Below are positions 1 to 64,000 of a stretch of 64,000 bases of DNA, one piece after another. This stretch comes from Anaerovibrio slackiae. GTDB taxonomy: Bacteria; Bacillota; Negativicutes; Selenomonadales; Selenomonadaceae. The position numbers were made by a program, and so were the translations under genes. The notes beneath the pieces are model-generated. The model worked only from the letters and a program-made list of their open reading frames with translations. It had not been told where the DNA came from and searched no databases. The DNA lies in NCBI RefSeq assembly GCF_009695585.1, contig NZ_VUNR01000002.1, forward strand, positions 1-64,000, read 5' to 3'. Every line of letters begins with the position of its first letter. Position 1 is the stretch's first letter.

Positions 1-169
1 TGCGTAAGCTGATTAACGACTATGTGGACACATATAACAGTCTTCGTCCGCATGAGGCACTGGACTACAAAGTACCAGATGAGATTTTTTATAGCTGTTT
101 TGCAGCTTAGTATTATACTGTGTTATGACACTCTTAAAATTTTAAAAAGTGGTCTTGACAGGGGGCCCA
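1..169 (+). mobile_element. Right end of an IS3-family insertion sequence (partial)
   Basis: The window opens inside the end of a transposase gene and its terminal sequence. After the stop codon at 110 comes an AT-rich stretch and then a run ending in GGGGGCCCA at 161-169. Read on the minus strand this begins TGGGCCCCCTGTC, and a 5'-TG terminus is the IS3-family pattern. The host sequence appears to resume at 170, where the minus-strand membrane-protein frame continues. The left end of the element and any target-site duplication lie outside the window, so the exact boundary is inferred. Confidence 0.7.
3..110 (+). CDS. IS3-family transposase OrfB, C-terminal 35 residues (partial)
   Basis: Only the end of the reading frame is present. 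It reads RKLINDYVDTYNSLRPHEAL and then DYKVPDEIFYS before a TAG stop. The YNxxRPHxAL block followed by a Tyr-x-x-Pro motif is the usual C-terminal signature of the DDE integrase core of IS3-family transposases, just after the catalytic Glu helix. The gene runs off the left edge. The catalytic residues are not visible, so whether the element is still active cannot be judged. Confidence 0.8.
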   Translation, partial: RKLINDYVDTYNSLRPHEALDYKVPDEIFYSCFAA

Positions 170-1845
170 TTATATTCAGCACATGTTTTCATCCCATAGC
201 CATCAGAAAAATACAAAACAAAAAAACCATAACCTAGGCCCATATACCAATCAGCAAAATAACGCATAAAATCCGAAGATTGAATAGCCGTAAATAAAAA
301 TAGTCCAGAACCCAGAAATGATGCATAAGCGAATTTCTCAAAAAGATTATTAGAAATATAAATACGATTATAAACAATGTATAAATATATTCCCCAAAAA
401 GGAAGTGTAAACATCACTAACAGGAAAAACCTATACCATAAATGGTTTTTAACAATATCTGGAAATGCACTTCCTTCATGTCCGTATGCATAAAAAGTAG
501 TAACATCATATTTCAAATCAACATCCGTTCTCGCTACTTGTAAATTAAAATACTCATCAATAGGTATCCCGTGAACATGTGTGAAACTTGACATGTAAAT
601 TGTCAAGCCTACCCAAATCATGATACTTATTACCAATATTTTTTTTACTTTTGCCTCCTTACTATCACAATAGGCAACCAACAATAAAGACAAAATAATA
701 GGAACAATAGTTATAGCATAAATGTGATATATACATATCCCTATAAAGATACAAATAGGCACTAAATACAAGTATTTTCGTTTTAGTAACAACTCAAATA
801 CAATAATACTAATCATTATAAAAAATATATCAACTCGACCTAATAAAGCCGAATAATCTAAGGATTTAGTATTCAAATAATATGTAAAAAAGAATGGATT
901 TAATACAAAAACTAACATAAATCCTTTTATCAGCTTATCTTGGTTATCATTGGCATACTTTTCCAATAAATATATTCCATGCAAAACCACTGCACTTACA
1001 ATAAGCGTTGAACCAATAATAATGCCTCGTAGCACATTATCTGGCAAATATGTATTACCATTGAACACTTTTAAGCAGATAGAAACTATAGACCCCACAA
1101 AGCCTCTATTAGTAAAACCAAATCTATAGTCAATCATCCAAAAAGCTCTGACCCATTCCTCGATGTGAGTCCCAACATAAAAATCTTTAATTGCAATCCA
1201 ATAAAAAATAACAACAAATGCCACTACTGTAATTGGATATGTTCTTAGTGCCTGACTGAAATATTTCCTACTATACAACAAACATCCAATTACTATTGTA
1301 CTGATACACCACAATGGCGCAAAGTAACTCATAGTATATCTGTCATACATAAAATCCAAATATTTATTGTCACTTATTTCATTTTCCAATATGGCAGGTC
1401 GCAATACCTTTTCATTAGGATTTTCTACCAATAGAACTGTAACGCCATCACCTTCTCCTTCAAAGGAAATTTGCAATTGACCTACACCTGGCAAAAAATC
1501 ATCAAAATCCATATAAACATTTAACATGTCCCAATTATTATCACGCAATTTATTAGCATCATATACATACTTTTCAGTTATATCATCTTGAGATAATGTA
1601 AAAACTAATTTATCATTCTTTTTAATATTTTCCTTAAAGCAGGATATACGAATATATGAATTTCTCCCCACATACATATCCTGAATTATAGAATGTTCAT
1701 TAGATATCCTATATGTTTCTTCTTTAACATCTCCACTCCGTAATAAATAATAATCTGTATTCCAATGTACAAAAAAATACGATACAATCATACCTAAAAA
1801 AATAGACAAGATTATTATTTTTCTATGTTCTCCCTTAAACAACAT
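142..1845 (-). CDS. Polytopic membrane protein of polysaccharide cluster, C-terminus truncated by IS
   Basis: This is an approximately 567-residue membrane protein with one N-terminal helix, an extracytoplasmic stretch of about 150 residues with no recognised motif, and then about ten hydrophobic segments. The layout resembles O-antigen polymerases or membrane glycosyltransferases, but no family signature is certain. It is the last gene of the surface-polysaccharide operon. The last eight codons (GPPVKTTF) and the stop codon lie inside the IS3-family end, so the native C-terminus has been lost. I chose the ATG at 1845, which follows an AAAGAGAG purine run and overlaps the upstream stop by 11 nt. 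An upstream GTG at 1887 has no ribosome binding site. The gene is strongly AT-rich compared with the rest of the window. Confidence 0.7.
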   Translation of the reverse strand: MLFKGEHRKIIILSIFLGMIVSYFFVHWNTDYYLLRSGDVKEETYRISNEHSIIQDMYVGRNSYIRISCFKENIKKNDKLVFTLSQDDITEKYVYDANKLRDNNWDMLNVYMDFDDFLPGVGQLQISFEGEGDGVTVLLVENPNEKVLRPAILENEISDNKYLDFMYDRYTMSYFAPLWCISTIVIGCLLYSRKYFSQALRTYPITVVAFVVIFYWIAIKDFYVGTHIEEWVRAFWMIDYRFGFTNRGFVGSIVSICLKVFNGNTYLPDNVLRGIIIGSTLIVSAVVLHGIYLLEKYANDNQDKLIKGFMLVFVLNPFFFTYYLNTKSLDYSALLGRVDIFFIMISIIVFELLLKRKYLYLVPICIFIGICIYHIYAITIVPIILSLLLVAYCDSKEAKVKKILVISIMIWVGLTIYMSSFTHVHGIPIDEYFNLQVARTDVDLKYDVTTFYAYGHEGSAFPDIVKNHLWYRFFLLVMFTLPFWGIYLYIVYNRIYISNNLFEKFAYASFLGSGLFLFTAIQSSDFMRYFADWYMGLGYGFFVLYFSDGYGMKTCAEYNGPPVKTTF

Positions 1846-3205
1846 CCTCACTTCTCTCTTTATCATCATATATGACATTTTCCACACTTTTCAGCACAGT
1901 ATCGCTATCTATTTCCTTCATACACGGAGCTCCATCACCTCGATAGCATGTATACGCCCAATCTTCATGTAATCCCATACAGTTATTACATTTATCGCTG
2001 TATAAATTTACATTTTGAGGATAGCCATACATATGAACAGGGGTAGGCCCAAAAACAACAACACATTTAGTACCTAACTGCGTTGCTAAATGAACCAGTC
2101 CACCTTCACAATCAACATGACACAATGAATCTCTCAATATATACTTGGTCAGTTCTATACTTTCACCCAATACATAAAAATCAATACCAGCCAGCTTTTC
2201 CGCATCTGCACCGCCTAATTGTATAACGTTTACATTTTCAAATCTCTGCTTAAATGATTTTACAAATGCCTCTATATGCTCTTTAGGCCATAACTTTAGC
2301 TGCTTGAACCCAATTTTCATCGCATCTGCCCCATAATTAATAGTTACATATCTGGTTCCATAGAATTTAACTGCCATAAAGTCTTTTTTATATAAAGAAT
2401 TAAATGGTATTGTTACTCGCATATTCTCTACATTAAATGCTTTCCCCATACGAAGCTCAGTCCATCTGTTCAAGCCTAAAACTTTACATCGCTCAAACTG
2501 TATTCTTTCACGCCAGCACTGCTCCGAGATATCCACATACAATTTATTCCAGTTATTTTCTATGTATTTCACCTTATCGTATAAGTTAGGAGCAAATTGC
2601 AACAATCTATCATCTTTTTTTCCAATAATATGAACAAAATGCTCTACTAACACTGCTAAATCATATTTGATTGCTTCAATATAGAAATCTTCTGCACTAA
2701 CGACTTTAACTTTTTTTCTTCCACCATAGATAGCTTCACCAAACACCTTTTTTTCAACAAACACATCAATTTGGCAATTACAACATGCTTGTATTTCTTC
2801 CAATATTTTTGCTGAAATAATATAGTCTCCCATACCACCTGTAGGATAAAATGCTATCGTTACAAAACTGCTCTCATATTCCTCATAAATATCAAGCCTT
2901 TTTGAAAAAAGGTTGAAGTTAATAACTTTTTTTGAATACTGTTTTCCCGCCTCAACATTCTTGTAACCATGTTTTATAAAAAAAACATTACCTTTTTCTC
3001 TTAATTTTGATATAACAAAAACCGCACCTTGCTCTCTATATGCTTCTATCAACTTCTTCAACGGCTTCTTTATATATCTTATTAAAAACACAAAAACAAC
3101 CGCTATATATCTTATTAAAAACACAAAACCAACCGCTTCTGCTATCCCTATAGCTACTACTAAAAAAACAATATCCCCAATACTTAATTTTTGTATAAAC
3201 TCCAT
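1835..3205 (-). CDS. Glycosyltransferase family 9 (heptosyltransferase-like) with N-terminal membrane segment
   Basis: A 456-residue protein. Its C-terminal half carries GT9 hallmarks: a GGADAEKL segment, then CHVDCEGGLVHLATQLGTK followed by VVFGPTP, as in ADP-heptose:LPS heptosyltransferases. Near the C-terminus is a Cys cluster (CNNCMGLHEDWAYTC) that resembles those of some family members. Unlike classical WaaC/WaaF it begins with a hydrophobic segment that includes an 11-residue duplication. The start at 3205 is an ATG preceded by AAGGTGATT. The longer GTG reading would use that ribosome binding site as coding sequence. It overlaps the membrane-protein gene downstream and follows the pyruvyltransferase gene closely. 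The donor sugar cannot be told from sequence; transfer onto a surface glycan is inferred. Confidence 0.75.
   Translation of the reverse strand: MEFIQKLSIGDIVFLVVAIGIAEAVGFVFLIRYIAVVFVFLIRYIKKPLKKLIEAYREQGAVFVISKLREKGNVFFIKHGYKNVEAGKQYSKKVINFNLFSKRLDIYEEYESSFVTIAFYPTGGMGDYIISAKILEEIQACCNCQIDVFVEKKVFGEAIYGGRKKVKVVSAEDFYIEAIKYDLAVLVEHFVHIIGKKDDRLLQFAPNLYDKVKYIENNWNKLYVDISEQCWRERIQFERCKVLGLNRWTELRMGKAFNVENMRVTIPFNSLYKKDFMAVKFYGTRYVTINYGADAMKIGFKQLKLWPKEHIEAFVKSFKQRFENVNVIQLGGADAEKLAGIDFYVLGESIELTKYILRDSLCHVDCEGGLVHLATQLGTKCVVVFGPTPVHMYGYPQNVNLYSDKCNNCMGLHEDWAYTCYRGDGAPCMKEIDSDTVLKSVENVIYDDKERSEDVV
3071..3136 (-). repeat. 33-bp tandem duplication inside the GT9 gene
   Basis: Two adjacent 33-bp units (3071-3103 and 3104-3136) differ at one base. 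They keep frame and duplicate eleven residues (VFVFLIRYI-type) in the N-terminal hydrophobic segment. The near identity suggests a recent duplication. Confidence 0.85.
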
Positions 3206-3209
3206 CTTA

Positions 3210-4328
3210 TTAATCACCTTTGCCTAAAATCTTTTTAGCTAATGCTTTTTTTATAAAACGCCCACTTGAAATTTCTTCTTTTAATTGTGCATTTACTCCA
3301 TATAATTCATCATGCAGATTGTTTATTACATCATAAAGCTCATCATGTAAATCATTGATGTTGTTCTGCAACTCCTCTAGTCTGATACAAATACGACCAA
3401 TTTTCTTAAGTTCATTTTGAGTATTCCACAAACTTGAATTGTTCAATTCATATAAATGCTGATAATCATTCCCTTCCTTTATGCCTTTTTCAAATATAAT
3501 CTCTTTTACTTTTTCAAAAAAATCATTGTTCAAATTTACAGCTTCAGCATAAGCAGCATCATATATCTTTGCCCGTCCATACGCTGCTTCCAAAACTTCT
3601 TTTATAGTTGTTGAATCATCATTTTTACTAACCGTAACAAATTCTGGTTGATATTTATAATAATCAAATTTCGTACTGAATTTATTTATCACTATCGCCT
3701 TGCGCCTAAGTAACATAGTCCAGAATGCACAATGATACGAATTAGTAATTACAGCTTCTGAGGACAGAATAAACTCTGCTATCTCATTTATACTGCTACT
3801 GTTACTAATAGCCTCTATATGCAAATTGTCAAGATTAACTGATAAATCCTTATGCCCAATTAATCCGAATTTTCTTTTTATATCAACAGAAACACTATCC
3901 GGAGACGGCAGTGCAAAAACCGATGGACAAGGCAAATACTCCAAATTCGATGGATGTTCATAATCTCTTATAGAAATCAATTTAAACTTATCTAAAGGTA
4001 TTTCTGGAAAATTGTTTCCATTAGACCACTGCTCTCCATGCGTATTAAAGCCTACACTCCAAGCAATAACTGTGTCACACTTTTGCAATAACTTATTAAT
4101 TGATAAATTGAATGTTTCTGTGACATACAAAAGTCCACCCCCTCCGACAATCACTATATCTTCACGCTGGATTTCATTCCAATCAATAAAATCTATATCA
4201 TGCCTTATCAAGTTATACTTTTTAAAATAATCATAAAAATAGTTTAATGGTGAGCAAATCCAATCACCAACATTATCCTTATCAATCCTATTAATAAAGT
4301 GTATTTTTCCAATATTTCTATCCAACAT
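3210..4328 (-). CDS. Polysaccharide pyruvyl transferase family protein
   Basis: A 372-residue protein of the polysaccharide pyruvyl transferase family, whose members attach pyruvate ketals to surface sugars. Visible features are the glycine-rich block IVGGGGLLYVTETFN near residue 60, a WSVGFNTHGEQW segment, and SEAVITNSYHCAFWTMLLRR near residue 200, which contains the conserved H of the family. The last 60 residues form a predicted coiled coil with a repeated LHDELYxV heptad-like unit. This is an unusual tail that may mediate oligomerisation or contacts with other enzymes. The ATG at 4328 follows GGAGAGAC. It sits between the export ATPase and the terminal GT9 gene in the same operon. The acceptor sugar is unknown. 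Confidence 0.75.
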   Translation of the reverse strand: MLDRNIGKIHFINRIDKDNVGDWICSPLNYFYDYFKKYNLIRHDIDFIDWNEIQREDIVIVGGGGLLYVTETFNLSINKLLQKCDTVIAWSVGFNTHGEQWSNGNNFPEIPLDKFKLISIRDYEHPSNLEYLPCPSVFALPSPDSVSVDIKRKFGLIGHKDLSVNLDNLHIEAISNSSSINEIAEFILSSEAVITNSYHCAFWTMLLRRKAIVINKFSTKFDYYKYQPEFVTVSKNDDSTTIKEVLEAAYGRAKIYDAAYAEAVNLNNDFFEKVKEIIFEKGIKEGNDYQHLYELNNSSLWNTQNELKKIGRICIRLEELQNNINDLHDELYDVINNLHDELYGVNAQLKEEISSGRFIKKALAKKILGKGD

Positions 4329-4367
4329 AAAGTCTCTCCAATATTCACTACTTCATTATATTTATTT

Positions 4368-5513
4368 CTATATCAGCTTCATGCAAATTGACCAAGCTTG
4401 CTCTTTATCATCCAAAATAGCACGTCCCATAGAACTATCATATTTTAGTGTCGTAAGAAGCTGGAATTCTTCCTCCCATTCACCATCCCTTGACAAGCTG
4501 AATACAATATCATAAGCAGAATACTCAGCTAAACCATACATGTTTACATCTATAGCATATTCTCTATTATCGCTAAAATCATTTAAAAATACCTTCGTTG
4601 TGCATAAACTCTCTCCTGATAAACTCCTTATACTCATTACAAGTTCATCTGTTTCTAAATAACGTCTTTTCCAAGTTATAGGATGGATAATAACCTGCTT
4701 AATGCTATTTTTTTGCAAAATAACTCGTTGTGTTACCTCTCTCCCATTATAAAATAAATTTCTAGTAGTCTTCCCACGCATTTTAGAAGGCTCATATTTT
4801 TCACATACAGTTTCAGCACTGCCATACTCTTTTACTTTACCATGGTCAAGCCATAACACCCTATTGCATAAATTCCTTATTAAATCTATGGTATGTGATA
4901 CTATTACCACAGTCGTCCCCTTACTTATCATCTCCCGTATACGCTTTTCACATTTTTGTTGAAACTTAAAATCACCTACAGAAAGAACTTCATCCACTAT
5001 CAAAATATCAGGTCGTACCTCCGTAGCAATCGCAAAGCCAAGTCTAGCATACATTCCACTTGAAAAATTCTTGACAGGTACATTTACAAAATCTTTCAGC
5101 TCTGCGAATTCAATAATATTTTCAAAATGTGCATCTAAAAATTCCTTGCTATATCCCAGTATTGCCCCATTCAAAAAAATATTCTCTCTTGCCGTTAAAT
5201 CCTGGTCAAAACCTGCCCCTACCTCTATCAATGGTGCGATGTTACCATTAATAGATACATGTCCACTGGTTGGCTTTAATACACCTGCCAATATCTTCAG
5301 CATAGTAGACTTACCTGCGCCATTAAACCCTATCAGCGCAAAGACATCTCCTTTTTTTATATCAAATGAAACATCATCCAAGGCAATAAACTCATTAAAC
5401 AGCAATTTCCTCTGAAGAAATTTCAAAGCATATTCCTTTATAGAATCTACCTTTTCCTCCATTAAATTAAATTTCATCGTGACATTTCTAACTTCTATTG
5501 CATTTTCGTTCAT
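4368..5513 (-). CDS. Polysaccharide ABC exporter ATP-binding subunit (Wzt-like)
   Basis: A 381-residue ATPase of the Wzt/TagH class, which drives export of lipid-linked polysaccharide. It has Walker A (GFNGAGKST, about residue 65), a signature NFSSGMYARLGFA, Walker B (ILIVDEVLSVGD) and the H-loop (VSHT). The last 130 residues are a separate beta-rich domain in the position where Wzt proteins carry a glycan-recognition domain. The start is the ATG at 5513, preceded by GAGG; a longer reading from 5528 has no ribosome binding site. It lies directly downstream of the permease gene, and the restored permease frame would end inside this gene's leader at 5525, indicating translational coupling. Confidence 0.9.
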   Translation of the reverse strand: MNENAIEVRNVTMKFNLMEEKVDSIKEYALKFLQRKLLFNEFIALDDVSFDIKKGDVFALIGFNGAGKSTMLKILAGVLKPTSGHVSINGNIAPLIEVGAGFDQDLTARENIFLNGAILGYSKEFLDAHFENIIEFAELKDFVNVPVKNFSSGMYARLGFAIATEVRPDILIVDEVLSVGDFKFQQKCEKRIREMISKGTTVVIVSHTIDLIRNLCNRVLWLDHGKVKEYGSAETVCEKYEPSKMRGKTTRNLFYNGREVTQRVILQKNSIKQVIIHPITWKRRYLETDELVMSIRSLSGESLCTTKVFLNDFSDNREYAIDVNMYGLAEYSAYDIVFSLSRDGEWEEEFQLLTTLKYDSSMGRAILDDKEQAWSICMKLI

Positions 5514-5574
5514 CGCTACATACCTCATATATACAAAATAAACTGATTTTGCGCTTTTTTAAAAACCACAACAC

Positions 5575-6312
5575 CTACAAACAGGGATATAATAGCAAAT
5601 ACATAGCAAGCAACAATCGTGTGAATATCCGGCACTTTACACATATAACCACTTGACGAAAAGCTGACAAATAATAATATAACGGATTATACAACAATAA
5701 AAACTTGTACTGCAGTGAAATAATCTTTTCAGGGTAAATAATAGGTATTGAATATTGGAGCGCTGTCAATATCACTCCATATAGGTGCAAAATATCTCTG
5801 AAATAAACTGCAACTGCCGACAATGCCAACCCTATTCCAGTACAAAATATCAACAATGCCACCAAAGGTATAAAAATACTTACTACATCAAACGTAGGAT
5901 ATTGTTCTGTGTAATACATCATGAACAACACTGGTGGCAAAGTAAACAGTAAATTCACGCAACTGGATAATACCCTTGATACAGGAAATAAATATTTAGG
6001 AACATATACTTTTTTCAATAGCGAAGCATTATCCAAAATAGCATTCATTGCAAAATTAGTGGATTCTGAGAAAAAAGAAAAAAACACCTGCCCTATCAAT
6101 AAATAAAGAATATAATTCGGAATATCGAAACGAAATAAAGTTGAAAATACCATTGCAGTAACAATCATCATTAGCAAAGGATTTAACATGCTCCATAATA
6201 TTCCTAGAACACTTCTTCGATATTTTTTCTTTATATCCCTCGTCACAAGCACCCATAATAAATACTTGTACCTATAAAAATTATTCATCATCCCCATTAA
6301 CAACGCAGCCAA
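5575..6312 (-). CDS. Polysaccharide ABC exporter permease (Wzm-like), frameshifted at the C-terminus
   Basis: An ABC-2 type permease that pairs with the downstream Wzt-like ATPase to move polysaccharide across the inner membrane. It shows the family N-terminus (TRDIKKKYRRSVLGILWSML), six hydrophobic segments and the late motif LLYNPLYYYLSAFRQVV. After residue about 225 the frame reads an atypical tail (CVKCRIFTRLL...) and stops at 5575. The next frame continues with VPDIHTIVACYVFAI and ends QNQFILYI with a TGA at 5525, which is the usual Wzm ending. A single lost A in the run at 5636-5638 explains this. It is either a real mutation, which would alter only the last helix, or an assembly error. 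The exact start is uncertain (TTG at 6312 or 6303, or ATG at 6297 or 6291). Confidence 0.85.
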   Translation of the reverse strand: MAALLMGMMNNFYRYKYLLWVLVTRDIKKKYRRSVLGILWSMLNPLLMMIVTAMVFSTLFRFDIPNYILYLLIGQVFFSFFSESTNFAMNAILDNASLLKKVYVPKYLFPVSRVLSSCVNLLFTLPPVLFMMYYTEQYPTFDVVSIFIPLVALLIFCTGIGLALSAVAVYFRDILHLYGVILTALQYSIPIIYPEKIISLQYKFLLLYNPLYYYLSAFRQVVICVKCRIFTRLLLAMYLLLYPCL

Positions 6313-6340
6313 ACCTCCATGTAGCCGAAATCATTATGCC

Positions 6341-7306
6341 TCAATACACTGCATAATCCTTCATTAAATAATCGCACACATAATCCTCAACGCCACTATC
6401 CAATGTATAAAAAGAAGCCTCATATCCAACGGCACGAAGTTTTTCCATATTGGCCTGAGTAAAATATTGATACTTCCCCCTCAAATGCTCCGGCATATCA
6501 ATAAAATCTATCTCAGGCTTTCGCCCCATAGCTGCAAAAGTAGCCACTGCCAGGTCATAAAAGCTTCGTGCCACCCCCGTTCCCAAGTTAAACAAGCCAT
6601 TAATCTCAGGATGCTCCAGCATATATTTAATTACATTGCAAATATCCTTTACATAGACAAAATCACGCAGCTGCTGTCCATCCTTTATACCTTCTTTATA
6701 AGATTTAAACAAACCCATCCTGCCTGTCCTCTTTATGCTGTTAAACGTATGAAAAATTACACTTGCCATGCTCCCCTTGAAGTATTCATTAGGCCCATAA
6801 ACATTAAAAAACTTAAAACCAACATGCTGCTTAGGTGCAGATATCTGCTTTTCTGCCCACAAATCAAATAACTGCTTGGAGTAGCCATATCCATTCAACG
6901 GCTGCAAAGCCTTTATATCGCCCTTATCATCAAACCCATGACTGCCGTCACCATAGGTTGCTGCACTGCTGGCATAAATAAAGCTTATCTCATTTTCTGC
7001 ACAAAAATTCCACAGTTTTTTGCTATACTCAAAATTATTCTTATACAAAAAATCAAAATCACGCTCAGTCGTAGCGGAGCATGCTCCCATGTGTATAACA
7101 TGAGAAACCTTGCCTGCAAATTCATCCAGCCTGCCCAAAAATTCATCCCTGTTTATATATTCCAGATAAGATTTATTGCACATATTTTTCCATTTATCAG
7201 TTGCTGAAATATGGTCAACTATTACAATATCCTGTATCCCCATATCATTCAGCATGCGTACAACGCAGCTGCCTATAAAACCAGCTCCACCAGTTACAAT
7301 ATACAT
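6341..7306 (-). CDS. rfaD: ADP-L-glycero-D-manno-heptose 6-epimerase
   Basis: A 321-residue short-chain dehydrogenase-type epimerase that converts ADP-D-glycero- to ADP-L-glycero-D-manno-heptose, the donor for LPS inner core. It shows the NADP-binding GGAGFIGS at residue 7, HMGACSATTE, the catalytic YGYSK pair (Tyr, Lys), FFNVYGPNEYFKGSMASV and the C-terminal YQYFTQA block typical of RfaD/HldD. Length fits the family. It follows the heptose kinase gene by 5 nt, so gmhA, rfaE1 and rfaD form one transcriptional unit. A GmhB phosphatase and the RfaE2 nucleotidyltransferase are not in this window, so those steps must be encoded elsewhere. Confidence 0.95.
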   Translation of the reverse strand: MYIVTGGAGFIGSCVVRMLNDMGIQDIVIVDHISATDKWKNMCNKSYLEYINRDEFLGRLDEFAGKVSHVIHMGACSATTERDFDFLYKNNFEYSKKLWNFCAENEISFIYASSAATYGDGSHGFDDKGDIKALQPLNGYGYSKQLFDLWAEKQISAPKQHVGFKFFNVYGPNEYFKGSMASVIFHTFNSIKRTGRMGLFKSYKEGIKDGQQLRDFVYVKDICNVIKYMLEHPEINGLFNLGTGVARSFYDLAVATFAAMGRKPEIDFIDMPEHLRGKYQYFTQANMEKLRAVGYEASFYTLDSGVEDYVCDYLMKDYAVY

Positions 7307-7311
7307 CCCTA

Positions 7312-8310
7312 TTACCTCTTTTCACGCACTATAGCCTTTATCAACTCATCTTGCCTGATTGCCGCTGTTCCCACTGAACTGATGACCTTTCCGGCAGCCA
7401 GATTTGCTAGAACGATGGCATCTGAAAATTCCAAGCCACTTGCCAATCCCAACGTAATCGTACTGATTACAGTATCACCAGCACCAGTTACATCATATAC
7501 CTGCACCTCCGCAGCTGGAAAATCAAGCCTTTCCTGATTTATCCTAAATAATGAAATACCTTTCGCACCTTTCGTTACCACTAATGCCTTAGCACCTGAC
7601 CGCAATAAATATTCCTCTCCGGCACGATTCAAGGAATCCTCATCCTTTATGGCAACTCCTACAGCTTCTGCCAATTCCAAATTATTTGGTTTCACAAAAT
7701 CCGCACCTTTAAAGGCCTCAATATTGCGGCTCTTGGAGTCCACAGAAATCAAAACATTATTCTCATTGCAGATTTTGATAATTTCCGCCACAAATTCTCC
7801 TGAATTAAGTACACCTTTTTTATAATCTGAAAGTATCACCGCAGAAAATCCTGAGATATGCTCTTTTAGATATGCAAGAATGGCATTGCGTGAATTGGCA
7901 TTTATTTCTTCTGTAAGCTCATTATCAACACGCAACAGCTGCTGTCCCTTTGTCGCAAACCTTGTCTTGACAATGGTATCCCTGTTTTGTTCTGCAATAA
8001 TGCCGGACACATCTATGCCCATCTCATACAAGTGCTTTCTTAGCCACCTGCCGGCAAAATCATCCGCTGCCAGGCCTGAAACCGCTACACTAGCACCCAA
8101 AGCATGGACATTATTGGCAACATTGGAAGCACCTCCGGCTTCCATAGACTTCTTCCTGTATCGCAAAACCGGCACCGGGGCCTCCGGAGAAATCCTTGAC
8201 ACCTGACCTGTAACATATTCATCAACCATCAAATCGCCAATAACCAATATATTCTGCTGAGAAAATTTATTTTTTACTGTATCTTTCAGCATAGAAAAAT
8301 TATTAATCAT
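7312..8310 (-). CDS. rfaE1: D-glycero-beta-D-manno-heptose-7-phosphate kinase
   Basis: A 332-residue PfkB/ribokinase-fold kinase that phosphorylates heptose 7-phosphate to the 1,7-bisphosphate. It shows GDLMVDEYVTGQVSRISPEAP at the N-terminus, EAGGASNVANNV for substrate binding, and the C-terminal anion hole DVTGAGDTVIS with the catalytic Asp. It contains only the kinase domain; the nucleotidyltransferase half found in bifunctional enterobacterial HldE is absent, hence RfaE1. The ATG at 8310 follows GGGGGAGA and overlaps the gmhA stop by 8 nt. A longer reading to 8418 is just overlap with gmhA. Confidence 0.93.
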   Translation of the reverse strand: MINNFSMLKDTVKNKFSQQNILVIGDLMVDEYVTGQVSRISPEAPVPVLRYRKKSMEAGGASNVANNVHALGASVAVSGLAADDFAGRWLRKHLYEMGIDVSGIIAEQNRDTIVKTRFATKGQQLLRVDNELTEEINANSRNAILAYLKEHISGFSAVILSDYKKGVLNSGEFVAEIIKICNENNVLISVDSKSRNIEAFKGADFVKPNNLELAEAVGVAIKDEDSLNRAGEEYLLRSGAKALVVTKGAKGISLFRINQERLDFPAAEVQVYDVTGAGDTVISTITLGLASGLEFSDAIVLANLAAGKVISSVGTAAIRQDELIKAIVREKR

Positions 8311-8902
8311 GAACTTTTTTCTCCCCCGCAAAGATATTTCTCTCAATGATTTCACACAGCAAATGCACAGTAAAACCATGTATTTCCTGTATTCTAGGTG
8401 TACTATCAGATGGCACAATCAAACTTATGCCAGCTATTTCCTTAATCTTTCCGCCGTCCCGTCCCAAGAGGCCTGCCGTCTTAATCTTTTTCTTCTTAGC
8501 AATCTCCATAGCCCGATAAATATTGGCCGAATTGCCGCTAGTAGAAATGCCAATAAACACATCACCCTCATTTCCCACTCCTGCCAACTGTCTTGCAAAT
8601 ACCTCGTTATAGCCATAGTCATTGCCTATGCAGGTCATCACAGAAGGGTCAACACACAAGGAAATAGCTGGAAGAGCCTCACGCTCCACTAAAAACCTGC
8701 CAACAATCTCCCCTGCAAAATGCTGGGCATCTGCCGCACTTCCCCCATTGCCAGCCAGCAAAATCTTGTGTCCGCTTTTTATGGCATCAGTCATGACCTC
8801 TGCCGCTGCCAGCACCTTATCAAGATATCCGCCATCTTTGGCTATCTCGTTCAGCAAATCATGCTTTGCATTCAATAAATTATTTATCCATGCCTCTTTC
8901 AT
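8303..8902 (-). CDS. gmhA: Phosphoheptose isomerase (sedoheptulose-7-phosphate isomerase)
   Basis: A 199-residue SIS-domain enzyme that makes D-glycero-D-manno-heptose 7-phosphate from sedoheptulose 7-phosphate, the first committed step of LPS heptose synthesis. It shows LLAGNGGSAADAQHFAGEIVGRF, the ISTSGNS phosphate-binding loop and PRIQEIHGFTVHLLCEIIE with the catalytic His/Glu residues. The ATG at 8902 overlaps the stop of the upstream GT9 gene as ATGA, and GAGG lies just before it. A longer start at 8917 lacks a ribosome binding site. Its place between a heptosyltransferase-like gene and the heptose kinase supports the role. Confidence 0.95.
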   Translation of the reverse strand: MKEAWINNLLNAKHDLLNEIAKDGGYLDKVLAAAEVMTDAIKSGHKILLAGNGGSAADAQHFAGEIVGRFLVEREALPAISLCVDPSVMTCIGNDYGYNEVFARQLAGVGNEGDVFIGISTSGNSANIYRAMEIAKKKKIKTAGLLGRDGGKIKEIAGISLIVPSDSTPRIQEIHGFTVHLLCEIIERNIFAGEKKVHD

Positions 8903-10089
8903 ATTTCCTCGCTCCATTCTGAAAGTTTTAATACACTATGAATAGCCTTTTTTACATCATTTACTGAAATTGCTGCCACACAAACAGCAACATCAGCTTT
9001 TTTAACTTTATCATAACAAGCTTTATTGCCAGCACCAGTATAGCTTATAGTTCTGCAACGACAGCAATCCATGTTTGTCTCCAAACATTTGGGTTTTATT
9101 GTTCCTAAAAGAATTTCATCCACAACATACGGGAAAAAAAGTCCTTTATCATATAGCCCACATATGACTATACTTGGAATACCAGAAGCTGCCGCAATAT
9201 GTATGCTAGCACTATCACTTCCTATTACTAGTTGGGCTCCTTGTATAACACCTATCCATTTTTCATAATTTGTTTTTCCTGTATAATTTTTTATTTTGTA
9301 TGGTATTTTTGCGTTTTCTTCTATGTACTTTCCATATTTCATATCTGATGTATCGCCACACAAAAAAACATCATATCCTAACGCCGATGTCAAATAATCA
9401 GCTATATGGAGATATCTTTCTACAGGCCACACCTTGTAGCTCAAGCTGGCTCCTGGATGTAATACACAATACCTGCCTTGAACTTTTTGAGGCAATTTTT
9501 TTATAATCGGTATGTGCGAACTATACTCTCTATTTCCCAGCTTATTCAACAAGAATTTATGCAACTCAAAAACCATTAGTTGATTCTGCGCCACAATATC
9601 ATTCTCAGATAATCCTCTTAGCATTATTCTATATAAAATATTTCTTTGATATGTATTAACAGCAATAGTTTTATATTTCGAATTACATACAATTCCTATA
9701 CACAATCCACTATTGCTAGGATTGGGTACAATAATATGATGAACCATCATTAAATACTGTTTATAAAACTTCTTGTAATAAGTAAAATCAGAAAACAGCT
9801 TATCCTTATCAAAATCTATAAAACTAATATCTCTCCCTATATCTACTGCAACTTTTAAAAATTCATTAACTGCACTATTTGCAATAAAACAAATACAATA
9901 ACCTCTATCTTCAGGATACATTGCTCTTAACTGTTGCAAAACTGCTGAAAACAACAAGGCATCACCTAGCTGCTGAGGAAAAAATACCACTATTGTCTTC
10001 TCATCTGCCTTTTGTTCATTAATGCCAGGCAATACCTTGATAAAAAGAGAATACAAGCATATAGCTATTTGGTTTAATATCTTCCTCAT
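8899..10089 (-). CDS. Glycosyltransferase family 9 (heptosyltransferase-like)
   Basis: A 396-residue GT9 protein. The Rossmann halves carry VVFFPQQLGDALLFSAVLQQL near the N-terminus and CVLHPGASLSYKVWPVERY followed by VIGSDSASIHIAAASGIPS, the donor-binding signature of ADP-heptose transferases. A C-terminal cysteine group (CLETNMDCCRCRTISYTG) resembles that in several Negativicutes GT9 proteins. The ATG at 10089 follows a GGAG. It is upstream of and overlaps gmhA, so a role in adding heptose to the LPS core is a reasonable inference, but the linkage cannot be specified. This gene is more AT-rich than the heptose genes beside it. Confidence 0.85.
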   Translation of the reverse strand: MRKILNQIAICLYSLFIKVLPGINEQKADEKTIVVFFPQQLGDALLFSAVLQQLRAMYPEDRGYCICFIANSAVNEFLKVAVDIGRDISFIDFDKDKLFSDFTYYKKFYKQYLMMVHHIIVPNPSNSGLCIGIVCNSKYKTIAVNTYQRNILYRIMLRGLSENDIVAQNQLMVFELHKFLLNKLGNREYSSHIPIIKKLPQKVQGRYCVLHPGASLSYKVWPVERYLHIADYLTSALGYDVFLCGDTSDMKYGKYIEENAKIPYKIKNYTGKTNYEKWIGVIQGAQLVIGSDSASIHIAAASGIPSIVICGLYDKGLFFPYVVDEILLGTIKPKCLETNMDCCRCRTISYTGAGNKACYDKVKKADVAVCVAAISVNDVKKAIHSVLKLSEWSEEI

Positions 10090-10103
10090 TCAAAACTACT
10101 CCA

Positions 10104-10988
10104 TCATATTTCTGTTATATACATACCTGCTTTGTAGGCCAAAAACCTAACTAAATCCATAGACAAAATTTTTCCAATTCCTATAATCCCTTTTTCCTTA
10201 TAAACACGTCCAGCCTGATATTTGACCAGCCTCACGCCCTCGCCACCGGCACGGCCAAAGCTTTCCCCTATCCACGGGTTTTCCTTTTGGAAGCGCCCCA
10301 TCTCCCGATAGCGGCACCACATATCCTTTAGCTTTGGTTCATGGGAATGCCTTGCTATTGCTTCTGCCACATAGGCAATCCGCTTCCCTGCCAGCAAAAG
10401 CCTTCCTGCCACATACATGTCCTCACAGATATTGATTTTTGGAAAGCCGCCAATCTTCAGCAAATCCTGCACCCTGTATGCTGCAAAGGAATCAGACAGA
10501 AAGGTTGTCTTGATGCCTAGCTCCCTGCTATCTGCCATGCTTTTTGTCCTGCTGACAGCAGGATAGTTAAACTCCCTGTCCACCGCTGCATAGATGCTTG
10601 CCCCCTCATGAGGAACCTGTCTGCCATAGGCTGCTGCCACCTGCGCTTCCCGGTCATCAACAAATGCCCCAAGCAATTTCTCCAGGCTGTATCTATCCGG
10701 CAGTCTCACATCCTGAGTAAGGAATACAACTATCTCTATATCCTTTGGCAAAAGCTCCACTGCCATCTGCCTTGTACCGCCATGGCTGAACTCAGCCTGT
10801 GGAATAATGCGCACCTGCCAGCCATGGTTTCCAGCCACATCTGCTGTCCCATCTGCTGATGTGGAATCTATCACTAACTTGTAATCAATGGGCAGGCTCT
10901 GCCGGGCAATCTCTGCCAGCAGATTGGCAAACTCCCTGCCAGCATTGCAGGTGGGTATTACTATTGCAACCTTATACATAATCTCCAA
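10104..10988 (-). CDS. Glycosyltransferase family 2 (rhamnosyltransferase-like)
   Basis: A 294-residue GT-A fold transferase. The N-terminus reads VAIVIPTCNAGREFANLL, followed by KLVIDSTSADGTADVA, FSHGGTRQMAVELLP and FLTQDVRLPD (the metal-binding Asp region), as in bacterial rhamnosyltransferase-type GT2 enzymes. The GGFPKINICEDMYVAGRLL block supplies the later ED motif. The start may be the TTG at 10988, which has GAGGTG seven bases upstream, or the ATG at 10979, whose GGAG is only 3 nt away. It follows the initiating phosphotransferase gene and probably adds an early sugar of the repeat unit or core. Confidence 0.85.
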   Translation of the reverse strand: MEIMYKVAIVIPTCNAGREFANLLAEIARQSLPIDYKLVIDSTSADGTADVAGNHGWQVRIIPQAEFSHGGTRQMAVELLPKDIEIVVFLTQDVRLPDRYSLEKLLGAFVDDREAQVAAAYGRQVPHEGASIYAAVDREFNYPAVSRTKSMADSRELGIKTTFLSDSFAAYRVQDLLKIGGFPKINICEDMYVAGRLLLAGKRIAYVAEAIARHSHEPKLKDMWCRYREMGRFQKENPWIGESFGRAGGEGVRLVKYQAGRVYKEKGIIGIGKILSMDLVRFLAYKAGMYITEI

Positions 10989-11120
10989 TCAGTAACACCT
11001 CAACCCCCACAAATCCAGCATGACAATTACATCAGCATTAATATCAGTAGCAGTAGCAATATCAACATCAACACAAGCACAAGCATTTCAGTCAAACATC
11101 ATCCCTGGCTCATTAATTAC

Positions 11121-12533
11121 CTAGTACGCGCCCTTTTTGCCCAGCACCGCACCAAATGTCTTCACCAGATATTTCATATCTATCCACACTGACCAGTTCC
11201 GCACATACCATGTGTCCATTGCCACCCGTTCCTCATAGGTGGTATCGCTCCTGCCGCTGGTCTGCCACATGCCGGTGATGCCGGGCCGCACCATGTAGTA
11301 TTCACGGATATTTTCACCATACTTCTCCACCTCGGCACGGACGATGGGACGAGGCCCCACCAGGCTCATCTCCCCCTTCAGTACGTTGAACACCTGCGGC
11401 AGCTCGTCAAGGCTGGTTTTTCTGAGGAATGCTCCCAGCCTTGTCACCCGTGGATCATTCGTCAGCTTGAAACTGCTCTCCCACTCTTTTCTGGCGGCTG
11501 CATTTTCTGACAGGTGCCTGACCAGCACCTCGTCAGCGTTTGACACCATAGTCTGGAACTTGTAGCAGGGAAACTCCCTGCCGTTTCTGCCAACACGCCT
11601 GTGGGCGAAAAACACGCTACCCTTGTTGTCAATACCAACCAGCACTGCCAGCAACAGCAACAATGGCGAAATAACAATAATCCCAAGCAAAGTCACCACC
11701 ATATCAAAGGCAAACTTCGTCAGGCGATTGATGCGCCTGGACAGATTGTTCTTGCTCTTGATAATCGTCAACTGCTCCACAAAAAGGGTACTGATTTCCA
11801 CACTGCCCAGAGGCGAGCCTACAAGGCTTGGCGTAAAAAGCACCGTATCTGTCAGATGCTGTATACTCATCAGCAGGCTTCGCAGCCTGTCCTCGGAAAG
11901 CCCCGGTGCGGCAATAATCACCGTCCGCACATCCTGCTGACGGATAATCCTCGCCGCATCCTCAAAGCCTCCCAGCAGCGGATACTGCCTAGGCAACTTC
12001 TCCGACACAGGATGGTCATCCAGCACGCCTATGACCTTGTAGCAGTAACAAAAATCATCGTTAAAAGCTGACAACAGCCGCTCCGCTGTCTTTCCTGCAC
12101 CTATCAGCAGCACCCGTTCCTTCAGGCATCCGGCACGCAAAATAAGCCTTCCCAGCAGATACCGCCCCAGTGCCATATACAGCAGCATAAATACCAAAAA
12201 ACAGCCTGCGTAGTATCTGGATACCTGCATGCTGTTCCGCATCAGGAAAATCACCAAAGTGTACATCAAAAAGCCAAAGCAGCTGCCCTTGAACACATCC
12301 CTTGCCACATCCAAGGACGGACGATTGAAGCGATAACCGTCCGACTGCAGCATAATCAGCAGAAACATGCCTGGAATGTACACATACTGATAATCCCAGG
12401 GCAAAACCATGATGCTGCTTGCCTCAACGCGAAATATCCCTTGCAGCCACAATGCCGTGCGCTCCGCCAGCACAATCGCCAGATAATCCGTCACAATGTG
12501 CAAAAGCATCATTATCCTGCGGGTATAGCCCAT
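11121..12533 (-). CDS. Undecaprenyl-phosphate sugar phosphotransferase (WbaP/exopolysaccharide polyprenyl GPT)
   Basis: A 470-residue initiating transferase that moves a sugar-1-phosphate to undecaprenyl phosphate, starting surface-glycan assembly on the inner face of the membrane. It has about four N-terminal membrane helices, a central nucleotide-binding-like domain ([14 protein letters not shown], a CoA-binding-like fold), one more membrane helix near residue 285, and the C-terminal catalytic domain with [34 protein letters not shown] and SLVGPRPI. The ATG at 12533 follows GGTGGAG; readings that begin upstream lack a site. It is the first gene of the polysaccharide operon. The sugar (hexose or galactose phosphate) cannot be assigned. 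Confidence 0.92.
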
Positions 12534-12607
12534 GTATTTTCTCCACCACAAATTCACACTCAAAAAGCAAATCATCTCACTTAAAAAGTATATTTATCCA
12601 CATGTCT

Positions 12608-12639
12608 ATTATAATAGCACAAGACTCCCCCCCCCGCAA
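12608..12639 (-). promoter_or_regulatory. Candidate promoter of the polysaccharide operon with a G9 tract in the spacer
   Basis: On the minus strand a perfect TATAAT (12613 to 12608) lies about 75 nt before the wbaP-like start codon. The only -35-like hexamer nearby is TTGCGG (12639-12634), 20 nt upstream, and a run of nine G (12635-12627) lies within and after it. The tract length therefore sets the -35/-10 spacing. The -10 is clear; the -35 assignment is tentative. Confidence 0.4.
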
Positions 12640-12702
12640 GACATTTACGTTATTTTTTAACGGAAAAAAGTAGAGTCTTGCGGATGACGAAATTTTGGGC
12701 AT

Positions 12703-12737
12703 AAAAAAAATGCCATAAGCACGAACTTATGACATTT
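12703..12737 (-). terminator. Rho-independent terminator after the DUF362 gene
   Basis: The minus strand reads AATGTCATAAG, a short loop, CTTATGGCATT and then a run of eight T. The hairpin sits about 70 nt after the stop codon of the DUF362 gene and separates it from the polysaccharide operon. Confidence 0.8.
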
Positions 12738-12807
12738 CTTTCTGATACTATATACAATTTAGTTACATGGTAGTTATGTGTTACGGGACATATCCTGCCC
12801 CCTGAAA

Positions 12808-13932
12808 TCACTTCAAGGTAATCAGCTCATACTCCCTTGTCCCCATGCCAATCTTCTCCGCATGCTCCAAGGTTTCCTTCCAATGCACGTTTGGATTGCT
12901 GTCCATAAAGTGGTCATGGTGATGGTGCCAATCAGGCTTGGCCAGGTTGTCACCCAGCTGGGAGTTCTTAATAGGCTCCGCCTTCTGGCACAGGTCAACG
13001 CAAGCCTGATCAAGAGCAACAGCATCAAAGGAAGCTGCCATGCCGATGTTCGGCAGAATAGCGGCATCGTTTTCCCCGTGACAGTCACAGTTCGGAGAAA
13101 TATCCATCATCATGTTGATGTGGAAGCACGGCCTGTCCTGCACTACTGCCTGGGCATACTCCGCCATCTTCTTGTCCAGCAAATCACCGGCATCCCACTG
13201 CTCGTTGCGGATGGCATCAAAGCCGCAGGCACCGATGCAGCGGCCGCAGCCCTTGCAGATATCCTTGTCAATCACTGCCTTGTTATCAACATAGGTGATG
13301 GCATCGGAACCGCACTCCTTGGCACAGCGGCGGCAGCCACGGCACTTTTCAGCATTGACTACCACCTTGCCGGAGGAATGCTGCTCCATCTTGCCGGCAC
13401 GGCTGCCGCAGCCCATACCGATATTTTTGATGGCACCGCCGAAGCCTGTCGTCTCATGCCCCTTGAAATGTGCCAGGCTGATGAAAATATCCGCATCCAT
13501 AACAGCGCGGCCAATCTTGGCAGTCTTGCAGATTTCGCCGTTCTTCACAGGCACCTCCACATCATCGGTGCCCTTCAGGCCATCGCCAATAATAATCTGG
13601 CAGCCTGTAGAAATGCTGTTAAAGCCGTTGATATTGGCACACTCAATATGCTCCAAGGCATTCTTGCGGCTGCCCGGATACAACGTGTTGCAGTCCGTCA
13701 GGAACGGTAGCCCCCCCTGCTCCTTCACCAGGTCTGCAATGGCCTTGGCATAGTTCGGGCGCAAAAAAGACAGGTTGCCCAGCTCCCCGAAGTGCATCTT
13801 GATGGCTACAAACTTCTTGTCAAAGTCGATATTCTTAATTCCGGCGGCAATGCACAGCCTCTGCAGCTTGGCAGTCCAGCTGGTGCCTACCGGCGTCCTG
13901 AAATCCGTAAAATAAACCTTTGCCTTTTCCAT
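12808..13932 (-). CDS. DUF362 domain protein with two [4Fe-4S] ferredoxin motifs
   Basis: A 374-residue DUF362-family protein. The DUF362 part begins EKAKVYFTDFRTPVG and includes IKMHFGELGN and LAHFKGHETTGFGGAIKNIG. An inserted di-cluster ferredoxin domain follows near residue 185: CRGCRRCAKECGSDAI and CKGCGRCIGACGFDAI, each with the CxxCxxCxxxC spacing of a [4Fe-4S] cluster. The family's function is not established; an electron-transfer or iron-sulphur role is inferred from the clusters only. The ATG at 13932 follows GGAGGG. It has its own promoter and terminator, so it is monocistronic although it lies next to the nfn genes. Confidence 0.85.
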   Translation of the reverse strand: MEKAKVYFTDFRTPVGTSWTAKLQRLCIAAGIKNIDFDKKFVAIKMHFGELGNLSFLRPNYAKAIADLVKEQGGLPFLTDCNTLYPGSRKNALEHIECANINGFNSISTGCQIIIGDGLKGTDDVEVPVKNGEICKTAKIGRAVMDADIFISLAHFKGHETTGFGGAIKNIGMGCGSRAGKMEQHSSGKVVVNAEKCRGCRRCAKECGSDAITYVDNKAVIDKDICKGCGRCIGACGFDAIRNEQWDAGDLLDKKMAEYAQAVVQDRPCFHINMMMDISPNCDCHGENDAAILPNIGMAASFDAVALDQACVDLCQKAEPIKNSQLGDNLAKPDWHHHHDHFMDSNPNVHWKETLEHAEKIGMGTREYELITLK

Positions 13933-13968
13933 GAAAATCCCTCCAAAAATACACACAAGCTACTTTAT

Positions 13969-13997
13969 ATTATCACTCAAAAAGTGCCGCAGGTCAA
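13969..13997 (-). promoter_or_regulatory. Sigma-70-type promoter of the DUF362 gene
   Basis: The minus strand shows TTGACC (13997-13992), a 17-nt spacer and GATAAT (13974-13969), about 37 nt before the ATG at 13932. The spacing and both hexamers fit a vegetative promoter. Confidence 0.65.
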
Positions 13998-14030
13998 GAA
14001 AAAAGGCACAAGCCCCATAGCTCATGCCCA
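13998..14030 (-). terminator. Rho-independent terminator after nfnB
   Basis: The minus strand reads GGCATGAGC, a loop, GGCTTGTGCC and a T6 run, 36 nt beyond the nfnB stop. It ends the folD-fhs-metF-nfnAB unit and immediately precedes the DUF362 promoter. Confidence 0.75.
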
Positions 14031-14065
14031 AAAACAATATAACAAAACACAATATAACTTTATAC

Positions 14066-15466
14066 TTATTTCTTTGCCTTGAGATACGCATCAATGGCAG
14101 CAGCAGCCTTCTTGCCAGCTCCCATAGCCAGGATAACTGTAGCCGCGCCGGTTACGATATCGCCGCCGGCAAAAACGCCTTCCTTGGTGGTGGCGCAGGT
14201 TTCCTCGTCAGCAATGATATTGCCACGCTTGTTGGTGTCCATGCCCGGCGTAGTAGAAGCCACGATAGGGTTCGGGCCGTTGCCGATAGCCATGATAACG
14301 GTGTCCACAGCCAGCTCAAACTCAGAGCCTTCAACTGCCACAGGACGGCGGCGGCCGGAAGCATCAGGTTCACCCAGCTCCATGCGGATGCATCTGAGCC
14401 CCTTTACCCAGCCATTTTCATCACCCAGAATTTCCACAGGATTGTTCAAAAGCTTGAACTGAATTCCTTCTTCCTTGGCATGATGCACTTCCTCGGCACG
14501 GGCTGGCAGCTCCGCTTCGGAACGGCGGTAGACGATGTACACATTCTCCGCTCCCAGCCGCAGGGAGGTACGGGCCGCATCCATGGCCACGTTGCCGCCA
14601 CCTACCACGGCCACATTTTTGCCGATGGCAATCGGGGTAGCATGGTTCGGGAAGTCATAGGCCTTCATCAGGTTGCAGCGGGTCAGGAACTCATTGGAGG
14701 AATATACTCCATTGAGGTTTTCCCCAGGAATGTGCATAAAATGCGGCAATCCGGCGCCGGTGCCCACATACACCGCATCAAAGCCCATCTCACCCAAAAG
14801 CTCATCCACCGTAAAAAGCCGCCCGGCAATGGCATTCACTTCAATGGTAACCCCCAGCTTTTGGAGATTCTCCACCTCGCGCTTCACGATTTTTTCCTTC
14901 GGCAGGCGGAACTCCGGGATGCCGTAGGAAAGTACGCCGCCAGCCACATGCAGCGCCTCAAAAATCGTCACCTTGTAACCAAGCTTTGCCAGGTCACCGG
15001 CACAGGACAGGCCGGAAGGGCCGGCGCCGATGACAGCCACCTTCTGGGCATCCTCTGCAAACTGGATAGGCTTGATTTCCTCGTTCTTTGCCAGCTGGTA
15101 GTCAGCTACAAAGCGTTCCAGCCTGCCGATGCCCACCGGCTCACCCTTGATGCCCATGACACAGTGCTTCTCGCACTGGTTTTCCTGAGGGCAGACGCGG
15201 CCGCAGACTGCCGGCAGGGAGTTGGACTCCTTAACAATCCTGATGGCCTCATCAAAGTCACGTTCCTTGATTTTGCCGATAAAGGCAGGAATATTCACCT
15301 GTACCGGGCAGCCCTGGCGGCATTTTGGCACCTTGCATCCCAGGCAGCGGTTGGCCTCCGCCACAGCAGTTTCCTCATCGTAGCCCAGGGCTACCTCCTG
15401 AAAATTGCGGGCACGAACCTGAGGGTCCTGCTCCGGCATCTTGTGCTTTGTCATAACTAATGCCAT
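14066..15466 (-). CDS. nfnB: NfnB-type subunit (GltA/GltD-like FAD, NAD(P) oxidoreductase with Fe-S motifs)
   Basis: A 466-residue flavoprotein of the glutamate-synthase small-subunit family. The N-terminal Cys groups (CLGCKVPKCRQGCPVQVNIP and CGRVCPQENQCEKHC) bind two [4Fe-4S] clusters. GAGPSGLSCAGDLAKLG binds FAD and VVGGGNVAMDAARTSLRLG binds NADP(H). With the adjacent FNR-like NfnA it fits the NADH-dependent ferredoxin:NADP+ oxidoreductase (Nfn), a cytoplasmic electron-bifurcating enzyme. A homotetrameric glutamate synthase GltA is the alternative name for such proteins, but the immediately upstream NfnA partner favours Nfn. The ATG at 15466 follows GGGAGGTAAGG, 5 nt after nfnA. Confidence 0.85.
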   Translation of the reverse strand: MALVMTKHKMPEQDPQVRARNFQEVALGYDEETAVAEANRCLGCKVPKCRQGCPVQVNIPAFIGKIKERDFDEAIRIVKESNSLPAVCGRVCPQENQCEKHCVMGIKGEPVGIGRLERFVADYQLAKNEEIKPIQFAEDAQKVAVIGAGPSGLSCAGDLAKLGYKVTIFEALHVAGGVLSYGIPEFRLPKEKIVKREVENLQKLGVTIEVNAIAGRLFTVDELLGEMGFDAVYVGTGAGLPHFMHIPGENLNGVYSSNEFLTRCNLMKAYDFPNHATPIAIGKNVAVVGGGNVAMDAARTSLRLGAENVYIVYRRSEAELPARAEEVHHAKEEGIQFKLLNNPVEILGDENGWVKGLRCIRMELGEPDASGRRRPVAVEGSEFELAVDTVIMAIGNGPNPIVASTTPGMDTNKRGNIIADEETCATTKEGVFAGGDIVTGAATVILAMGAGKKAAAAIDAYLKAKK

Positions 15467-15471
15467 TTTCC

Positions 15472-16311
15472 TTACCTCCCCAGCCCGATATTGCAGATGT
15501 GATCCCTTGCCTGTGCTTCCTGCGGCCGGAACATGCGGCTGCGGGACATAAGGCTGTCAAAGTCCACCAGATGGCCGTCAAACTCAGGGCCGTCCACGCA
15601 GGCAAACTTCATCTCATCCCCTACCTGCACACGGCAGCCGCCACACATGCCTGTGCCGTCCACCATGACAGGGTTCAGGGAGACAATGGTCTTTATCCCC
15701 AGAGGACGGGTAGCCTCCGCCACGCTGCGCATCATGACGCCTGGGCCGATGGCCGTAACCTGGTCGATTTTCTCTCCCCTGTCCACCAGCTGCTGTAGGG
15801 CAGTGGTCACAAAGCCCTTCACCCCGTAGGAGCCATCGTCAGTGGCAATCAGCACCTCGTCAGAAATGGCACGCATCCTGTCCTCAAAAATCAGGATATC
15901 CCTGGTCTTGGCACCCAGGATGGAAATCACCTTGTTGCCTGCCTCGTGCATGGCCCTGGCAATAGGATAAACAGGAGCCACGCCAATGCCGCCGCCTATG
16001 CAGACAATGGTGCCCATGTTTTCACTGATTTCTGATGGCTGCCCCAGCGGCCCCACAAAATCAAGAATAGATTCCCCCTCATTCTTGCTTGCCAGCAGCT
16101 GGGTGGAGGCTCCCACCACCTGGAAAATCAGGGTGATGGTGCCTGCCTCCCGGTCAAAATCCGCAATGGTCAGAGGAATGCGCTCACCTTCCTCATTGAC
16201 ACGCAGCACGATGAACTGCCCTGCCCTCGCCTTTTTGGCAACCCTCGGTGCCTCAATGTCATAATGAAAAATTCCGGGCGAAAGCTCCTGCTTCTTCAAA
16301 ATCTTGAACAT
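15472..16311 (-). CDS. nfnA: NfnA-type subunit (ferredoxin-NADP reductase-like FAD/NAD-binding protein)
   Basis: A 279-residue FNR-superfamily protein of the sulfide dehydrogenase/dihydroorotate dehydrogenase electron-transfer type. It shows RIPLTIADFD for FAD binding, GPLGQPSEI, IGGGIGVAPVYPIARAM for the NAD pocket, and a C-terminal CGGCRVQVGDEMKFACVDGPEFD that supplies a [2Fe-2S] site with three close Cys and a later Cys. In Nfn the small subunit takes NADH electrons and splits them with NfnB. Placement downstream of fhs and metF suggests that the complex balances NADPH and ferredoxin for one-carbon metabolism (inference). Confidence 0.85.
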   Translation of the reverse strand: MFKILKKQELSPGIFHYDIEAPRVAKKARAGQFIVLRVNEEGERIPLTIADFDREAGTITLIFQVVGASTQLLASKNEGESILDFVGPLGQPSEISENMGTIVCIGGGIGVAPVYPIARAMHEAGNKVISILGAKTRDILIFEDRMRAISDEVLIATDDGSYGVKGFVTTALQQLVDRGEKIDQVTAIGPGVMMRSVAEATRPLGIKTIVSLNPVMVDGTGMCGGCRVQVGDEMKFACVDGPEFDGHLVDFDSLMSRSRMFRPQEAQARDHICNIGLGR

Positions 16312-16348
16312 CTTTATACTCTCCTTTTACATAGACGCGGCGGCGGAA

Positions 16349-17110
16349 TTACTCCGGCTGGCTGCCGAGAATCCCCTCCAGATATGCCTGCAAATTCCCC
16401 TTAATAGGCATAAGATAGAGATTGTCGCCTGTAGTTTCAATGAAGCCCTTTACCTTTCGGCCAAAGTAAATGCTCCACTCCAGAGTCGGCTCAAAATCCC
16501 TTGGGAAAATCACGTTATTTTTCAATTCCCAGTAGCTCTTGGAACGCTCAGAGGCAATAGGTGTGATACCCCAATACACATTCTGCCCCTGCAGCATGTC
16601 AGCATACATCTCCAGCAGCCGCATGTCAAAGAACGGCTGGGTGAAAAAGCCCACCGCCCCCGCCTGCAGCTTGCGCTGGATGCGGTACAGCTCCTGGCGC
16701 ATGCTGCCACGGTACTGGTCAATGCCGGCATACACCTTTACCTCCGGCATTTCCTGATGAAATTTCTGAATCACATCAGTGGTCACAGTAGGATAGAATT
16801 TGTGGCTCATATCCTGGGGCGGATCCCCCTCGATGACCAGCACCTCCGTAATGCCGCTCTGCCGAAGCTCCGGCCGCATGGCGAGAGGCTGTGTCAAATC
16901 CACGTCAATAGCCCTGATATGGGGCATCACTGCCGGATAAAAATCCTGGGCAATGGCCGCCCCCTGCCAGCTGCGGGTTTCAAACCGCAGCAAATCAGGA
17001 ATATTGATTAAATCCACCCCATGAATATTATCCTTGATCATCTGCAGGTCCTCACGCAGCCCCTCCGGGCTGCGCGGCACCAGCTCAACTGAAATCCTTC
17101 CCACTAACAC
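16349..17110 (-). CDS. metF: Methylenetetrahydrofolate reductase family protein
   Basis: A 253-residue TIM-barrel protein of the MetF family, reducing 5,10-methylene- to 5-methyl-tetrahydrofolate. Visible features: the beta-barrel start RISVELVPRSPEG, EVLVIEGDPPQDM near residue 92, KVYAGIDQYRGSMRQE, and AGAVGFFTQPFFDM with the Gln of the flavin/folate site. It is shorter than enterobacterial MetF (about 296) and closer to the compact forms found in anaerobes, where an accessory MetV or another donor may be needed; no MetV is next to it. The start is a GTG at 17110 with AGGGG seven bases before it. It lies between fhs and nfnA in the same direction. Confidence 0.8.
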   Translation of the reverse strand: MLVGRISVELVPRSPEGLREDLQMIKDNIHGVDLINIPDLLRFETRSWQGAAIAQDFYPAVMPHIRAIDVDLTQPLAMRPELRQSGITEVLVIEGDPPQDMSHKFYPTVTTDVIQKFHQEMPEVKVYAGIDQYRGSMRQELYRIQRKLQAGAVGFFTQPFFDMRLLEMYADMLQGQNVYWGITPIASERSKSYWELKNNVIFPRDFEPTLEWSIYFGRKVKGFIETTGDNLYLMPIKGNLQAYLEGILGSQPE

Positions 17111-17134
17111 ATCACATCCCCTAGTAAAATTTCG

Positions 17135-18802
17135 TTAGAACAAGCCAGTAATCCTGCCCTGCACATCAATATCCATATTCTCCGCAGCCGGCTTCTTCGG
17201 CAGGCCCGGCATGGTGAGAATATCACCAGTCAGTGCCACAATAAAGCCTGCACCGGCAGAAATCCTGAGCTCCTTCACGGTAATGCGGAAGCCCTCCGGG
17301 CGGCCCAGCTTAGTCGGGTCATCAGACAAGGAATACTGGGTCTTTGCCATGCAGACAGGCATCTTGTCAAGACCCAGGGCCTCAATCTCCGCCAGCTGCT
17401 TCTTGGCAGGGCCGGTGAAGTCAACACCGTCCGCGCCATAAATCTCCCTGGCAACAGCCCCAATCTTCTCAGGAATGGACTGCTCCACCTCATACATAAA
17501 GCGGAAATTGCTTGGCTTCTCCATGGCTTCCATAACCTTGTCAGCCAGCTCCAGGCCGCCTTCGCCGCCCTTTGCCCATACCTCGGACAGAGCCACGGAA
17601 GCCCCCATAGCCACGCACTTCTCCTCCACGAAGTCCAGTTCTTCCTTGGTATCCGTAGGGAAAGCGTTGATAGCCACCACAGCAGGCAGGCCGAACTTCT
17701 GCACATTCTCAATGTGCTTGGTCAGGTTGGCCAGGCCCTTCTCCAGCGCAGCCATATCCACCTTGCCCAGCTCGGTCTTTGGCAGTCCGCCATGCATCTT
17801 CAGGGCGCGGACAGTAGCCACGATAACCACCGCATCAGGATGAATACCGGCAAAGCGGCACTTGATATCCAGGAACTTCTCAGCACCCAGGTCTGCACCG
17901 AAGCCAGCCTCGGTTACCACCACATCAGCAAACTTCAGGGCAAACTTGGTAGCCATGACGGAGTTGCAACCGTGGGCGATATTGGCAAACGGGCCGCCAT
18001 GGATCAGGGCAGGAGTGCCCTCCAGAGTCTGCACCAGATTTGGCTTAATGGCATCTTTAAAGAGCAGCGTCAGGGCGCCGGTCACGTTCAGCTCATCAGC
18101 CCGGACAGCACGGCCATCACGGGTATAAGCCACCACAATCTGCCCCAGGCGCTTCTTCATATCCTCAAGGTCTGAAGACAGGCAGAGAATGGCCATCATC
18201 TCGGAAGCAACGGTAATGTCAAAGCCGGTCTCCCGAGGTACGCCATGAGCCTTGCCCCCCATGCCGATAACTACATGACGCAGGGCGCGGTCATTCAGGT
18301 CCAGCACACGCTTCCATGCCACACGGCGCACATCAATATCCAGGGCGTTGCCCTGCTGGATGTGATTGTCAATCACTGCTGCCAGCAGGTTGTGGGCAGT
18401 GGTAATAGCATGGAAATCACCGGTAAAGTGCAGGTTGATGTCCTCCATCGGCACCACCTGGGCATAGCCGCCGCCTGCGGCACCGCCCTTCAGGCCGAAG
18501 CATGGCCCCAGGGATGGCTCACGGAGTGCTACAGCCACCTTCTTGCCCTGTTTGTTCAGGGCATCAGCCAGGCCTACGCTGGTGGTAGTCTTGCCCTCGC
18601 CGGCAGGCGTAGGATTGATAGCCGTTACCAGAACCAGCTTACCATCCTTGTCATTTTTTACCTTGTTCCAGGCATCCAGGGAAATCTTGGCCTTGTACTT
18701 GCCGTACATTTCCAAATCGTCCTCGCAAATGTCGAGTTTGGCAGCAATCTGGCGAATGTGCTGCATCTGAGCTTCCTGGGCGATTTCAACATCAGTTTTC
18801 AT
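17135..18802 (-). CDS. fhs: Formate--tetrahydrofolate ligase
   Basis: A 555-residue ligase that makes 10-formyl-THF from formate, ATP and THF. It shows the P-loop-like [20 protein letters not shown] near residue 66, [20 protein letters not shown], the [17 protein letters not shown] block and [19 protein letters not shown]. Length and motif order fit the family. The ATG at 18802 follows GGGGGAA. It lies between folD and metF, so the operon encodes the formate-to-methyl-THF branch. No CO dehydrogenase or formate dehydrogenase gene is in the window, so a complete acetyl-CoA pathway cannot be claimed; purine and serine/glycine metabolism would explain it as well. Confidence 0.97.
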
Positions 18803-18907
18803 AAATACAATTCCCCCTAAATAGACTAAAAATAACTCTTGTTTATAACAGCAGTATGGCTTGCCCCAAACAATGCCATCTGCCCATTATCTATATTGGT
18901 AGTTTGC

Positions 18908-19771
18908 TTATTTCTCCAGCTGCAGCCGTGCCGCCTCAACGGTATTCTGCATCAGCATGGCGATAGTCAGCAATCCCACGCCCCCCGGCACAGGGGTAAT
19001 AGCACCGGCAACCTCCTTGACGGACTCAAAGTCCACATCCCCTACCAGCTTTTTCGGTGCGATGCGGTTGATGCCCACGTCAATAACGGCAGCTCCCGGC
19101 TTCACCATGTCGGCAGTGACAAAGTTCGGCCTGCCCACAGCTGCCACCAGGATATCCGCCTGCCTGGTCACCTCGGCAAGGTTCTTGGTGCGAGAGTGAC
19201 AGATAGTCACAGTGGCATTCTTGCCCAAAAGCAGGTGCAGCATCGGCTTGCCCACAATATTGCTCCTGCCGATAACCACTGCATTGGCACCCTCAATAGG
19301 AATATCAGCCAGCTCCAGCATCCTGAGGCAGCCATGAGGCGTACAAGGCACCAGTGCCTTCTGACCTGTTACCAGCCTGCCCACGTTCACCGGATGGAAG
19401 CCGTCCACATCCTTCAGCGGGTCAATGGCCTCCAGCACCTCTGACTCGTATGGCTGCAACGCCTTCGGCAGCGGCAGCTGCACCAGAATGCCGTGAATCT
19501 TCTCATCCTTGTTCAGGCGGTCAATCTCTGCCAGAAGCTCCTCCCTTGTGGTGGTCTCAGGCATCTCAACCCCTTCGGAGTAAAAGCCCAGTTCAGTGCA
19601 TGCCTTGTGCTTGTTGCGGACATATACCTGAGAAGCAGGATTTTCACCTACGATAATAACCGCCAAACCAGGGGTAATCCCATACTTTTCCTTCAGCTCG
19701 GCAGCCTTTTGCCCTGCTTCCTCACGAAGCTTCGCAGCGAAAACCTTGCCCTCTAATAATCTTGCAGTCAT
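18908..19771 (-). CDS. folD: Bifunctional methylene-THF dehydrogenase/methenyl-THF cyclohydrolase
   Basis: A 287-residue FolD protein interconverting 5,10-methylene-, methenyl- and 10-formyl-THF. It has [14 protein letters not shown] with the catalytic Lys, [37 protein letters not shown] (NADP-binding loop) and the C-terminal [16 protein letters not shown]. The ATG at 19771 follows GGAAAGGAG; a longer reading from 19837 has no ribosome binding site. It is the first gene of the folD-fhs-metF-nfnAB series. The 105-nt gap to fhs shows no clear terminator. Confidence 0.96.
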
Positions 19772-19866
19772 ACAAAAACGCTCCTTTCCACGGAGAAAAA
19801 TATATAATCCAGCCGTTACATACTGCACAGGCTGCACCAGCTCCCTGCGGCATCAATCATGTAGCA

Positions 19867-20796
19867 TTAGCCGTGCAGCAGCACATCCAGCAGCGTGCAG
19901 ATAAAAATCGCCACTGACACGATGCCATTGTGCACATAATAACGGCGTGTAAAGGCCCGAAAGCCCCTTACATCAATAATCTTGTGCTGGTAGTACAGAG
20001 TCCCCCCTGCAATGCCCACACCTATATAATACAGATACCCCAGCCCGAAAAGCTGGCCCAGATAAAAGAATACCGCCAGGGTAACCACATGGGTAAGCTT
20101 CGCCAGAAGCAGTGCCTTCTCCGCCCCCAAAAGGGTGGCCATGGAGTGGAGCCCATGCTCCTTGTCAAACTTCTCGTCCTGGGCGCCATACACCACATCA
20201 AAGCCGCCAATCCACAGCACTACTGCCAGGAACAGCACCACCATGGGGTACTCCACCTCACCTGTCACAGCCACCCAGGCACCGGCAGGTGCCATGGCTA
20301 CCGCCACGCCGCAGATGTAGTGGCACAGGCAGGTCAGCCGCTTCATATAAGGGTAAACAATGAAGGGCAGCGCTGCCACCGGCAAAAGCTTGATGCAGAT
20401 AGGATTCAGCTGCAGCACGGAGAAAATCAGCACGGCAAAGCAGATTGCCAGCAGAAGATAAACATCCCTGTGGGTTATCAGCCCTGCCACCATAGGCCTT
20501 TCATTAAACCTCGGCTGGTCCTTGTCATACTTCAAATCAATCATGTTGTCCAGGGCCAGCGCCGCACTACGGGCCGCCACAATAGTCGTAGTCACCCACA
20601 GCACCGTCCACCAGTCAGTTGTCAGCCCGTGCATCTTGTTGGCCAAAAGCACCGCCATATAGGCAAAAGGCAGGGAAAACACAATCTGATAAAAAGCGAT
20701 ATTGCTGAGATGGGCATCTATTTTCTGCCAAAATGTCATATTATTCACGTCAATCTTTTCAAATACCTCGTCATCATCACGGTTCAATCTAGTCAA
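19867..20796 (-). CDS. UbiA-family prenyltransferase (probable menaquinone pathway)
   Basis: A UbiA-type membrane prenyltransferase of about 309 residues with roughly eight hydrophobic segments. The first Asp motif is seen as ALALDNMIDLKYDKDQPRFNERP (NxxxDxxxD) near residue 78 and the second as YGAQDEKFDKEHGL (DxxxD). It attaches a polyprenyl chain to an aromatic acid. It overlaps the ubiD gene and is close to the polyprenyl synthase gene, which together suggest quinone synthesis, possibly the futalosine route (MqnP/MqnL type), but this is inference. The start is uncertain: a TTG at 20796 overlaps the ubiD stop and has GGGAGG upstream; an ATG at 20739 is the alternative. Confidence 0.85.
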   Translation of the reverse strand: MTRLNRDDDEVFEKIDVNNMTFWQKIDAHLSNIAFYQIVFSLPFAYMAVLLANKMHGLTTDWWTVLWVTTTIVAARSAALALDNMIDLKYDKDQPRFNERPMVAGLITHRDVYLLLAICFAVLIFSVLQLNPICIKLLPVAALPFIVYPYMKRLTCLCHYICGVAVAMAPAGAWVAVTGEVEYPMVVLFLAVVLWIGGFDVVYGAQDEKFDKEHGLHSMATLLGAEKALLLAKLTHVVTLAVFFYLGQLFGLGYLYYIGVGIAGGTLYYQHKIIDVRGFRAFTRRYYVHNGIVSVAIFICTLLDVLLHG

Positions 20797-22249
20797 GGCC
20801 CAGCGCCTCCCATTTCCTGTCCACCATGGCCTTGACAGACTCATCCATCACAATCTCGTCAGGCCACTCCCGGGTGTGCCCTTCCTCCGGCCAGGTCTTG
20901 GTGGCATCGATGCCCACCTTGGTACCCCACTTGGCCATCGGAGATGAGTGATCCAGCACGTCAAGAGGCCCCTCCATCATCACCAGGTCACGCTTGGCAT
21001 CGATGTTGTTGAACACACGCCACCAGACTTCCTTCTCATTCTGCACATCCACATGGGCATCCACCACGATAATCATCTTGATGAACATCATCTGCCCCAT
21101 GCCCCACAGGGCATTCATGACCTTCTTGGCCTGCATTGGATAGGTTTTCTTGATGGAGACAAAAATGCAGTCATGGAACACACCTTCCAAAGGCATGTTG
21201 ATATCCACCACCTCCGGGATTGCCTGCTGCAGGAGAGGCAAAAACAGCCTTTCCGTGGCCTTGGCCAGGAAGCAGTCCTCCATCGGCGGCTTGCCTACGA
21301 TAGTAGCTGCATAAATCGGGTTCTTTCTATGGGTAATGCAGGTAATGTGGAAAACAGGATAGTAATCAGCCAGGGAATAGTAGCCGGTATGGTCACCAAA
21401 TGGCCCCTCCCAGCGACGTTCATCCACATCCACATAGCCCTCCAGGATAATCTCTGCATCGGCAGGCACCTCTACATCCACCGTCTTGCACTTGACCATC
21501 TCCACGGACTTGTGGCGCAAAAAGCCTGCAAACACCATCTCATCAATATCCCTCGGCAATGGAGCCGTAGCCGCATAGGTTACTACCGGGTCCGTACCGA
21601 TAGCCACCGCCACCTCCATGCGCTGTCCCCCCAATGCCTTGGTATCACGGCAGTTGTCCGCGCCATTCTTGTGGATATGCCAGTGCATGCCGGTGGTCCG
21701 GCTGTCATACTTCTGCAGGCGGTACATGCCCACGTTGCGCTTGCCGGTCTTCGGATTCCTGGTGAAAACCAGCGGCAAGGTAATGAACCTGCCCCCATCC
21801 TGAGGCCAGCACTTCAAAATCGGGAACTTGTCCAGGGAAGGATTGTCCGTAATCACAACCTCCTGGCAAGGCGCCTTCTTCACATACTTAGGAAAGTTGA
21901 TGGCCTTTTTGGCCATAGGAATAATCGACAGCAAATCTGTCTTGTGGGACAGGGAGATATAGGGCAGCTTCAAAATCTCCCGCATCTCATCAGCCACATC
22001 ATCCAGCTTCTCCACACCGAAGGCGATGGCCATGCGCTCCATGCTGCCAAAGGCATTCATCAGCACAGGCATATCATAGCCCCTGACATTCTCAAACAGC
22101 AGGGCGACATTCTTGTCCCCTTCCATCTTGGAAACCCTGTCCGTAATCTCCGTAATCTCCAGCTCGCAATCCACCTCTGCCTGAATGCGCTTCAGCAGCC
22201 CGCGGTGCTCCAGCTCTGCAATGTATTCCCGTAAATCTCTAAACGCCAT
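20789..22249 (-). CDS. UbiD-family decarboxylase
   Basis: A 486-residue member of the UbiD family, prenylated-FMN-dependent decarboxylases. Signature segments include GTDPVVTYAATAPLP near residue 220, VPADAEIILEGYVDVDERRWEGPFGDHTGYY with the catalytic Glu-Arg-Glu region, and KKTYPMQAKKVMNALWGMGQ. The cofactor-making UbiX is not in the window. The ATG at 22249 follows GGGGGAAAG. The stop overlaps the start of the ubiA-like gene, so the two are translationally coupled. It probably removes the carboxyl group from a prenylated aromatic precursor of menaquinone (inferred from neighbours). Confidence 0.9.
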   Translation of the reverse strand: MAFRDLREYIAELEHRGLLKRIQAEVDCELEITEITDRVSKMEGDKNVALLFENVRGYDMPVLMNAFGSMERMAIAFGVEKLDDVADEMREILKLPYISLSHKTDLLSIIPMAKKAINFPKYVKKAPCQEVVITDNPSLDKFPILKCWPQDGGRFITLPLVFTRNPKTGKRNVGMYRLQKYDSRTTGMHWHIHKNGADNCRDTKALGGQRMEVAVAIGTDPVVTYAATAPLPRDIDEMVFAGFLRHKSVEMVKCKTVDVEVPADAEIILEGYVDVDERRWEGPFGDHTGYYSLADYYPVFHITCITHRKNPIYAATIVGKPPMEDCFLAKATERLFLPLLQQAIPEVVDINMPLEGVFHDCIFVSIKKTYPMQAKKVMNALWGMGQMMFIKMIIVVDAHVDVQNEKEVWWRVFNNIDAKRDLVMMEGPLDVLDHSSPMAKWGTKVGIDATKTWPEEGHTREWPDEIVMDESVKAMVDRKWEALGLD

Positions 22250-22339
22250 CTATTTTCTTTCCCCCTATTACTAAAAAATAAAACAGCACACATATTTATT
22301 ATAGCTTTAATACGGAAAAAACTCAATAACTCAGCAAAC

Positions 22340-22382
22340 AAAAATAGCCCTTCCATAAAACTGAAAGGACTATCATCGTTGA
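22340..22382 (-). terminator. Rho-independent terminator after the polyprenyl synthase gene
   Basis: The minus strand reads ATAGTCCTTTC, a loop, GGAAGGGCTAT and TTTTTG. It lies in the gap between the polyprenyl synthase gene and ubiD, so these two are probably separate transcripts. Confidence 0.7.
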
Positions 22383-22436
22383 TAGAAGCATATACAGCTA
22401 TAAAAACATGCAAACCATAAATACATGCAAAGGGGC

Positions 22437-23411
22437 TTAGAATTTGCGTCCGCCCACAAAGCTGACAATCATGCGGTAAGACTCCCTTATTTCCTCCGGC
22501 ATTTCCTCCGGCAGGGCAGCCACTGCCCCCTCAAGGAATTCCTCCACCTTTTTCCTGGTAAACTCAATGCCGTCACTGGCACGGACAATCTCCAATGCCC
22601 TCTGCACCATCTCCGGCGTCATGTTCCTGTCCGTCACAATCTGACGGAGCTCATCCCTGTCAGGGCTAATCTCCAGAGCACGGATGGCAGGCAGGGTGAC
22701 AATGCCCTGCAAGATATCATTCCCGGCAGGCTTGCCCAAAGTCTTTGCATCACTGGTCAGGTCCAGCAGGTCATCCGTCAGCTGGAACGCCATGCCTACA
22801 TTGTAGCCAAAATCATACAGTGCCTGGATATAGCCCTCAGGCAGCTTTGCCACATCGCCCCCCAGCTGGCAGGCAATGGCGATAAAATTGGCAGTCTTCT
22901 TGGCAATACGCTCAAAATACTCGTCCACATCACAGGAAGCGTGATAGATTTCCTTGTTCTGAATCAGCTCCCCGGAGCTGAGGTCGCAAATCAGCCGGGC
23001 CAGCTGCCTGTCCACCCGCTTGCTGTAATTGCTCTCCGCCACCAGGGCAAATGCCTTGGCAAAAAGATAATCACCAGCCAGGATGGAAATCTGGTTGCCC
23101 CACTTGGCATTGGCAGTAGCGGAACCCCGGCGGGTAGCCGCGCTGTCAATCACATCATCATGCACCAGGGATGCCATGTGCATCATCTCCAAGGCAACCC
23201 CCAAAGGCATAGCCTCCTGCAGGGAGAATTTCTCCCCGCAACGGGCCGCCAGAAAATAAATTGCCGGCCTGAGGCGCTTGCCCCCGGATTTTACCAGATG
23301 GGTGCCAATCTCCGTTATAACCTTCTCCGGCGCGCTGACAGCCTCCTGCAAGGCAACTTCCAGCTCAGCCAAATCATTTTTAATCAAATCAAACATCTTG
23401 TTTGCCAACAC
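22437..23411 (-). CDS. Polyprenyl diphosphate synthase (heptaprenyl/octaprenyl type)
   Basis: A 324-residue trans-prenyltransferase. The first Asp-rich motif is LVHDDVIDSAATRRG near residue 83, with GGKRLRPAIYFLAA before it. The second is FQLTDDLLDLTSDAKTLGKP near residue 210. These bind the allylic and isopentenyl diphosphates through Mg2+. Small residues before the first motif (MMHMAS) suggest a long-chain product such as the menaquinone side chain; the exact length cannot be read. The start is a GTG at 23411 with AGGTG upstream, or the ATG at 23396. The gene is divergent from the chemoreceptor gene. Confidence 0.9.
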   Translation of the reverse strand: MLANKMFDLIKNDLAELEVALQEAVSAPEKVITEIGTHLVKSGGKRLRPAIYFLAARCGEKFSLQEAMPLGVALEMMHMASLVHDDVIDSAATRRGSATANAKWGNQISILAGDYLFAKAFALVAESNYSKRVDRQLARLICDLSSGELIQNKEIYHASCDVDEYFERIAKKTANFIAIACQLGGDVAKLPEGYIQALYDFGYNVGMAFQLTDDLLDLTSDAKTLGKPAGNDILQGIVTLPAIRALEISPDRDELRQIVTDRNMTPEMVQRALEIVRASDGIEFTRKKVEEFLEGAVAALPEEMPEEIRESYRMIVSFVGGRKF

Positions 23412-23702
23412 ATATCACCTGCAAATATAAATCCTCGCGTTTTTCAAACGCGACACAACAATTTTACTACATATTGCCTAATTTCGCAAATTATTCTTAA
23501 AATACTTCGTTTTGCGTTTTTCAGGCACATATTATCCCCGGGGAGCCGGATAGTTTTTTCATCCATTAACAAAAGAATATGTGAAAATCTTCCTAAAAAT
23601 CCTAGGCAAATTTCTCACAAGTATGTTAAACTATAGAAGGAGTAATGCTGTATGCACAAATATTATATAAATTATACAAATAATTCATAAGGGGATAGGA
23701 TT
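23412..23702. other. Divergent intergenic region between polyprenyl synthase and chemoreceptor genes
   Basis: About 290 nt separate two divergent genes. It contains a perfect 7-bp hairpin CGCGTTT-TTC-AAACGCG (23436-23452) in the leader of the prenyl synthase gene, AT-rich sequence, and a possible 12-codon ORF (23652-23690) with AGGAG nine bases upstream, ahead of the chemoreceptor start. I found no convincing sigma-28 or sigma-70 pair. Confidence 0.4.
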
Positions 23703-25529
23703 ATGTTGCAAAGTCTTTTTTCAAATCTCAATCTTACCAAAAAGCTGACTAGCAGCTTTTTGCTGCTGGCGTTCATTCCCGTGGCAATAGTGACTGCCAT
23801 TGCCATGAATACCATGTATGATGAGCGGCTGGAGCAGATTGACCAGCACAACATCTACCTGGCCAGGCTGAAGGCTGGTGATATGGCGGAAACCTTCATG
23901 AACCAGGCGCACTTCATGGAAGCCCTGAGTGAAACAGAGGCAGTCCGCAGCATGGACAAAAACCGCATGGAGCATATCCTGCAAGTAGCCAAGAAGGACT
24001 CTCCTACAGTATCCAGCCTTTTCATCTGCGATACCAACGGCCAGCAGGTTGCCAGGGATTCCGGCAACTATGTAAACGTGGCTGACCGGGACTACATCAA
24101 GGCAGTGCTGCAGCAGGGTAAGCCGTACGCCTTCAGTGATGCCACTATTTCCAAGGCCACCAACAAGGTGATGATTATCGCCGCCGTGCCAATCAAGAAC
24201 GAGCAGGGAGCAATCATCGGCGCTATGGCCTCCACCTTCAACATGGATACCCTGCAGACACTTTTGAACGAAAATACCAATATGCTCAATGACCGCAAGG
24301 AGGTCATTTACCTGACCGACTCCAAGGGCAACGTGATGATTCACCCGGAGCAGAAATTCGTTGAAACCATCACCAACTGGAATACTATGGCACCTGTCAA
24401 ATCCGCTGCCGACGGCAAATCTATCGCCATGGAGTACATAAACGCAGATGGCGCAGACTGCCTGGCTGCTTCATCCCCTGTAGGCAGCATGGGCTGGGGA
24501 CTGGTGGTAGAAAATAACCGCAGCGAGGTCATGGATGTCCTCTACTCCGCCATCATGCAGGTAGCAGCAGTAGTGCTCATCCTGCTCCTGGGCGTATTTG
24601 TCTTTGCCAGGGTGCTTGCAGGTACCTTCGTCCGTCCGATGAAGGAGCTAGAGGAAAAAACCGGCATGATGGCAAATGGTGACCTGACCGTCCATCTCGA
24701 TGTGCATTCCAACGACGAAATCGGCCACGCCGCCCTTGCCTTCAACAAGATGGCAAAGCAGATGAACGATGTCATGGGCAAGATTGCCGTTGCCGCCCAG
24801 CAGGTGGCCAGCGGCTCCAAGAACATCTCCGACTCCGGCAACATGCTGGCTAAAGGTGCTTCTACCCAGGCGTCCTCCGTGGAGGAGCTGTCCGCTTCTA
24901 TCGCTGAAATCACCGCCCAGACCACCGGCAACGCCACCAATGCCACCCATGCCAACGAGCTCACCAAGGAGGCAGATGCCAAGGCTCAGGCAGGCAACAA
25001 GCGCATGGAGGAAATGCTCCAGGCTATGTCCGATATCAACGAATCCTCCGCCAACATTGCCAAGATTATCAAGGTGATTGACGAGATTGCCTTCCAGACC
25101 AACATCCTGGCCCTCAATGCCGCCGTGGAGGCGGCCAGGGCAGGCCAGCATGGCAAGGGCTTTGCCGTGGTAGCAGAAGAAGTGCGCAATCTCGCCGCCC
25201 GCTCTGCCAAGGCAGCCAAGGAGACCACCGACATCATCGAAAAGTCCATCGATACCGTCAATGCCGGTACGGAGCTGGCCCGGGGCACTGCCGAGGCTCT
25301 CAGGAGCATTCAGGAAAGCATCGACCAGATCACCGGCCTGGTGGGCGGCATCGCCGATGCGTCCCAGAAGCAGAGCTCTGCCCTGCAAATGCTCAATCAG
25401 GGCGTCCTGCAGGTTTCCAATGTGGTGCAGACCAACTCCTCCACTGCCGAGGAATCCGCCGCCGCTTCCGTGGAGCTCAGTGCCCAGGCAGACCTTCTGC
25501 AGGAAGCTGTCCGCAGATTCAAAATCTGA
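23703..25529 (+). CDS. Methyl-accepting chemotaxis protein with periplasmic Cache-type sensor
   Basis: A 608-residue chemoreceptor. A first membrane helix lies at residues 14-35, a periplasmic double-Cache-like sensor at about 38-278 ([20 protein letters not shown] and [15 protein letters not shown] are typical), a second helix near 280-303, then HAMP (about 303-355) and the signalling domain. The conserved hairpin tip reads [20 protein letters not shown] and then [20 protein letters not shown]. No CheR-binding pentapeptide is seen at the C-terminus. It implies a motile cell, as expected for Selenomonas. The ATG follows AAGGGGATAG. It is followed by a strong terminator and stands alone, with no other che genes nearby. 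The ligand is unknown. Confidence 0.95.
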
Positions 25530-25587
25530 CAGCTGTAGATTGATTGCTATAAAATGATTTCTGCAATTTCTGCAAAATGAATTCTGC

Positions 25588-25628
25588 AAAAATCCCGAAC
25601 ATTCTGCCATTGACTGTTCGGGATTTTT
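25588..25628 (+). terminator. Rho-independent terminator after the chemoreceptor gene
   Basis: A perfect 14-bp inverted repeat, AAAAATCCCGAACA and TGTTCGGGATTTTT, with a 13-nt loop ends in a T run. It is placed 59 nt after the stop codon. Confidence 0.9.
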
Positions 25629-25660
25629 CTTATATGATGTGTATTATTATATTGCGTGCG

Positions 25661-25720
25661 TTATGTGTATTATGCGCTATTTATGTGTAGTATACGCCAT
25701 TTGTGTGCATTATACGCTAT
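25661..25720 (+). repeat. Three 20-bp tandem direct repeats before the recombinase gene
   Basis: The units are TTATGTGTATTATGCGCTAT (25661), TTATGTGTAGTATACGCCAT (25681) and TTGTGTGCATTATACGCTAT (25701), in exact 20-bp phase. A degenerate unit with GATGTGTATTATTA precedes them at 25636. The array ends 38 nt before the tyrosine recombinase start codon, between it and the chemoreceptor terminator. The regular spacing of about two helical turns suggests a protein-binding array: an operator, or arm-type recombinase sites. Confidence 0.8.
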
Positions 25721-25758
25721 TCGTACTGAAATGATTTTCTTTGCATCAAGGTGATAAA

Positions 25759-26742
25759 ATGAATATTCGCGATGATTTTTTGCTTTATGACAACAAGGAA
25801 ATAAATAAAAATGTCCTGCTCTCCGCCAAGAGCAAGCGGCGCATGAAGAAAGCCAAGTCAGACAACACCCTGAAATCCTACTCTGCTGACTGGAATGACT
25901 TTACGGACTGGTGCGAGGCGGCGGAGCTCTGTCCCCTGCCCTGCAAGCCGGAGGATATTGTCAACTACATCAATGACCTGGCGGACCATGCCAAGGCAAA
26001 CACCGTCTCCCGGCGAGTGACCGCCATCTCCGAAAACCACATTGCCGCAGGCTATCAGGAAAGCAATCCTGCCAAGCATGTCATGGTGCACAACGCCATG
26101 CAGGCAATCCGCCGGGAAAAGGGCACCTTCCAGCACGGCAAGTCCCCTATTCTCATGGAAACCCTGCCCCTGCTGGCAGATATGCTGACGGGCAAGGACC
26201 TGGTTACCCTCAGAGACAGAGCCCTGCTGTTCCTGGGCTTTGCAGGAGCCTTCCGCCGCTCGGAGCTGGTGGCTGTGCAGATGGAGGATTTGACCTTCAC
26301 CACCCAGGGGCTTGTGGTCTTCATCCCCCAGTCCAAGGGTGACCAGATGGGTGCCGGCAGCCAGATAGCCGTTCCCTACGCGCCTGACAGGGATATCTGC
26401 GCCGTCAGGGCAGTGCGGGCATGGATTGATGCCGCAGGGCTCACCACAGGCCCCCTGTTCCGTGGCTTCAAGCGCAACCTGCAGCCCCGGGACACCCAGC
26501 TCAACGACAAGGCGGTTGCCACCATCGTCAAGAAATACATGGCACGGCTGGGGCTGAATCCTGATGATTTCGCCGGGCACAGCCTCCGCCGCGGCTTTGC
26601 TACCAGTGCCGCCCAGCACGACCTGGATACCTTGTCCATCATGCGGCAGACGCGGCACAAATCCGAAAAAATGGTGCACCGCTACATCGAGCAGGGCAAT
26701 CTGTTCAAGGAAAACGCCCTCAACAAGATGTACGAAAGATAA
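25759..26742 (+). CDS. Solitary tyrosine recombinase (phage integrase family)
   Basis: A 327-residue tyrosine recombinase with an N-terminal SAM-like DNA-binding domain (about residues 20-110; LKSYSADWNDFTDWCEAAEL) and a C-terminal catalytic domain. Catalytic residues are visible: Arg in GAFRRSELVA, Lys in PQSKGDQMGAG, HxxR in GHSLRRGFAT, His in TRHKSEKM and the Tyr nucleophile in VHRYIEQGN. The ATG at 25759 follows AAGGTGA. No excisionase, phage or plasmid genes are adjacent, and GC content is like the core, so it is not an obvious recent prophage remnant. Its target is unknown; the tandem 20-bp repeats just upstream are candidates for binding. Confidence 0.92.
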   Translation: MNIRDDFLLYDNKEINKNVLLSAKSKRRMKKAKSDNTLKSYSADWNDFTDWCEAAELCPLPCKPEDIVNYINDLADHAKANTVSRRVTAISENHIAAGYQESNPAKHVMVHNAMQAIRREKGTFQHGKSPILMETLPLLADMLTGKDLVTLRDRALLFLGFAGAFRRSELVAVQMEDLTFTTQGLVVFIPQSKGDQMGAGSQIAVPYAPDRDICAVRAVRAWIDAAGLTTGPLFRGFKRNLQPRDTQLNDKAVATIVKKYMARLGLNPDDFAGHSLRRGFATSAAQHDLDTLSIMRQTRHKSEKMVHRYIEQGNLFKENALNKMYER

Positions 26743-26829
26743 GCCAGGCACAAAACTAGAGCAAACATAAGGCTAGAACAAGCTAAGATAAAATAGTGAA
26801 AACAACCTAAATATGAAAGGAATTAATAT

Positions 26830-27318
26830 ATGAAAAATAAGCTCATCATCCTCTTTGGGATAATGCTGATCATGTTTGGCGGCTTCGGCTACGGCTATAC
26901 CTATATGATTGACCACCGCACTGCCGACAGCCTCTCCGCCTACTGCGATATTGACTTCAAGACAGACGTGGACGAAAAGGGCGTGGTTTCCACCGCCAAC
27001 CTGACCATCCTGGACTACCGCTTTGCCGGTGACAGGCTGAAGCCTGCCCTGCTGCTGATCTGCGACGATGATATCTTTGACATGCAGGCCAGCATCCGGC
27101 AGACACCGCCCAGCTATTCCATCGCCTTTTACAACGACAAGACCACCTTCAAGAACACCAACAAGCTTTTTGCAGAGTTCCCTGCGGACAGCTTCGCTGC
27201 CATCCGCCAGGCTCAGGTAGTCCGCATCCGCTTTACCTACGAGGACGGCACCTCCATCGAGCTGCCCCTGAACGAGCACGACCTGCAATACTGGAAGGAC
27301 CAGCTGAATAAAGAATAA
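26830..27318 (+). CDS. Hypothetical protein with N-terminal membrane anchor
   Basis: A 162-residue protein that I do not recognise. Residues 4-27 (KLIILFGIMLIMFGGFGYGY) form one hydrophobic helix that could be an uncleaved signal anchor, with the remaining 135 residues outside the cytoplasm. The soluble part is mixed in charge and has no cysteine pair of note apart from two single Cys. The ATG follows AAAGGAATTAAT. It stands between the recombinase gene and a bidirectional terminator and could be co-transcribed with the recombinase (88-nt gap). No function is proposed. Confidence 0.75.
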   Translation: MKNKLIILFGIMLIMFGGFGYGYTYMIDHRTADSLSAYCDIDFKTDVDEKGVVSTANLTILDYRFAGDRLKPALLLICDDDIFDMQASIRQTPPSYSIAFYNDKTTFKNTNKLFAEFPADSFAAIRQAQVVRIRFTYEDGTSIELPLNEHDLQYWKDQLNKE

Positions 27319-27321
27319 ACA

Positions 27322-27373
27322 AAAAATGGGGCTGCAGCCTGATGAAACGCATCAGTGCCACAGCCTCATTTTT
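27322..27373. terminator. Bidirectional terminator between convergent genes
   Basis: AAAAATGGGGCTG and CAGCCTCATTTTT form an outer stem (one wobble pair) with an inner CCTGATG/GCATCAG hairpin. A- and T-runs on both sides allow use in both directions, ending the 162-residue protein gene and the FAD oxidoreductase gene. Confidence 0.8.
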
Positions 27374-27387
27374 ATGAAATCCTTCCC

Positions 27388-28755
27388 TTATAGATTCAAT
27401 ATCTGCCGTGCCACAAATACGCCGCTGGCAGAGGCATGGGACAGAGAGTGGGTTACGCCGCTGCCATCGCCGATAATATACAGCCCCTTGTATTTCGTCT
27501 CCAAGTTTTCATCCAGGGCAACCTCCATGTTGTAGAACTTTACCTCCACGCCATAGAGCAGGGTGTCATCGTTGGCAGTACCCGGGGCAATCTTGTCCAG
27601 GGCATAAATCATCTCCATGATGCCGTCCAAAATGCGCTTTGGCAGCACCAGGCTGAGATCGCCGGGAGCCGCAGCCAAAGTCGGCGTTACAAATCCCTCG
27701 TTCATCCGCTTCTGGGTTGTGCGGCGCCCCCGCACCAGGTCACCAAAACGCTGCACCAGCACGCCTCCCCCCAGCATATTGGAAAGACGGGCGATGCTTT
27801 CGCCATAGCCATTGCTGTCCTTGAAAGGCTCAGAAAAATGCTTGGATACCAGCAGGGCAAAATTAGTGTTATTGGTCTGCAGTGACTTATCCTCATAGCT
27901 GTGGCCGTTGACCGTAATGATGCCATTGGTGTTTTCACTGACCACGCTGCCATAAGGATTCATGCAGAAGGTACGCACCTTGTCCTCGAATTTCTCCGTG
28001 CGGTACACAATCTTGCTTTCATAGAGCTCATCCGTCAGGTGGGAAAAAATCTCCGCCGGCAGCTCCACCCTTACACCGATATCCACACGGTTTGACATGG
28101 TAGGGATATCCAGCTCCCGGCAGGTACGCTCCATCCATTTGCTGCCGCTGCGGCCTACGGACACAATGCACTTGTCACATTCATAGCTCTGCTCTGCCGT
28201 GCGCACCCGGTAGCCCTTATCCAGCACCTCAATCCCAGATACAGGTGTCATAAAGAAAAAATCCACCCTGTCCTTCAGCTCATTGAAGATATTTTCCAGC
28301 ACAATATAGTTCTTGTCCGTTCCCAGATGTCGCACGGAAGCATCCAGCAGCTTCAGCTTGTTCTGCATGCAGGTCTTCTTCAGGCTGGTTCCGGCGGTGG
28401 AATACATCTTGGTCCCGTCACCGCCGTGGCTGACATTGATGCCATCCACATAGTGCATCAGCTCCATGGCCTTTTCCCTGCCGATATGCTCATACAGGGT
28501 GCCGCCAAAATCATTGGTGATGTTGTACTTGCCATCAGAAAACGCCCCCGCTCCTCCGAAGCCGTTCATGATGGCACAGGACGGGCAGCTGATGCAGCTC
28601 TTGATGCGGACGCCGTCAATAGGGCATTTGCGCTGCTCCAGGGGCCTGCCTGCCTCAAACACTGCCACCTTTAAATCCCGACTGCCCTGCACCAACTCAT
28701 AGGCGGAAAAAATGCCTCCCGGCCCCGCCCCGATGATAATCACATCATATCTCAT
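27388..28755 (-). CDS. FAD-dependent oxidoreductase (uncharacterised dehydrogenase family)
   Basis: A 455-residue flavoprotein. The N-terminus has the dinucleotide-binding IIIGAGPGGIFSAYELV and a late GLYIIGDGSGVTHSLSHASA segment that closes the FAD site. A Cys-rich insert near residue 47 (CPIDGVRIKSCISCPSCAIM) is followed by NGFGGAGAFSDGKYNI. This layout matches the uncharacterised FAD-dependent dehydrogenases (COG2509 type) of anaerobic bacteria; the substrate is not known. The ATG at 28755 has GAGGAG seven bases upstream, whereas the ATG at 28761 is too close to that site. The trxA gene lies upstream on the same strand but a strong hairpin separates them. Confidence 0.85.
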   Translation of the reverse strand: MRYDVIIIGAGPGGIFSAYELVQGSRDLKVAVFEAGRPLEQRKCPIDGVRIKSCISCPSCAIMNGFGGAGAFSDGKYNITNDFGGTLYEHIGREKAMELMHYVDGINVSHGGDGTKMYSTAGTSLKKTCMQNKLKLLDASVRHLGTDKNYIVLENIFNELKDRVDFFFMTPVSGIEVLDKGYRVRTAEQSYECDKCIVSVGRSGSKWMERTCRELDIPTMSNRVDIGVRVELPAEIFSHLTDELYESKIVYRTEKFEDKVRTFCMNPYGSVVSENTNGIITVNGHSYEDKSLQTNNTNFALLVSKHFSEPFKDSNGYGESIARLSNMLGGGVLVQRFGDLVRGRRTTQKRMNEGFVTPTLAAAPGDLSLVLPKRILDGIMEMIYALDKIAPGTANDDTLLYGVEVKFYNMEVALDENLETKYKGLYIIGDGSGVTHSLSHASASGVFVARQILNL

Positions 28756-28816
28756 ATCCATTCTCCTCGCTTCCCAAAACTTTCATCAAAACGCCACTAG
28801 AATATTGAAATACAAA

Positions 28817-28896
28817 AACTGCCGCAAAATAGTGTACAAAAACCAATACGCAGCAGTAACTGCATAATCGGTCATAGACAACTATTTGCGGCAGTT
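28817..28896 (-). terminator. Long-arm inverted repeat with T-run between trxA and the FAD oxidoreductase
   Basis: AACTGCCGCAAAATAGT (28817-28833) and ACTATTTGCGGCAGTT (28881-28896) pair over 16 bp with a single-base bulge. On the minus strand the second arm is followed by TTTTTG, as in a terminator. The loop of about 47 nt is long and contains its own GCAGTAACTGC palindrome. Confidence 0.6.
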
Positions 28897-28992
28897 GGTA
28901 GAAACATCTTTCCGTATCAAAGACCTATATAACCTAGAAGATGTTATCAAAAAAATACCCTCTTGTCAAGCATTCATCTTGTTAAGTATGCA

Positions 28993-29301
28993 TCATAGCT
29001 GTGCCAGGATTTCCTCCTTAGGCTTGAAGCCAACTATCCTGCCGGCAGCACTGCCGCCCTTGAACACCAGCAGCGTAGGAATATTCATGATACCGAATTT
29101 TTCCGTCAGAGCCCGCTGCTCATCCACATTTACCTTGCCCACCTTGATATCGTCACGCTCTGCCGCAATCTCGTCCACGATAGGGCTCATCATCTGGCAG
29201 GGGCCGCACCAGGTTGCCCAGAAATCCACCAGCACCGGCTTGTCAGACTGCAAAACCTCAGCCTCAAAATTTTCCTGTGTAATAGTAAGAACCGCCATTT
29301 T
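28993..29301 (-). CDS. trxA: Thioredoxin
   Basis: A 102-residue thioredoxin, the usual length. The active site reads VDFWATWCGPCQMMSP with the redox pair Cys-Gly-Pro-Cys, and the cis-Pro loop is GIMNIPTLLVFKGG. It reduces protein disulfides in the cytoplasm. The ATG at 29301 follows GAAGGAGGAG; a longer reading to 29343 crosses this site. A thioredoxin reductase gene is not adjacent. The FAD oxidoreductase downstream lacks a thioredoxin-reductase CxxC signature and should not be assumed to be its partner. Confidence 0.97.
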   Translation of the reverse strand, partial: KMAVLTITQENFEAEVLQSDKPVLVDFWATWCGPCQMMSPIVDEIAAERDDIKVGKVNVDEQRALTEKFGIMNIPTLLVFKGGSAAGRIVGFKPKEEILAQL

Positions 29302-29367
29302 TACTCCTCCTTCTACATCAAGCCTGCACCGCAGGCAAAACACACCTATATCCGCCAGCTGCCAGCA

Positions 29368-30153
29368 TCACCCCAGTGCCACATCCAAAATCATCATGAT
29401 GCTGAACCCCACAGCAAACATCAAGGTACCGATATTGGAATGCTGCCCGGCAGACATCTCAGGTATCAGCTCCTCCACCACCACATAAATCATGGCCCCT
29501 GCCGCAAAGCTCAGGAGATATGGCAGCACGGGAATCACAAAGCTGGCAAAAATAATCGTCAGCACCGCCGCCACAGGCTCCACAGCACCTGAAAACACTC
29601 CCATGCCGAAGGCCTTCATGCTGCCGGTGCCCTCGGCACGCAGGGGCAGGGAAACAATCGCCCCCTCCGGGAAATTCTGAATAGCAATACCAATGGACAG
29701 GGCCATGGCAGCCGCAAAGGTGATTTCTGAAGCACCTGACTGCCAGCTGGCATACACCACGCCTACCGCCATCCCCTCAGGGATATTGTGCAGCACCACT
29801 GCCAGCACCAGCATCATCCTCCTGGAAAGGCTGCACTGAGGCCCCTCCTGCTCATCGCTGTTCATGTGCAGATGAGGAATGATATGGTCTAGCAGGAGCA
29901 AAAACAGGATGCCTGCCCACAGCCCCACCACTGCCGGTACAAAAGCCAGCTGCCCCATGGCCTCCGACTGCTCCATGGCAGGTATCAGAAGACTCCAGAC
30001 AGATGCCGCCACCATGACGCCTGCCGCAAAGCCCGTCAGGCTCCTCTGCACCATCTCATTCAGCTGCCCCCTGAGGAAAAACACCATGGCAGCCCCCAGG
30101 GAAGTTCCCAGAAAAGGGATTGCCAGCCCCTGCATTATCTCGCTGCTTATCAT
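29368..30153 (-). CDS. ZIP-family metal cation transporter
   Basis: A 261-residue ZIP transporter with about eight membrane helices. The metal pathway motifs are in helices 4 and 5: VVLHNIPEGMAVGVVYA and SIGIAIQNFPEGAIVSLPL. A cytosolic loop has DHIIPHLHMNSDEQ, the short His-containing variable region. Such proteins import Zn2+ and sometimes Fe2+ or Mn2+. The start is taken at the ATG at 30153 because GGGTGGTG precedes it; the ATG pair at 30177 has no site. Regulation cannot be seen; no Zur-like palindrome was found upstream. Confidence 0.9.
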   Translation of the reverse strand: MISSEIMQGLAIPFLGTSLGAAMVFFLRGQLNEMVQRSLTGFAAGVMVAASVWSLLIPAMEQSEAMGQLAFVPAVVGLWAGILFLLLLDHIIPHLHMNSDEQEGPQCSLSRRMMLVLAVVLHNIPEGMAVGVVYASWQSGASEITFAAAMALSIGIAIQNFPEGAIVSLPLRAEGTGSMKAFGMGVFSGAVEPVAAVLTIIFASFVIPVLPYLLSFAAGAMIYVVVEELIPEMSAGQHSNIGTLMFAVGFSIMMILDVALG

Positions 30154-30305
30154 ACACAACACCACCCAAAACATCATTTATCATTATTTTACCACATAAT
30201 CCTGCTAATTTGTCTGAAAATCAGAAAAAATACCACTAATTACTAAATAAAATTATACATATACAATTATTTTATAAATTTAACCGTTATTTATTTGCGA
30301 ATTTT

Positions 30306-30334
30306 TTGACATTTCATCTCCATAGTGCTAGTAT
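30306..30334 (+). promoter_or_regulatory. Promoter of cstA
   Basis: TTGACA (30306-30311), a 17-nt spacer and TAGTAT (30329-30334) make a good sigma-70-type promoter. Transcription would start near 30341, giving a leader of about 66 nt that includes the hairpin at 30356-30384. Confidence 0.75.
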
Positions 30335-30355
30335 ATAGTCGTAATAAATATTCTT

Positions 30356-30384
30356 TATAATCATTTTAGGGGAATATGATTATA
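30356..30384 (+). promoter_or_regulatory. Leader hairpin of cstA with an AGGGGA loop
   Basis: A perfect 9-bp stem, TATAATCAT and ATGATTATA, encloses the 11-nt loop TTTAGGGGAAT. It stands about 22 nt before the start codon, directly upstream of the ribosome binding site AGGGGG. The exposed GGA in a stem-loop close to the ribosome binding site resembles a CsrA site; control by CsrA is inferred. Confidence 0.5.
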
Positions 30385-30406
30385 AAAAGTTTTAGGGGGT
30401 ATTGTT

Positions 30407-31819
30407 ATGTATTCATTCTTAGGCTGTCTCGCCCTGCTTGTGGTAGGTTTCCTGATCTACGGCAAGCTGGTGGACACTGTCTTCAAACCAACCGATGAGC
30501 CGACTCCCGCCGTGCGTATCAACGACGGCGTTGACTACATCCCGCTTCCAACCTGGAAGGTATTCATGATTCAGCTGCTGAACATCGCCGGTCTCGGTCC
30601 TATCTTCGGTGCCCTGGGCGGTGCTCTCTGGGGGCCTAGCGTTTATCTGTGGATTGTCTTCGGTACCATTTTTGCCGGCGGCGTTCACGACTACATGTCC
30701 GGCATGATTTCTCTCCGTGAGAACGGCAAGAGCATTTCCGAGGTTGTGGGCAAGTACCTGGGCAGCCTGATGCTCCACATCATGCGCCTTTTCTCCGTGG
30801 TGCTGCTGGTGCTGGTAGGTACCGTGTTCATGACCGGCCCTGCCAACCTGCTGGCTATGCTGACCGGCATGGACCCTACCATGTGGCTGCTGATTGTGCT
30901 TGCTTATTACTTCCTGGCAACCCTGCTGCCGATTGACACCCTGATCGCCAGGTTCTATCCGCTCTTTGGCGCCTGCCTGCTCATCATGGCTTTTGGCATT
31001 ATGTTTGCCATGCTCGCCGGTGTCGGCGGTCATACCATGCCTGAGCTGACCTTGCAGAACCTGCATCCAAAGGATCTGCCAATCTGGCCGCTGATGTTCA
31101 TCACCGTTGCTTGCGGTGCTGTTTCCGGCTTCCATTCCACCCAGTCACCTCTGATGGCCCGCTGCCTCAAGAGTGAGCGTCTGGCACGTCCTGTTTTCTA
31201 CGGTGCCATGGTTGCCGAAGGCGTGATTGCCCTGGTATGGGCTGCGGCAGGCGTTACCTTCTATGACAGCACCGGCGGCCTTGCTGCCGCTATGGCTGAT
31301 GTGGGACAGAACAAGGCCGTATATGAAATCTGTGTAGGCTTCATGGGCTATGTAGGATCTGTTCTGGCTATGCTGGGCGTTATCGCCTGCCCTATCACCT
31401 CCGGTGATACCGCCTTCCGCTCCGCCCGCCTGACTTTGGCTGACTGGATCGGCCTGGAGCAGGGCAACAAGGTTAAGCGCCTCTATCTGGCCCTGCCTCT
31501 GCTGGCTGTGGGCGGTCTCCTCTCCCAGATAAACTTCACCATCATCTGGCGTTATTTCGCCTGGACCAACCAGACACTGGCCATGATTGTGCTGTGGACA
31601 GGCGCAGTATACATGTACAGAAAGTTCAAGGGCAGCAAGGCATATCTGATTGCCGCCATCCCTGCCACCTTCATGTCGGTGGTAACCACTACCTATATAT
31701 TGCAGGCAAAGGAAGGCTTGCAGCTTTCCACTTCCATCAGCTATCCGGCAGGCTTCGTGTTTGCAGCGATTTTCCTGTTCCTGTTCCTCAGGGTAACGGT
31801 GCTTAAAAAGGAAAGCTGA
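30407..31819 (+). CDS. cstA: Carbon starvation protein A family transporter
   Basis: A 470-residue membrane protein of the CstA family with about 12-14 hydrophobic segments. Family motifs include NIAGLGPIFGALGGALWGP near residue 62, GGVHDYMSGMISLRENGKS near residue 95 and SGFHSTQSPLMARCLKSE near residue 242. It is shorter than E. coli CstA (about 700) and matches the compact Firmicutes form. Members import pyruvate or peptides during carbon limitation. The ATG follows TTTTAGGGGG. It has its own promoter and leader hairpin and is followed by a terminator and an Lrp/AsnC-type regulator, which might control it. Confidence 0.93.
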   Translation: MYSFLGCLALLVVGFLIYGKLVDTVFKPTDEPTPAVRINDGVDYIPLPTWKVFMIQLLNIAGLGPIFGALGGALWGPSVYLWIVFGTIFAGGVHDYMSGMISLRENGKSISEVVGKYLGSLMLHIMRLFSVVLLVLVGTVFMTGPANLLAMLTGMDPTMWLLIVLAYYFLATLLPIDTLIARFYPLFGACLLIMAFGIMFAMLAGVGGHTMPELTLQNLHPKDLPIWPLMFITVACGAVSGFHSTQSPLMARCLKSERLARPVFYGAMVAEGVIALVWAAAGVTFYDSTGGLAAAMADVGQNKAVYEICVGFMGYVGSVLAMLGVIACPITSGDTAFRSARLTLADWIGLEQGNKVKRLYLALPLLAVGGLLSQINFTIIWRYFAWTNQTLAMIVLWTGAVYMYRKFKGSKAYLIAAIPATFMSVVTTTYILQAKEGLQLSTSISYPAGFVFAAIFLFLFLRVTVLKKES

Positions 31820-31863
31820 TAACGCTGCACCTCGACACTAGGAAACCATAAGAACACAAAAAC

Positions 31864-31950
31864 AAAAGGTTGCAGTAACCGCTATTGCCGATGTACCTGC
31901 CGTCAAAAGGCTTTTACATCAAAAAATGCTGTTGCTGCAACCTTTTTTAT
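31864..31950 (+). terminator. Terminator after cstA
   Basis: AAAAGGTTGCAG (31864-31875) and CTGCAACCTTTT (31935-31946) form a perfect 12-bp stem followed by a T-rich tail. The loop is long (59 nt) and may fold internally. Confidence 0.75.
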
Positions 31951-31999
31951 TTACTTTTTTCTGCATAACCCTTATAATATTCCTTAAAGAGGTGATTTT

Positions 32000-32455
32000 A
32001 TGTATAAATTAGATAAAATAGATAAGGCACTCTTGAAGCTGCTGCAGGAAAATGGCCGTGCCACTATCTCAAGCCTGAGCAGTGCCGTATCCCTGTCCAT
32101 GCCGGCTGTCAGCGAGCGTGTCAAGAGGCTGGAAGCCTCCGGCGTCATCCAGAAGTTCACTACCCTGCTGAACCCATCCCTGGTAGACAAGCAGCTTATG
32201 GCTCTGGTGCAGATCGGCTTTGACATGCAGAGGCATGCCGACAGTTTTGTGGATTTCGTGGAGACGGAAAAGGATATCAAGGAATGCTACCGCATCACCG
32301 GCAAATACGAATACACGTTGAAGGTGCAGACCAACAACACCGGCACTCTGGCAGAGCTCCTGAACCGCATCAAGGCGCAGGATGGGGTAAACAAAACCCA
32401 CTCTATCGTGGTGCTGTCTTCCATTATCGACAGGCCTTCTGTGGTTATCAACTGA
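32000..32455 (+). CDS. Lrp/AsnC-family transcriptional regulator
   Basis: A 151-residue regulator: an N-terminal winged helix-turn-helix (DKIDKALLKLLQENGRATIS and AVSLSMPAVSERVKRLEASG) followed by a RAM effector-binding domain (about residues 68-145; VETEKDIKECYRITGKYEYT). Proteins of this family bind amino acids or other small ligands. The ATG follows AAGAGGTGA. A TATAAT at 31974-31979 lies very close, so the mRNA leader would be only about 14 nt. It is downstream of cstA behind a terminator, so it is separately transcribed. Its targets are unknown; cstA is the obvious candidate. Confidence 0.92.
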   Translation: MYKLDKIDKALLKLLQENGRATISSLSSAVSLSMPAVSERVKRLEASGVIQKFTTLLNPSLVDKQLMALVQIGFDMQRHADSFVDFVETEKDIKECYRITGKYEYTLKVQTNNTGTLAELLNRIKAQDGVNKTHSIVVLSSIIDRPSVVIN

Positions 32456-32478
32456 ATACAGAAGATTAACGAAACAAA

Positions 32479-32521
32479 AACAAGGCTGAAGCAGTTTCCC
32501 TCTGCTCCAGCCTTGTTTTAT
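32479..32521. terminator. Bidirectional terminator between lrp-like and rRNA/tRNA methyltransferase genes
   Basis: AACAAGGCTG and CAGCCTTGTT pair perfectly, with a smaller inner AGCAG/CTGCT stem. T-runs follow on both strands, so it can end both convergent transcripts. Confidence 0.85.
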
Positions 32522-32590
32522 TAGAAAAGCATCACTTTACATAATTTTACAGGACAAACGGCAAACACCGCCTGTCATCAAGAAGCTCCC

Positions 32591-33418
32591 CTACAGGATG
32601 GCACGCTGCCTGCTGGCCTCGTAGAGCACAATGGCCGCTGCCGATGCCACGTTCAAGGATTCAGCCTTGCCGGACATAGGTATGTATACCTTGCTGCTGG
32701 CAGCCTCCAGAATCTCAGCGGAAATACCGTTGCCCTCATTGCCGAAGACAATGGCGGTAGGGCTGTTGTACTCGGCCAGATAATGCTTCAGGGCCAGCTT
32801 GTCCAGTGCCGTAGCAATCATATTCAGCTCATTATCATGGCAGGCATCAATAAAGGCACTCCTGGAAACATTGTCCAAAAACGGAATGTTAAAGATGGAG
32901 CCCATGGATGAGCGGACCACCTTGTCGCTGAACATATCCACCGTTCCTTCCAGGCAGACCACCCCGGTACACCCCAGGGCATCTGCCGTGCGGATAATGG
33001 TCCCGGCATTGCCCGGATCCTGAATGCCATCCAGCACAGCCAGAAGGGGCGCATCCCCTCTTGGGCAGCTCAGTACCTCACGCCAGGTAAAGAGCCTCTG
33101 CCCCATCACCAGCAGCAGTCCCTGCCCGTTCACCGTATCGGATGCCTTGCTGTACAGGTCGCCATCCAGCTGATACACCGGGCATTCCCTGTCCTGCAAA
33201 AGCTCAACCGCCTTCACCACCCTGGGATTTTTCAGGGCATTGTCGCTGACAAAGGCAAACCGCATAGGCCACCTGGCCGCCAGCGCCATCTCCACCAGGC
33301 GCACCCCCTCCGCCACAAAGAGGCTTTCCTCCTTGCGGTACTTGTGGGCATGCAGCTTGGATACCAGCTTTATTTTTGCATTGGCATTACTTTCTATACG
33401 CTCAAGATTTTTCAATAT
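32591..33418 (-). CDS. TrmH/SpoU-family RNA 2'-O-methyltransferase
   Basis: A 275-residue SPOUT methyltransferase. The N-terminal substrate-binding domain begins NANAKIKLVSKLHAHKYRKE, and the C-terminal knot domain has VLDGIQDPGNAGTIIRTADA (motif 1), AIVFGNEGNGISAEI (motif 2) and PMSGKAESLNVASAAAIVLY (motif 3), which bind S-adenosylmethionine. It methylates a ribose in rRNA or tRNA; the target nucleotide is not deducible. The start is probably the TTG at 33418, eight bases after AAGGGGA. The TTG at 33433 would place that site inside the gene. Confidence 0.92.
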   Translation of the reverse strand: MLKNLERIESNANAKIKLVSKLHAHKYRKEESLFVAEGVRLVEMALAARWPMRFAFVSDNALKNPRVVKAVELLQDRECPVYQLDGDLYSKASDTVNGQGLLLVMGQRLFTWREVLSCPRGDAPLLAVLDGIQDPGNAGTIIRTADALGCTGVVCLEGTVDMFSDKVVRSSMGSIFNIPFLDNVSRSAFIDACHDNELNMIATALDKLALKHYLAEYNSPTAIVFGNEGNGISAEILEAASSKVYIPMSGKAESLNVASAAAIVLYEASRQRAIL

Positions 33419-33497
33419 ACGTTCCCCTTGCAATACACAAAATCAACTAACAAACAAAACTACAATACAATAAGCATAATCAGCCTGGCAGGGACTG

Positions 33498-34103
33498 TCA
33501 TTTCAGCATGTGGCTATACGCCTCCGCCAGCGCCCCGATGTCCATGCCGGTTGTATTGATGCAGACATTATAATTCTGGCGTGCCCCCCACTTCTGGCCG
33601 GTATAAAAATCATAATACTTGGCACGGCTTTCATCCACATTGTTGATTTTCTTCTTCATTTCCTTCTCCGTCAGCTGCTCATCCGGCGTGCTGCGCTCCA
33701 TGCAGCGCTTGATGCGGGACGGCATGTCGGCATAGACAAAAATCTTGAAAGGATTGTAGGAGCGCAGGATATAGTCGGCACAGCGGCCTACAATCACGCA
33801 GTCAGACTGCTCCGCCAGCTCCTGCAGCACCTCAGTCTGAGCCGTGTACACGGACTCCTCCACCATCAGGGGATAATACACCCCCACTGCCGCAAAGGTA
33901 GCCCCAATGGTCATAGGAAACAGGGGCATCGGCCGCTTCTCCACCACTTCCTTGACATAGCCTTCGGACAAATCCGCCTTTTCTGCAATCTTGCTGATAA
34001 TCTCCTTATCATAATACTTGATGCCAAGATTTTCTGCCAATCGGCAGCCAAACTCCCGGCCACCGCTGCCAAACTCACGACTGATAGTAATAATCTTGTT
34101 CAT
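33498..34103 (-). CDS. Cytidylate kinase-like family protein
   Basis: A 201-residue P-loop kinase-like protein. It begins KIITISREFGSGGREFGCRL, where GSGG plus REFG replaces a classical Walker A, as in the cytidylate-kinase-like (AAK_6) family. CVIVGRCADYIL near residue 105 is the Walker B-like strand, and KIFVYADMPSRIKRCMER follows. These proteins are common in Firmicutes next to unrelated genes and their substrate is unsettled; they are distinct from the essential Cmk. The ATG at 34103 has GGAAAGG upstream with an 11-nt spacer. Confidence 0.85.
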   Translation of the reverse strand: MNKIITISREFGSGGREFGCRLAENLGIKYYDKEIISKIAEKADLSEGYVKEVVEKRPMPLFPMTIGATFAAVGVYYPLMVEESVYTAQTEVLQELAEQSDCVIVGRCADYILRSYNPFKIFVYADMPSRIKRCMERSTPDEQLTEKEMKKKINNVDESRAKYYDFYTGQKWGARQNYNVCINTTGMDIGALAEAYSHMLK

Positions 34104-34256
34104 ATGAATCACTGCCTTTCCAATTGGACTTCTTGTCATCCAGCCGTCCAGCCCTTCAGCCGGCTTTTATAAGCCAGCCTATCCTGTACGCTTGCCTAAA
34201 AACTCATTTTATTATATATTCAACAAAAACAGTGAAAAGTCCTTCTTTTGGCGGTG

Positions 34257-34293
34257 AAAAAAGACGCCAAAACCTTAAAAAAGTTTTAGCGTC
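34257..34293 (-). terminator. Rho-independent terminator after brnQ
   Basis: The minus strand reads GACGCTAAAAC, a loop, GTTTTGGCGTC and a T6 run, immediately after the brnQ stop codon. Confidence 0.9.
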
Positions 34294-34303
34294 CTGCATT
34301 TTT

Positions 34304-35611
34304 CTATCTTCTTGCCAGCACATAGCCGATGGCTACGCCCAGAAGGGCAGGCAGCAGCCAGCCCAGGTTCACGGCATACAGGGGCAGATACTGAGTCAAA
34401 AGCTCCTGTAAGCCTGCCAGCTTTATATCAGCTGCCTGCAAGCCATCCAGGATGCTGAAAGGCAGAGTCATGCCGATGCTCCAGCGGTACACGATGCTGC
34501 TGCAGCCCAGCTGCCTGTCAAAGAGGGATACCAGCACCAGCACGATAAAAATCGGATACAGAGCCACCAGGAAAGGCACGGAAATCCGGATCAGCTCCGT
34601 CAGCCCCACATTGGAGGCAAGGAAGCTGAAAAATACCGCAAGCTTCAGCAGTGTCTTGTAGGCCACCCTTCCGTCAAAAACGTACTGATAGTAGCTGGCA
34701 AAGGCGGAGCTGACACCTATGCTGGTAGTCAGGCAGGCAAAGCCGATAATAAACGCCAGCACAATCTTGCCTGTATCGCCAAAAAATACATAAGTGGCAG
34801 AGGACAGGATAATGCCGCCATTGGCGGAGTAGCCCAGCACCGACGGGCAGGTAGCTCCCAGATATGCCAGTGAAACATACACCATGCCCATCAGGACTAC
34901 CGCGATGATGCAGGCCTTAATGCAGGCACGGCAGATGTCGGCATTCTCCGTCAGCCCCTTCTGCCTGATGGCAGTAATAGCCAGAGTGGCAAAAGGCAGT
35001 GCCGCCAGCATGTCCATGGTCAGGTAGCCATTGATGAAGCCAGAAGCAAAAGGCGAAACAGCGTATTCCTCCACCGGCTCCAGAATCCTGCCGATAGGCT
35101 CATAATAGGTACGGGCAAAAAGCACGCAGAGAAACAGCAGCAAAAGGGGGCTCAGCACCTTGCCCACCCTGTCCACAATCATGCTGGGATTAGCCGCCAG
35201 CCAGTAGGTGACCAAAAAGAAAATCGCCGTGTAAATCAGCTCGCCGGTACTGGCGGAGCCCACTGCCAGAAAAGGCTTAATGCCGATTTCAAAGGACACG
35301 GCACCTGTTCTCGGCACCGCAAAGAGAGGCCCGATAGTCAGGTACAAAAGGCCGAAGGAAATGGCGCGGAACACGGGATGCACCCTTTCATCTATCAGCT
35401 GGGTGTACCTGCCCCCATGCTTTGCCGTGGCAATCAGCCCCAGGAGAGGCAGGCCGATGCCGGTTGCCAAAAAGCCTGCCATGGCAATGGGAAAGCTGGT
35501 GCCTGCATTCTGCGCCAAAAAAGGCGGAAAAATCAGGTTGCCTGCCCCGAAAAATATGGAAAACACCATAAAGCCCACGGACAAAAGCTCTATTTTTGAT
35601 AAATTATGCAT
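34304..35611 (-). CDS. brnQ: Branched-chain amino acid transport system II carrier protein
   Basis: A 435-residue LIVCS-family sodium-coupled importer of leucine, isoleucine and valine, with about 12 membrane helices. It begins with the family signature FMVFSIFFGAGNLIFPPFLA near residue 17 and contains GLPLLGLIATAKHGG and LTIGPLFAVPRTGAVSFE. The ATG at 35611 follows GAGGTG. It stands between the rplT terminator and its own terminator, so it is monocistronic. Confidence 0.95.
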   Translation of the reverse strand: MHNLSKIELLSVGFMVFSIFFGAGNLIFPPFLAQNAGTSFPIAMAGFLATGIGLPLLGLIATAKHGGRYTQLIDERVHPVFRAISFGLLYLTIGPLFAVPRTGAVSFEIGIKPFLAVGSASTGELIYTAIFFLVTYWLAANPSMIVDRVGKVLSPLLLLFLCVLFARTYYEPIGRILEPVEEYAVSPFASGFINGYLTMDMLAALPFATLAITAIRQKGLTENADICRACIKACIIAVVLMGMVYVSLAYLGATCPSVLGYSANGGIILSSATYVFFGDTGKIVLAFIIGFACLTTSIGVSSAFASYYQYVFDGRVAYKTLLKLAVFFSFLASNVGLTELIRISVPFLVALYPIFIVLVLVSLFDRQLGCSSIVYRWSIGMTLPFSILDGLQAADIKLAGLQELLTQYLPLYAVNLGWLLPALLGVAIGYVLARR

Positions 35612-35640
35612 CAAAAGCACCTCTATCTTTTATATTAGCA

Positions 35641-35664
35641 AAAAAGAGCTGCCGAAGCAGCTCC
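35641..35664 (-). terminator. Rho-independent terminator after rplT
   Basis: The minus strand has GAGCTGC-TTCG-GCAGCTC followed by T6: a 7-bp stem with a stable UUCG tetraloop. It ends the infC-rpmI-rplT operon. Confidence 0.92.
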
Positions 35665-35696
35665 TTATAGCATAACACCTTCACAGGCATTGTGTA

Positions 35697-36050
35697 TTAC
35701 TGGTTCTCCTTAGCAACAGCTACCATCTGGGCAAATGCATTTGCATCATTTACAGCCAGGTCAGCCAGCATCTTGCGGTTTACCTCAACACCAGCCTTGG
35801 CGAGGCCGGCAATCAGGCGGCTGTAGGAAATGCCATTAGCACGAGCTGCAGCGTTGATACGGGCAATCCAGAGACGACGGAATACGCCCTTCTTGGCACG
35901 ACGGTCACGGCGCGCATAGTAGAGAGCCTTCATAACGGTCTCATTTGCCTTCTTAAACTGCTTGCTCTTGGCACCCTTGTAGCCCTTTGCTAACTTCAAA
36001 ATCTTCTTATGACGTTTATGTGCACTCACACCAGTTCTAACTCTTGGCAT
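35697..36050 (-). CDS. rplT: 50S ribosomal protein L20
   Basis: A 117-residue ribosomal protein of normal length. It begins [20 protein letters not shown] and has the conserved [21 protein letters not shown] region that contacts 23S rRNA. L20 is needed for early 50S assembly and in several Firmicutes it represses its own operon through the mRNA leader. The ATG follows AGGAGGAT. It is the last gene of the infC-rpmI-rplT operon. Confidence 0.98.
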
Positions 36051-36090
36051 GTTCTTATCCTCCTAATAATAAAAATAATCAATCAAAAAA

Positions 36091-36288
36091 TTATGCGTAT
36101 GGCAGGCACTTCATAGCGCGCTTCTTGTCAGCAGCAACTACCAGGGCAGCCTTGCGCAGGTTGCGCTTGCGCTTCGGAGACTTCTTCTCCAGGATATGGC
36201 TCTTATAAGCCTTGTTTCTTCTAATTTCGCCACTACCGGTTAAAGTAAAGCGCTTTGCAGCAGCTCTGCGAGTCTTCATCTTCTGCAT
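36091..36288 (-). CDS. rpmI: 50S ribosomal protein L35
   Basis: A 65-residue L35 protein of normal length, beginning [20 protein letters not shown] and ending with the basic stretch and [10 protein letters not shown]. The start ATG overlaps the infC stop (TAATG) and is preceded by GGAGGAAAAC, so translation is coupled with infC. Second gene of the operon. Confidence 0.98.
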
Positions 36289-36827
36289 TACTGTTTTCCT
36301 CCTTTAGATGCGGCCTTTGGGGCCAGAATCATAATCATATTTTTACCTTCAAGCTTAGCATCTCTTTCAATAGATACTGAATCCTTCAGCTGCTCGGCAA
36401 CCCGGCCTAAAATCTCACGGCCCAGCTCCGGATGAGACAGCTCACGGCCACGGAACATAATGGTTACCTTGACCTTGTTTCCTTCCTCCAGGAAACGAAC
36501 TGCATTCTTCAGCTTGACGTCAAAATCGTGTTGTTCAATGTTTGGACGCAGCTTCACCTCTTTTACAGAGATGACCTTCTGCTTCTTGCGGGCTTCCTTC
36601 TCCCGCTTCTGCTGTTCATATCTATACTTACCAAAGTCCATAATACGGCAAACAGGCGGCTTTGCCTTCGGTGCAATCTCGACCAGGTCGAGATGCTGGT
36701 CAATAGCCATCTGCAGTGCGTCACGCACCTGCATAATGCCCAAAGTCTGCCCCTCAGCATCAGTCACACGGATTTCGCCGCCGCGAACCCGGATTTCCTC
36801 ATTGATTCTTGCGATTTCCTTAGCTAT
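36288..36827 (-). CDS. infC: Translation initiation factor IF-3 (non-canonical start codon)
   Basis: IF-3 of about 179 residues. The N-terminal domain begins [13 protein letters not shown] and the C-terminal domain has [20 protein letters not shown] and [15 protein letters not shown]. No ATG, GTG or TTG fits the expected N-terminus. A strong GGGAGG lies nine bases before an ATA codon (36827-36825); an ATT (36833-36831) is also in frame but only 3 nt from the site. Rare start codons are a known trait of infC and allow IF-3 to limit its own synthesis. A longer reading to 36887 would translate the ribosome binding site and a Cys-rich leader that is not IF-3-like. First gene of the operon. Confidence 0.9.
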
Positions 36828-36883
36828 GAAAATACACCTCCCTGCAGATATTTCCAAACGGCAGCCATTGCAGCAGCAGCTGC

Positions 36884-36919
36884 CCAAAACAAAAATAGAG
36901 GCGGCACAAAGCCACCTCT
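36884..36919 (-). terminator. Attenuator-like terminator in the infC leader
   Basis: Between promoter and infC the minus strand has AGAGGTGGC-TTTGT-GCCGCCTCT followed by ATTTTTGTTTTG. Upstream in the leader an AGAAGT/ACTTCT hairpin is also present. A terminator inside the leader of an infC-rpmI-rplT operon suggests control by transcription attenuation, as known for L20-type leaders; the match to that RNA family is not tested here. Confidence 0.7.
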
Positions 36920-36998
36920 ACCAAAAAATCTGATATAAACCCGACTGATCTGTACCAGCAGGTGAGAAGTGGCAACTTCTGCTTCAATCACTTTCGTT

Positions 36999-37027
36999 AT
37001 ATTAGCATAAATAACAACGCATGTCAA
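36999..37027 (-). promoter_or_regulatory. Promoter of the infC-rpmI-rplT operon
   Basis: The minus strand shows TTGACA (37027-37022), a 17-nt spacer and TAATAT (37004-36999). Transcription would begin near 36992, leaving a leader of about 165 nt that contains the attenuator-like terminator. Confidence 0.85.
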
Positions 37028-37098
37028 ATCTTTTTTACAAAATTACCACTTATTTTTCTGCCTGCCAAATCTCCCTGGGACTTTTTGTATAGAACATA

Positions 37099-37127
37099 TT
37101 GTATTTTTCAGCTATACATGTTATACT
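37099..37127 (+). promoter_or_regulatory. Promoter of the 63-residue membrane protein gene
   Basis: TTGTAT (37099-37104), 17 nt, TATACT (37122-37127). It lies 36 nt before an ATG with a strong ribosome binding site and points away from the infC promoter. Confidence 0.65.
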
Positions 37128-37162
37128 ACATCTGTACTAATAGTTTTTAGGAGGTAATATTC

Positions 37163-37354
37163 ATGCTGGATTACATTGTCACCCTGCTGAGCGGCCAGCA
37201 GATGAACGGCCTTGACTACGGTGCCGTAGGCGGCTTCATGGTATACAGGCTGCTGCAGCGCTCCATCAACCGCATCCTGATAAAGCTGGAAAAAATCATC
37301 GTCATCTACATAGCCATCTTCCTGGGCTACAAGCTTTACCAGTTCCTGGGCTGA
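37163..37354 (+). CDS. Small membrane protein of unknown function
   Basis: A 63-residue protein. The first half (MLDYIVTLLSGQQMNGLDYG) is mildly hydrophobic, and residues 42-62 (LEKIIVIYIAIFLGYKLYQF) form a clear membrane helix. I do not recognise it; holin-like or phage-derived small proteins have a similar size, but no lysis genes are nearby. Good promoter, AGGAGG site seven bases before the ATG and normal codon use argue for a real gene. It is monocistronic, between the divergent infC operon and the convergent aspA gene. Confidence 0.75.
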   Translation: MLDYIVTLLSGQQMNGLDYGAVGGFMVYRLLQRSINRILIKLEKIIVIYIAIFLGYKLYQFLG

Positions 37355-37425
37355 TATGCAGCTAATGCCATCAATGGCAAATGCAAATTAATGACAGCTT
37401 ATGCAGCCGGTGCCACTTGTACCTT

Positions 37426-38817
37426 TTACTGCCCCACAATGCCCGGGCTGGTCATGGCCATCGGAGACATGACCTCATTCAGCCGTTCCTCGCTCATGAT
37501 GCCCTTTTCCAGAATGATTTCCCGGATAGGGCGTCCGGAGCTATATGCCTCCTTGGCCAGCTGGGCGGACTGCTCATAGCCGATGTGAGGCAGCAGAGCC
37601 GTCACCACGCCTACGCTCCTGTCCAGCCAGTGCTGGCACTGCTGGCGGTTCGGCTCCAGATCCTTCAGCAGCTTGTCCACGAAGCCATTGACGGCATTGG
37701 TGAGGAATTTCATTGAGTTGAACATGTTGAACGCCATTACCGGCTCCATAACGTTCAGCTCAAACTGGCCATTCTCCACCGCCAGGCTGACAGCCAGGTC
37801 ATTGCCCACCACCTGATAGCAGGTCTGGTTCAAGACCTCGGCAATCACAGGATTCACCTTGCCAGGCATGATGGATGAGCCCGGCTGGCGCATCGGCAGC
37901 TTCAGCTCATAGAAGCCATCCCTAGGGCCGGACGCCATCAGGCGGAAATCATTGGCCATCTTGATCAGCACCAGTGCCGTATTCTTCATGGCGGCGGAGA
38001 CATCCGCAAAGCCGTCCGTGTTGTTGGTGGCATCAATCAGGTTGGCAGCTTCCTCCCACTGCTCCCCTGTTACTTCGCTCAGCTTGTCAGCAATCACAGC
38101 CAGGTAGGCAGGCTCCGCGTTGAGGCCTGTGCCCACAGCAGTACCCCCCATGTTGATATAGCGGATTTCATCCAGGGCATGACTGATGCGCCTCATGCCC
38201 CGGCGCACGGAGGAAGCATAGGAGCCCATCTCCTGCCCCAGGGTAATCGGCACCGCATCCTGCAGATGGGTGCGGGCCATCTTGAGGATATCCTTGTACT
38301 CCCCGGACTTGTTTTCCAGTTCCGTTGCCAGATAGTCCAGGGCTGCCAGGAGCTTCTTGCCCTTCTGTCTCAGGCATACCTTGATGGCCGTCGGGAAGGT
38401 ATCATTAGTAGACTGGGCCATATTCCCGTGGTTGTTCGGGGAGATGATGTCATACCGCCCCTTTGCCTGCCCCGTAATCTCCAGGGCCCTGTTGCAGAGC
38501 ACCTCGTTCATGTTCATGTTGAAGGAAGTACCTGCCCCGCCCTGAATCGGGTCTACCGGGAACTGATCCAGGAACCTGCCGCCGATGATTTCCTCCGCAG
38601 CCTGCTGCAGCGGCTCCCCGATGGATTTCTCCAGCCTGCCGGTGGACATATTGGCCAGTATCGCAGCCTTCTTTACCTGTGCCATGGCAATAATAAAATC
38701 CGTGTCAACCCTCTGGCCGGTAATCTTGAAATTCTCCACCGCCCGGATGGTCTGCACCCCATAATAAACCTCATCAGGAACACTCAGCTCTCCCAGAAAA
38801 TCATGCTCTTTTCTCAT
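37426..38817 (-). CDS. aspA: Aspartate ammonia-lyase
   Basis: A 463-residue member of the fumarase/aspartase superfamily that converts aspartate to fumarate and ammonia. It begins RKEHDFLGELSVPDEVYYGVQTIRA and has the superfamily signature GSSIMPGKVNP near residue 315, plus SPNNHGNMAQSTNDTFPTA and ARTHLQDAVPITLG. The opening block (DEVYYGVQTxRAxENF) and the lysine/arginine pattern favour aspartase over class II fumarase. In an anaerobe it can feed fumarate respiration. The ATG follows AGGGAGG. It has no operon partner on the same strand nearby. Confidence 0.9.
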   Translation of the reverse strand: MRKEHDFLGELSVPDEVYYGVQTIRAVENFKITGQRVDTDFIIAMAQVKKAAILANMSTGRLEKSIGEPLQQAAEEIIGGRFLDQFPVDPIQGGAGTSFNMNMNEVLCNRALEITGQAKGRYDIISPNNHGNMAQSTNDTFPTAIKVCLRQKGKKLLAALDYLATELENKSGEYKDILKMARTHLQDAVPITLGQEMGSYASSVRRGMRRISHALDEIRYINMGGTAVGTGLNAEPAYLAVIADKLSEVTGEQWEEAANLIDATNNTDGFADVSAAMKNTALVLIKMANDFRLMASGPRDGFYELKLPMRQPGSSIMPGKVNPVIAEVLNQTCYQVVGNDLAVSLAVENGQFELNVMEPVMAFNMFNSMKFLTNAVNGFVDKLLKDLEPNRQQCQHWLDRSVGVVTALLPHIGYEQSAQLAKEAYSSGRPIREIILEKGIMSEERLNEVMSPMAMTSPGIVGQ

Positions 38818-38947
38818 TGTGTCCGCCTCCCTGTATGACCTTATTTTTCACGCTTGTATTTTGTATACAATATTCTTTACCTATAAGATACTACAGAACA
38901 GCGAAAAAGAAAACTACCAATTAAGCATATTATCTATGACTTTTATA

Positions 38948-38972
38948 ATATAATAAACAAAATTTATTATAT
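38948..38972. repeat. Perfect A+T-only palindrome between aspA and the DUF6273 gene
   Basis: ATATAATAAA (38948-38957) and TTTATTATAT (38963-38972) flank CAAAA. It lies just after the DUF6273 stop and upstream of the aspA leader. It may be a weak terminator or a regulator-binding site; there is no T-run after it. Confidence 0.5.
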
Positions 38973-39000
38973 TACTATATTCCTATCACTTTATTTAATT

Positions 39001-39795
39001 TTATGCCTCTACCCACAGAGCCGGACGGATGCCGCCCCGCACATCCCGGACATAGCTATAGGCAAAAGTCCCGTCCTCCCAGACGCTGGCGGCATTTGCC
39101 TCGTTGAAGCCCGGGGAGCGGAGCCACCACCAGCTTGGCCTGGCTCCTGCCTTCCGGTCAGCAAAGCAGTAAAAGCACCTTCTGTCCAGATTAACAGGAA
39201 AATACCTTTCCGCCTCCACGGCACTGAGCAGGAAAACCTTATCCCTGGTATCCCTGCCCGGGTCGGTATTGCACATGGGATTTTCATGAGCCTCCACCTT
39301 GGTAGTGGCAATAATAAAACGCTCCTTGTCCGAAAAAGCCCTGGCAAGAAAATCCCCGTTCAGATACTTGCGGATACTGGCACTCTCCCAGGTTACCAGC
39401 CCCCACTTGTCATGAAAGGCACGATACTCCAAAATATCCTCGCTCAGAAGCAGCACCCTGCCCTCCTTTGCATCCAGCACCTTCCATGCCATAGGCTCGT
39501 CCTTGCTGATATGCCTGCCAAACAGCACCACATCCCCGGCCTGCACCTGGGAAAAATCCGTCTCTGCCAAAAGACTCCTGCCCTCCTGCTTCTGCCCCTT
39601 GTACAAAAGCTTGTTGGCAGAGTCCAAAACCGCAGACAATATTTCCAGTGCCTCCCCATCACCGTTCAGGGCAGCAGCCTCCATATAACGCAAGCCTTCC
39701 TCCAGCAAAACCTTGCCCAGCTTCCTGCTGGCTGCCAAGTCCCCATTCTCGGCAGCCTCCCTGTACCGCTCCAACGCAGTCTGATAGTTCTTCAT
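39001..39795 (-). CDS. DUF6273 domain protein with Sel1-like N-terminus
   Basis: A 264-residue protein. Residues 1-60 are Sel1/TPR-like helices (ALERYREAAENGDLAASRKL, YMEAAALNGDGEALEIL). The rest matches the DUF6273 type: VVLFGRHISKDEPMAWKVLD, WESASIRKYLN, VFLLSAVEAERYF, then PSWWWLRSPG and a C-terminal GGIRPALWVEA. This domain is common in gut and oral Firmicutes but its function is unknown; the WWLRSPG...G-RPALW pattern recalls surface-binding C-type-lectin-like folds (weak inference). There is no signal peptide, so it is probably cytoplasmic. It has no clear operon partner. Confidence 0.75.
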   Translation of the reverse strand: MKNYQTALERYREAAENGDLAASRKLGKVLLEEGLRYMEAAALNGDGEALEILSAVLDSANKLLYKGQKQEGRSLLAETDFSQVQAGDVVLFGRHISKDEPMAWKVLDAKEGRVLLLSEDILEYRAFHDKWGLVTWESASIRKYLNGDFLARAFSDKERFIIATTKVEAHENPMCNTDPGRDTRDKVFLLSAVEAERYFPVNLDRRCFYCFADRKAGARPSWWWLRSPGFNEANAASVWEDGTFAYSYVRDVRGGIRPALWVEA

Positions 39796-39997
39796 GTGTA
39801 TCCTCCCCCTAACCTGTCACAATACACAAACAAAAAGCTTATTTCATAAAGCGTATTTCATTACAACATCATTATATTATAGGTCATTATTCCTGTATTT
39901 TCAACCTCTGAAAATCTTTGCAAACAGCACAAAGGACAGGATAACGTACCAATTATCCTGCCCTTCGGCTTGATGTTTTATATGGGGTCATATATAT

Positions 39998-40054
39998 AAA
40001 AGGCCGATGCCACAGAGAGGGTGAAAAGGAAAGTGTCCCACAACCACCGGCCTC
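39998..40054 (-). terminator. Terminator after galE, at the end of the lac-gal operon
   Basis: The minus strand reads AGGCCGGTGGTTGTG, a loop of about 27 nt, GTGGCATCGGCCT and TTTT. It ends the lacG-lacE-galK-galT-galE transcript. The rest of the 310-nt gap between galE and the DUF6273 gene (39796-40106) is AT-rich and holds no gene that I can support. Confidence 0.7.
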
Positions 40055-40106
40055 TTATACCAATTTTATGCCGTATAAATCTATATCAATATATATGTAT
40101 CAGCAC

Positions 40107-41096
40107 TTAATCCTGGTACCCTTCCGGGTGCTGCTGATGCCATTTCCAGGCCGTGCCAATCACAGCCTTTACATCCGTGAACTTCGGCTGCCAGCCCAGC
40201 ACCTTCCTGGCCTTTTCGCTGGAAGCGATAAGCTGTGCCGGATCCCCGGCGCGGCGCTCACCTATCTCCACCTTGATATCAAGGCCGGTGGCTTCCCTGG
40301 CTGCCTCAATCATCTCCTTGACGGAGAAGCCCTGGCCATTGCCCAGGTTGAAGATATTGCTCTCACCACCCCGGCGGAGATAATCTATGGCCAGAACATG
40401 GGCATCTGCCAGATCCAGCACATGGATGTAGTCCCGGAGGCAGGTTCCGTCAGGGGTAGGATAATCCTCCCCGAAGACGGTAATATGATCACGCTTCCCC
40501 AGCGGCACCTGCAGAATCAGCGGAATGAGATGAGTCTCCGGGCTGTGGTCCTCGCCGATGGAGCCATCCTCAATAGCCCCGGCTGCGTTAAAGTAGCGCA
40601 GGGACACATAGCGGATGCCGTTGGCAAGGCTCACCCACTTCATCATCTTCTCCATGATGAGCTTGGACTGGCCATAAGGATTGGTAGGCTCCGTGCGGTC
40701 ATCCTCCATGATAGGGATGCGCTCCGGCTCCCCGTAGGTAGCTGCCGTAGAGGAAAAGACAATCTTGTCGATGCCGTGGCGCACCATGGCCTCCAGCAGC
40801 ACCTGCATACCATAAACATTATTGTTAAAATACTTCAGCGGATTGGTCATGGACTCCCCTACCAGGGAATTGGCCGCAAAATGCACCACCGCATCAATCT
40901 TGTTCTCCGTAAAAATCCGGTCGAGAACCTCCGCCTCACGGATATCACCCTTGTAGAACTTTGCCTTGGGATTTACCGCACCCATGTGGCCGGTCTGCAG
41001 GTTATCTACGATAACTACATCCTCGCCCTTTTCCACCAGCTGGTGGACTGTATGGGAGCCGATATACCCGGCTCCACCGCATACCAATATAGACAT
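40107..41096 (-). CDS. galE: UDP-glucose 4-epimerase
   Basis: A 329-residue extended short-chain dehydrogenase/epimerase that interconverts UDP-galactose and UDP-glucose. The NAD site is VCGGAGYIGSHTVHQLVE; the catalytic region has FSSTAATYGEPERIPIMEDD and NPYGQSKLIMEKMM (Tyr-x-x-x-Lys); and GTCLRDYIHVLDLADAHVLA is typical of GalE. It follows galT by 3 nt and is the last gene of the operon. It serves the Leloir pathway and may also supply UDP-galactose for surface glycans. Confidence 0.96.
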   Translation of the reverse strand: MSILVCGGAGYIGSHTVHQLVEKGEDVVIVDNLQTGHMGAVNPKAKFYKGDIREAEVLDRIFTENKIDAVVHFAANSLVGESMTNPLKYFNNNVYGMQVLLEAMVRHGIDKIVFSSTAATYGEPERIPIMEDDRTEPTNPYGQSKLIMEKMMKWVSLANGIRYVSLRYFNAAGAIEDGSIGEDHSPETHLIPLILQVPLGKRDHITVFGEDYPTPDGTCLRDYIHVLDLADAHVLAIDYLRRGGESNIFNLGNGQGFSVKEMIEAAREATGLDIKVEIGERRAGDPAQLIASSEKARKVLGWQPKFTDVKAVIGTAWKWHQQHPEGYQD

Positions 41097-41099
41097 AAC

Positions 41100-42605
41100 T
41101 CAGTTACACTCCTTTACAAACCTGTCAAAGGCTGCCATGCCAGCTGCATCCCGCTTGAATACCCCGGCATCTGTCAGCACCTGCATGAACACCTTGCCGA
41201 TTTCATTCCTGATAATCTGCCCGGCATTTTCTTCATCTATCTCAGGATGGAGCGCCCTTATCTCCTGATACCAGTCAGCATGGACAGCCAGCTGCTCATC
41301 ATCGGCCACGGTTTCCCTGCCGGAGAGCAGGGCTGCCTTGATTTTTGCCATGTTCTCCTTCAGGCGAGGCGGCAGCACCGCCAGCCCCATCACCTCAATC
41401 AGGCCGATGTTTTCCTTCTTGATATGGTGCACGTTGGCATGAGGGTGGAAAATACCCAGCGGGTTTTCCTCATCAGTGCGGTTGTTGCGCAGCACCAGGT
41501 CAAGCTGGTAGGCACTGCCCTGGCGGCGGCAGATCGGGGTGATGGTGTTGTGAGGCTCCTCACCGGAATAGGCCAGTACCCCTACAGACTCATCACTGTA
41601 CTCACGCCATTTCTTCAAAATATGCTCCGCCAGATCAATCAGCTGCTGGCGGTTCTCAGAAGTCAGGCGCAATGCGCTCATCGGCCACTTGATCCTGCCA
41701 GCCTGCACATCAGGGAATCCGGCAAATTCATATTCCTTTTCCAGAGGCGCAGTTGCCATAGCAAAGGTATAATGCCCTCCCTGATAGTGGTCATGGGACA
41801 GGATAGAACCGCCCACAATCGGCAAATCCGCGTTGGAACCGGCAAAATAATGAGGGAAAATCGTCACAAACTCCGTCAGGTTCTCAAAGGTAGCACGGGA
41901 AATCTTCATGGGCACATGCTGACCGTTCAGGATGATGCAGTGCTCGTTATAGTAGGTATAAGGGGAATACTGCAAGAACCATTCCTTGCCGCCAAAATCC
42001 AGTGGTATCAGGCGGTGAGTCTGCCTGGCAGGATGATTGGCGTGCCCGGCAAAGCCCTCATTCTCCCGGCACAGGAGGCACTTGGGGTAGCTGGAGGACT
42101 TCACCAGCTTTGCCTTGGCAATGTCCCTAGGGTCCTTCTCCGGCTTGGACAGGTTGATGGTAATATCCAGGTCACCATACTCCGTGGCGGTTTTCCATAC
42201 CACATTCTTGTCAATCCGCGCCTTCCTGATATAGTTGGAGGCAATGCTCATCTGGTAGTAATGCTCCGTAGCCAGCTCCGGGGAAGCTGCATAATCCTGC
42301 TTGAAGGCGGCAATCACCTCGGAAGGCCGGGGCATTACGCAGTTCATCAAATCAGTATCAAACAAATCCCGCTGATTGGCCGTATCTTCAATAATCCCCT
42401 CAGCTGCTGCGTAGTCCAGCAGCCTGCCCAGAATCTCATCCGGCACCCTCAGGGCTTCATTCACCTTTTCCGGCACAAATTCATCCAGCCGCAGCTTTGC
42501 CAGGAGCAGGTTGGCAGAATAAAATACATCTGACTCCCTGATCAGCCCCTGCTGCAAGGCAAAATTCAGCAGCCTGTTAATCTCGTAATTCATACTCTCG
42601 TTCAT
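41100..42605 (-). CDS. galT: UDP-glucose--hexose-1-phosphate uridylyltransferase (class II GalT)
   Basis: A 501-residue Firmicutes-type (class II) GalT that exchanges UMP between UDP-glucose and galactose-1-phosphate. It shows YPKCLLCRENEGFAGHANHP, YNEHCIILNGQHVPM, SILSHDHYQGGHYTFAMA with the HxHxxG-like catalytic region, and HPHANVHHIKKENIGLIEVM. Length is as expected for class II and well above the roughly 350 of class I. The ATG follows AAGAGGAT. It lies between galK and galE. Confidence 0.95.
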   Translation of the reverse strand: MNESMNYEINRLLNFALQQGLIRESDVFYSANLLLAKLRLDEFVPEKVNEALRVPDEILGRLLDYAAAEGIIEDTANQRDLFDTDLMNCVMPRPSEVIAAFKQDYAASPELATEHYYQMSIASNYIRKARIDKNVVWKTATEYGDLDITINLSKPEKDPRDIAKAKLVKSSSYPKCLLCRENEGFAGHANHPARQTHRLIPLDFGGKEWFLQYSPYTYYNEHCIILNGQHVPMKISRATFENLTEFVTIFPHYFAGSNADLPIVGGSILSHDHYQGGHYTFAMATAPLEKEYEFAGFPDVQAGRIKWPMSALRLTSENRQQLIDLAEHILKKWREYSDESVGVLAYSGEEPHNTITPICRRQGSAYQLDLVLRNNRTDEENPLGIFHPHANVHHIKKENIGLIEVMGLAVLPPRLKENMAKIKAALLSGRETVADDEQLAVHADWYQEIRALHPEIDEENAGQIIRNEIGKVFMQVLTDAGVFKRDAAGMAAFDRFVKECN

Positions 42606-42661
42606 AGCTCTATCCTCTTGCTGTTATATTCACAGTCTCGCTCTGTTTTTTATAGCCTTGC

Positions 42662-43831
42662 TTACAGCTTCCTGGTACCATCGGCAATATCTGCTACATA
42701 GAAGCTAGGGGCATAGCCGATAATCTCCGTGTACTTTTTGCCCACTACTGCCTTGAAGTCCTCTACCGCATCCTTCTTCACAATGGACACGGTGGAGCCC
42801 CCAAAGCCGCCGCCTGTCATGCGGGAGCCGATTACGCCCGGCTGCTGCCATGCCAGCTCTGCCAGTGTATCCAGCTCCTTGCAGGTAACCTCATAATCAT
42901 CCCGGAGGGACTCGTGGGAAGCACGCATCAGCTCGCCAAAGCGCTGGATGTCGTTCAGCTCCAGTGCCTCTACGGCTGTCAGGGTGCGGCGGTTCTCATA
43001 CACTGCATGATGGGCACGCCTTCTCTCCACCTCATCCGTAATCAGCTCGGCGTTGAAGTCAAACTCAGGGTTGGCAAGGTCACCAAGGGAAGTAATATCC
43101 AGCTTCTCCTGCAGCTGCTTCAGGGCATGCTCGCACTGCTGGCGGCGCAGGTTGTACTCGGAATCATTGAGGCTGTGAGGCTTGTTGGTATTGGTAATCA
43201 CGATGCAGGCATCCCGGAGGTCCAGCTTGCTGTAACGGTATTTCAGGGTATTGCAATCCAGCAGGATAGCGCAGTCCTTCTTGCCCATGCCTACGGCAAA
43301 CTGGTCCATGATGCCGCAATTGACGCCTACGAACTGGTTCTCAGCCTTCTGCCCCAGCTTCACAATCTCAATCATCTCTATCTCAAAGCCGCAGAATTCC
43401 TTCAGGATAACCCCCATCAGCACTTCCAAGGAAGCGGAGGAAGAAAGTCCCGCACCGCTTGGCAGGTTGCCGTACAGGGCAATGTCAAAGCCGCAGGTTG
43501 CCTTCATCCCGGCATCCTCAAAGACCTTCACCACACCGGCAATATAATTTGCCCAGCCGATGGACTCATCATAGGAAAGGTTCTCCATGGAAAATTCCTT
43601 GATGCCGTCCTTTTCATAATTCAAGGAAATCGCCCTGGTCTTCATGTCCTGGCGAGGTGCCACCAGGGCATAGGTGCCCAGGGAAATAGCACATGGAAAG
43701 ACATGGCCGCCATTGTAGTCAGTATGCTCACCAATCAGGTTTACCCGCCCCGGTGAAAAAAATGCCGTAGTCTTCTGCTCACCAAAATATTTTACAAAAC
43801 CAGCCTTTAATGTATTCATAATCTCAATCAT
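42662..43831 (-). CDS. galK: Galactokinase
   Basis: A 389-residue GHMP kinase that phosphorylates galactose at C1. The galactokinase signature FFSPGRVNLIGEHTDYNGGH is near residue 24, the ATP-binding LPSGAGLSSSASLEVLMGV near residue 128, and motif 3 is VIGSRMTGGGFGGSTVSIV near residue 335. The ATG at 43831 has AGGGGG eight bases upstream. A large hairpin lies between lacE and this gene, so expression may differ between the lac and gal halves of the operon. Confidence 0.96.
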   Translation of the reverse strand: MIEIMNTLKAGFVKYFGEQKTTAFFSPGRVNLIGEHTDYNGGHVFPCAISLGTYALVAPRQDMKTRAISLNYEKDGIKEFSMENLSYDESIGWANYIAGVVKVFEDAGMKATCGFDIALYGNLPSGAGLSSSASLEVLMGVILKEFCGFEIEMIEIVKLGQKAENQFVGVNCGIMDQFAVGMGKKDCAILLDCNTLKYRYSKLDLRDACIVITNTNKPHSLNDSEYNLRRQQCEHALKQLQEKLDITSLGDLANPEFDFNAELITDEVERRRAHHAVYENRRTLTAVEALELNDIQRFGELMRASHESLRDDYEVTCKELDTLAELAWQQPGVIGSRMTGGGFGGSTVSIVKKDAVEDFKAVVGKKYTEIIGYAPSFYVADIADGTRKL

Positions 43832-43870
43832 CACATTAGCCCCCTACTCTTTATAAAACATCATATATAA

Positions 43871-43917
43871 TGAGAGCCACGAAGCAAGATATGAACTTTA
43901 TCTCATTTCGTGGCCCT
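43871..43917 (-). promoter_or_regulatory. Large intercistronic hairpin between lacE and galK
   Basis: GAGAGCCACGAAGCAAGATA (43871-43890) pairs with TATCTCATTTCGTGGCCCTC (43898-43917) at 17 of 20 positions around a 7-nt loop. There is no T-run on the minus strand, so it is not a standard terminator. It could be an RNA processing or stability element. Confidence 0.7.
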
Positions 43918-43965
43918 CGGGAGGACGGTGCAGCCAGAATCTGAACTGCACCGGACAGGGAAAAC

Positions 43966-45663
43966 TTATTTAATATGCTCCAGTGCGAACTTCAGTGCAC
44001 CGGCCGGGTCACGGGTCAGGCCTACATATTCCTTGCCGGAGCAGGTAGCAGCAGGCACGCCCTTCTCATCGCAGTCATGCTTCAGCTCATCAAACATGGA
44101 AGCCATCTGCGGAGCAAGTACAATCAGGTCATAGTCGGTAATGCAGTCCTTGTGCTGGCCATACGCCATAGCGATGGAGTCAACAGGAGCATTGGCAGCC
44201 TTGGCACCCTTGACGATTGCCTTTGCCAGCATGGAGCTGGTAGCGCCGGAGGCACAGAGAACCAGGACCTTCTTCTCAGTCTTTGGCACAGCAGCCGCTG
44301 CAGGCCTTGCCTCAACCTTTGGCTCCACCTTTGCCACGGTCTTGGCAGCAGGAGCCTCGATAGCATCGCCCTCATCGTCAGCCATACCGGCAGCAACCAG
44401 GGCCTCACGCTCTACCAGCTGCTTGTCATAAGCACGGAAGAACGGATAGTAGATAATGGTATCAACAACCAGCAGCAATGGAGCCAGGATAAAGGACAGC
44501 TTTGCAAAACCGGTGGAAACAATCAAGCCGATAGTACCAGGAGTGGTCCAAGGCAGGATGTAGGAGAAGGCGTTCATGCCCAGCACATCTACGAAGAACT
44601 TGAACAGCCATACGTTGGCGATAGGAGCCAGGATGAAAGGTACGAACAGTACAGGGTTCAATACGATAGGAGCACCGAAGATGATAGGCTCATTTACTGC
44701 GAACAGTACAGGAATGATGGAGCTGCGTCCTACAGTACGGAGCTGCTTGGACTTGGCGATGAAGGCGCACATTGCGCAGAACATGAGGGTAGCACCAGTA
44801 CCGCCCAGGGTAGCTACGAAGTAAGAAGTAGGGTGAGTCAGGATTGCAGTTGCATGGCCGCCTGCCTGTACAACCTGCAGGTTCAGCTCGATATTAGCGA
44901 TATAGATAGCGGTTACAGCAGGCTCTACGATGGAAGGACCATGGATACCTACGAACCAGAACATTGCCATTGCGCCATAGATGAGGGCGATACCGATGTA
45001 GCCGTCAGCAGCCTGGAACAGCGGCTTGAACAGCTCAAGAATCCAGTTACCGAACAGCATGCCGGTGATATCCTTGAATACGAAGCTGAATACCCAGAAG
45101 AAAGTGATGGACACAGCCAGCGGAATCAGGTCAGCATAGGTCTGTGCGATGTAGTGAGGAACTTCCTCAGGCAGCTTGATGGTAACGCCGCGGCCTACGA
45201 AGAACTTGTAGATGTTTGGCACGGTGAAGGCTACCACGAAAGCGGAAAGCAGGCCCTTGGTGCCCATGAACTCAGTAGCGATGCCCTTGTCCACGCCCTC
45301 GATGGAGAGAAGCAGGAAACAGATGATGGACACGATCATTACGGATACAGGATTAATCTGACGGAGCTTTGGTAGCTTGTGGTTGAAGTTGTCAGTCAAG
45401 CTCTTGGCGATGGTGGCCACCATCAGCACGGACAGGATACCCATGGAGTAGCCATAAGCCTGCCACAAAAGACCGCTGATGTAGTCATCCCACTTGAAGT
45501 CCCAGATTTCCGGGATACATGCCACCAGGATGAACAGTGAGGAGAACAGGATTACCGGCAGGCAGCTTACGAAGCCGTCGCGGATTGCTCTAAGATAAGG
45601 GTTGTTGGAAACCTTTTCAAAGAAAGGCTTCATCTTGTCAACCGCTGCAATAATTTTTTCCAT
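43966..45663 (-). CDS. lacE: PTS lactose/cellobiose-type transporter subunit IIBC
   Basis: A 565-residue fused EIIC-EIIB protein of the lactose family. EIIC (about residues 1-430) has some ten membrane helices and motifs such as NPYLRAIRDGFVSCLPVILF, FWFVGIHGPSIVEP and PVLFAVNEPIIFGAPIVLNP. An Ala/Pro/Lys linker leads to EIIB, where VLVLCASGATSSMLAK carries the phospho-cysteine. This is the LacE layout of Gram-positive bacteria. It imports and phosphorylates lactose or a related galactoside. The IIA subunit (LacF) is not in the window. The ATG follows GAAGGAAG. It is 78 nt downstream of lacG. Confidence 0.92.
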   Translation of the reverse strand: MEKIIAAVDKMKPFFEKVSNNPYLRAIRDGFVSCLPVILFSSLFILVACIPEIWDFKWDDYISGLLWQAYGYSMGILSVLMVATIAKSLTDNFNHKLPKLRQINPVSVMIVSIICFLLLSIEGVDKGIATEFMGTKGLLSAFVVAFTVPNIYKFFVGRGVTIKLPEEVPHYIAQTYADLIPLAVSITFFWVFSFVFKDITGMLFGNWILELFKPLFQAADGYIGIALIYGAMAMFWFVGIHGPSIVEPAVTAIYIANIELNLQVVQAGGHATAILTHPTSYFVATLGGTGATLMFCAMCAFIAKSKQLRTVGRSSIIPVLFAVNEPIIFGAPIVLNPVLFVPFILAPIANVWLFKFFVDVLGMNAFSYILPWTTPGTIGLIVSTGFAKLSFILAPLLLVVDTIIYYPFFRAYDKQLVEREALVAAGMADDEGDAIEAPAAKTVAKVEPKVEARPAAAAVPKTEKKVLVLCASGATSSMLAKAIVKGAKAANAPVDSIAMAYGQHKDCITDYDLIVLAPQMASMFDELKHDCDEKGVPAATCSGKEYVGLTRDPAGALKFALEHIK

Positions 45664-45740
45664 GATTTTCGCTTCCTTCTTTTACAAATTTTGCATGATT
45701 ACACTTTGTTATTTTGTAATTTTGTAATTTTCTGATTTCA

Positions 45741-47177
45741 TCAGTATTCTACATCCTCAATCGGCACAATCTCCTTGCGCTCAGTCATGAGCTTGTACCA
45801 GTAGGCACTCTTTTTCGGATAACGCTTCTGGTCGTTATAGTCAACGTAGAACAGGCCGTAACGCTTGTTGTAGCCGTTGGACCAGGAAAGCACATCCATC
45901 AGGGACCAGATGTAGTAGCCCTTCACATTGACACCCTCGGCAACAGCCTTCAGGATGTATTCCAGATGCTGGGTTACATACTCGATGCGCGGTGTATCAT
46001 CAATCTTGCCATCGATGAAATCATCCTTGTAGCCCATGCCGTTCTCGGAGATGTAGATGGTCTTGTAGTTCGGATAATCCCTGGCAATGCGCTTCAGCTG
46101 GTTGTACATGCCTACAGGATAAATTGGCCAGTCCCAATCGGTAGTCGGTACCTCAGGGTTGCAAACCCTTGCGCCTACGCCCTTCAGGGCAAATACCGAG
46201 GTACCCTTCTCACCGGTGGAGTTGTTGTAAATCATGCTCTCGCCGTCATGAGCCTGCAGGAAGTGGCTGGAATAATAATTCATGCCCAGGAAGTCAATCT
46301 GCTCCGCAGCTTTCTTAAATTCCTCAAAATCCTCAGGATAGGTTACCAGCTTGCCGTCGTTCTTCTCAAGAATCTCATTGATGAGCGCCATAGTCTCATC
46401 ATCATAGCCGCCGTGGAAGCAGGCATCCAGCATGAAGCGGTTTGCCATAGCATCATCCAGGTCTCTTGCATGAATGTCCTCCGGCTTGTCGGTCATGGCC
46501 ACCTTGCCCTCCAGGGTGTGGACAATGCCAATCTGCCCCGGCAGGTTCATGGACTTGTAGAGATTTACGGCCTTGGCGTGTGCCACCATCATGATGTGCA
46601 TCATCTGGATGGCGGACGGCATATCGAACTGCTTGTGAGGTGGGAAGTTGCCTGCAATGTAGCCGTTCTGCGGAATGGACCAAGGCTCGTTGAAGGTTGC
46701 CCACTTCTTTACCCTGTCACCGAAATTCTCGAAGCAGATTTTCGCATAATCCACAAAGTAATCAATCAGGTCACGGTTCAGCCAATGGCCGTTGTTGAAG
46801 AACGGCAGCGGCGTATCGAAGTGATGCAGGGTTACGAAAGGCTCAACCCCCTGCTTGATGCACTCGTTAATCAGGTCGTTGTAGTAGTCAATGCCTGCCT
46901 GATTGATGGCACCCTTGCCCTCCGGCAGGATGCGGGTCCAGGAGATGGAAATGCGGATGCCGTTTACCCCGAAATCATGGGACAGCTGCAAATCCTCCTT
47001 GTACTTGTGATAGAAATCGCTGGCAGGGTCTGCCGTGAAGCGGCTGCCCGGGCGGTTCATGTAGTCATCCCAGGCACATGGGCCTCTGCCATCTTCCCTG
47101 GTAGCACCTTCCACCTGATAAGCAGCAGTGGCTCCACCGAAGATGAAGTCCTCCGGGAACTTCTTAAATGTTGCCAT
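45741..47177 (-). CDS. lacG: 6-phospho-beta-galactosidase (GH1)
   Basis: A 478-residue GH1 glycosidase. The acid/base is in KKWATFNEPWS and the nucleophile in KTIYISENGMGYKD. The C-terminal SWSNGYNKRYGLFYVDYNDQ gives the Ser-Lys-Tyr set that binds the 6-phosphate. The overall sequence (FIFGGATAAYQVEGAT, ASDFYHKYKEDLQL, GVEPFVTLHHFDTPLP, DWDWPIYPVGMYNQL) resembles LacG of lactococci and staphylococci more than generic BglA. It splits lactose-6-phosphate into glucose and galactose-6-phosphate. A 6-phospho-beta-glucosidase role is less likely. The ATG follows AGGGGG. First gene of the operon; a cre-like palindrome lies 160 nt upstream. Confidence 0.9.
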   Translation of the reverse strand: MATFKKFPEDFIFGGATAAYQVEGATREDGRGPCAWDDYMNRPGSRFTADPASDFYHKYKEDLQLSHDFGVNGIRISISWTRILPEGKGAINQAGIDYYNDLINECIKQGVEPFVTLHHFDTPLPFFNNGHWLNRDLIDYFVDYAKICFENFGDRVKKWATFNEPWSIPQNGYIAGNFPPHKQFDMPSAIQMMHIMMVAHAKAVNLYKSMNLPGQIGIVHTLEGKVAMTDKPEDIHARDLDDAMANRFMLDACFHGGYDDETMALINEILEKNDGKLVTYPEDFEEFKKAAEQIDFLGMNYYSSHFLQAHDGESMIYNNSTGEKGTSVFALKGVGARVCNPEVPTTDWDWPIYPVGMYNQLKRIARDYPNYKTIYISENGMGYKDDFIDGKIDDTPRIEYVTQHLEYILKAVAEGVNVKGYYIWSLMDVLSWSNGYNKRYGLFYVDYNDQKRYPKKSAYWYKLMTERKEIVPIEDVEY

Positions 47178-47336
47178 GTTGTTTTACCCCCTATAAAACT
47201 CTTTTAAATTATTAACGATGATAATTGCTGATGAAGTATGCAAACTTTCTTTGCCAGCCTCCCGGCTGCTTTTTTCGTTCCCTTCACCTTACATTTATTA
47301 TTATACTGTATTTTTCCATAGGATGTTTTCCAAGCA

Positions 47337-47350
47337 TGAAAACGTTTTCA
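47337..47350. promoter_or_regulatory. Perfect cre-like/LacI-family operator upstream of lacG
   Basis: TGAAAACGTTTTCA is a fully symmetric 14-bp palindrome with a central CG and fits the catabolite-responsive element consensus. A TATAAT for lacG lies at 47305-47300 on the minus strand, about 32 nt downstream, so the operator sits just upstream of the core promoter. CcpA or another LacI-family regulator is the likely ligand (inference). Confidence 0.75.
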
Positions 47351-47383
47351 AGGTTGAAAGAAAATTGCTATGGCTATTTTCAG

Positions 47384-47416
47384 GCAAAAAAATACCGCCC
47401 GGGAATGTTCCCGGGC
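47384..47416 (-). terminator. Rho-independent terminator after the lipase gene
   Basis: The minus strand has GCCCGGGAA-CA-TTCCCGGGC followed by GGTATTTTTTTG. It lies 46 nt beyond the lipase stop and directly upstream of the lac operon operator. Confidence 0.88.
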
Positions 47417-47462
47417 ATCAATATAGATGTTGCTATTTTCAATATATATTCTTTTCATGGGG

Positions 47463-48917
47463 TTACTCCGGCAGGATGCCCTGCTTCTGAGCCGCCCTGA
47501 TATCATCTGCCGCCCTGGTCATATCATACATGACAGCCTCAATGGGCGTGATTTCCTTGGTAGTATTGGAAGTCATCGTGCTCATCAGCTGCTCTCCCGT
47601 AGTACTGTAAACCGCCACCGAGGTCATCAGCCTGTACAGCTTGGGATTTTCCTTGTCCGCCCTGCCTGTGATGCTCACCATGGCAACCCTGTCACAGCCA
47701 TTTTCTTCCGCCCGTCGGCAGGCGGCGAAAAGCGTCTCCTCCGCTGCATCCGGCAGGGCAAAGGATTCATCCACCCGGATACGGCTGAACTGGCTCATGA
47801 GAATATCCCCTGCCACCACCTTCATGTAGGCACTGTCATTGGCAATGTACTCAGGCACATCAATGGCAACAGGGGCAATATACACCCTGCCCTCGTCAAA
47901 ACTGCGCCTCCAGGGCAGCCTGACCTTTGCCGCCCCCTCCGCTGAACCAGCTTCAGCAAGAAGCTCCGGCTTTCTGGCAGCCAGGCCGGCAAGGCTCAAA
48001 TCCCCCTGCAGCACCTCGTCATAATAATTGCGGATGGCCGCATCAAGGTATCCTTCTATGGCGTGATTGTACTTGTGGGAATTCTCGTTCTTCTGCCACC
48101 TGTACTCAGTGCCAAAATGCACATAATCGGCCTTCAATGCCTGCAAGGCATTCTTCACCACATCGCCGCCCATGGTATAACGGCTCAGATCGATGCGATA
48201 GCCCTGCTCCTCCGCAAAGGCCGTATTGCCCACCGTAGGAGCACCAAAAGTAAATACGCTGAGCCTGTCCGGCTCCACCCCCATGGAAATCAGCCGTGCC
48301 GCCAGCAGGGTTGCCACGGCGCCACCCAGGCTATGGCCTGTCAGGTAGAGGTGCTCCCCCTCCTCGTCAATAAAACCTTTCAGCCTGTCAGCCCCCATAA
48401 CGCCCTCCCCATCCGGGGTAAAAAACGCCGTCATGGTATAATCGTTAAAGCCCTGATGTACCATAGGCTGATTAGCATCTACCTTTTCCACCTCGGCAAA
48501 CTGGCGAAATTCCTGAGGTGTCCTGCCGCCAAAAAGCACCTTGCCAAAGCGCAGGTCCACCTCCACATCCTTCAGCTTTTCCGTCCCCGGGATAACCACC
48601 AGGGTTTCACGGCAGTTTTCATCCGCAGCAGTATTCTCCAGCGTGTAGAAGGTAGTATGGGCTCTCTTGTCAGCATTCCTGTAATCCTTGAACTGCCAGC
48701 CAAGCTTGCCCATTTCCTGCCGCACGGCTTCATTCAGGTCGCTGTCATAGACCGCCATATCAGCCAGGGCACAGATATACGCCATCCGTGCCTGACCGGC
48801 TGAATCCAGGGAACGAGCACCTGCTGCTGCCACATTGCCCATCAGCAGGACAACACAGCAGACGACACAAAAAGCAACCTGTAAAACAGCAGAACCAATA
48901 ACGCCGAAAAATCTCAT
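47463..48917 (-). CDS. Secreted lipase family (class 3) protein
   Basis: A 484-residue protein with an N-terminal signal peptide (hydrophobic residues 7-27, ending AAAGA). An alpha/beta-hydrolase lipase-3 domain follows: ETLVVIPGTEKLKDVEVDLRF, HQGFNDYTM, then the nucleophile elbow LYLTGHSLGGAVATLLAARL near residue 195 and VFTFGAPTVGN. The last 170 residues form a separate domain that I do not recognise. It probably acts on acyl lipids or esters in the periplasm or outside the cell. The start overlaps the RNase H stop (ATGA) with AGGAGG upstream, so the two genes are coupled although their functions differ. Confidence 0.85.
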   Translation of the reverse strand: MRFFGVIGSAVLQVAFCVVCCVVLLMGNVAAAGARSLDSAGQARMAYICALADMAVYDSDLNEAVRQEMGKLGWQFKDYRNADKRAHTTFYTLENTAADENCRETLVVIPGTEKLKDVEVDLRFGKVLFGGRTPQEFRQFAEVEKVDANQPMVHQGFNDYTMTAFFTPDGEGVMGADRLKGFIDEEGEHLYLTGHSLGGAVATLLAARLISMGVEPDRLSVFTFGAPTVGNTAFAEEQGYRIDLSRYTMGGDVVKNALQALKADYVHFGTEYRWQKNENSHKYNHAIEGYLDAAIRNYYDEVLQGDLSLAGLAARKPELLAEAGSAEGAAKVRLPWRRSFDEGRVYIAPVAIDVPEYIANDSAYMKVVAGDILMSQFSRIRVDESFALPDAAEETLFAACRRAEENGCDRVAMVSITGRADKENPKLYRLMTSVAVYSTTGEQLMSTMTSNTTKEITPIEAVMYDMTRAADDIRAAQKQGILPE

Positions 48918-49570
48918 AAAAGCGCCTCCTTGGCAAGCCTGTCAGCCAGCTCATTGCCCTCAACGCCGGTATGGCCGGCTACCTTCTGAAAACGTACCCA
49001 GCCAAGCCGCTGCTGCATAAAAGCCGCATATTCCTGTGTCTGAGGCAGCTTTGCCTGCCAGTGCCCCAGAGGCCAGGCAGCTATCCCTTCATAGTCATGG
49101 CAGATAGTCACGCCTGTATCCTCAAGTCCCTGGGCCTCCGCCCACAGGACTGCCTCCCGGGCAGCATCCATCTCTCCTGCCACATTGTGCAGCTTCGCCG
49201 CATCCTTGGAGGTACCGGCACCATTTCTGGTATCCACCAGCTCGCCATCCTCATAGGCAGCAAAGCCCCAGCTGTACCGCCCCTTCATATAGGAGCCATC
49301 CACAAAAATAACCGTGCCCTTGGGAAAATCACCGGCTCCGCCATCCATGCCATTCCCGGCAGGACCTGCTCCGCAACCTGTTCCATTCCCGGCAGAACTG
49401 CTACCATTCCGGCTGCCCATAAAGGCCTCCGCTTCCTCAAGGGTGACGAAGCCCTTGAACTTCGCCCCCTTGAAGCCGATAACCTGCCGCTGGCACTCCG
49501 CCCAGGTCCTGTAAATTCCCGGCTTCCTTCCTGCCAGCACTGCATAAAAATTATTCTTCGCCTTTGCCAA
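48914..49570 (-). CDS. rnhA: Ribonuclease H with N-terminal viroplasmin-like domain
   Basis: A 218-residue type 1 RNase H with an N-terminal hybrid-binding (viroplasmin-like) domain: FYAVLAGRKPGIYRTWAECQ followed by FKGFVTLEEAEAFM. A Gly/Asn/Ser/Ala-rich linker of about 30 residues follows. In the catalytic domain IFVDGSYMKGRYSWGFAAY, AGEMDAAREAVLWA (Glu) and CHDYEGIAAW (Asp) carry the carboxylates, and KVAGHTGVEGNELADRLAKE gives the last His/Asp. It removes RNA from RNA-DNA hybrids. The start is a TTG at 49570 with AAGAGG upstream; the ATG at 49633 has no site and adds an atypical N-terminus. Confidence 0.9.
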   Translation of the reverse strand: MAKAKNNFYAVLAGRKPGIYRTWAECQRQVIGFKGAKFKGFVTLEEAEAFMGSRNGSSSAGNGTGCGAGPAGNGMDGGAGDFPKGTVIFVDGSYMKGRYSWGFAAYEDGELVDTRNGAGTSKDAAKLHNVAGEMDAAREAVLWAEAQGLEDTGVTICHDYEGIAAWPLGHWQAKLPQTQEYAAFMQQRLGWVRFQKVAGHTGVEGNELADRLAKEALL

Positions 49571-49684
49571 ACTTAACCTCTTATTTATCTCATTAATATC
49601 TTTGCCTACACTAATATGTAGAATATGTAGCATACTGACATTAAAGTTGCCTTAAATCTACATTAAATTTGCCTGAAATCCGCT

Positions 49685-50968
49685 TTAACCCCTATTGACC
49701 AAATCCATTGCACAGGCATTTGCTTCGCGCAGGATTTTTTCCTCATCCAGAGTTTTCAGCTCGCCCTTTTCCATAAGAACCTTGCCGTTGCACAGCACAG
49801 TATCAGCACTGCCGCTGTTGGCAGAATAAACCAGCAGGGAAACCAGGTCATGGCGAGGGCACCACTCCGGCCGGTTCATATCGTACAGCACAATATCCGC
49901 CTTCCAGCCAGCCTGCAGCCTGCCAGTCTTTTCCAGCCACAGAGCCTCGGCACCGTACTCAGTGCCCATCCTCAGGGCTTCTGCCGCAGGCACTGCCAAC
50001 GGGTTCAGCTCATGCACCTTGTGCAGCATGGCCGTCAGCCTGATTTCCTCCAGCATATCCAGATTGTTGTTGCTGGAAGCCCCATCAGTGCCCAGAGCCA
50101 CATGCACGCCCTCCGCCAAAAGCTTCGGCACAGGTGCCACGCCGCTGGCCAGCTTCATATTGCTGCCAGGATTGTGGACAGGAGTAATCGCCTTTTCCTT
50201 CATCATGGCAATATCCGCATCATCCAGCCATACGCAGTGGGCGGCAATAGACGGCCGGTCAAAAAGCCCTGTTTCAGCAATATACTGGAATGGACGCTTG
50301 CCGTACTTCTCCTGCATCTGCCTGATTTCATCCTGGGTTTCGGACATGTGGATATGCACATTGATGCCGTGCTCTGCCGAAACCTTCGCTGCCGCCTTGC
50401 AAAAATCAGGCGGACAGGTATATGGTGCATGGACACCCAGCAAAATGCTGATCAGGCCATCACCGGCACCATGATAGTTCTTGTACAAATCCACGTTTTC
50501 TGCCAGGCTTTTCATGGCAGTAGGCGCAAAGCCAATCAAACCGCGGCTGAGAATACCCCGGACGCCTGCCTTGATAGTTTCCTCTGCCACAGACTCCATG
50601 CAGGGACCGTACATATCAGCATAGGCAGTAGTACCGCCCTTGACCATCTCCACCAGTGCCAGCTTTGCCCCCACGCGGATATCCTTCTCCACCATCTTTC
50701 CCTCAATCGGCCAAATCTTGTTGTTCAGCCAGTCCATCAGCTCCATATCGTCAGCATAGCTGCGGAGCAGTGTCATGGAGGCATGGGTGTGGGCATTTAC
50801 CAGCCCCGGCACCGCAAAATGGTCCTTTCCTTCAATAATATAATCAGCTGCAAAATCCCCGGGAACCTCTCCCACGGCAGCAATCACATCATCCGTAATG
50901 GCAATATCTGCCACGCCTGTGGAATAATCAGGCTGCAGCACATTGGCGCCCTTAATCAATATCTTCAT
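49685..50968 (-). CDS. mtaD: 5'-methylthioadenosine/S-adenosylhomocysteine (or 5'-deoxyadenosine) deaminase
   Basis: A 427-residue amidohydrolase. Metal ligands are visible in VNAHTHASMTLLRSYADD (HxH), GVHAPYTCPPDF, IHMSETQDE, AHCVWLDDADIAMM and ALGTDGASSNNNLDM (final Asp). This is the MtaD/DadD subgroup, which deaminates adenosyl compounds to inosyl compounds. The ATG follows CGGAG. It lies 33 nt downstream of the ahcY-like gene, in one operon. The pairing raises the possibility that S-adenosylhomocysteine is first deaminated to S-inosylhomocysteine (see findings). The exact substrate is not settled by sequence. Confidence 0.88.
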   Translation of the reverse strand: MKILIKGANVLQPDYSTGVADIAITDDVIAAVGEVPGDFAADYIIEGKDHFAVPGLVNAHTHASMTLLRSYADDMELMDWLNNKIWPIEGKMVEKDIRVGAKLALVEMVKGGTTAYADMYGPCMESVAEETIKAGVRGILSRGLIGFAPTAMKSLAENVDLYKNYHGAGDGLISILLGVHAPYTCPPDFCKAAAKVSAEHGINVHIHMSETQDEIRQMQEKYGKRPFQYIAETGLFDRPSIAAHCVWLDDADIAMMKEKAITPVHNPGSNMKLASGVAPVPKLLAEGVHVALGTDGASSNNNLDMLEEIRLTAMLHKVHELNPLAVPAAEALRMGTEYGAEALWLEKTGRLQAGWKADIVLYDMNRPEWCPRHDLVSLLVYSANSGSADTVLCNGKVLMEKGELKTLDEEKILREANACAMDLVNRG

Positions 50969-51001
50969 CTATAACACTCCGTACAATTATAATTCTCTGA
51001 A

Positions 51002-52243
51002 TCAGCACTGATGCAGGTAGGCATACTGCTCAGGGGTAAGCTCGTCAATCTCAATGCCCATAGCAGCCAGCTTAATCTTGGCAATCTTGGCATTTACCTC
51101 CTCCGGCAGCACATAGACCTTGTTTTCCAGCTTGTCATGGTTCTCCACAATATGCAGGGCGGAGAAGAACTGCACGCCCCAGCTCAGGTCCATAATCTCA
51201 GCCGGATGACCATCACCGCAGGCGAGATTTACCAGGCGTCCCTCACCCAGCAGGTACAGCTTCTTGCCATTGGCAAACTTAAACTCCTCAATGCCCGGCT
51301 TTACCTGAGTACGGCTCTCAGAAACCTCCTCCAGCTCAGGAATATTGATTTCCAAATCAAAATGGCCGGAATTTGCCATCACTGCCCCATCCTTCATGGA
51401 CTCATAGTGCCACTTGCGGAGAATGTCCTTATCACCAGTCAGGGTCAGGAAAATATCCCCCACCTTGGCAGCCTCATCCATCGGCATTACGCGGAAGCCG
51501 TCAAATACTGCCTCAATAGCCTTAATCGGATCCACCTCGGTGATGATAACATTGGCACCCAGCCCCTTGGCACGCATGGCACCGCCCTTGCCGCACCAGC
51601 CATAGCCAGCAATAACCACGGTCTTGCCAGCGATAACCAGATTGGTGGCGCGCATGATGCCCTCCCAGGTGGACTGGCCGGTGCCGTAGCGGTTGTCAAA
51701 GAGATACTTGCAGTAAGCATCATTGGCAGCCAGCATCGGGAATTCCAGCTTCCCGGCAGCTTCCAGGGCACGATCCCGGATAACACCTGTGGTAGTCTCC
51801 TCTGAACCGCCGATAATCTTCGGCAGCAGCTCCCGGCGTTCATTGTGCAGGCGATAAATCAAATCACCGCCATCGTCCATGATGATGTCCGGCTGGCAGT
51901 CCAGAGCCATGTCGATATAGGCATCGTATTCCTCCATGGTGCAGCCATGATGGGCAAATACCGTAACGCCACCCTCTACCAGTGCCGCACAAACATCATC
52001 CTGGGTGGACAGAGGGTTGGAAGCAGTAGCTATCACCTCCGCCCCGGCAGCCTGCAGCACCAGTGCCAGATAAGCAGTCTTCGCCTCAAGATGCATCGTC
52101 ATAACCATGCGCTTGCCAGCAAATGGCTTCGTTACGGAGTATTCCTTTTCAATGGCATTCATAACCGGCATAAAATTCTTTACCCAGTTGATTTTGTCAT
52201 GGCCGGAAGGTGCCAGGGCAATATCCTTAATCTTAGATTTCAT
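51002..52243 (-). CDS. ahcY: Adenosylhomocysteinase-family enzyme (short, archaeal/Thermotoga-like form)
   Basis: A 413-residue SAH hydrolase-type enzyme. The substrate region has RMVMTMHLEAKTAYLALVL, ATASNPLSTQDDVCAAL and DDGGDLIYRLHNERRELL. The NAD-binding region is VVIAGYGWCGKGGAMRAKGL, followed by ITEVDPIKAIEAVFDG and MANSGHFDLEI. It ends ELTPEQYAYLHQC and lacks the C-terminal KPxxYRY extension of longer (about 430-470) homologues. Such short forms occur in archaea and Thermotoga. It cleaves S-adenosyl- or S-inosyl-homocysteine. The ATG at 52243 follows GAGAGGAG. It is upstream of the deaminase gene. Confidence 0.93.
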   Translation of the reverse strand: MKSKIKDIALAPSGHDKINWVKNFMPVMNAIEKEYSVTKPFAGKRMVMTMHLEAKTAYLALVLQAAGAEVIATASNPLSTQDDVCAALVEGGVTVFAHHGCTMEEYDAYIDMALDCQPDIIMDDGGDLIYRLHNERRELLPKIIGGSEETTTGVIRDRALEAAGKLEFPMLAANDAYCKYLFDNRYGTGQSTWEGIMRATNLVIAGKTVVIAGYGWCGKGGAMRAKGLGANVIITEVDPIKAIEAVFDGFRVMPMDEAAKVGDIFLTLTGDKDILRKWHYESMKDGAVMANSGHFDLEINIPELEEVSESRTQVKPGIEEFKFANGKKLYLLGEGRLVNLACGDGHPAEIMDLSWGVQFFSALHIVENHDKLENKVYVLPEEVNAKIAKIKLAAMGIEIDELTPEQYAYLHQC

Positions 52244-52369
52244 GTAACATTCTCCTCTCAAAATAAGCAATCAAATTATTAATCTTAAATTTCGCATCAA
52301 AACTCGCATCAATATGCTGTCTCGTAAAGCAACTAACAATCTATTATACCACTGCCGCGTTATATTATA

Positions 52370-53158
52370 TCATACACCGGCACGGGATTGTAGTACCGAA
52401 AAGTCGGTTTTATCCAGCTTCAGAGGGGTAATGGCAATATCCCCACGGCAGGTTACAGCCACATCCGTATCATCACTGTTGCCGGTCACCAGAGGCGTGC
52501 CGCCTACAGTATAAAAGATGCGCCCATCCTCCGCCTGCTGACGCTCATAGGCATTGCAATAGTCCCGCACTCCCTGACGGCACCATACCCACTTATAATC
52601 CGGTGCCAGCGTCTGAGGGAAATTGATATTCAGAAGCAGCCTGTCCTGCTTGACTGACTTATCTGACTTATCCACCCTATCTGCCAAAAGCTCCGGCAAT
52701 TTATACGCTACGCATTTCGCTACAAAATCAAAAGCATAACCGGCGTTGTACTCAAGGGAAACCGCCAGGGAATCCAGCCCCTGCACAAATCCCTCCGTAG
52801 CAGCCCCCACCGTGCCGGAATACAAAATATCCGTGCCCAGGTTGCTGCCATCATTGATGCCGGAAATCACCAGGTCAGGCAGCAATGCCTTTTCCCGGCG
52901 GATAATCCCCTCAATGTACAGCTTGACTGTATCAGCAGGCGTTCCAGTAATAGAAAATGCCTGTATGCCGTACTGGGCCTCCAGCGGCTGATAATGCTCC
53001 ACATAGAGCCTGTCACGCACCGTAATGGCATGAGCCTTGGCACTCTGCTGACCGGCAGGCGCCGCCACAATCACCTCATGGTCAGGGCAAAGTGCCTTGA
53101 CCAGTGCCTCTATGCCCCGGGACTGGATACCATCATCATTAGAAATTAAGATTCGCAT
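52370..53158 (-). CDS. surE: 5'/3'-nucleotidase SurE
   Basis: A 262-residue SurE phosphatase that removes phosphate from nucleoside monophosphates. The metal site is RILISNDDGIQSRGIEALV at the N-terminus (Asp-Asp), with APAGQQSAKAHAITVR, ISGINDGSNLGTDILYSGTVGAATEG and DVAVTCRGDIAITPL further on. The ATG at 53158 follows AAGGGGGAAA; a longer reading to 53203 crosses this site. It is the first of the genes running toward ahcY (127-nt gap), so co-transcription is possible but not certain. Confidence 0.95.
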   Translation of the reverse strand: MRILISNDDGIQSRGIEALVKALCPDHEVIVAAPAGQQSAKAHAITVRDRLYVEHYQPLEAQYGIQAFSITGTPADTVKLYIEGIIRREKALLPDLVISGINDGSNLGTDILYSGTVGAATEGFVQGLDSLAVSLEYNAGYAFDFVAKCVAYKLPELLADRVDKSDKSVKQDRLLLNINFPQTLAPDYKWVWCRQGVRDYCNAYERQQAEDGRIFYTVGGTPLVTGNSDDTDVAVTCRGDIAITPLKLDKTDFSVLQSRAGV

Positions 53159-53300
53159 GATTTCCCCCTTTTTGCACACAATTACATACCAATTATACAT
53201 CAATATCTACAAACATATATCAATATCTGCCAATGTCCATCAGCTACATCCCCATATACTAAAAACAGGTCAGAACACCGTCCTGACCTGTCACTTGCAA

Positions 53301-53376
53301 TGGTGACCCACCGGAGACTCGAACTCCGAACCTGCTGATTAAGAGTCAGATGCTCTACCAATTGAGCTAGTGAGTC
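53301..53376 (-). tRNA. tRNA-Lys (anticodon CTT), copy 1
   Basis: A 76-nt tRNA on the minus strand with the CCA encoded. It starts GACTCAC and ends GTGGGTC before ACCA, giving a 7-bp acceptor stem. The D-loop (AGCTCAATTGGTAGAGC), T-arm (GTTCGAGTC) and anticodon loop CTCTTAA are clear. The anticodon is CTT, decoding AAG. It is identical to the second copy 118 bp away. The top pair of the anticodon stem is a T-C mismatch. Confidence 0.95.
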
Positions 53377-53418
53377 AATATTTTGGCGAACCGCCTATTC
53401 ACATCACGCGAGAAAAAA

Positions 53419-53494
53419 TGGTGACCCACCGGAGACTCGAACTCCGAACCTGCTGATTAAGAGTCAGATGCTCTACCAATTGAGCTAGTGAGTC
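53419..53494 (-). tRNA. tRNA-Lys (anticodon CTT), copy 2
   Basis: An exact duplicate of the tRNA at 53301-53376, again with encoded CCA. A 42-nt spacer separates the two. This copy is upstream in the direction of transcription. The tandem pair adjoins a truncated ugd fragment, so the locus may have been an integration site. Confidence 0.95.
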
Positions 53495-53590
53495 ACATTC
53501 ATCAGTGCCTTAGCACCTCGCGACAATGACTATTATATGTATTTCAGACATATTTGTCAACACTTTTTTGAAAAATTTCTTTTTAAATAT

Positions 53591-53745
53591 TCAATCCCTG
53601 CCAAACAGATCCCGGGTATATACCTTTTTAGCCACATCAGCCAGCTGGCTGTCATATCTGTTAGCAATAATCACCTGCGCCATGGACTTGAACTCAGCCA
53701 GGTTATTCACCACCCGGCTGCCAAAGAAATCCTTGAGTGCAGCCT
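53591..53745 (-). pseudogene. UDP-glucose 6-dehydrogenase, C-terminal fragment only
   Basis: The minus-strand frame reads [20 protein letters not shown] and then ends [24 protein letters not shown]. This is the C-terminal end of UDP-glucose/GDP-mannose dehydrogenases (Ugd type), where [10 protein letters not shown] is characteristic. Only about 50 residues remain of an expected 390-450. Upstream of codon ALKD the similarity stops and the sequence becomes the repeated hairpin at 53743-53797. No start codon or ribosome binding site serves the fragment, so it is a remnant. The 5' part was lost by deletion or by insertion followed by loss. Confidence 0.85.
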
Positions 53746-53797
53746 CGCTTCTTAGTGAGTGCGAGCGCAAGCGAAGCAGGAACTTAGAAGCGCGAGG
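53743..53797 (+). repeat. Hairpin repeat, copy A
   Basis: CCTCGCTTCTTAG opens and CTTAGAAGCGCGAGG closes a hairpin of about 55 nt. The outer stem is CCTCG/CGAGG, with a CG bulge, then CTT/AAG, then CTTAG opposite CTTAG (one T-T mismatch), and an inner GCGAGCGCAAGCGAAGC region. A second copy with matching layout lies at 63463-63519 on the other strand. Confidence 0.7.
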
Positions 53798-53800
53798 CAC

Positions 53801-53958
53801 GGGATAACAGAACCCTATTGACATGAATTAGTTTCGAGGATAAATCCTTGTATGCTAGGCGGAGGAGGAAGGCATGGTGGTTCCATGCCGACCGACAACA
53901 ACAACGCAGACAAGGATTTAGACCGAAAATAATCATGGATATAGGGTTCTGTTATCCC
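53801..53958. other. 158-nt nested inverted-repeat element (structured RNA or MITE-like)
   Basis: Outer arms GGGATAACAGAACCCTAT and ATAGGGTTCTGTTATCCC are a perfect 18-bp pair. Inside them ATGAATTAGTTTCG pairs with CGAAAATAATCAT, then TAAATCCTTGT (53841) with ACAAGGATTTA (53910), and at the tip GGCATGG-TGGTT-CCATGCC. Together they give a nearly continuous hairpin of about 50 pairs. No protein frame explains it. No target-site duplication is visible at the ends. A further IR, TTTTCGTG/CACGAAAA (53973-54015), follows before the YvrJ gene. Confidence 0.75.
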
Positions 53959-54040
53959 CCGAGCGAGAGCGTGTTTTCGTGGTTGCTGACATACCTGCGC
54001 TATAGGGCACGAAAATAAAAAGAAAGGAGCTATCACATTC

Positions 54041-54121
54041 ATGGACGAACACATTTTATCCGCCATTTCCACAGTGGGCTTCCCCATCGTTGTCTCCTGC
54101 TACCTGCTGGTAAAATTCTAA
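54041..54121 (+). CDS. YvrJ-family microprotein
   Basis: A 26-residue protein, MDEHILSAISTVGFPIVVSC followed by YLLVKF. The GFPIVVSxYLLV core is the signature of YvrJ-family small membrane proteins, seen in many Firmicutes and prophages. Those I know are usually about 40-50 residues, with a charged tail after LLV; here a stop follows immediately, so this may be a minimal or truncated form. AAAGGAG lies 11 nt before the ATG. It is followed by a strong terminator and is convergent with polC. Function unknown. Confidence 0.65.
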   Translation: MDEHILSAISTVGFPIVVSCYLLVKF

Positions 54122-54127
54122 GCCACA

Positions 54128-54195
54128 CAAAAATACCCCCTTCCAAACAGGTCAAGATATTAAAATATCCTGCCTGCTTGAAAGAGGGTATTTTG
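54128..54195. terminator. Bidirectional terminator between the YvrJ gene and polC
   Basis: CAAAAATACCCCCTT and AAGAGGGTATTTTG pair, with an inner CAGG/CCTG and GATATT/AATATC stem. A- and T-runs flank the outer arms, so it can serve both convergent genes. Confidence 0.8.
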
Positions 54196-54223
54196 ATTTT
54201 ACCATGCTTATTAACGAAAAATA

Positions 54224-57200
54224 TCAACCAAAGAGGGAAAGCTGGTCGCTCTCATCCATGCTGTCAAGACAGCCGTGACGGCGCAGCGCCTCCACGGAGG
54301 TCTTGGTAATGCCGGTACGCTTCTTGAGATTTTCCACGGAGGAAAACTCCCCATGCTCCCTTTCCTGCTCAATGGCGTGGGCATCCACACCGCCCAGCCC
54401 CCCCAGGGCCGTAAAAGGCGGCAATATAGCATTGTGCTCCGGCACCATGGTAAACCTGTCCGCCTTGGAGCGATACAAATCCACCCTTTCGCAGACAAAG
54501 CCCCGGATATACATCTCCCAGGCCAGCTGCAGGACAACGTAAAGCTCCTCCTCCTTGGCCTCACGCTTGTCCTTGGCTTCCAGATCCGCCATTTTTTCCT
54601 CCACCGCCTTTTTGCCCCCGGCAATAATATCCGCATCAAAGGCCGCCGCCCGGATGGAGAAATATGCCGCATAGTAGGCCAGCGGATAGTGCACCTTGCA
54701 GAAGGCAATGCGGTACGCCATCATAACATAGGCCGTAGCATGGGCACGAGGGAACATGTACTTAATCTTCTGGCAGGACTCGATATACCACTCAGGAATC
54801 TTCTTCTCCCGGAGCATCTCCACCTGATCATCAGGAATCCCCTTGCCCTTCCTGACACGCTCCATAATCTTGAAGGACGCCAGCGGGTCAACACCGCTGT
54901 GCATGAGATAAATCATGATATCGTCACGGGCAGCGATAGCATTCTGCAAGGTGCAGGTGCCATTCCGAATCAAATCCTGGGCATTGCCCAGCCACACATC
55001 AGTACCATGAGAAAAACCTGAAATACGCACCAGGTCACTAAAGCACTGGGGATTGGTATCGTCAATCATCTGACGGGTAAAATTCGTCCGAAACTCCGGT
55101 ATGCCATAGGTGCCGGAGTTAGCCCCCAAAAGCTCCGGCGTCACCCCCAGTGCCGCAGTGGAGTTAAAAATGCTCAAAGTAGCCGGATCATCAAAAGGAA
55201 TGGTCTTCGGGTCACGATGAGTCAAATCCTCCAGCATCTTGATAACCGTAGGATCATCGTGCCCCAGAATATCCAGCTTAACCAGACGGCTGCTGATGGA
55301 GTGATAATCAAAATGAGTAGTGATAGTATCCGAGGTCAGATCATCTGCCGGATGCTGCAACGGCGTAAAAAAGTGCACATCCATATTCCGGGGCACTACC
55401 ATGATACCGGCAGGATGCTGGCCGGTAGTGCGCTTTACCCCCTGGCAGCCCACCGCCATCCTGCCAATAAAGGCATCACGCTTGGACTGCCCCTTTTCCT
55501 CGTAATACTTTTTCACAAAGCCATAGGCAGTCTTATCCGCCACAGTGGTAATGGAACCGGCCCGGAACACGTTGTCCTTGCCAAAAAGTTCCTCCGTATA
55601 TTTATGCGCAACCGGCTGATATTCGCCGGAAAAGTTCAGGTCAATATCCGGCACCTTGTCACCATCAAAGCCCAGGAACACCGCAAAAGGAATTTCGTGG
55701 CCATCCTTGACCATGTTGGTGCCGCAGACAGGGCATGCCTTGTCCGGCAAATCGTAGCCGCAGCCGTAGGAGCCGTCCAGAATAAACTCACTGTGCTTGC
55801 AGTACGGGCAGCGCCAGTGAGGCGGCAGGGGATTTACCTCCGTAATATCCGTCATGGTGGCCACAAAGGATGAGCCTACAGAGCCACGGGAGCCTACCAG
55901 ATAGCCGTCAATATTGGACTTTTTCACCAGCTTGTGGGCAATCAGGTACAGCACGGAGAAGCCGTGGGCAATAATCGGCTTCAGCTCCTGGTCTATCCTG
56001 TCCTGCACCACCTTGGGCAGGACGCTGCCGTACAACTCATGAGCCTTGCTGTAGGTCATTTCCCTGATTTCCTCATCCGCCCCCGGAATCATCGGGGAAT
56101 ACAGCCCGTCAGGAATGGGCTTGAACCGCTCCACCATGTCGGCAATCTTCCGGGGATTGGTCACCACCGCCTCATAGGCGGCTTCCTCCCCCAGATAGGT
56201 GAACTCCGCCAGCATCTCCTCCGTAGTGCGCAGGAAAAGAGGCGGCTGCTTGTCCGCATCCGCAAAGCCCCTGCCCTTCATGAGAATAGCACGATAGATA
56301 TAGTCCTCAGGATTGAGAAAATGCACATCGCAGGTGGCTATCAGGGGCTTATTCAGCTTCTTTGCCAGCTCCGCCACCTTCAGATTGAGATTGATCAAAT
56401 CCTGTTCCGTGTTGATGTGGGGAAAAGCCTCCTCCCGGATGAGGAACTCGTTGTTGCCCACAGGCTGGATTTCCAGATAATCATAAAAGCTGGCGATTTC
56501 CAGCAATTCTTCCTCCGTTGCCCCTGCCACAATGGCACGCATCAGCTCCCCGGCCTCACAGGCAGAGCCGATAATCAGCCCCTCCCGGTATTCCTGAATC
56601 AGCCTTTTGGGCAGGCGGGGACGCTTGAAGAAAAACCGCAGGTTTGACATGGAAATCAGCTTGTAGAGATTCCGCAGGCCGATAGGATTCTTGGCCAGAA
56701 TAATGATATGGTGCGCCTTTTTCTGCTGATAATCATCCCCCACCAGATAACCTTCCACGCCATAGATGACCTTGATGCCTGTGTCCTTGGCAGCTGACAT
56801 GGCATCAGGAAAAGCCTGCACGCAGCCGTGGTCAGTGATGGCGATGGAATCCCAGCCCCACTTGGCCGCTGTCTTAATCAGTGCCTTGGCAGAGGACACC
56901 GCATCCATGGAGCTCATATTGGTATGGCAATGCAGCTCCACCCTTTTTTCTGCCGCATTATCCTTCCTGGACTCCATGTCCACCAGCATCAGTGCCTCAG
57001 GCATAATGCCATAATCATTGGCATAGGTATCATAGCGGACAGGGCCCCGCACCTTCACCATGCCCCCTGCCTTGGCAGCAGCCTTCAGCCGCCCCAGCAC
57101 GGTCTCGTAGCCGTCATGGTCACTGATAAACACCTTGCAGCTGATGCCCTCGGTGGTATCAGCCAAAGAAAACAGCAGCATGTTGGTATTAGCAAACTCC

Positions 57201-58129
57201 TTGCCGTCCACACCGGCAATATAGCCCTGTGCCACCACGGAGCGCATCTCACCCTGCAGCTGGTTGATAGGCGTCAGCTCCCCCACGATGCCATCACCGA
57301 AGACAATAGGCGAATCCTCCGCGCCAATAGCCAGCTGCCTGCGGCGATACCGCCTGCCGCCGTTGCCGCTGTTTCCGCCACTGCCGCCATTGCCGTTACT
57401 GCCATTGCTGCCGTTGCCGCCATGGGCGGCATCACCTGACGAGCCTGCAGCACCGCCACTATTTCTATAGCCGCCACCACTGCCATAGCTTCCGCCATAG
57501 CTGCCGCCGCCCCCCTGTGCTGTAGCCACCGGCGTCGCATTCTTGACAGCTTCCAGTGCCGCCAGGTACTCAGGCGTAACATCCGCATGGTCCTGATTGC
57601 TCTGCCGGAAGGCCTCGATTTCCTCATAGACTGCCTGGCAGGTCAGCCGCAGGGGATAGCCGATAACCTTTACCGCGCTGTCCGTCAGCTTTTCCAATAT
57701 CTTGTGCTGCTCCAGGATATGACGGGCAAAATCCCCCTGCACCTGCAAGAGAATCCTGTCCTTGCCATACACCCGGCGGGATTTATCCAGAATGACCTTG
57801 GACACATGATCACCCTTGGACACAAACTCCACCAGCTGCGGCCATTTCTGCTCCACCAGCTTTTCCAGCTTGATAGCCGTTGGATAGAAAACAACCTTGT
57901 CCACATGGTGCCTGACTGCCACATAGCTGCTGCACCTGTCCAGAAGCGCCGCAGGAAGCTCCCCATCGCACCATACCAGTATCTCCCACAGGTTGGCGCC
58001 AGGCGTAATCTCCACATGGCGAATAAAGCCCCTCTCCAGAAGCTCACGCTCCTCAGGCTCCATCTCCATGCCGGCAGCCAGCTGTGCCAGTATTCTGCAA
58101 TTTTCCGGTACGATACAATACTTGGTCAT
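54224..58129 (-). CDS. polC: DNA polymerase III alpha subunit, PolC type, lacking the proofreading domain
   Basis: A 1301-residue replicase. The N-terminal domain (1-200) is followed by a Gly/Ser/Asn-rich linker (about 200-261), an OB-fold (about 285-385) and a PHP domain starting VELHCHTNMSSMDAV near residue 395. In B. subtilis PolC (about 1437 residues) a DEDD 3'-5' exonuclease is inserted in PHP; here VIYGVEGYLVGDDYQQKKA runs straight into HHIIILAKN, so that insert is absent. The polymerase domain has GSRGSVGSSFVA, a zinc site (CPYCKH...CGYDLPDKACPVC, near residue 772) and VPDIDLNFSGEYQ with catalytic Asp residues. It ends in QLSLFG, a clamp-binding motif. The ATG follows GGAGGATGA. Confidence 0.95.
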   Translation of the reverse strand: MTKYCIVPENCRILAQLAAGMEMEPEERELLERGFIRHVEITPGANLWEILVWCDGELPAALLDRCSSYVAVRHHVDKVVFYPTAIKLEKLVEQKWPQLVEFVSKGDHVSKVILDKSRRVYGKDRILLQVQGDFARHILEQHKILEKLTDSAVKVIGYPLRLTCQAVYEEIEAFRQSNQDHADVTPEYLAALEAVKNATPVATAQGGGGSYGGSYGSGGGYRNSGGAAGSSGDAAHGGNGSNGSNGNGGSGGNSGNGGRRYRRRQLAIGAEDSPIVFGDGIVGELTPINQLQGEMRSVVAQGYIAGVDGKEFANTNMLLFSLADTTEGISCKVFISDHDGYETVLGRLKAAAKAGGMVKVRGPVRYDTYANDYGIMPEALMLVDMESRKDNAAEKRVELHCHTNMSSMDAVSSAKALIKTAAKWGWDSIAITDHGCVQAFPDAMSAAKDTGIKVIYGVEGYLVGDDYQQKKAHHIIILAKNPIGLRNLYKLISMSNLRFFFKRPRLPKRLIQEYREGLIIGSACEAGELMRAIVAGATEEELLEIASFYDYLEIQPVGNNEFLIREEAFPHINTEQDLINLNLKVAELAKKLNKPLIATCDVHFLNPEDYIYRAILMKGRGFADADKQPPLFLRTTEEMLAEFTYLGEEAAYEAVVTNPRKIADMVERFKPIPDGLYSPMIPGADEEIREMTYSKAHELYGSVLPKVVQDRIDQELKPIIAHGFSVLYLIAHKLVKKSNIDGYLVGSRGSVGSSFVATMTDITEVNPLPPHWRCPYCKHSEFILDGSYGCGYDLPDKACPVCGTNMVKDGHEIPFAVFLGFDGDKVPDIDLNFSGEYQPVAHKYTEELFGKDNVFRAGSITTVADKTAYGFVKKYYEEKGQSKRDAFIGRMAVGCQGVKRTTGQHPAGIMVVPRNMDVHFFTPLQHPADDLTSDTITTHFDYHSISSRLVKLDILGHDDPTVIKMLEDLTHRDPKTIPFDDPATLSIFNSTAALGVTPELLGANSGTYGIPEFRTNFTRQMIDDTNPQCFSDLVRISGFSHGTDVWLGNAQDLIRNGTCTLQNAIAARDDIMIYLMHSGVDPLASFKIMERVRKGKGIPDDQVEMLREKKIPEWYIESCQKIKYMFPRAHATAYVMMAYRIAFCKVHYPLAYYAAYFSIRAAAFDADIIAGGKKAVEEKMADLEAKDKREAKEEELYVVLQLAWEMYIRGFVCERVDLYRSKADRFTMVPEHNAILPPFTALGGLGGVDAHAIEQEREHGEFSSVENLKKRTGITKTSVEALRRHGCLDSMDESDQLSLFG

Positions 58130-58153
58130 TTCATCCTCCGACTCAAACCACTA

Positions 58154-58209
58154 AAAAAGCCCCGAAAGCATCAACAAGCCACGAAACCATTAAAAAGCCC
58201 CGAAAGCAT
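58154..58209. repeat. Two 18-bp direct repeats upstream of polC
   Basis: AAAAAGCCCCGAAAGCAT occurs at 58154-58171 and again at 58192-58209 (38-bp period), with related sequence between them. On the minus strand each reads GCTTTCGGGGC followed by T5-6. They fill the gap between the unknown gene at 58253 and polC. Confidence 0.7.
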
Positions 58210-58252
58210 AAAAAAAACCAAAACCGTTAAATGCCCCGTTTGGCAGATTTTC

Positions 58253-58945
58253 TCAATCCGCTGCCAGCGACCGCCGCCGGATTTCCTGCAGCCTGTCCGT
58301 CAGATGGGCTTTCAGCTTTTCTTCCAGCTCCGGCAGGCTCTTGGAGTCAAACACATAATTCATCTCCGGGATATTCAGGATACGGGCCTCCCCAAAGAAC
58401 TCACAGCGAAACTCATTATAGTAGATAATAAAATTGCTTTTCAAAGTAAAATCCGAATAATCAAAAACGATGTACGAGCCATTCAGCACCCTCACCGGCG
58501 CCTCAGGCGTAATAAACAGCTCAAAGCCCTCCAGCCTCTCCGGCAGCAGAGCCCTGTAATCCCAGGCAGTAATATTCATCTCCCGGGTAACATAGCTCAT
58601 GCTGTCAGGGTTGTACACCACCAGGTCGTGAATCGCCCCTTCCATGTACTGCTGCAGATGGTGCTGGAAGGTCTCAAAGCTTGCCGTAATAAACTGCAGC
58701 AGGCAGAACTCCGTCAGGCCTATCCAGACACGCACCTTGTATTCCTCAGTCTCCTGATGAAAGTACGCACAAAATCCCAGATGCCGCTCCTCACTGGTAT
58801 AGGAAAAAAGCTCGTACATGTCCTCGTTTTCCCGGTACAGCCGCTGAAACTGCAAGGTATGCAGCTCATCGGGCAGGTTTTCAAGATAGGGCCATTCCCC
58901 GGCCTCACTCTTTACACGTTCAACTATCTTTTCCTTCAGCGGCAT
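58253..58945 (-). CDS. Conserved-looking hypothetical protein
   Basis: A 230-residue soluble acidic protein that I do not recognise. It has no signal peptide, membrane helix or known motif; aromatic residues are frequent (YRENEDMYELFSYTSEER, FIIYYNEFRCEFFGEARI). The C-terminus is a charged helix (LPELEEKLKAHLTDRLQEI) that could form a coiled coil. The ATG at 58945 follows GAGGTG. It lies between polC and two G3E GTPase genes, all on the same strand; whether they share a transcript is not clear. No function is proposed. Confidence 0.75.
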   Translation of the reverse strand: MPLKEKIVERVKSEAGEWPYLENLPDELHTLQFQRLYRENEDMYELFSYTSEERHLGFCAYFHQETEEYKVRVWIGLTEFCLLQFITASFETFQHHLQQYMEGAIHDLVVYNPDSMSYVTREMNITAWDYRALLPERLEGFELFITPEAPVRVLNGSYIVFDYSDFTLKSNFIIYYNEFRCEFFGEARILNIPEMNYVFDSKSLPELEEKLKAHLTDRLQEIRRRSLAAD

Positions 58946-59041
58946 AAAAACACCTCGATTATGAAAAAATCATCCACACCAATTGAAGCAGCTTGCTCCA
59001 CTCAATCAGCCCAAGCAAATTAAGCAGATTAAGCAGCCCAA

Positions 59042-60004
59042 TCAATTAAAATACACAATCGTATCCTGCGGCTTTGCCTTTTCCTTGAACTCCTCCACCT
59101 TGAAGGAAAGGTTCTCCACCTCGCCGTCAGAGCCCAGCTTGCAGTGCACCACGCCGGTAATCTGCCCCCACTTGCGCTCGTTTTGCTTGTGGTTCAGCTG
59201 CCTGAAAGGCGCACCGGCACCGGCAATCCCCAGGAACATCATATCCTCCGCACAGCATGCCATGCCTACCCTGCCTACGCCATAATGCACCTTGCCCTTT
59301 TTCTCAGCAGAGCAAATATAGCCGTCAAAAATCATCCGCTTCTTGTCATAGGTCTCCGGGTGATCCTGCATATCCACGAACCAGGCGCCATAATCATCAA
59401 AATCCAAATCAATGACATCCTTGGTGTTGTCAAATGGCAGCTCCGGCTCCTCCTCCACAAAATCCGGCAGCTCAGACTCAAAAATCACGTTGGCACGGCG
59501 GTTCACCACCCGCACGTTGCGCCGGATATCCTGCTGGCGTGTATTGTGGTCGCAGCGGTTGAAGATAATCAGCTCACAGTAGCGGAACAAATCCACGAAG
59601 CGATCCTTCATATTCTTCTGATAAACCTCGAAGGTCTCAGCATTGACCAGCCCCACATTCTGAAAATCAAACCATTCCTCCGGCATAGGGATATTCATAA
59701 AATCCCCTGCATTCCACATGCCGTTGGCCTCGAACAAAATACTGCTGGGATGGTACTTGTCCTGCAATTCCTGATAAAACTCAGGAGTCAGCTCCTCAAT
59801 ATCCTCTACGGTAATAATCTTGGCATGGCTTTTGGCAAGGAGCTCCTCGTCGATTTCCTCCTCGCCTTCCTCACCCATAATAATCAGGTTGCACTCAGCC
59901 TTGCCAAACTGGTTGTTGGCCAGAAAGTCGATAATCACGCTGGTCTTGCCGCTTTCCAAAAGGCCAAGAAAATAGTATACAGGTACATTCTGCTTCTCAC
60001 TCAT
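59042..60004 (-). CDS. G3E/CobW-like GTP-binding protein without the CxCC motif
   Basis: A 320-residue P-loop protein related to the CobW/G3E group. Walker A is FLGLLESGKTSVIIDFLAN, an unusual version of GFLGAGKTT, and the Walker B/G3 region reads SSILFEANGMWN in place of IEPSG. The G4-like motif is IIFNRCDHNT. The GCxCC metal-binding motif of metallochaperone COG0523 proteins is missing. A C-terminal domain of about 130 residues begins near VIDLDFDDYGAWFVDM and includes ACCAEDMMFLGIAG. It directly follows the His-rich CobW gene (10-nt gap) and probably works with it. Confidence 0.8.
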   Translation of the reverse strand: MSEKQNVPVYYFLGLLESGKTSVIIDFLANNQFGKAECNLIIMGEEGEEEIDEELLAKSHAKIITVEDIEELTPEFYQELQDKYHPSSILFEANGMWNAGDFMNIPMPEEWFDFQNVGLVNAETFEVYQKNMKDRFVDLFRYCELIIFNRCDHNTRQQDIRRNVRVVNRRANVIFESELPDFVEEEPELPFDNTKDVIDLDFDDYGAWFVDMQDHPETYDKKRMIFDGYICSAEKKGKVHYGVGRVGMACCAEDMMFLGIAGAGAPFRQLNHKQNERKWGQITGVVHCKLGSDGEVENLSFKVEEFKEKAKPQDTIVYFN

Positions 60005-60014
60005 ATCTTAACAC

Positions 60015-61193
60015 TCACTCCTTGCCCATGAACAGCTCCTGCAAGCTGTGCTCATGCAGCCTGCTGCCGATTACGCAGAAACGCCCGGTGTAGTCAGCAG
60101 CACCAGTCTCCACGCTGCTTTCCCCGGGAACGTAGTTAAAATGCAACCATTCACCCTCATTGACGGACTTGACGATGCCCTTGGCACGAAGAACTACGCC
60201 GTATTCATCTGCATTGACCAGCTCCGCCAGGATTTCCTTCAGTTCATCGGCAGAATATTTTTTGGTAGTTTCCTGTCCCCAGCTGCCAAATACATCATCA
60301 GCATGATGATGATGGTGGTCATGGTCATGATGATGCTCGTGGTCATGGCAGCTGCACTCAGGGTCATGGCACTCCCCCTCATGGTGATGATGGTCATGGT
60401 CATGTTCATGTTCATGTTCATGCTCATGTTCGTGGTCATGATGGTGCTCGTGGTCGTGACAGCTGCACTCAGGGTCATGGCACTCCCCCTCATGGTGATG
60501 GTGATGATGCTCATGGTCATGGTGGCCGTGTTCATGGTCGTGATGTTCATGGTCGTGCTCGTGCTCATGCTGCTCCTGCTCTACCTCAGATACGGAAAGC
60601 AGAGGACTGTTTGCCAACGCGGCCAAAATCTGGCTACCGCTCAGTTCGTCCCAAGGGGTAGTAACAACCGGCGCCTCAGGGTTGTGCTGACGGATAATCT
60701 CCATAGTCTCAGCCAGCTTCTTTTCCGTCACATCCTGGCTGCGGCTCAGCACAACGCAGTCAGCATGGGCAATCTGATCCACGAAGAACTCCCCATAATT
60801 CCTGGCGTACATCTTGCACTTCTTGGCGTGAACTACGGCAATGCTGCCGTCCAGGACTACATCATCACTCAGCACGGTGGCAACGGCCTTCTTTACATCA
60901 GACAGCTTGCCCACCCCTGACGGCTCGATGATGATGCGCTCCGGGTGATAGGTATCCATTACCTGCTTCAGGGACTGCTCAAAATCACCTACCAGAGAGC
61001 AGCAGATACAGCCGGAATTGAGCTCCTTTATCTCCACACCGGCTTCCTTCATAAAGCCGCCGTCAATGGCAATCTCGCCAAATTCATTTTCAATCAGGGC
61101 AATCTTGTCTGTAAAGCCGTCACTAATCAGCTTCTGGATGAGCGTAGTCTTGCCTGCGCCCAAAAAACCTGAAAATATGTTAATCTTAGTCAT
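60015..61193 (-). CDS. CobW/COG0523-family GTPase with His-rich metal-binding linker
   Basis: A 392-residue G3E GTPase, probably a zinc or other transition-metal chaperone. Walker A is IFSGFLGAGKTTLIQKL, the metal motif is LNSGCICCSLVGDF (GCxCC), and G3 reads RIIIEPSGVGK. A linker of about 95 residues (roughly 200-298) is nearly all His, Glu and Asp with CHDPECSCHDHEHHH present twice. The C-terminal CobW_C domain has GIVKSVNEGEWLHFNYVPG. The ATG at 61193 follows GGAGG. Zinc-limited expression is usual for such proteins, but no clear Zur box was seen. Confidence 0.92.
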   Translation of the reverse strand: MTKINIFSGFLGAGKTTLIQKLISDGFTDKIALIENEFGEIAIDGGFMKEAGVEIKELNSGCICCSLVGDFEQSLKQVMDTYHPERIIIEPSGVGKLSDVKKAVATVLSDDVVLDGSIAVVHAKKCKMYARNYGEFFVDQIAHADCVVLSRSQDVTEKKLAETMEIIRQHNPEAPVVTTPWDELSGSQILAALANSPLLSVSEVEQEQHEHEHDHEHHDHEHGHHDHEHHHHHHEGECHDPECSCHDHEHHHDHEHEHEHEHEHDHDHHHHEGECHDPECSCHDHEHHHDHDHHHHHADDVFGSWGQETTKKYSADELKEILAELVNADEYGVVLRAKGIVKSVNEGEWLHFNYVPGESSVETGAADYTGRFCVIGSRLHEHSLQELFMGKE

Positions 61194-61265
61194 GAAAAAA
61201 CCTCCGCTTCCTGCAAATCCCGAAGCATTCAACCTGCTTCTCAGGCTACAATTTTTTACTATATA

Positions 61266-61293
61266 ATTTTACCCCATTGAGATTGTTTGTCAA
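61266..61293 (-). promoter_or_regulatory. Promoter of the G3E GTPase pair
   Basis: The minus strand has TTGACA (61293-61288), a 16-nt spacer and TAAAAT (61271-61266), about 73 nt before the start codon of the His-rich GTPase. Upstream of it lie short degenerate repeats of TTATATTAG/GAGATTATATT type (61317-61380). Confidence 0.65.
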
Positions 61294-61387
61294 GCCACCG
61301 GCATGTACATCATACGCTTATATTAGCTTATGGTAAGCTTATATTAGACTTATACTGAGATTATATTGAGATTATATTGCCGGGCAG

Positions 61388-61418
61388 AAAAAAGGCCGGG
61401 CAGATTGCTCCGCCCGGT
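61388..61418 (-). terminator. Rho-independent terminator after the galactanase gene
   Basis: The minus strand has CCGGGC-GGAGCAATCT-GCCCGG followed by CC and T6. It lies about 65 nt after the galactanase stop codon. Confidence 0.85.
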
Positions 61419-61480
61419 TCCTGTTCATAGAGATAATTATATGGATGATTATTTATTTTCCCACTCCGGCAGCACAGGGA

Positions 61481-63367
61481 TTACTCCTGCAGGTAGAACT
61501 CCACATCATCGATGGAGCCCCAGTTGCCTGCATTGGCTACCATATCAATGCCGATGGTTGCCTTGCCGTCCTTGATTTCTACATCGCGGATTACCCACTG
61601 ATGCCAATCGTTCCAGCCGGTATCAGCAATAACTGCGGACTGCTCGCCCTTGGAGGTCTGTACCATCAGGGTGTAGTAATGCTGGCCGCCGCCGCCCTGA
61701 GTCCAGCAGGATACGGTGTACTTGCCGTCCTTCAGGCCGGTAAAGCTCTGGGTTGCCTTGAACTTGAAGCCCTTGTCAGCCCAATAGTGCATTGCGCTCT
61801 TGCCGCGGGCATCACCAGCGGAGGATACGGTGTTTACGGCATCCTTGTCGCCGGTAATGGTCCAGCCGTTCAAATCGCCGTTCTCAAAGGTGCCGTTCTT
61901 CACCAGATTTACCTTCTTGATAACATTGATGGAGGCTACGGCAGTCTTGCCAGCTACGCCATTGACAGTGCCCTTTACGGTGTACTTGCCAGCTGCATCA
62001 AAGACAGGCTCGGCATTCTCCCATACTACAGGCATGCTCTTGACAACGTCGTTCTCATAGACAACGCTGACCTTCTTAGGCATTTCCACAGGCTGTCCTA
62101 CGGAGCCGGTTACCAATGCTGCCTCGATTTCCTTTACCTTGTACTCAACTACCGGCTTGGACTGGTCGCTGACCATCTTAAATACATCCAGGGATTCCAG
62201 TGCATTGCCCTGGAAGTCGAACATGGCCAGGTTTTCCCACTCGTTGCCTTCACCGGCCTTCCAGCCTGCGCCCTCTACAGGAATCCAGTCAGGCTCCCAG
62301 TAGAAAATGCCCTTGCCCTTGCCGTTCTTGACATTGGAAACGTGCTCCATTACATCGTGGAGGCCGCTTGCCTGTCCCTGTACGGTGGACTTGTAGCCTG
62401 CGATAGCTTCCTCGGTAGGGCCTGCGCAGTTCTTCTGGGCATCGCCCTGCTCGTTGGTGAAGGCATAGGCAGTCTCTACTACGATGACATCCTTGCCATA
62501 GCGGTCAACCATGTCATTCATGTTGTAGGAAAGCTCCTCCATGCTGCCATGCCAGAATGGATAGTAGGAGAAACCGATTACATCAAAGTCGTTGACGCCG
62601 TTGTTGACAATCAGCTCATCGAAGAAGCTGCGGTACAGGGCGTTGTTGTTGCCGTTGGCCAGGTGAACCATGCGTGTTACCTGATTGTTCGGGTCGTTGT
62701 CCTTTACTGCTTTCAGGCCCTGGGCGATGGCGTCTGCCAATGCCTTGTAGCCTTCAGGGGTGTCGGTCTTGCATACAGGCCACAGCATGCCGTTGTTCAG
62801 CTCGTTGCCGATCTGTACCATGTCAGGGGTTACACCTGCAGCTTTGAAGTCTTTCATGACTTTTGCGGTGTAGTTGTATACGTCCTTGGCCAGCTGCTTG
62901 GCGTTGTGGTTTTCCCAGGCCTTTGGAGGATACTGCTTGCCCGGGTCTGCCCACCAGTCGCTGTAGTGGAAGTCAACGAGGACCTTCATGCCGAGAGCCT
63001 TGGCGCGTTTGGCTACCTCTAGTGCTTTCTTTTCATCGGTTACGCCGCCGCCGTTACCATTTGGGCCGTAGGAATATGGATCGTTCCAAATGCGGACACG
63101 TACCCAGTTGATGCCTTTTTCCTGCAAGATGGTGAGGCAGTCCTTCTCTACGCCGTTGTCGTAGAATTTGCCGCCCAGGCGTTCCAGCTCTGGAATCATG
63201 GATACGTCTGCGCCCTTGATGAAGTCGTCGCTGATGCCTGCGATTGGATTTACCTTTACTGCAGCTTCAGCACTACTGGCGCCAAAGGAAGTGCCAAGCA
63301 TGGCGGAACCTGCCATGAGGGCTGCCATTACATAGGCAGTGAGTTTTTTGCTTGTGAATTTTTTCAT
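61481..63367 (-). CDS. Secreted endo-beta-1,4-galactanase (GH53) with Ig-like and CBM-type domains
   Basis: A 628-residue exported enzyme. The signal peptide spans about residues 1-36 (KLTAYVMAALMAGSAMLGTS...AEA). The GH53 domain (about 45-390) shows INWVRVRIWNDPYS, KVLVDFHYSDWWADPGKQ, DMVQIGNELNNGMLWP (acid/base Glu), VIGFSYYPFWHG and DVIVVETAYAFT (nucleophile Glu). A bacterial Ig-like domain (about 400-465) and a C-terminal beta-sandwich resembling CBM61-type galactan-binding modules (NLVKNGTFENGDLNGW to the end) follow. It cuts pectic type I galactan outside the cell. The ATG follows AGGGGTAA. A roughly 180-nt hairpin lies directly upstream. It is monocistronic. Confidence 0.93.
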   Translation of the reverse strand: MKKFTSKKLTAYVMAALMAGSAMLGTSFGASSAEAAVKVNPIAGISDDFIKGADVSMIPELERLGGKFYDNGVEKDCLTILQEKGINWVRVRIWNDPYSYGPNGNGGGVTDEKKALEVAKRAKALGMKVLVDFHYSDWWADPGKQYPPKAWENHNAKQLAKDVYNYTAKVMKDFKAAGVTPDMVQIGNELNNGMLWPVCKTDTPEGYKALADAIAQGLKAVKDNDPNNQVTRMVHLANGNNNALYRSFFDELIVNNGVNDFDVIGFSYYPFWHGSMEELSYNMNDMVDRYGKDVIVVETAYAFTNEQGDAQKNCAGPTEEAIAGYKSTVQGQASGLHDVMEHVSNVKNGKGKGIFYWEPDWIPVEGAGWKAGEGNEWENLAMFDFQGNALESLDVFKMVSDQSKPVVEYKVKEIEAALVTGSVGQPVEMPKKVSVVYENDVVKSMPVVWENAEPVFDAAGKYTVKGTVNGVAGKTAVASINVIKKVNLVKNGTFENGDLNGWTITGDKDAVNTVSSAGDARGKSAMHYWADKGFKFKATQSFTGLKDGKYTVSCWTQGGGGQHYYTLMVQTSKGEQSAVIADTGWNDWHQWVIRDVEIKDGKATIGIDMVANAGNWGSIDDVEFYLQE

Positions 63368-63396
63368 GTGAAATTACCCCTTCTTCATTTTTTGCG

Positions 63397-63576
63397 TTGT
63401 TCACATTTTTATGCCTGTGCCGTGGCAATGCCAATGCAGGCACGCTCGCGCTACTATCCACGCCTAGCGGTACTAAGCTCTCGCTGCGCCTGCGGCTTGC
63501 GACTCGCTAAGTACCGAGGCGCGTCTCAGTGCCTGCGAATGGCACATGCCACGGCACAGGCTCCTGATGTGAACAA
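63397..63576. other. ~180-nt extended hairpin upstream of the galactanase gene
   Basis: From outside in, TTGTTCACAT (63397) pairs with ATGTGAACAA (63567), GCCTGTGCCGTGGCA (63413) with TGCCACGGCACAGGC (63547), TGCCA with TGGCA, GCAGGCAC with GTGCCTGC, and then the hairpin repeat copy B. The element fills the galactanase leader region from 30 nt before the start codon. The rest of the 450-nt gap up to 63819 is AT-rich and includes the palindrome at 63701-63735. No gene is supported there. Confidence 0.75.
63463..63519 (-). repeat. Hairpin repeat, copy B (tip of the large hairpin)
   Basis: On the minus strand it begins CCTCGGTACTTAGCGAGT and ends CTTAGTACCGCTAGG. The layout equals copy A at 53743-53797: CCTCG, a 3-nt stem part (GTA/TAC here, CTT/AAG in A), CTTAG on both sides, a CG bulge and a GCGAG/CGCAAGC interior. 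Confidence 0.7.
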
Positions 63577-63700
63577 TGACGAAATCCGATATACATATAC
63601 TTTACAAATAACTACTTGTTATCGGTATTTCTTATGTTTTTAACTCTAAGCACTTAAACTTTATTTCATAAAAAGCAATTTTTTTGTTTTTCTATATACT

Positions 63701-63735
63701 TAGTGCCTGATGAATACTATATCCATCAGGCACTA
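63701..63735 (-). terminator. Inverted repeat downstream of the outer-membrane protein gene
   Basis: TAGTGCCTGATG (63701-63712) and CATCAGGCACTA (63724-63735) pair perfectly over 12 bp. It is about 85 nt after the stop codon of the partial outer-membrane gene and probably ends its transcript, although the T-run is poor. Confidence 0.55.
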
Positions 63736-63819
63736 GTATTTACGGCTTAATGCCTGTCATGCATATCAATGCCGTTATATTTTCTACTTTCTCAAATTCC
63801 AAGAAAATAATAAGTATTA

Positions 63820-63999
63820 TCAGAAGCTATAGCTCAAAGCAGCGTAACCTACGTTCTGATAGTTATCGAAAGCAGCAGCAGCCTTATCATATGGCTTCAG
63901 CATGTAGTAAGTGAGCTCAAGGTTCGTGTTGCGAGCAATCTGATAGCCAACACCGATACCCCAGCCACGAGCACCATCGCCCCAGCTAGTTGCAGTTGC
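63820..63999 (-). CDS. Outer-membrane beta-barrel protein, C-terminal 59 residues (partial)
   Basis: The frame enters from the right edge and ends at a TGA at 63820. Alternating residues in GWGIGVGYQIARNTNLELTY and NVGYAALSYSF fit amphipathic beta-strands, and the last residue is Phe, the usual assembly signal for outer-membrane barrels. In Negativicutes such barrels commonly carry an N-terminal S-layer homology domain that ties the outer membrane to peptidoglycan; that part is outside the window. It supports a diderm cell envelope. Confidence 0.8.
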   Translation of the reverse strand, partial: ATATSWGDGARGWGIGVGYQIARNTNLELTYYMLKPYDKAAAAFDNYQNVGYAALSYSF

Positions 64000-64000
64000 G

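Follow-up and report, generated by a model that had tools for sequence, protein, structure and literature searches.

Small repeats that are structured and have TA ends are a familiar feature of bacterial genomes (PMC2229807; PMC3446304, with bcr1-bcr18; PMC2267715). RUP, ERIC, NEMIS/Correia, YPAL and CIR (PMC2229807) and bcr1-bcr18 (PMC3446304) are 100-200 bp long, gene-free and intergenic, and their transcripts are predicted to form long stem-loops. Several bacterial MITEs possess TA ends and target duplications, and IS630-Spn1 is the presumed mobiliser of RUP (PMC2229807, PMC3446304). REP/REPIN repeats consist of units of 20-40 bp that bear a GTAG tag, and they are associated with an HUH partner, RAYT (PMC3733652, PMC3116915). 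As outlined in its source, MRSC-65-2 is a single long covarying stem with more than 20,000 examples in many phyla, dozens of copies per genome and a conserved UYCCGG repeat, described as a selfish structured nucleic acid, possibly DNA; the same study puts forward ~250 mobile or repeat candidates (PMC11109978).

The window analysed here, a stretch of 64,000 nucleotides of Anaerovibrio slackiae, harbors an element, named hairpin B, that resembles each of these systems in part. Like bacterial MITEs, it is ~160 bp long, gene-free and intergenic, and folds as a long stem-loop. However, each of the known MITEs has been described from a single genus or group, whereas the core of hairpin B crosses phyla and its ends are not conserved; and in the carrier genomes searched, no insertion sequence with matching ends was found for hairpin B. 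It shares with REP/REPIN the dispersed extragenic palindromes, for which recognition as a folded single strand is probable in the REP case, but it is much longer (~160 bp) and many of its carriers are devoid of Y1_Tnp. By description, the closest system is MRSC-65-2, also a multi-copy long stem with strong covariation in diverse phyla; as far as the outline in its source goes, it differs in that UYCCGG occurs in 0 of 84 hairpin B cores, while hairpin B is built on a G-C/G.A ladder and bordered by short direct repeats. No description of the hairpin B family was found in the literature, the ~250 MRSC candidates being set apart by their descriptions only (PMC11109978), and hairpin B may already be among them. 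The kind of element is therefore already known from MRSC-65-2 and the MITEs, and the hairpin B family itself is a new member as judged from these descriptions.

Fold and parts of hairpin B

The 158 nucleotides of hairpin B are predicted to fold as a single long hairpin (MFE -81.5 kcal/mol, 58 pairs), the original prediction having counted about 50 pairs; 200 dinucleotide shuffles have a mean of -34.4 (z -12.8), and none of them is as low (0/200). The perfect 18-bp outer inverted repeat, the two further paired segments and the GGCATGG/CCATGCC hairpin that had been proposed are all present in this fold. The outer arms extend to 26 nt with an 88% match. The parts are the following:

53801..53958, + strand (the folding strand): hairpin B, a probable mobile hairpin element (fold z -12.8, 10 own-genome copies, covariation, G.T over A.C bias)
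53801..53818, + strand: 5' arm of the outer helix, pairing with 53941-53958 and differing between copies with compensatory changes
53856..53870, + strand: 5' strand of the conserved ladder (AGGCGGAGGAGGA), single G-C pairs with G.A/A.A-type mismatches between them, including three near-invariant G-C pairs
53871..53889, + strand: apical stem-loop, GGCATGG-loop-CCATGCC (fold; covariation in other genera)
53890..53909, + strand: 3' strand of the conserved ladder (GACCGACAACAACAACGCAG; GACGACAAC in most copies), from the copy and core alignments
53941..53958, + strand: 3' arm of the outer helix, partner of 53801-53818

The asymmetry of the supposedly single-stranded parts is confirmed, but these are not free single strands: below the 7-bp apical stem, the purine and ACAAC strands face each other as a ladder, in which single G-C pairs alternate with two-base mismatches of the G.A/A.A type. 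The functional-RNA character read into this asymmetry finds support in the conserved fold and the strand-specific covariation described below, both of which suit an RNA and a single-stranded DNA alike. Hairpin B was rightly considered non-coding, as the overlapping ORFs reach only 50-90 aa, a size expected by chance. A hidden peptide was also considered, since GGAGGAGG-N5-ATG resembles a start site, and was discarded: the downstream frame, inspected by eye, is not kept between genera.

Copies, spread and conserved core

A nucleotide search with hairpin B retrieved 10 copies in its own genome, with 92-100% identity, and reached other genera. In the alignment of the 10 copies, hardly any variation is seen in the inner ~120 nt, and the outer helix varies in both of its strands: GGGATAACAGAACCC/GGGTTCTGTTATCCC of the window becomes GGGATGACGAAACCC/GGGTTTCGTCATCCC in copy L010 and GGGATAACAAACCCC/GGGGTTTGTTATCCC in copy L014. 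In two other genomes, G017 and G033, hairpin B stands alone and its outer arms are unrelated in sequence yet fully paired. Of 380 genomes of the class, 119 have matches to a covariance model of the core (R1), and these belong to 37 of 102 genera; several genomes have at least 11 matches and close congeners none. Within a single genus, the copy number ranges from 0 to over 10.

A pattern scan of named genomes matched at least 116 stretches, reaching Clostridia, Actinomycetota and Planctomycetota. Among the matches listed are Sporomusa, Pelosinus, Propionispora, Anaerovibrio, Schwartzia, many Lachnospiraceae, Oscillospiraceae and Syntrophomonadaceae, as well as Planotetraspora, Microtetraspora, Kitasatospora, Frankia and one Planctomycetota MAG. 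The matches that were folded exhibit the identical ladder design, with long, near-perfect arms and complementary ends in all lineages read. IMG/VR viral contigs, phages and plasmids gave no match to hairpin B, which argues against a phage or plasmid origin. The covariance models of Rfam release 15 did not match either; the element had been put forward as a possible undescribed RNA, and this check sets aside the known families of that release.

Some loci carry additional hairpins. At L029 and L256, the main hairpin is preceded upstream by a divergent one built on the same plan (AGGCAGACGGAGGAGGCGC...GCCGACGATAACGAAGCC), which ends at CTAG immediately beside the normal copy. At L379, L380, L381 and L290, extra small hairpins are found within the apical loop, the 3' ladder strand or the 3' arm, the remaining fold being intact.

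The conserved core consists of the apical stem standing on the ladder of single G-C pairs and G.A/A.A mismatches. Among 10 diverse sequences, pairing is kept in 95.6% of the pair cells, with double changes at 14 of 27 pairs. Among 84 core sequences aligned by covariance model, 94.3% of the pair cells are paired, versus 65.8% in shuffles and 30-55% when the partner is slid by 1-3 columns, and compensatory double changes affect 25 of the 27 pairs. The latter alignment was fitted to the model and thus leans towards the structure; this is a minor concern in view of the effect size and of the 10-sequence alignment, which was made without such fitting. Three G-C pairs of the ladder are near-invariant (81-82 of 83 sequences). 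In an arm alignment giving no credit to wobble pairs, G.T combinations exceed A.C (422 vs 169), a bias on which 44 of 49 informative assemblies agree (p 8e-9). This bias designates the GGAGGA strand, the + strand in the window, as the folding strand, either as RNA or as single-stranded DNA. Compensatory changes keep this strand foldable from end to end.

Ordinary MITEs keep their ends and lose their interior. Here the outer arms differ wholly in sequence between lineages, only their complementarity being kept. Since the ends differ, core-less forms have spread (see below) and the core is nevertheless kept, the core must be preserved across phyla by something other than transposition. A putative conserved binding partner of the folded strand would be our guess.

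The host repeat RepA and the window locus

All 10 own-genome copies of hairpin B are located inside a second repeat, RepA. This repeat is ~400 bp long, has its own large nested fold and ends in AAATTTCAGTTT/AAACTGAAATTT; at least 38 full-length copies are found in the own genome (examples are L044-L073), 96-100% identical over a 184-nt core, and most of them are without hairpin B. Comparison of RepA with and without hairpin B places the latter at the junction following the RepA inner hairpin: the empty junction reads GGCACAA-CTAG-GAGCGAG, the filled one GGCACAA-AGGGATAA...TTATCCCTAG-AGCGAG. RepA also contains a GC-GNRA-GC mini-hairpin whose loop is GAGA, GCGA or GAAA. It appears to be a second, active, structured mobile element.

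Several arrangements of RepA were observed. It is frequently present as two inverted copies (loci L046, L051, L053, L056, L060, L064, L073 and L082), with the left ends joined around a short spacer and the right ends outermost. At L087, L098 (near 1100-1540, - strand) and L103 (1000-1540), RepA-like outer frames surround quite different interiors, as if such frames carried exchangeable structured cargo. In G024, from another genus of the family, about 10 RepA-like cores (L025, L031, L037 and L041 among them) possess entirely different outer arms.

The surroundings of hairpin B in the window comprise:

53301..53494, - strand: two neighbouring, unrelated tRNA-Lys(CTT) genes, identical over 79 nt; same pair in congener G014
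53591..53729, - strand: 3' remnant of ugd, cut at the start of the RepA remnant (uninterrupted ugd end in G006 and G014)
53721..54018, + strand: RepA remnant with nested hairpin B, its 5' outer arm missing, 92% identical to the complete copy L020
53742..53798, + strand: RepA inner hairpin, formerly 'hairpin repeat A' (copy alignments)
53963..53970, + strand: RepA mini-hairpin GC-GAGA-GC, with a GNRA loop (GCGA or GAAA in other copies)
54041..54121, + strand: YvrJ microprotein gene, 26 aa, a neighbour only (PF12841, E 7.8e-8)

The neighbours named in the original prediction are all found: a truncated ugd and twin tRNA-Lys genes nearby, hairpin repeat A upstream and the YvrJ gene downstream. A 77-aa ORF (53591-53824, - strand) holds the last ~45 codons of ugd and ends ...YTRDLFGRD, as in the uninterrupted ugd of two congeners; the Pfam search did not flag this short piece. 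The gene is intact in G006, and in G014 its end is uninterrupted up to the contig edge. Locus L020, also in G014, is the complete counterpart of the window RepA subtype and retains the 5' outer arm that the window lacks. The passage from ugd to RepA in the window is a short A-rich stretch (CCAAAGAAA) nearly common to both. The ugd cut looks like a deletion into RepA at this short homology rather than an insertion of hairpin B; judging from these alignments, the deletion would have removed the start of ugd together with the 5' part of RepA. What the window retains is a decayed RepA with hairpin B, joined to the end of ugd.

Two earlier ideas on this locus find no support. An integration scar at tRNA-Lys and ugd had been proposed; in G014, the same twin tRNA-Lys genes stand beside the uncut ugd end with the element absent, so that the tRNA duplication is older than, and unrelated to, hairpin B. 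The element had also been viewed as a possible regulatory leader of the YvrJ gene, but a YvrJ-like gene is found near only one of 153 copies examined, that of the window. To note, the 26 codons of this gene cover only the first half of the Pfam profile (positions 2-19 of 36) and are followed by a terminator-like hairpin.

Ends, movement and nature of the element

Direct repeats flank the element in several genomes. In G017, five copies at different sites show no sequence difference across the element and all lie between TTA/TTA or TAA/TAA repeats (5/5), and CTAG/CTAG flanks four of six copies in G123. In an Oscillospiraceae MAG with ends TACTGTTCTC, matching TNA triplets were read by eye in the flanks of ~8 of 11 copies. 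Some lineages have 3-bp repeats of the TWA/TNA type, others CTAG. Over 151 elements, direct repeats of at least 4 bp occur in 47%, versus 17% for mismatched left and right flanks, boundary finding having failed for some copies and repeats being inexact in many. In the window genome, hairpin B is nested in RepA, which makes the exact target repeat unreadable there. The copies are intergenic, only 3 of the 151 lying inside a long ORF.

Core-less copies, in which GGAACTGTAGCGAAATAAACTAGAC is joined directly to CAGCAAGATGTC..., share one common internal junction at seven loci in two species (six in G017, one in G269), with TAA/TAA repeats at three or more of the seven. In the simplest reading, the core-less derivative arose once and then spread. 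On this reading, the ends are sufficient for movement. Solo element ends of ~20 bp, without a partner end, were observed in G017 (L364, L365, L375, L376).

A partner of hairpin B was sought on several lines. Six carrier genomes, searched with 18-20-bp end motifs and two transposase profiles, yielded no autonomous element whose ends match; an insertion sequence would escape this search if its similarity were limited to the first 8-10 bases of the ends. The end motif GGARCTGN5AAATAA, searched in four genomes, returned only element pairs or solo ends, and the G033/G123 ends gave no same-ended insertion sequence; such a partner was rejected. An autonomous version split at the core was also looked for, and no separated halves were found in 1.2 Mb of loci. 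IS5-family transposases (IS1031, ISL2 and IS5 groups) generate TNA (3 bp) or YTAR (4 bp) target duplications that resemble the repeats at the ends of hairpin B, but DUF4096 (IS5-type, PF13340) is absent in G017, G232 and G269, and DDE_Tnp_4 (PF13359) in eight genomes including these three key carriers, so that an IS5/ISL2 partner is less likely as far as these two profiles go. The ORF beside a solo end in G017 was tried as a transposase and discarded, the gene being nucleoside-deoxyribosyltransferase-like (named by eye). No gene family recurs beside the copies except common transporters and signalling proteins; a retron would be expected to have a reverse transcriptase next to it.

Hairpin B is probably a non-autonomous, MITE-like mobile hairpin of ~160 bp, gene-free and with a conserved structured payload. 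The MITE character, suggested at the outset, is supported in kind: the element is short and gene-free (158 bp), has terminal inverted repeats (18 bp perfect, with complementary ends in the lineages read), is dispersed in intergenic copies at unrelated sites (10 in the own genome, at least 11 in several others) and shows target-site duplications in other genomes (TTA/TAA, 5/5, in G017; CTAG in G123; 47% vs 17% overall). The ends would be recognised by a transposase resident in the genome, one that cuts TNA/CTAG targets with a short stagger and moves the element in trans, and different transposases may have served it in lineages with different ends. In the window genome, the junctions are consistent with an insertion at CTAG in RepA, after which hairpin B would have been carried along. 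The core would exert its effect once folded, as RNA or as single-stranded DNA, probably through a host factor of broad conservation to which it binds. Against this reading stands the conservation across phyla of the interior instead of the ends, for which a plain MITE offers no explanation. A tentative extension, which we hold to be possible but less likely than not, is a cross-phylum class of mobile elements whose conserved heart is the interior, an RNA or single-stranded DNA folded with a ladder of G-C pairs and G.A mismatches and binding a putative conserved host factor, and whose ends are exchanged according to the available transposase.

The deeply conserved core, the strand-specific covariation and the asymmetric internal loops would also suit a family of structured RNA genes beneficial to the host, sRNA or cis-regulatory, that is multi-copy by chance. 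Such a family is unlikely, as it hardly agrees with a copy number ranging from 0 to more than 10 in one genus, with inconsistent neighbour genes, with an orientation to tandem genes that is not significantly biased (37 same vs 26 opposite, p 0.21) or with the short direct repeats at the ends.

The restriction of the structure to one strand would also fit mobilisation as folded single-stranded DNA by an HUH/Y1 transposase, in the manner of REP with RAYT, and Y1_Tnp is indeed found in 74 of 119 carriers versus 106 of 261 non-carriers, a weak enrichment (odds ratio 2.4) not corrected for ancestry. However, 24 of 56 element-rich genomes, including the nearly complete G269, G238, G021 and G335, have no Y1_Tnp match, so that a Y1 partner was rejected; direct repeats at the ends are unexpected for Y1 transposition and no GTAG tag was noticed, which makes this route very improbable. 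Template-switch correction during replication can copy changes from arm to arm. The arms, all long and near-perfect, might thus belong to a palindrome kept perfect in this way, its covariation being mutational and unselected, but the asymmetric ladder and the bulges are conserved across phyla instead of being perfected, and symmetric correction would not yield the preference for G.T over A.C on one strand seen in 44 of 49 assemblies. We give this explanation the least credence of all.

Returning to the mobile hairpin, its free ends, fixed folded core and spreading core-less copies separate the movement signal from the selected part, and this separation allows a direct test of what cargo a mobile hairpin carries. 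Hairpin B is an abundant structured element of gut and rumen Bacillota and also of Actinomycetota. As it is absent from Rfam, annotation overlooks it, and both assembly and the calling of sRNAs may be misled by it.

Follow-up and report, generated by a model that had tools for sequence, protein, structure and literature searches.

Integron attC sites are imperfect palindromes that belong to gene cassettes and act as folded single-stranded DNA; their ends, with the R and L boxes, are kept while their centre varies. REPs and BIMEs are multicopy extragenic palindromes tagged with GTAG or CGTC (PMC3733652, PMC8266576), and the CGTC type is described as being without a dedicated transposase; for E. 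coli REPs, a conserved stem mismatch is described (PMC8266576). Mobile insertion cassettes and MITEs (PMC3913671, PMC4133298) are TIR-bounded units that carry passenger genes and have no transposase of their own.

The structure analyzed here is an imperfect palindrome of 180 nt at positions 63397-63576 of our window, the first 64,000 nt of Anaerovibrio slackiae contig NZ_VUNR01000002.1, and lies upstream of a galactanase gene. It represents a family of long imperfect palindromes ('long-hairpin repeats') specific to this lineage, of which it is a solo copy; a literature search limited to one open-access library yielded no description of such a family. Like attC, the hairpin is an imperfect palindrome tied to gene cassettes that might be recognized in single-stranded, folded form, but an alignment of 32 copies suggests the opposite pattern of conservation, with box and tip kept and the outer arms varying. 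Mobile insertion cassettes and MITEs have their counterpart in 25 related elements which are bounded by TIRs and have no visible transposase of their own, and such elements can carry passenger genes; the window copy has no TIR. The ends of these elements differ from the described ones in adding large subterminal hairpins, and other congeners have members of the hairpin family that lack these TIRs.

With REPs and BIMEs the family shares its multicopy, extragenic and palindromic nature and, as in E. coli REPs (PMC8266576, as far as the portion available goes), a conserved stem mismatch. Both the window copy and another copy, L030, also have CGTCA beside their outer foot (seen by eye). These likenesses could point to an element of REP/BIME type moved by a Y1 (RAYT) transposase. 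However, the structure is 180 nt long, with a core of ~127 nt, instead of 20-40 bp; its stems are exchanged between copies; it has a 10-nt unpaired box inside an arm; hairpins of the family sit at both ends of TIR cassettes; and CGTCA was seen at only a few copies and not as a family-wide tag in the flanks inspected. Further, none of the five loci with PF01797 matches in the genome of the window (G000, the one genome searched for this) contains a copy of the repeat; the Y1 genes are few and lie away from the copies, which weakens a RAYT/REP origin. We regard it as highly improbable.

The hairpin and its place before the galactanase gene

The hairpin is confirmed as a real structure. An initial annotation of the window had described four successive paired blocks of 10, 15, 5 and 8 bp leading to a tip, and all of them are present (Table 1). 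Folding of the mRNA strand as RNA, which had been suggested as a check, gave -107.5 kcal/mol against a shuffle mean of -66.0 (z -9.9), with none of 200 shuffles as good; folding as DNA gave z -9.7, again with 0 of 200 shuffles equally good. The observation that the outer arms extend beyond the repeated core also stands, as most other copies match the core alone (~28-154 of 180 nt) and have different outer arms. The window copy shares its outer box, GTTCAC/GTGAAC, with L030, and the arms are followed by CGCAAAA or TGACGAAAT.

Table 1. Positions of the hairpin, its parts and other features in the window.
Feature	Position	Strand	Remarks
5' outer arm, 10 bp, TTGTTCACAT	63397-63406	+	100% complementary to 63567-63576
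15-bp arm, 5' side	63413-63427	+	100% complementary to 63547-63561
Repeat-family core, box2 arms to tip	63424-63550	+	common to most other copies
5-bp block	~63429-63433/63540-63544		seen in sequence and predicted folds
8-bp arm	63436-63443	+	100% complementary to 63529-63536
box1 CGCTCGCGCT	63443-63452	+	unpaired except for a 2-bp mini-stem
Covarying inner stem (63459-63478/63506-63523) plus tip	63459-63523	+	A63475.A63509 mismatch kept
15-bp arm, 3' side	63547-63561	+	100% complementary to 63413-63427
3' outer arm, ATGTGAACAA	63567-63576	+	100% complementary to 63397-63406
GH53 endo-galactanase gene, 628 aa	61481-63367	-	Pfam PF07745, E 5.8e-129
Shine-Dalgarno-like AAGAAGGGG	63377-63385	-	9 nt from ATG; outside the hairpin
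Block conserved upstream of GH53, candidate promoter or regulatory region	63589-63633	-	just outside the hairpin
Hairpin followed by A/T-rich tail, after upstream porin-like gene	63702-63735	-	read from sequence, uncalled by the terminator scan; conserved in G014
Second family copy, stem type B	53732-53979	-	box1 and tip separated by a nested palindromic insert (by-eye comparison with L026/L134)
Purine riboswitch aptamer	28855-28952	-	Rfam RF00167, 54.9 bits
Direct repeats, ~140 nt	60300-60570		inside His-rich stretch of CobW-like gene; seen as extra alignments

The start codon of the galactanase gene (ATG, 63367-63365) is separated from the hairpin by 29 nt. Among 16 genomes of the genus, three contain the gene: G000, G008 and G014. 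The hairpin is present at this locus in G000 and G008 and absent in G014, where the same end of the upstream porin-like gene, the terminator-like hairpin, the ribosome-binding site and the start are kept. The G008 hairpin is orthologous to that of the window, with 4 differences in 180 positions, and the DNA beyond it differs. The proposed comparison of upstream regions among relatives recovered both presence and absence of the hairpin; it did not recover a crisp boundary, because both relatives differ in the neighboring intergenic DNA.

According to the initial annotation, the whole structure would lie in the mRNA leader if the promoter were upstream of it, and could then control translation or termination. 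A promoter scan of the region upstream of the galactanase gene returned nothing above chance and no convincing promoter. The conserved block listed in Table 1 has 36 of 45 positions identical in the hairpin-less G014 and is mostly kept in G008 too. Since this block lies outside the hairpin, the latter is probably transcribed in the leader of the galactanase mRNA, and the first part of the proposal remains plausible, if unproven.

A role in control, the second part, is not supported. The case for a leader regulator, which as part of the galactanase mRNA would act on its stability, translation or early termination, draws on this probable transcription, on the very stable fold and on the conservation of the hairpin between G000 and G008, where the 4 differences in 180 positions compare with 41 in 286 four-fold sites of the gene (p 7e-6). 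The lower divergence could reflect constraint. Yet the hairpins at four other sites diverge by 0.6 to 5.5%, so that low divergence is a trait of the family and not the sign of a switch specific to the galactanase gene; their similar values speak against a constraint particular to this locus. Control of termination is not supported, given the lack of a U-tract after the hairpin and 0 terminator-like sites in 63350-63900, and an intrinsic terminator or attenuator was rejected on these grounds. Control of translation fares no better: in the predicted fold the segment with the Shine-Dalgarno sequence and the start does not pair with the hairpin, the distance from hairpin to ATG is 29 nt in G000 and ~118 nt in G008, and G014 is without the hairpin though its Shine-Dalgarno sequence and start are kept. 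With cis-regulatory leader RNAs, as collected in Rfam 15, the hairpin shares its position before a start codon, but no Rfam family matches it, so that a riboswitch or known RNA was rejected, and one of the orthologues is without the hairpin. A leader regulator therefore seems unlikely to us.

A dispersed family with a fixed box and tip

The other proposal, that the hairpin is an inserted palindromic element and marks the mobility of a repeat family, was borne out by the number and the distribution of its copies. With the whole hairpin as query, we found 41 matches in its own genome of 3.01 Mb, mostly over the core, and presence varies among congeners at the galactanase locus and at three others. 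The core was found in 13 of the 16 genus genomes; across the family, 29 of 189 genomes gave a match, mostly by the tip only. A search pattern that joined box1 to the tip through a spacer occurred in 15 of these 189 genomes, 13 from the same genus and two from another, and its reversed control gave 0 in every row. A separate scan for an exact pattern named as carriers the MAGs Selenomonadaceae SUG1110 (JALFXV01) and a Veillonellaceae bin (CAMFES01). Between congeners, copy number ranges from 0 to >40. The family is thus dispersed and polymorphic.

Presence and absence at orthologous sites were compared for four of eight prepared loci. The L020 copy is missing in G008, G011, G006 and G001, the L012 copy in G008 and the L018 copy in G011, and the hairpin that G008 has at the L002 site belongs to a different stem type. 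The empty sites are unclean: they differ by tens of extra nucleotides beside the palindrome, with no crisp edge, and no target-site duplication was evident in the flanks inspected.

The window contains a second copy of the family (Table 1). It is adjoined by a short coding stretch (53594-53737, minus strand), whose 48-aa product resembles, by eye, the C-terminus of a nucleotide-sugar dehydrogenase, as if the gene had been cut. L030 sits between ribBA-like and ribH-like genes (named by eye). A context shared by the copies was not found with crude ORF heuristics; the underlying simple ORF calling includes spurious ORFs, one of which places the window copy 'inside' an ORF, and the context statistics were not used for counts.

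For the anatomy of the family we aligned 32 copies, picked by eye for diversity out of 96 found with a pattern that allowed at most two substitutions in box1 and at most one in each CTAAG arm. Box1 (CGCTC-N-CGCT) is conserved in all 32 save for two bases, one of them the central one; the conservation of box1 and of the CTAAG arms is partly selected for, as the collecting pattern favors them. The copies L059 and L060 from the other genus came from a DNA search, and their box1 was visible before the pattern was applied. The tip is bounded by CTAAGC and GCTAAG and keeps an A.A mismatch across copies (63475/63509 in the window). The stems between and outside box and tip are exchanged yet still paired, and the outermost arms vary between copies. 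RNAalifold predicted 24 pairs for the 32 copies, 15 of which show changes on both sides, and 95.2% of cells are paired, compared to 83.2% in shuffles and 24-41% with slid partners.

These compensatory changes and an unpaired box conserved across two genera could also be those of a conserved RNA or DNA structure that serves the cell, for instance as a protein-binding site or small RNA, and that is inherited vertically and linked to cassettes incidentally. Also in favor of this is the site between tyrS and yebC (genes named by eye), where the hairpin persists vertically in five congeners (L207, L039, L034, L223, L040). At this site, G001, G002 and G003 have box1 on the gene strand, where for G003 the placement rests on the tyrS side as its contig stops before yebC; G015 has the tip on that strand, with a box1 that departs from the pattern. 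In G004, however, the whole hairpin is opposite, with box1 on the opposite strand, which makes a strand-specific RNA role at this site unlikely. Further, not only selection but also arm-to-arm correction may produce covariation in inverted repeats, copy number varies widely between congeners, and the heuristics detected no shared context. We consider a cellular role of this kind fairly unlikely.

Cassettes bounded by TIRs and hairpins

Some copies of the family lie close to a TIR pattern, TTTCAGTTTNTCGTNGTG, which occurs 88 times in the genome of the window with up to two mismatches (backward control, 2). Among the fetched loci we identified 25 distinct elements with TIRs at their ends, ranging in size from 336 to 4563 nt. 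Every one of them contains two inverted occurrences of box1, one close to each end; the distance to the end is ~116-187 nt, mostly 116-128 and sometimes ~182-187 nt. In nine elements, one end has box1 only (L006, L010, L082, L094, L105, L107, L116, L118, L134); at least in some of these, such as L134, a nested insert parts box1 from the tip. The hairpin is a subterminal part of both ends of these cassettes, in which no transposase was seen. Specifically, we judged by eye the ORFs of 14 stretches around TIR sites and scanned ten proteins against Pfam, without seeing a transposase shared by the elements; the ORFs listed are, by eye, cargo or host genes, and on this basis we discarded the idea of a TIR element that moves autonomously by its own transposase.

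The cargo of the largest element (L133, 4563 nt, G000:C23:159900-164900) includes an MmeI-type restriction-modification protein, carried by this one of the 25. Comparison by eye showed that L132 retains the last codons of the same gene, as a deletion remnant. At sites orthologous to the L133/L178/L132/L134 group, the elements of G008 differ in size (336 vs 4563, ~386 vs 1710 and 2161 vs 955 nt). Outside the 25, the same TIR-hairpin ends frame a sorbitol/glucitol PTS operon of ~7.5 kb (L172, G000:C1:64292-71793), which is missing at the matching site in G014. At a further locus (L226, G000:C3:54970-59570), two inverted hsdS genes and a tyrosine recombinase are flanked by inverted repeats of 224 nt (98%), and the hairpin is part of these repeats; the contig has none of the 88 TIR sites.

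The TIRs accompany a part of the family. Of the 41 matches, 14 have a TIR site no more than 300 nt away and the other 27 are farther than that from any detected one, and the nearest detected TIR site to the window copy is 90 kb away. With at most one mismatch, the TIR pattern is abundant in only three of the 16 genus genomes and has any match in five. Since the core of the hairpin is found in 13 of them, the hairpin exists independently of the TIR, and the distant matches together with the near confinement of the TIR to three genomes show that the TIR system is not the whole story.

Origin and meaning of the galactanase-locus copy

The explanation we consider probable is that the hairpin is a solo copy of a dispersed, DNA-level palindrome, belonging to the hairpin family of a mobile cassette system and passive in the leader of the galactanase gene. 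Copies would multiply as DNA, serving this system as end signals or riding along as its passengers, and the anatomy of the family suggests that a putative enzyme of the system recognizes box and tip in folded DNA. The pairing of the arms may be kept by arm-to-arm correction (template switching), by selection on structure or by both. At the galactanase locus, the copy would have arrived before the split of G000 and G008, between the ribosome-binding site and the block conserved upstream, where, probably as part of the mRNA leader, it would be tolerated rather than serve as a dedicated switch. A transposase or recombinase linked to solo copies was not found at the Y1 loci and TIR elements examined.

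A more far-reaching version, which we put forward tentatively as a possibility, is that the hairpins are the DNA end signals of an undescribed cassette system in this genus of Selenomonadaceae. Its putative enzyme would read the unpaired box and the mismatched tip in folded DNA, move or swap entire cargo such as restriction systems and PTS operons between fixed sites, and leave solo hairpins behind as footprints, for example in front of the galactanase gene.

If our reading is right, large hairpins in leaders should be checked for membership in repeat families before they are read as regulators. In that case, a single odd hairpin would have revealed a family of structured DNA repeats with a constant box and tip and interchangeable stems, found at both ends of gene cassettes without a visible transposase of their own. 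It would thereby offer a testable signal for the movement of restriction systems and sugar operons in Selenomonadaceae.
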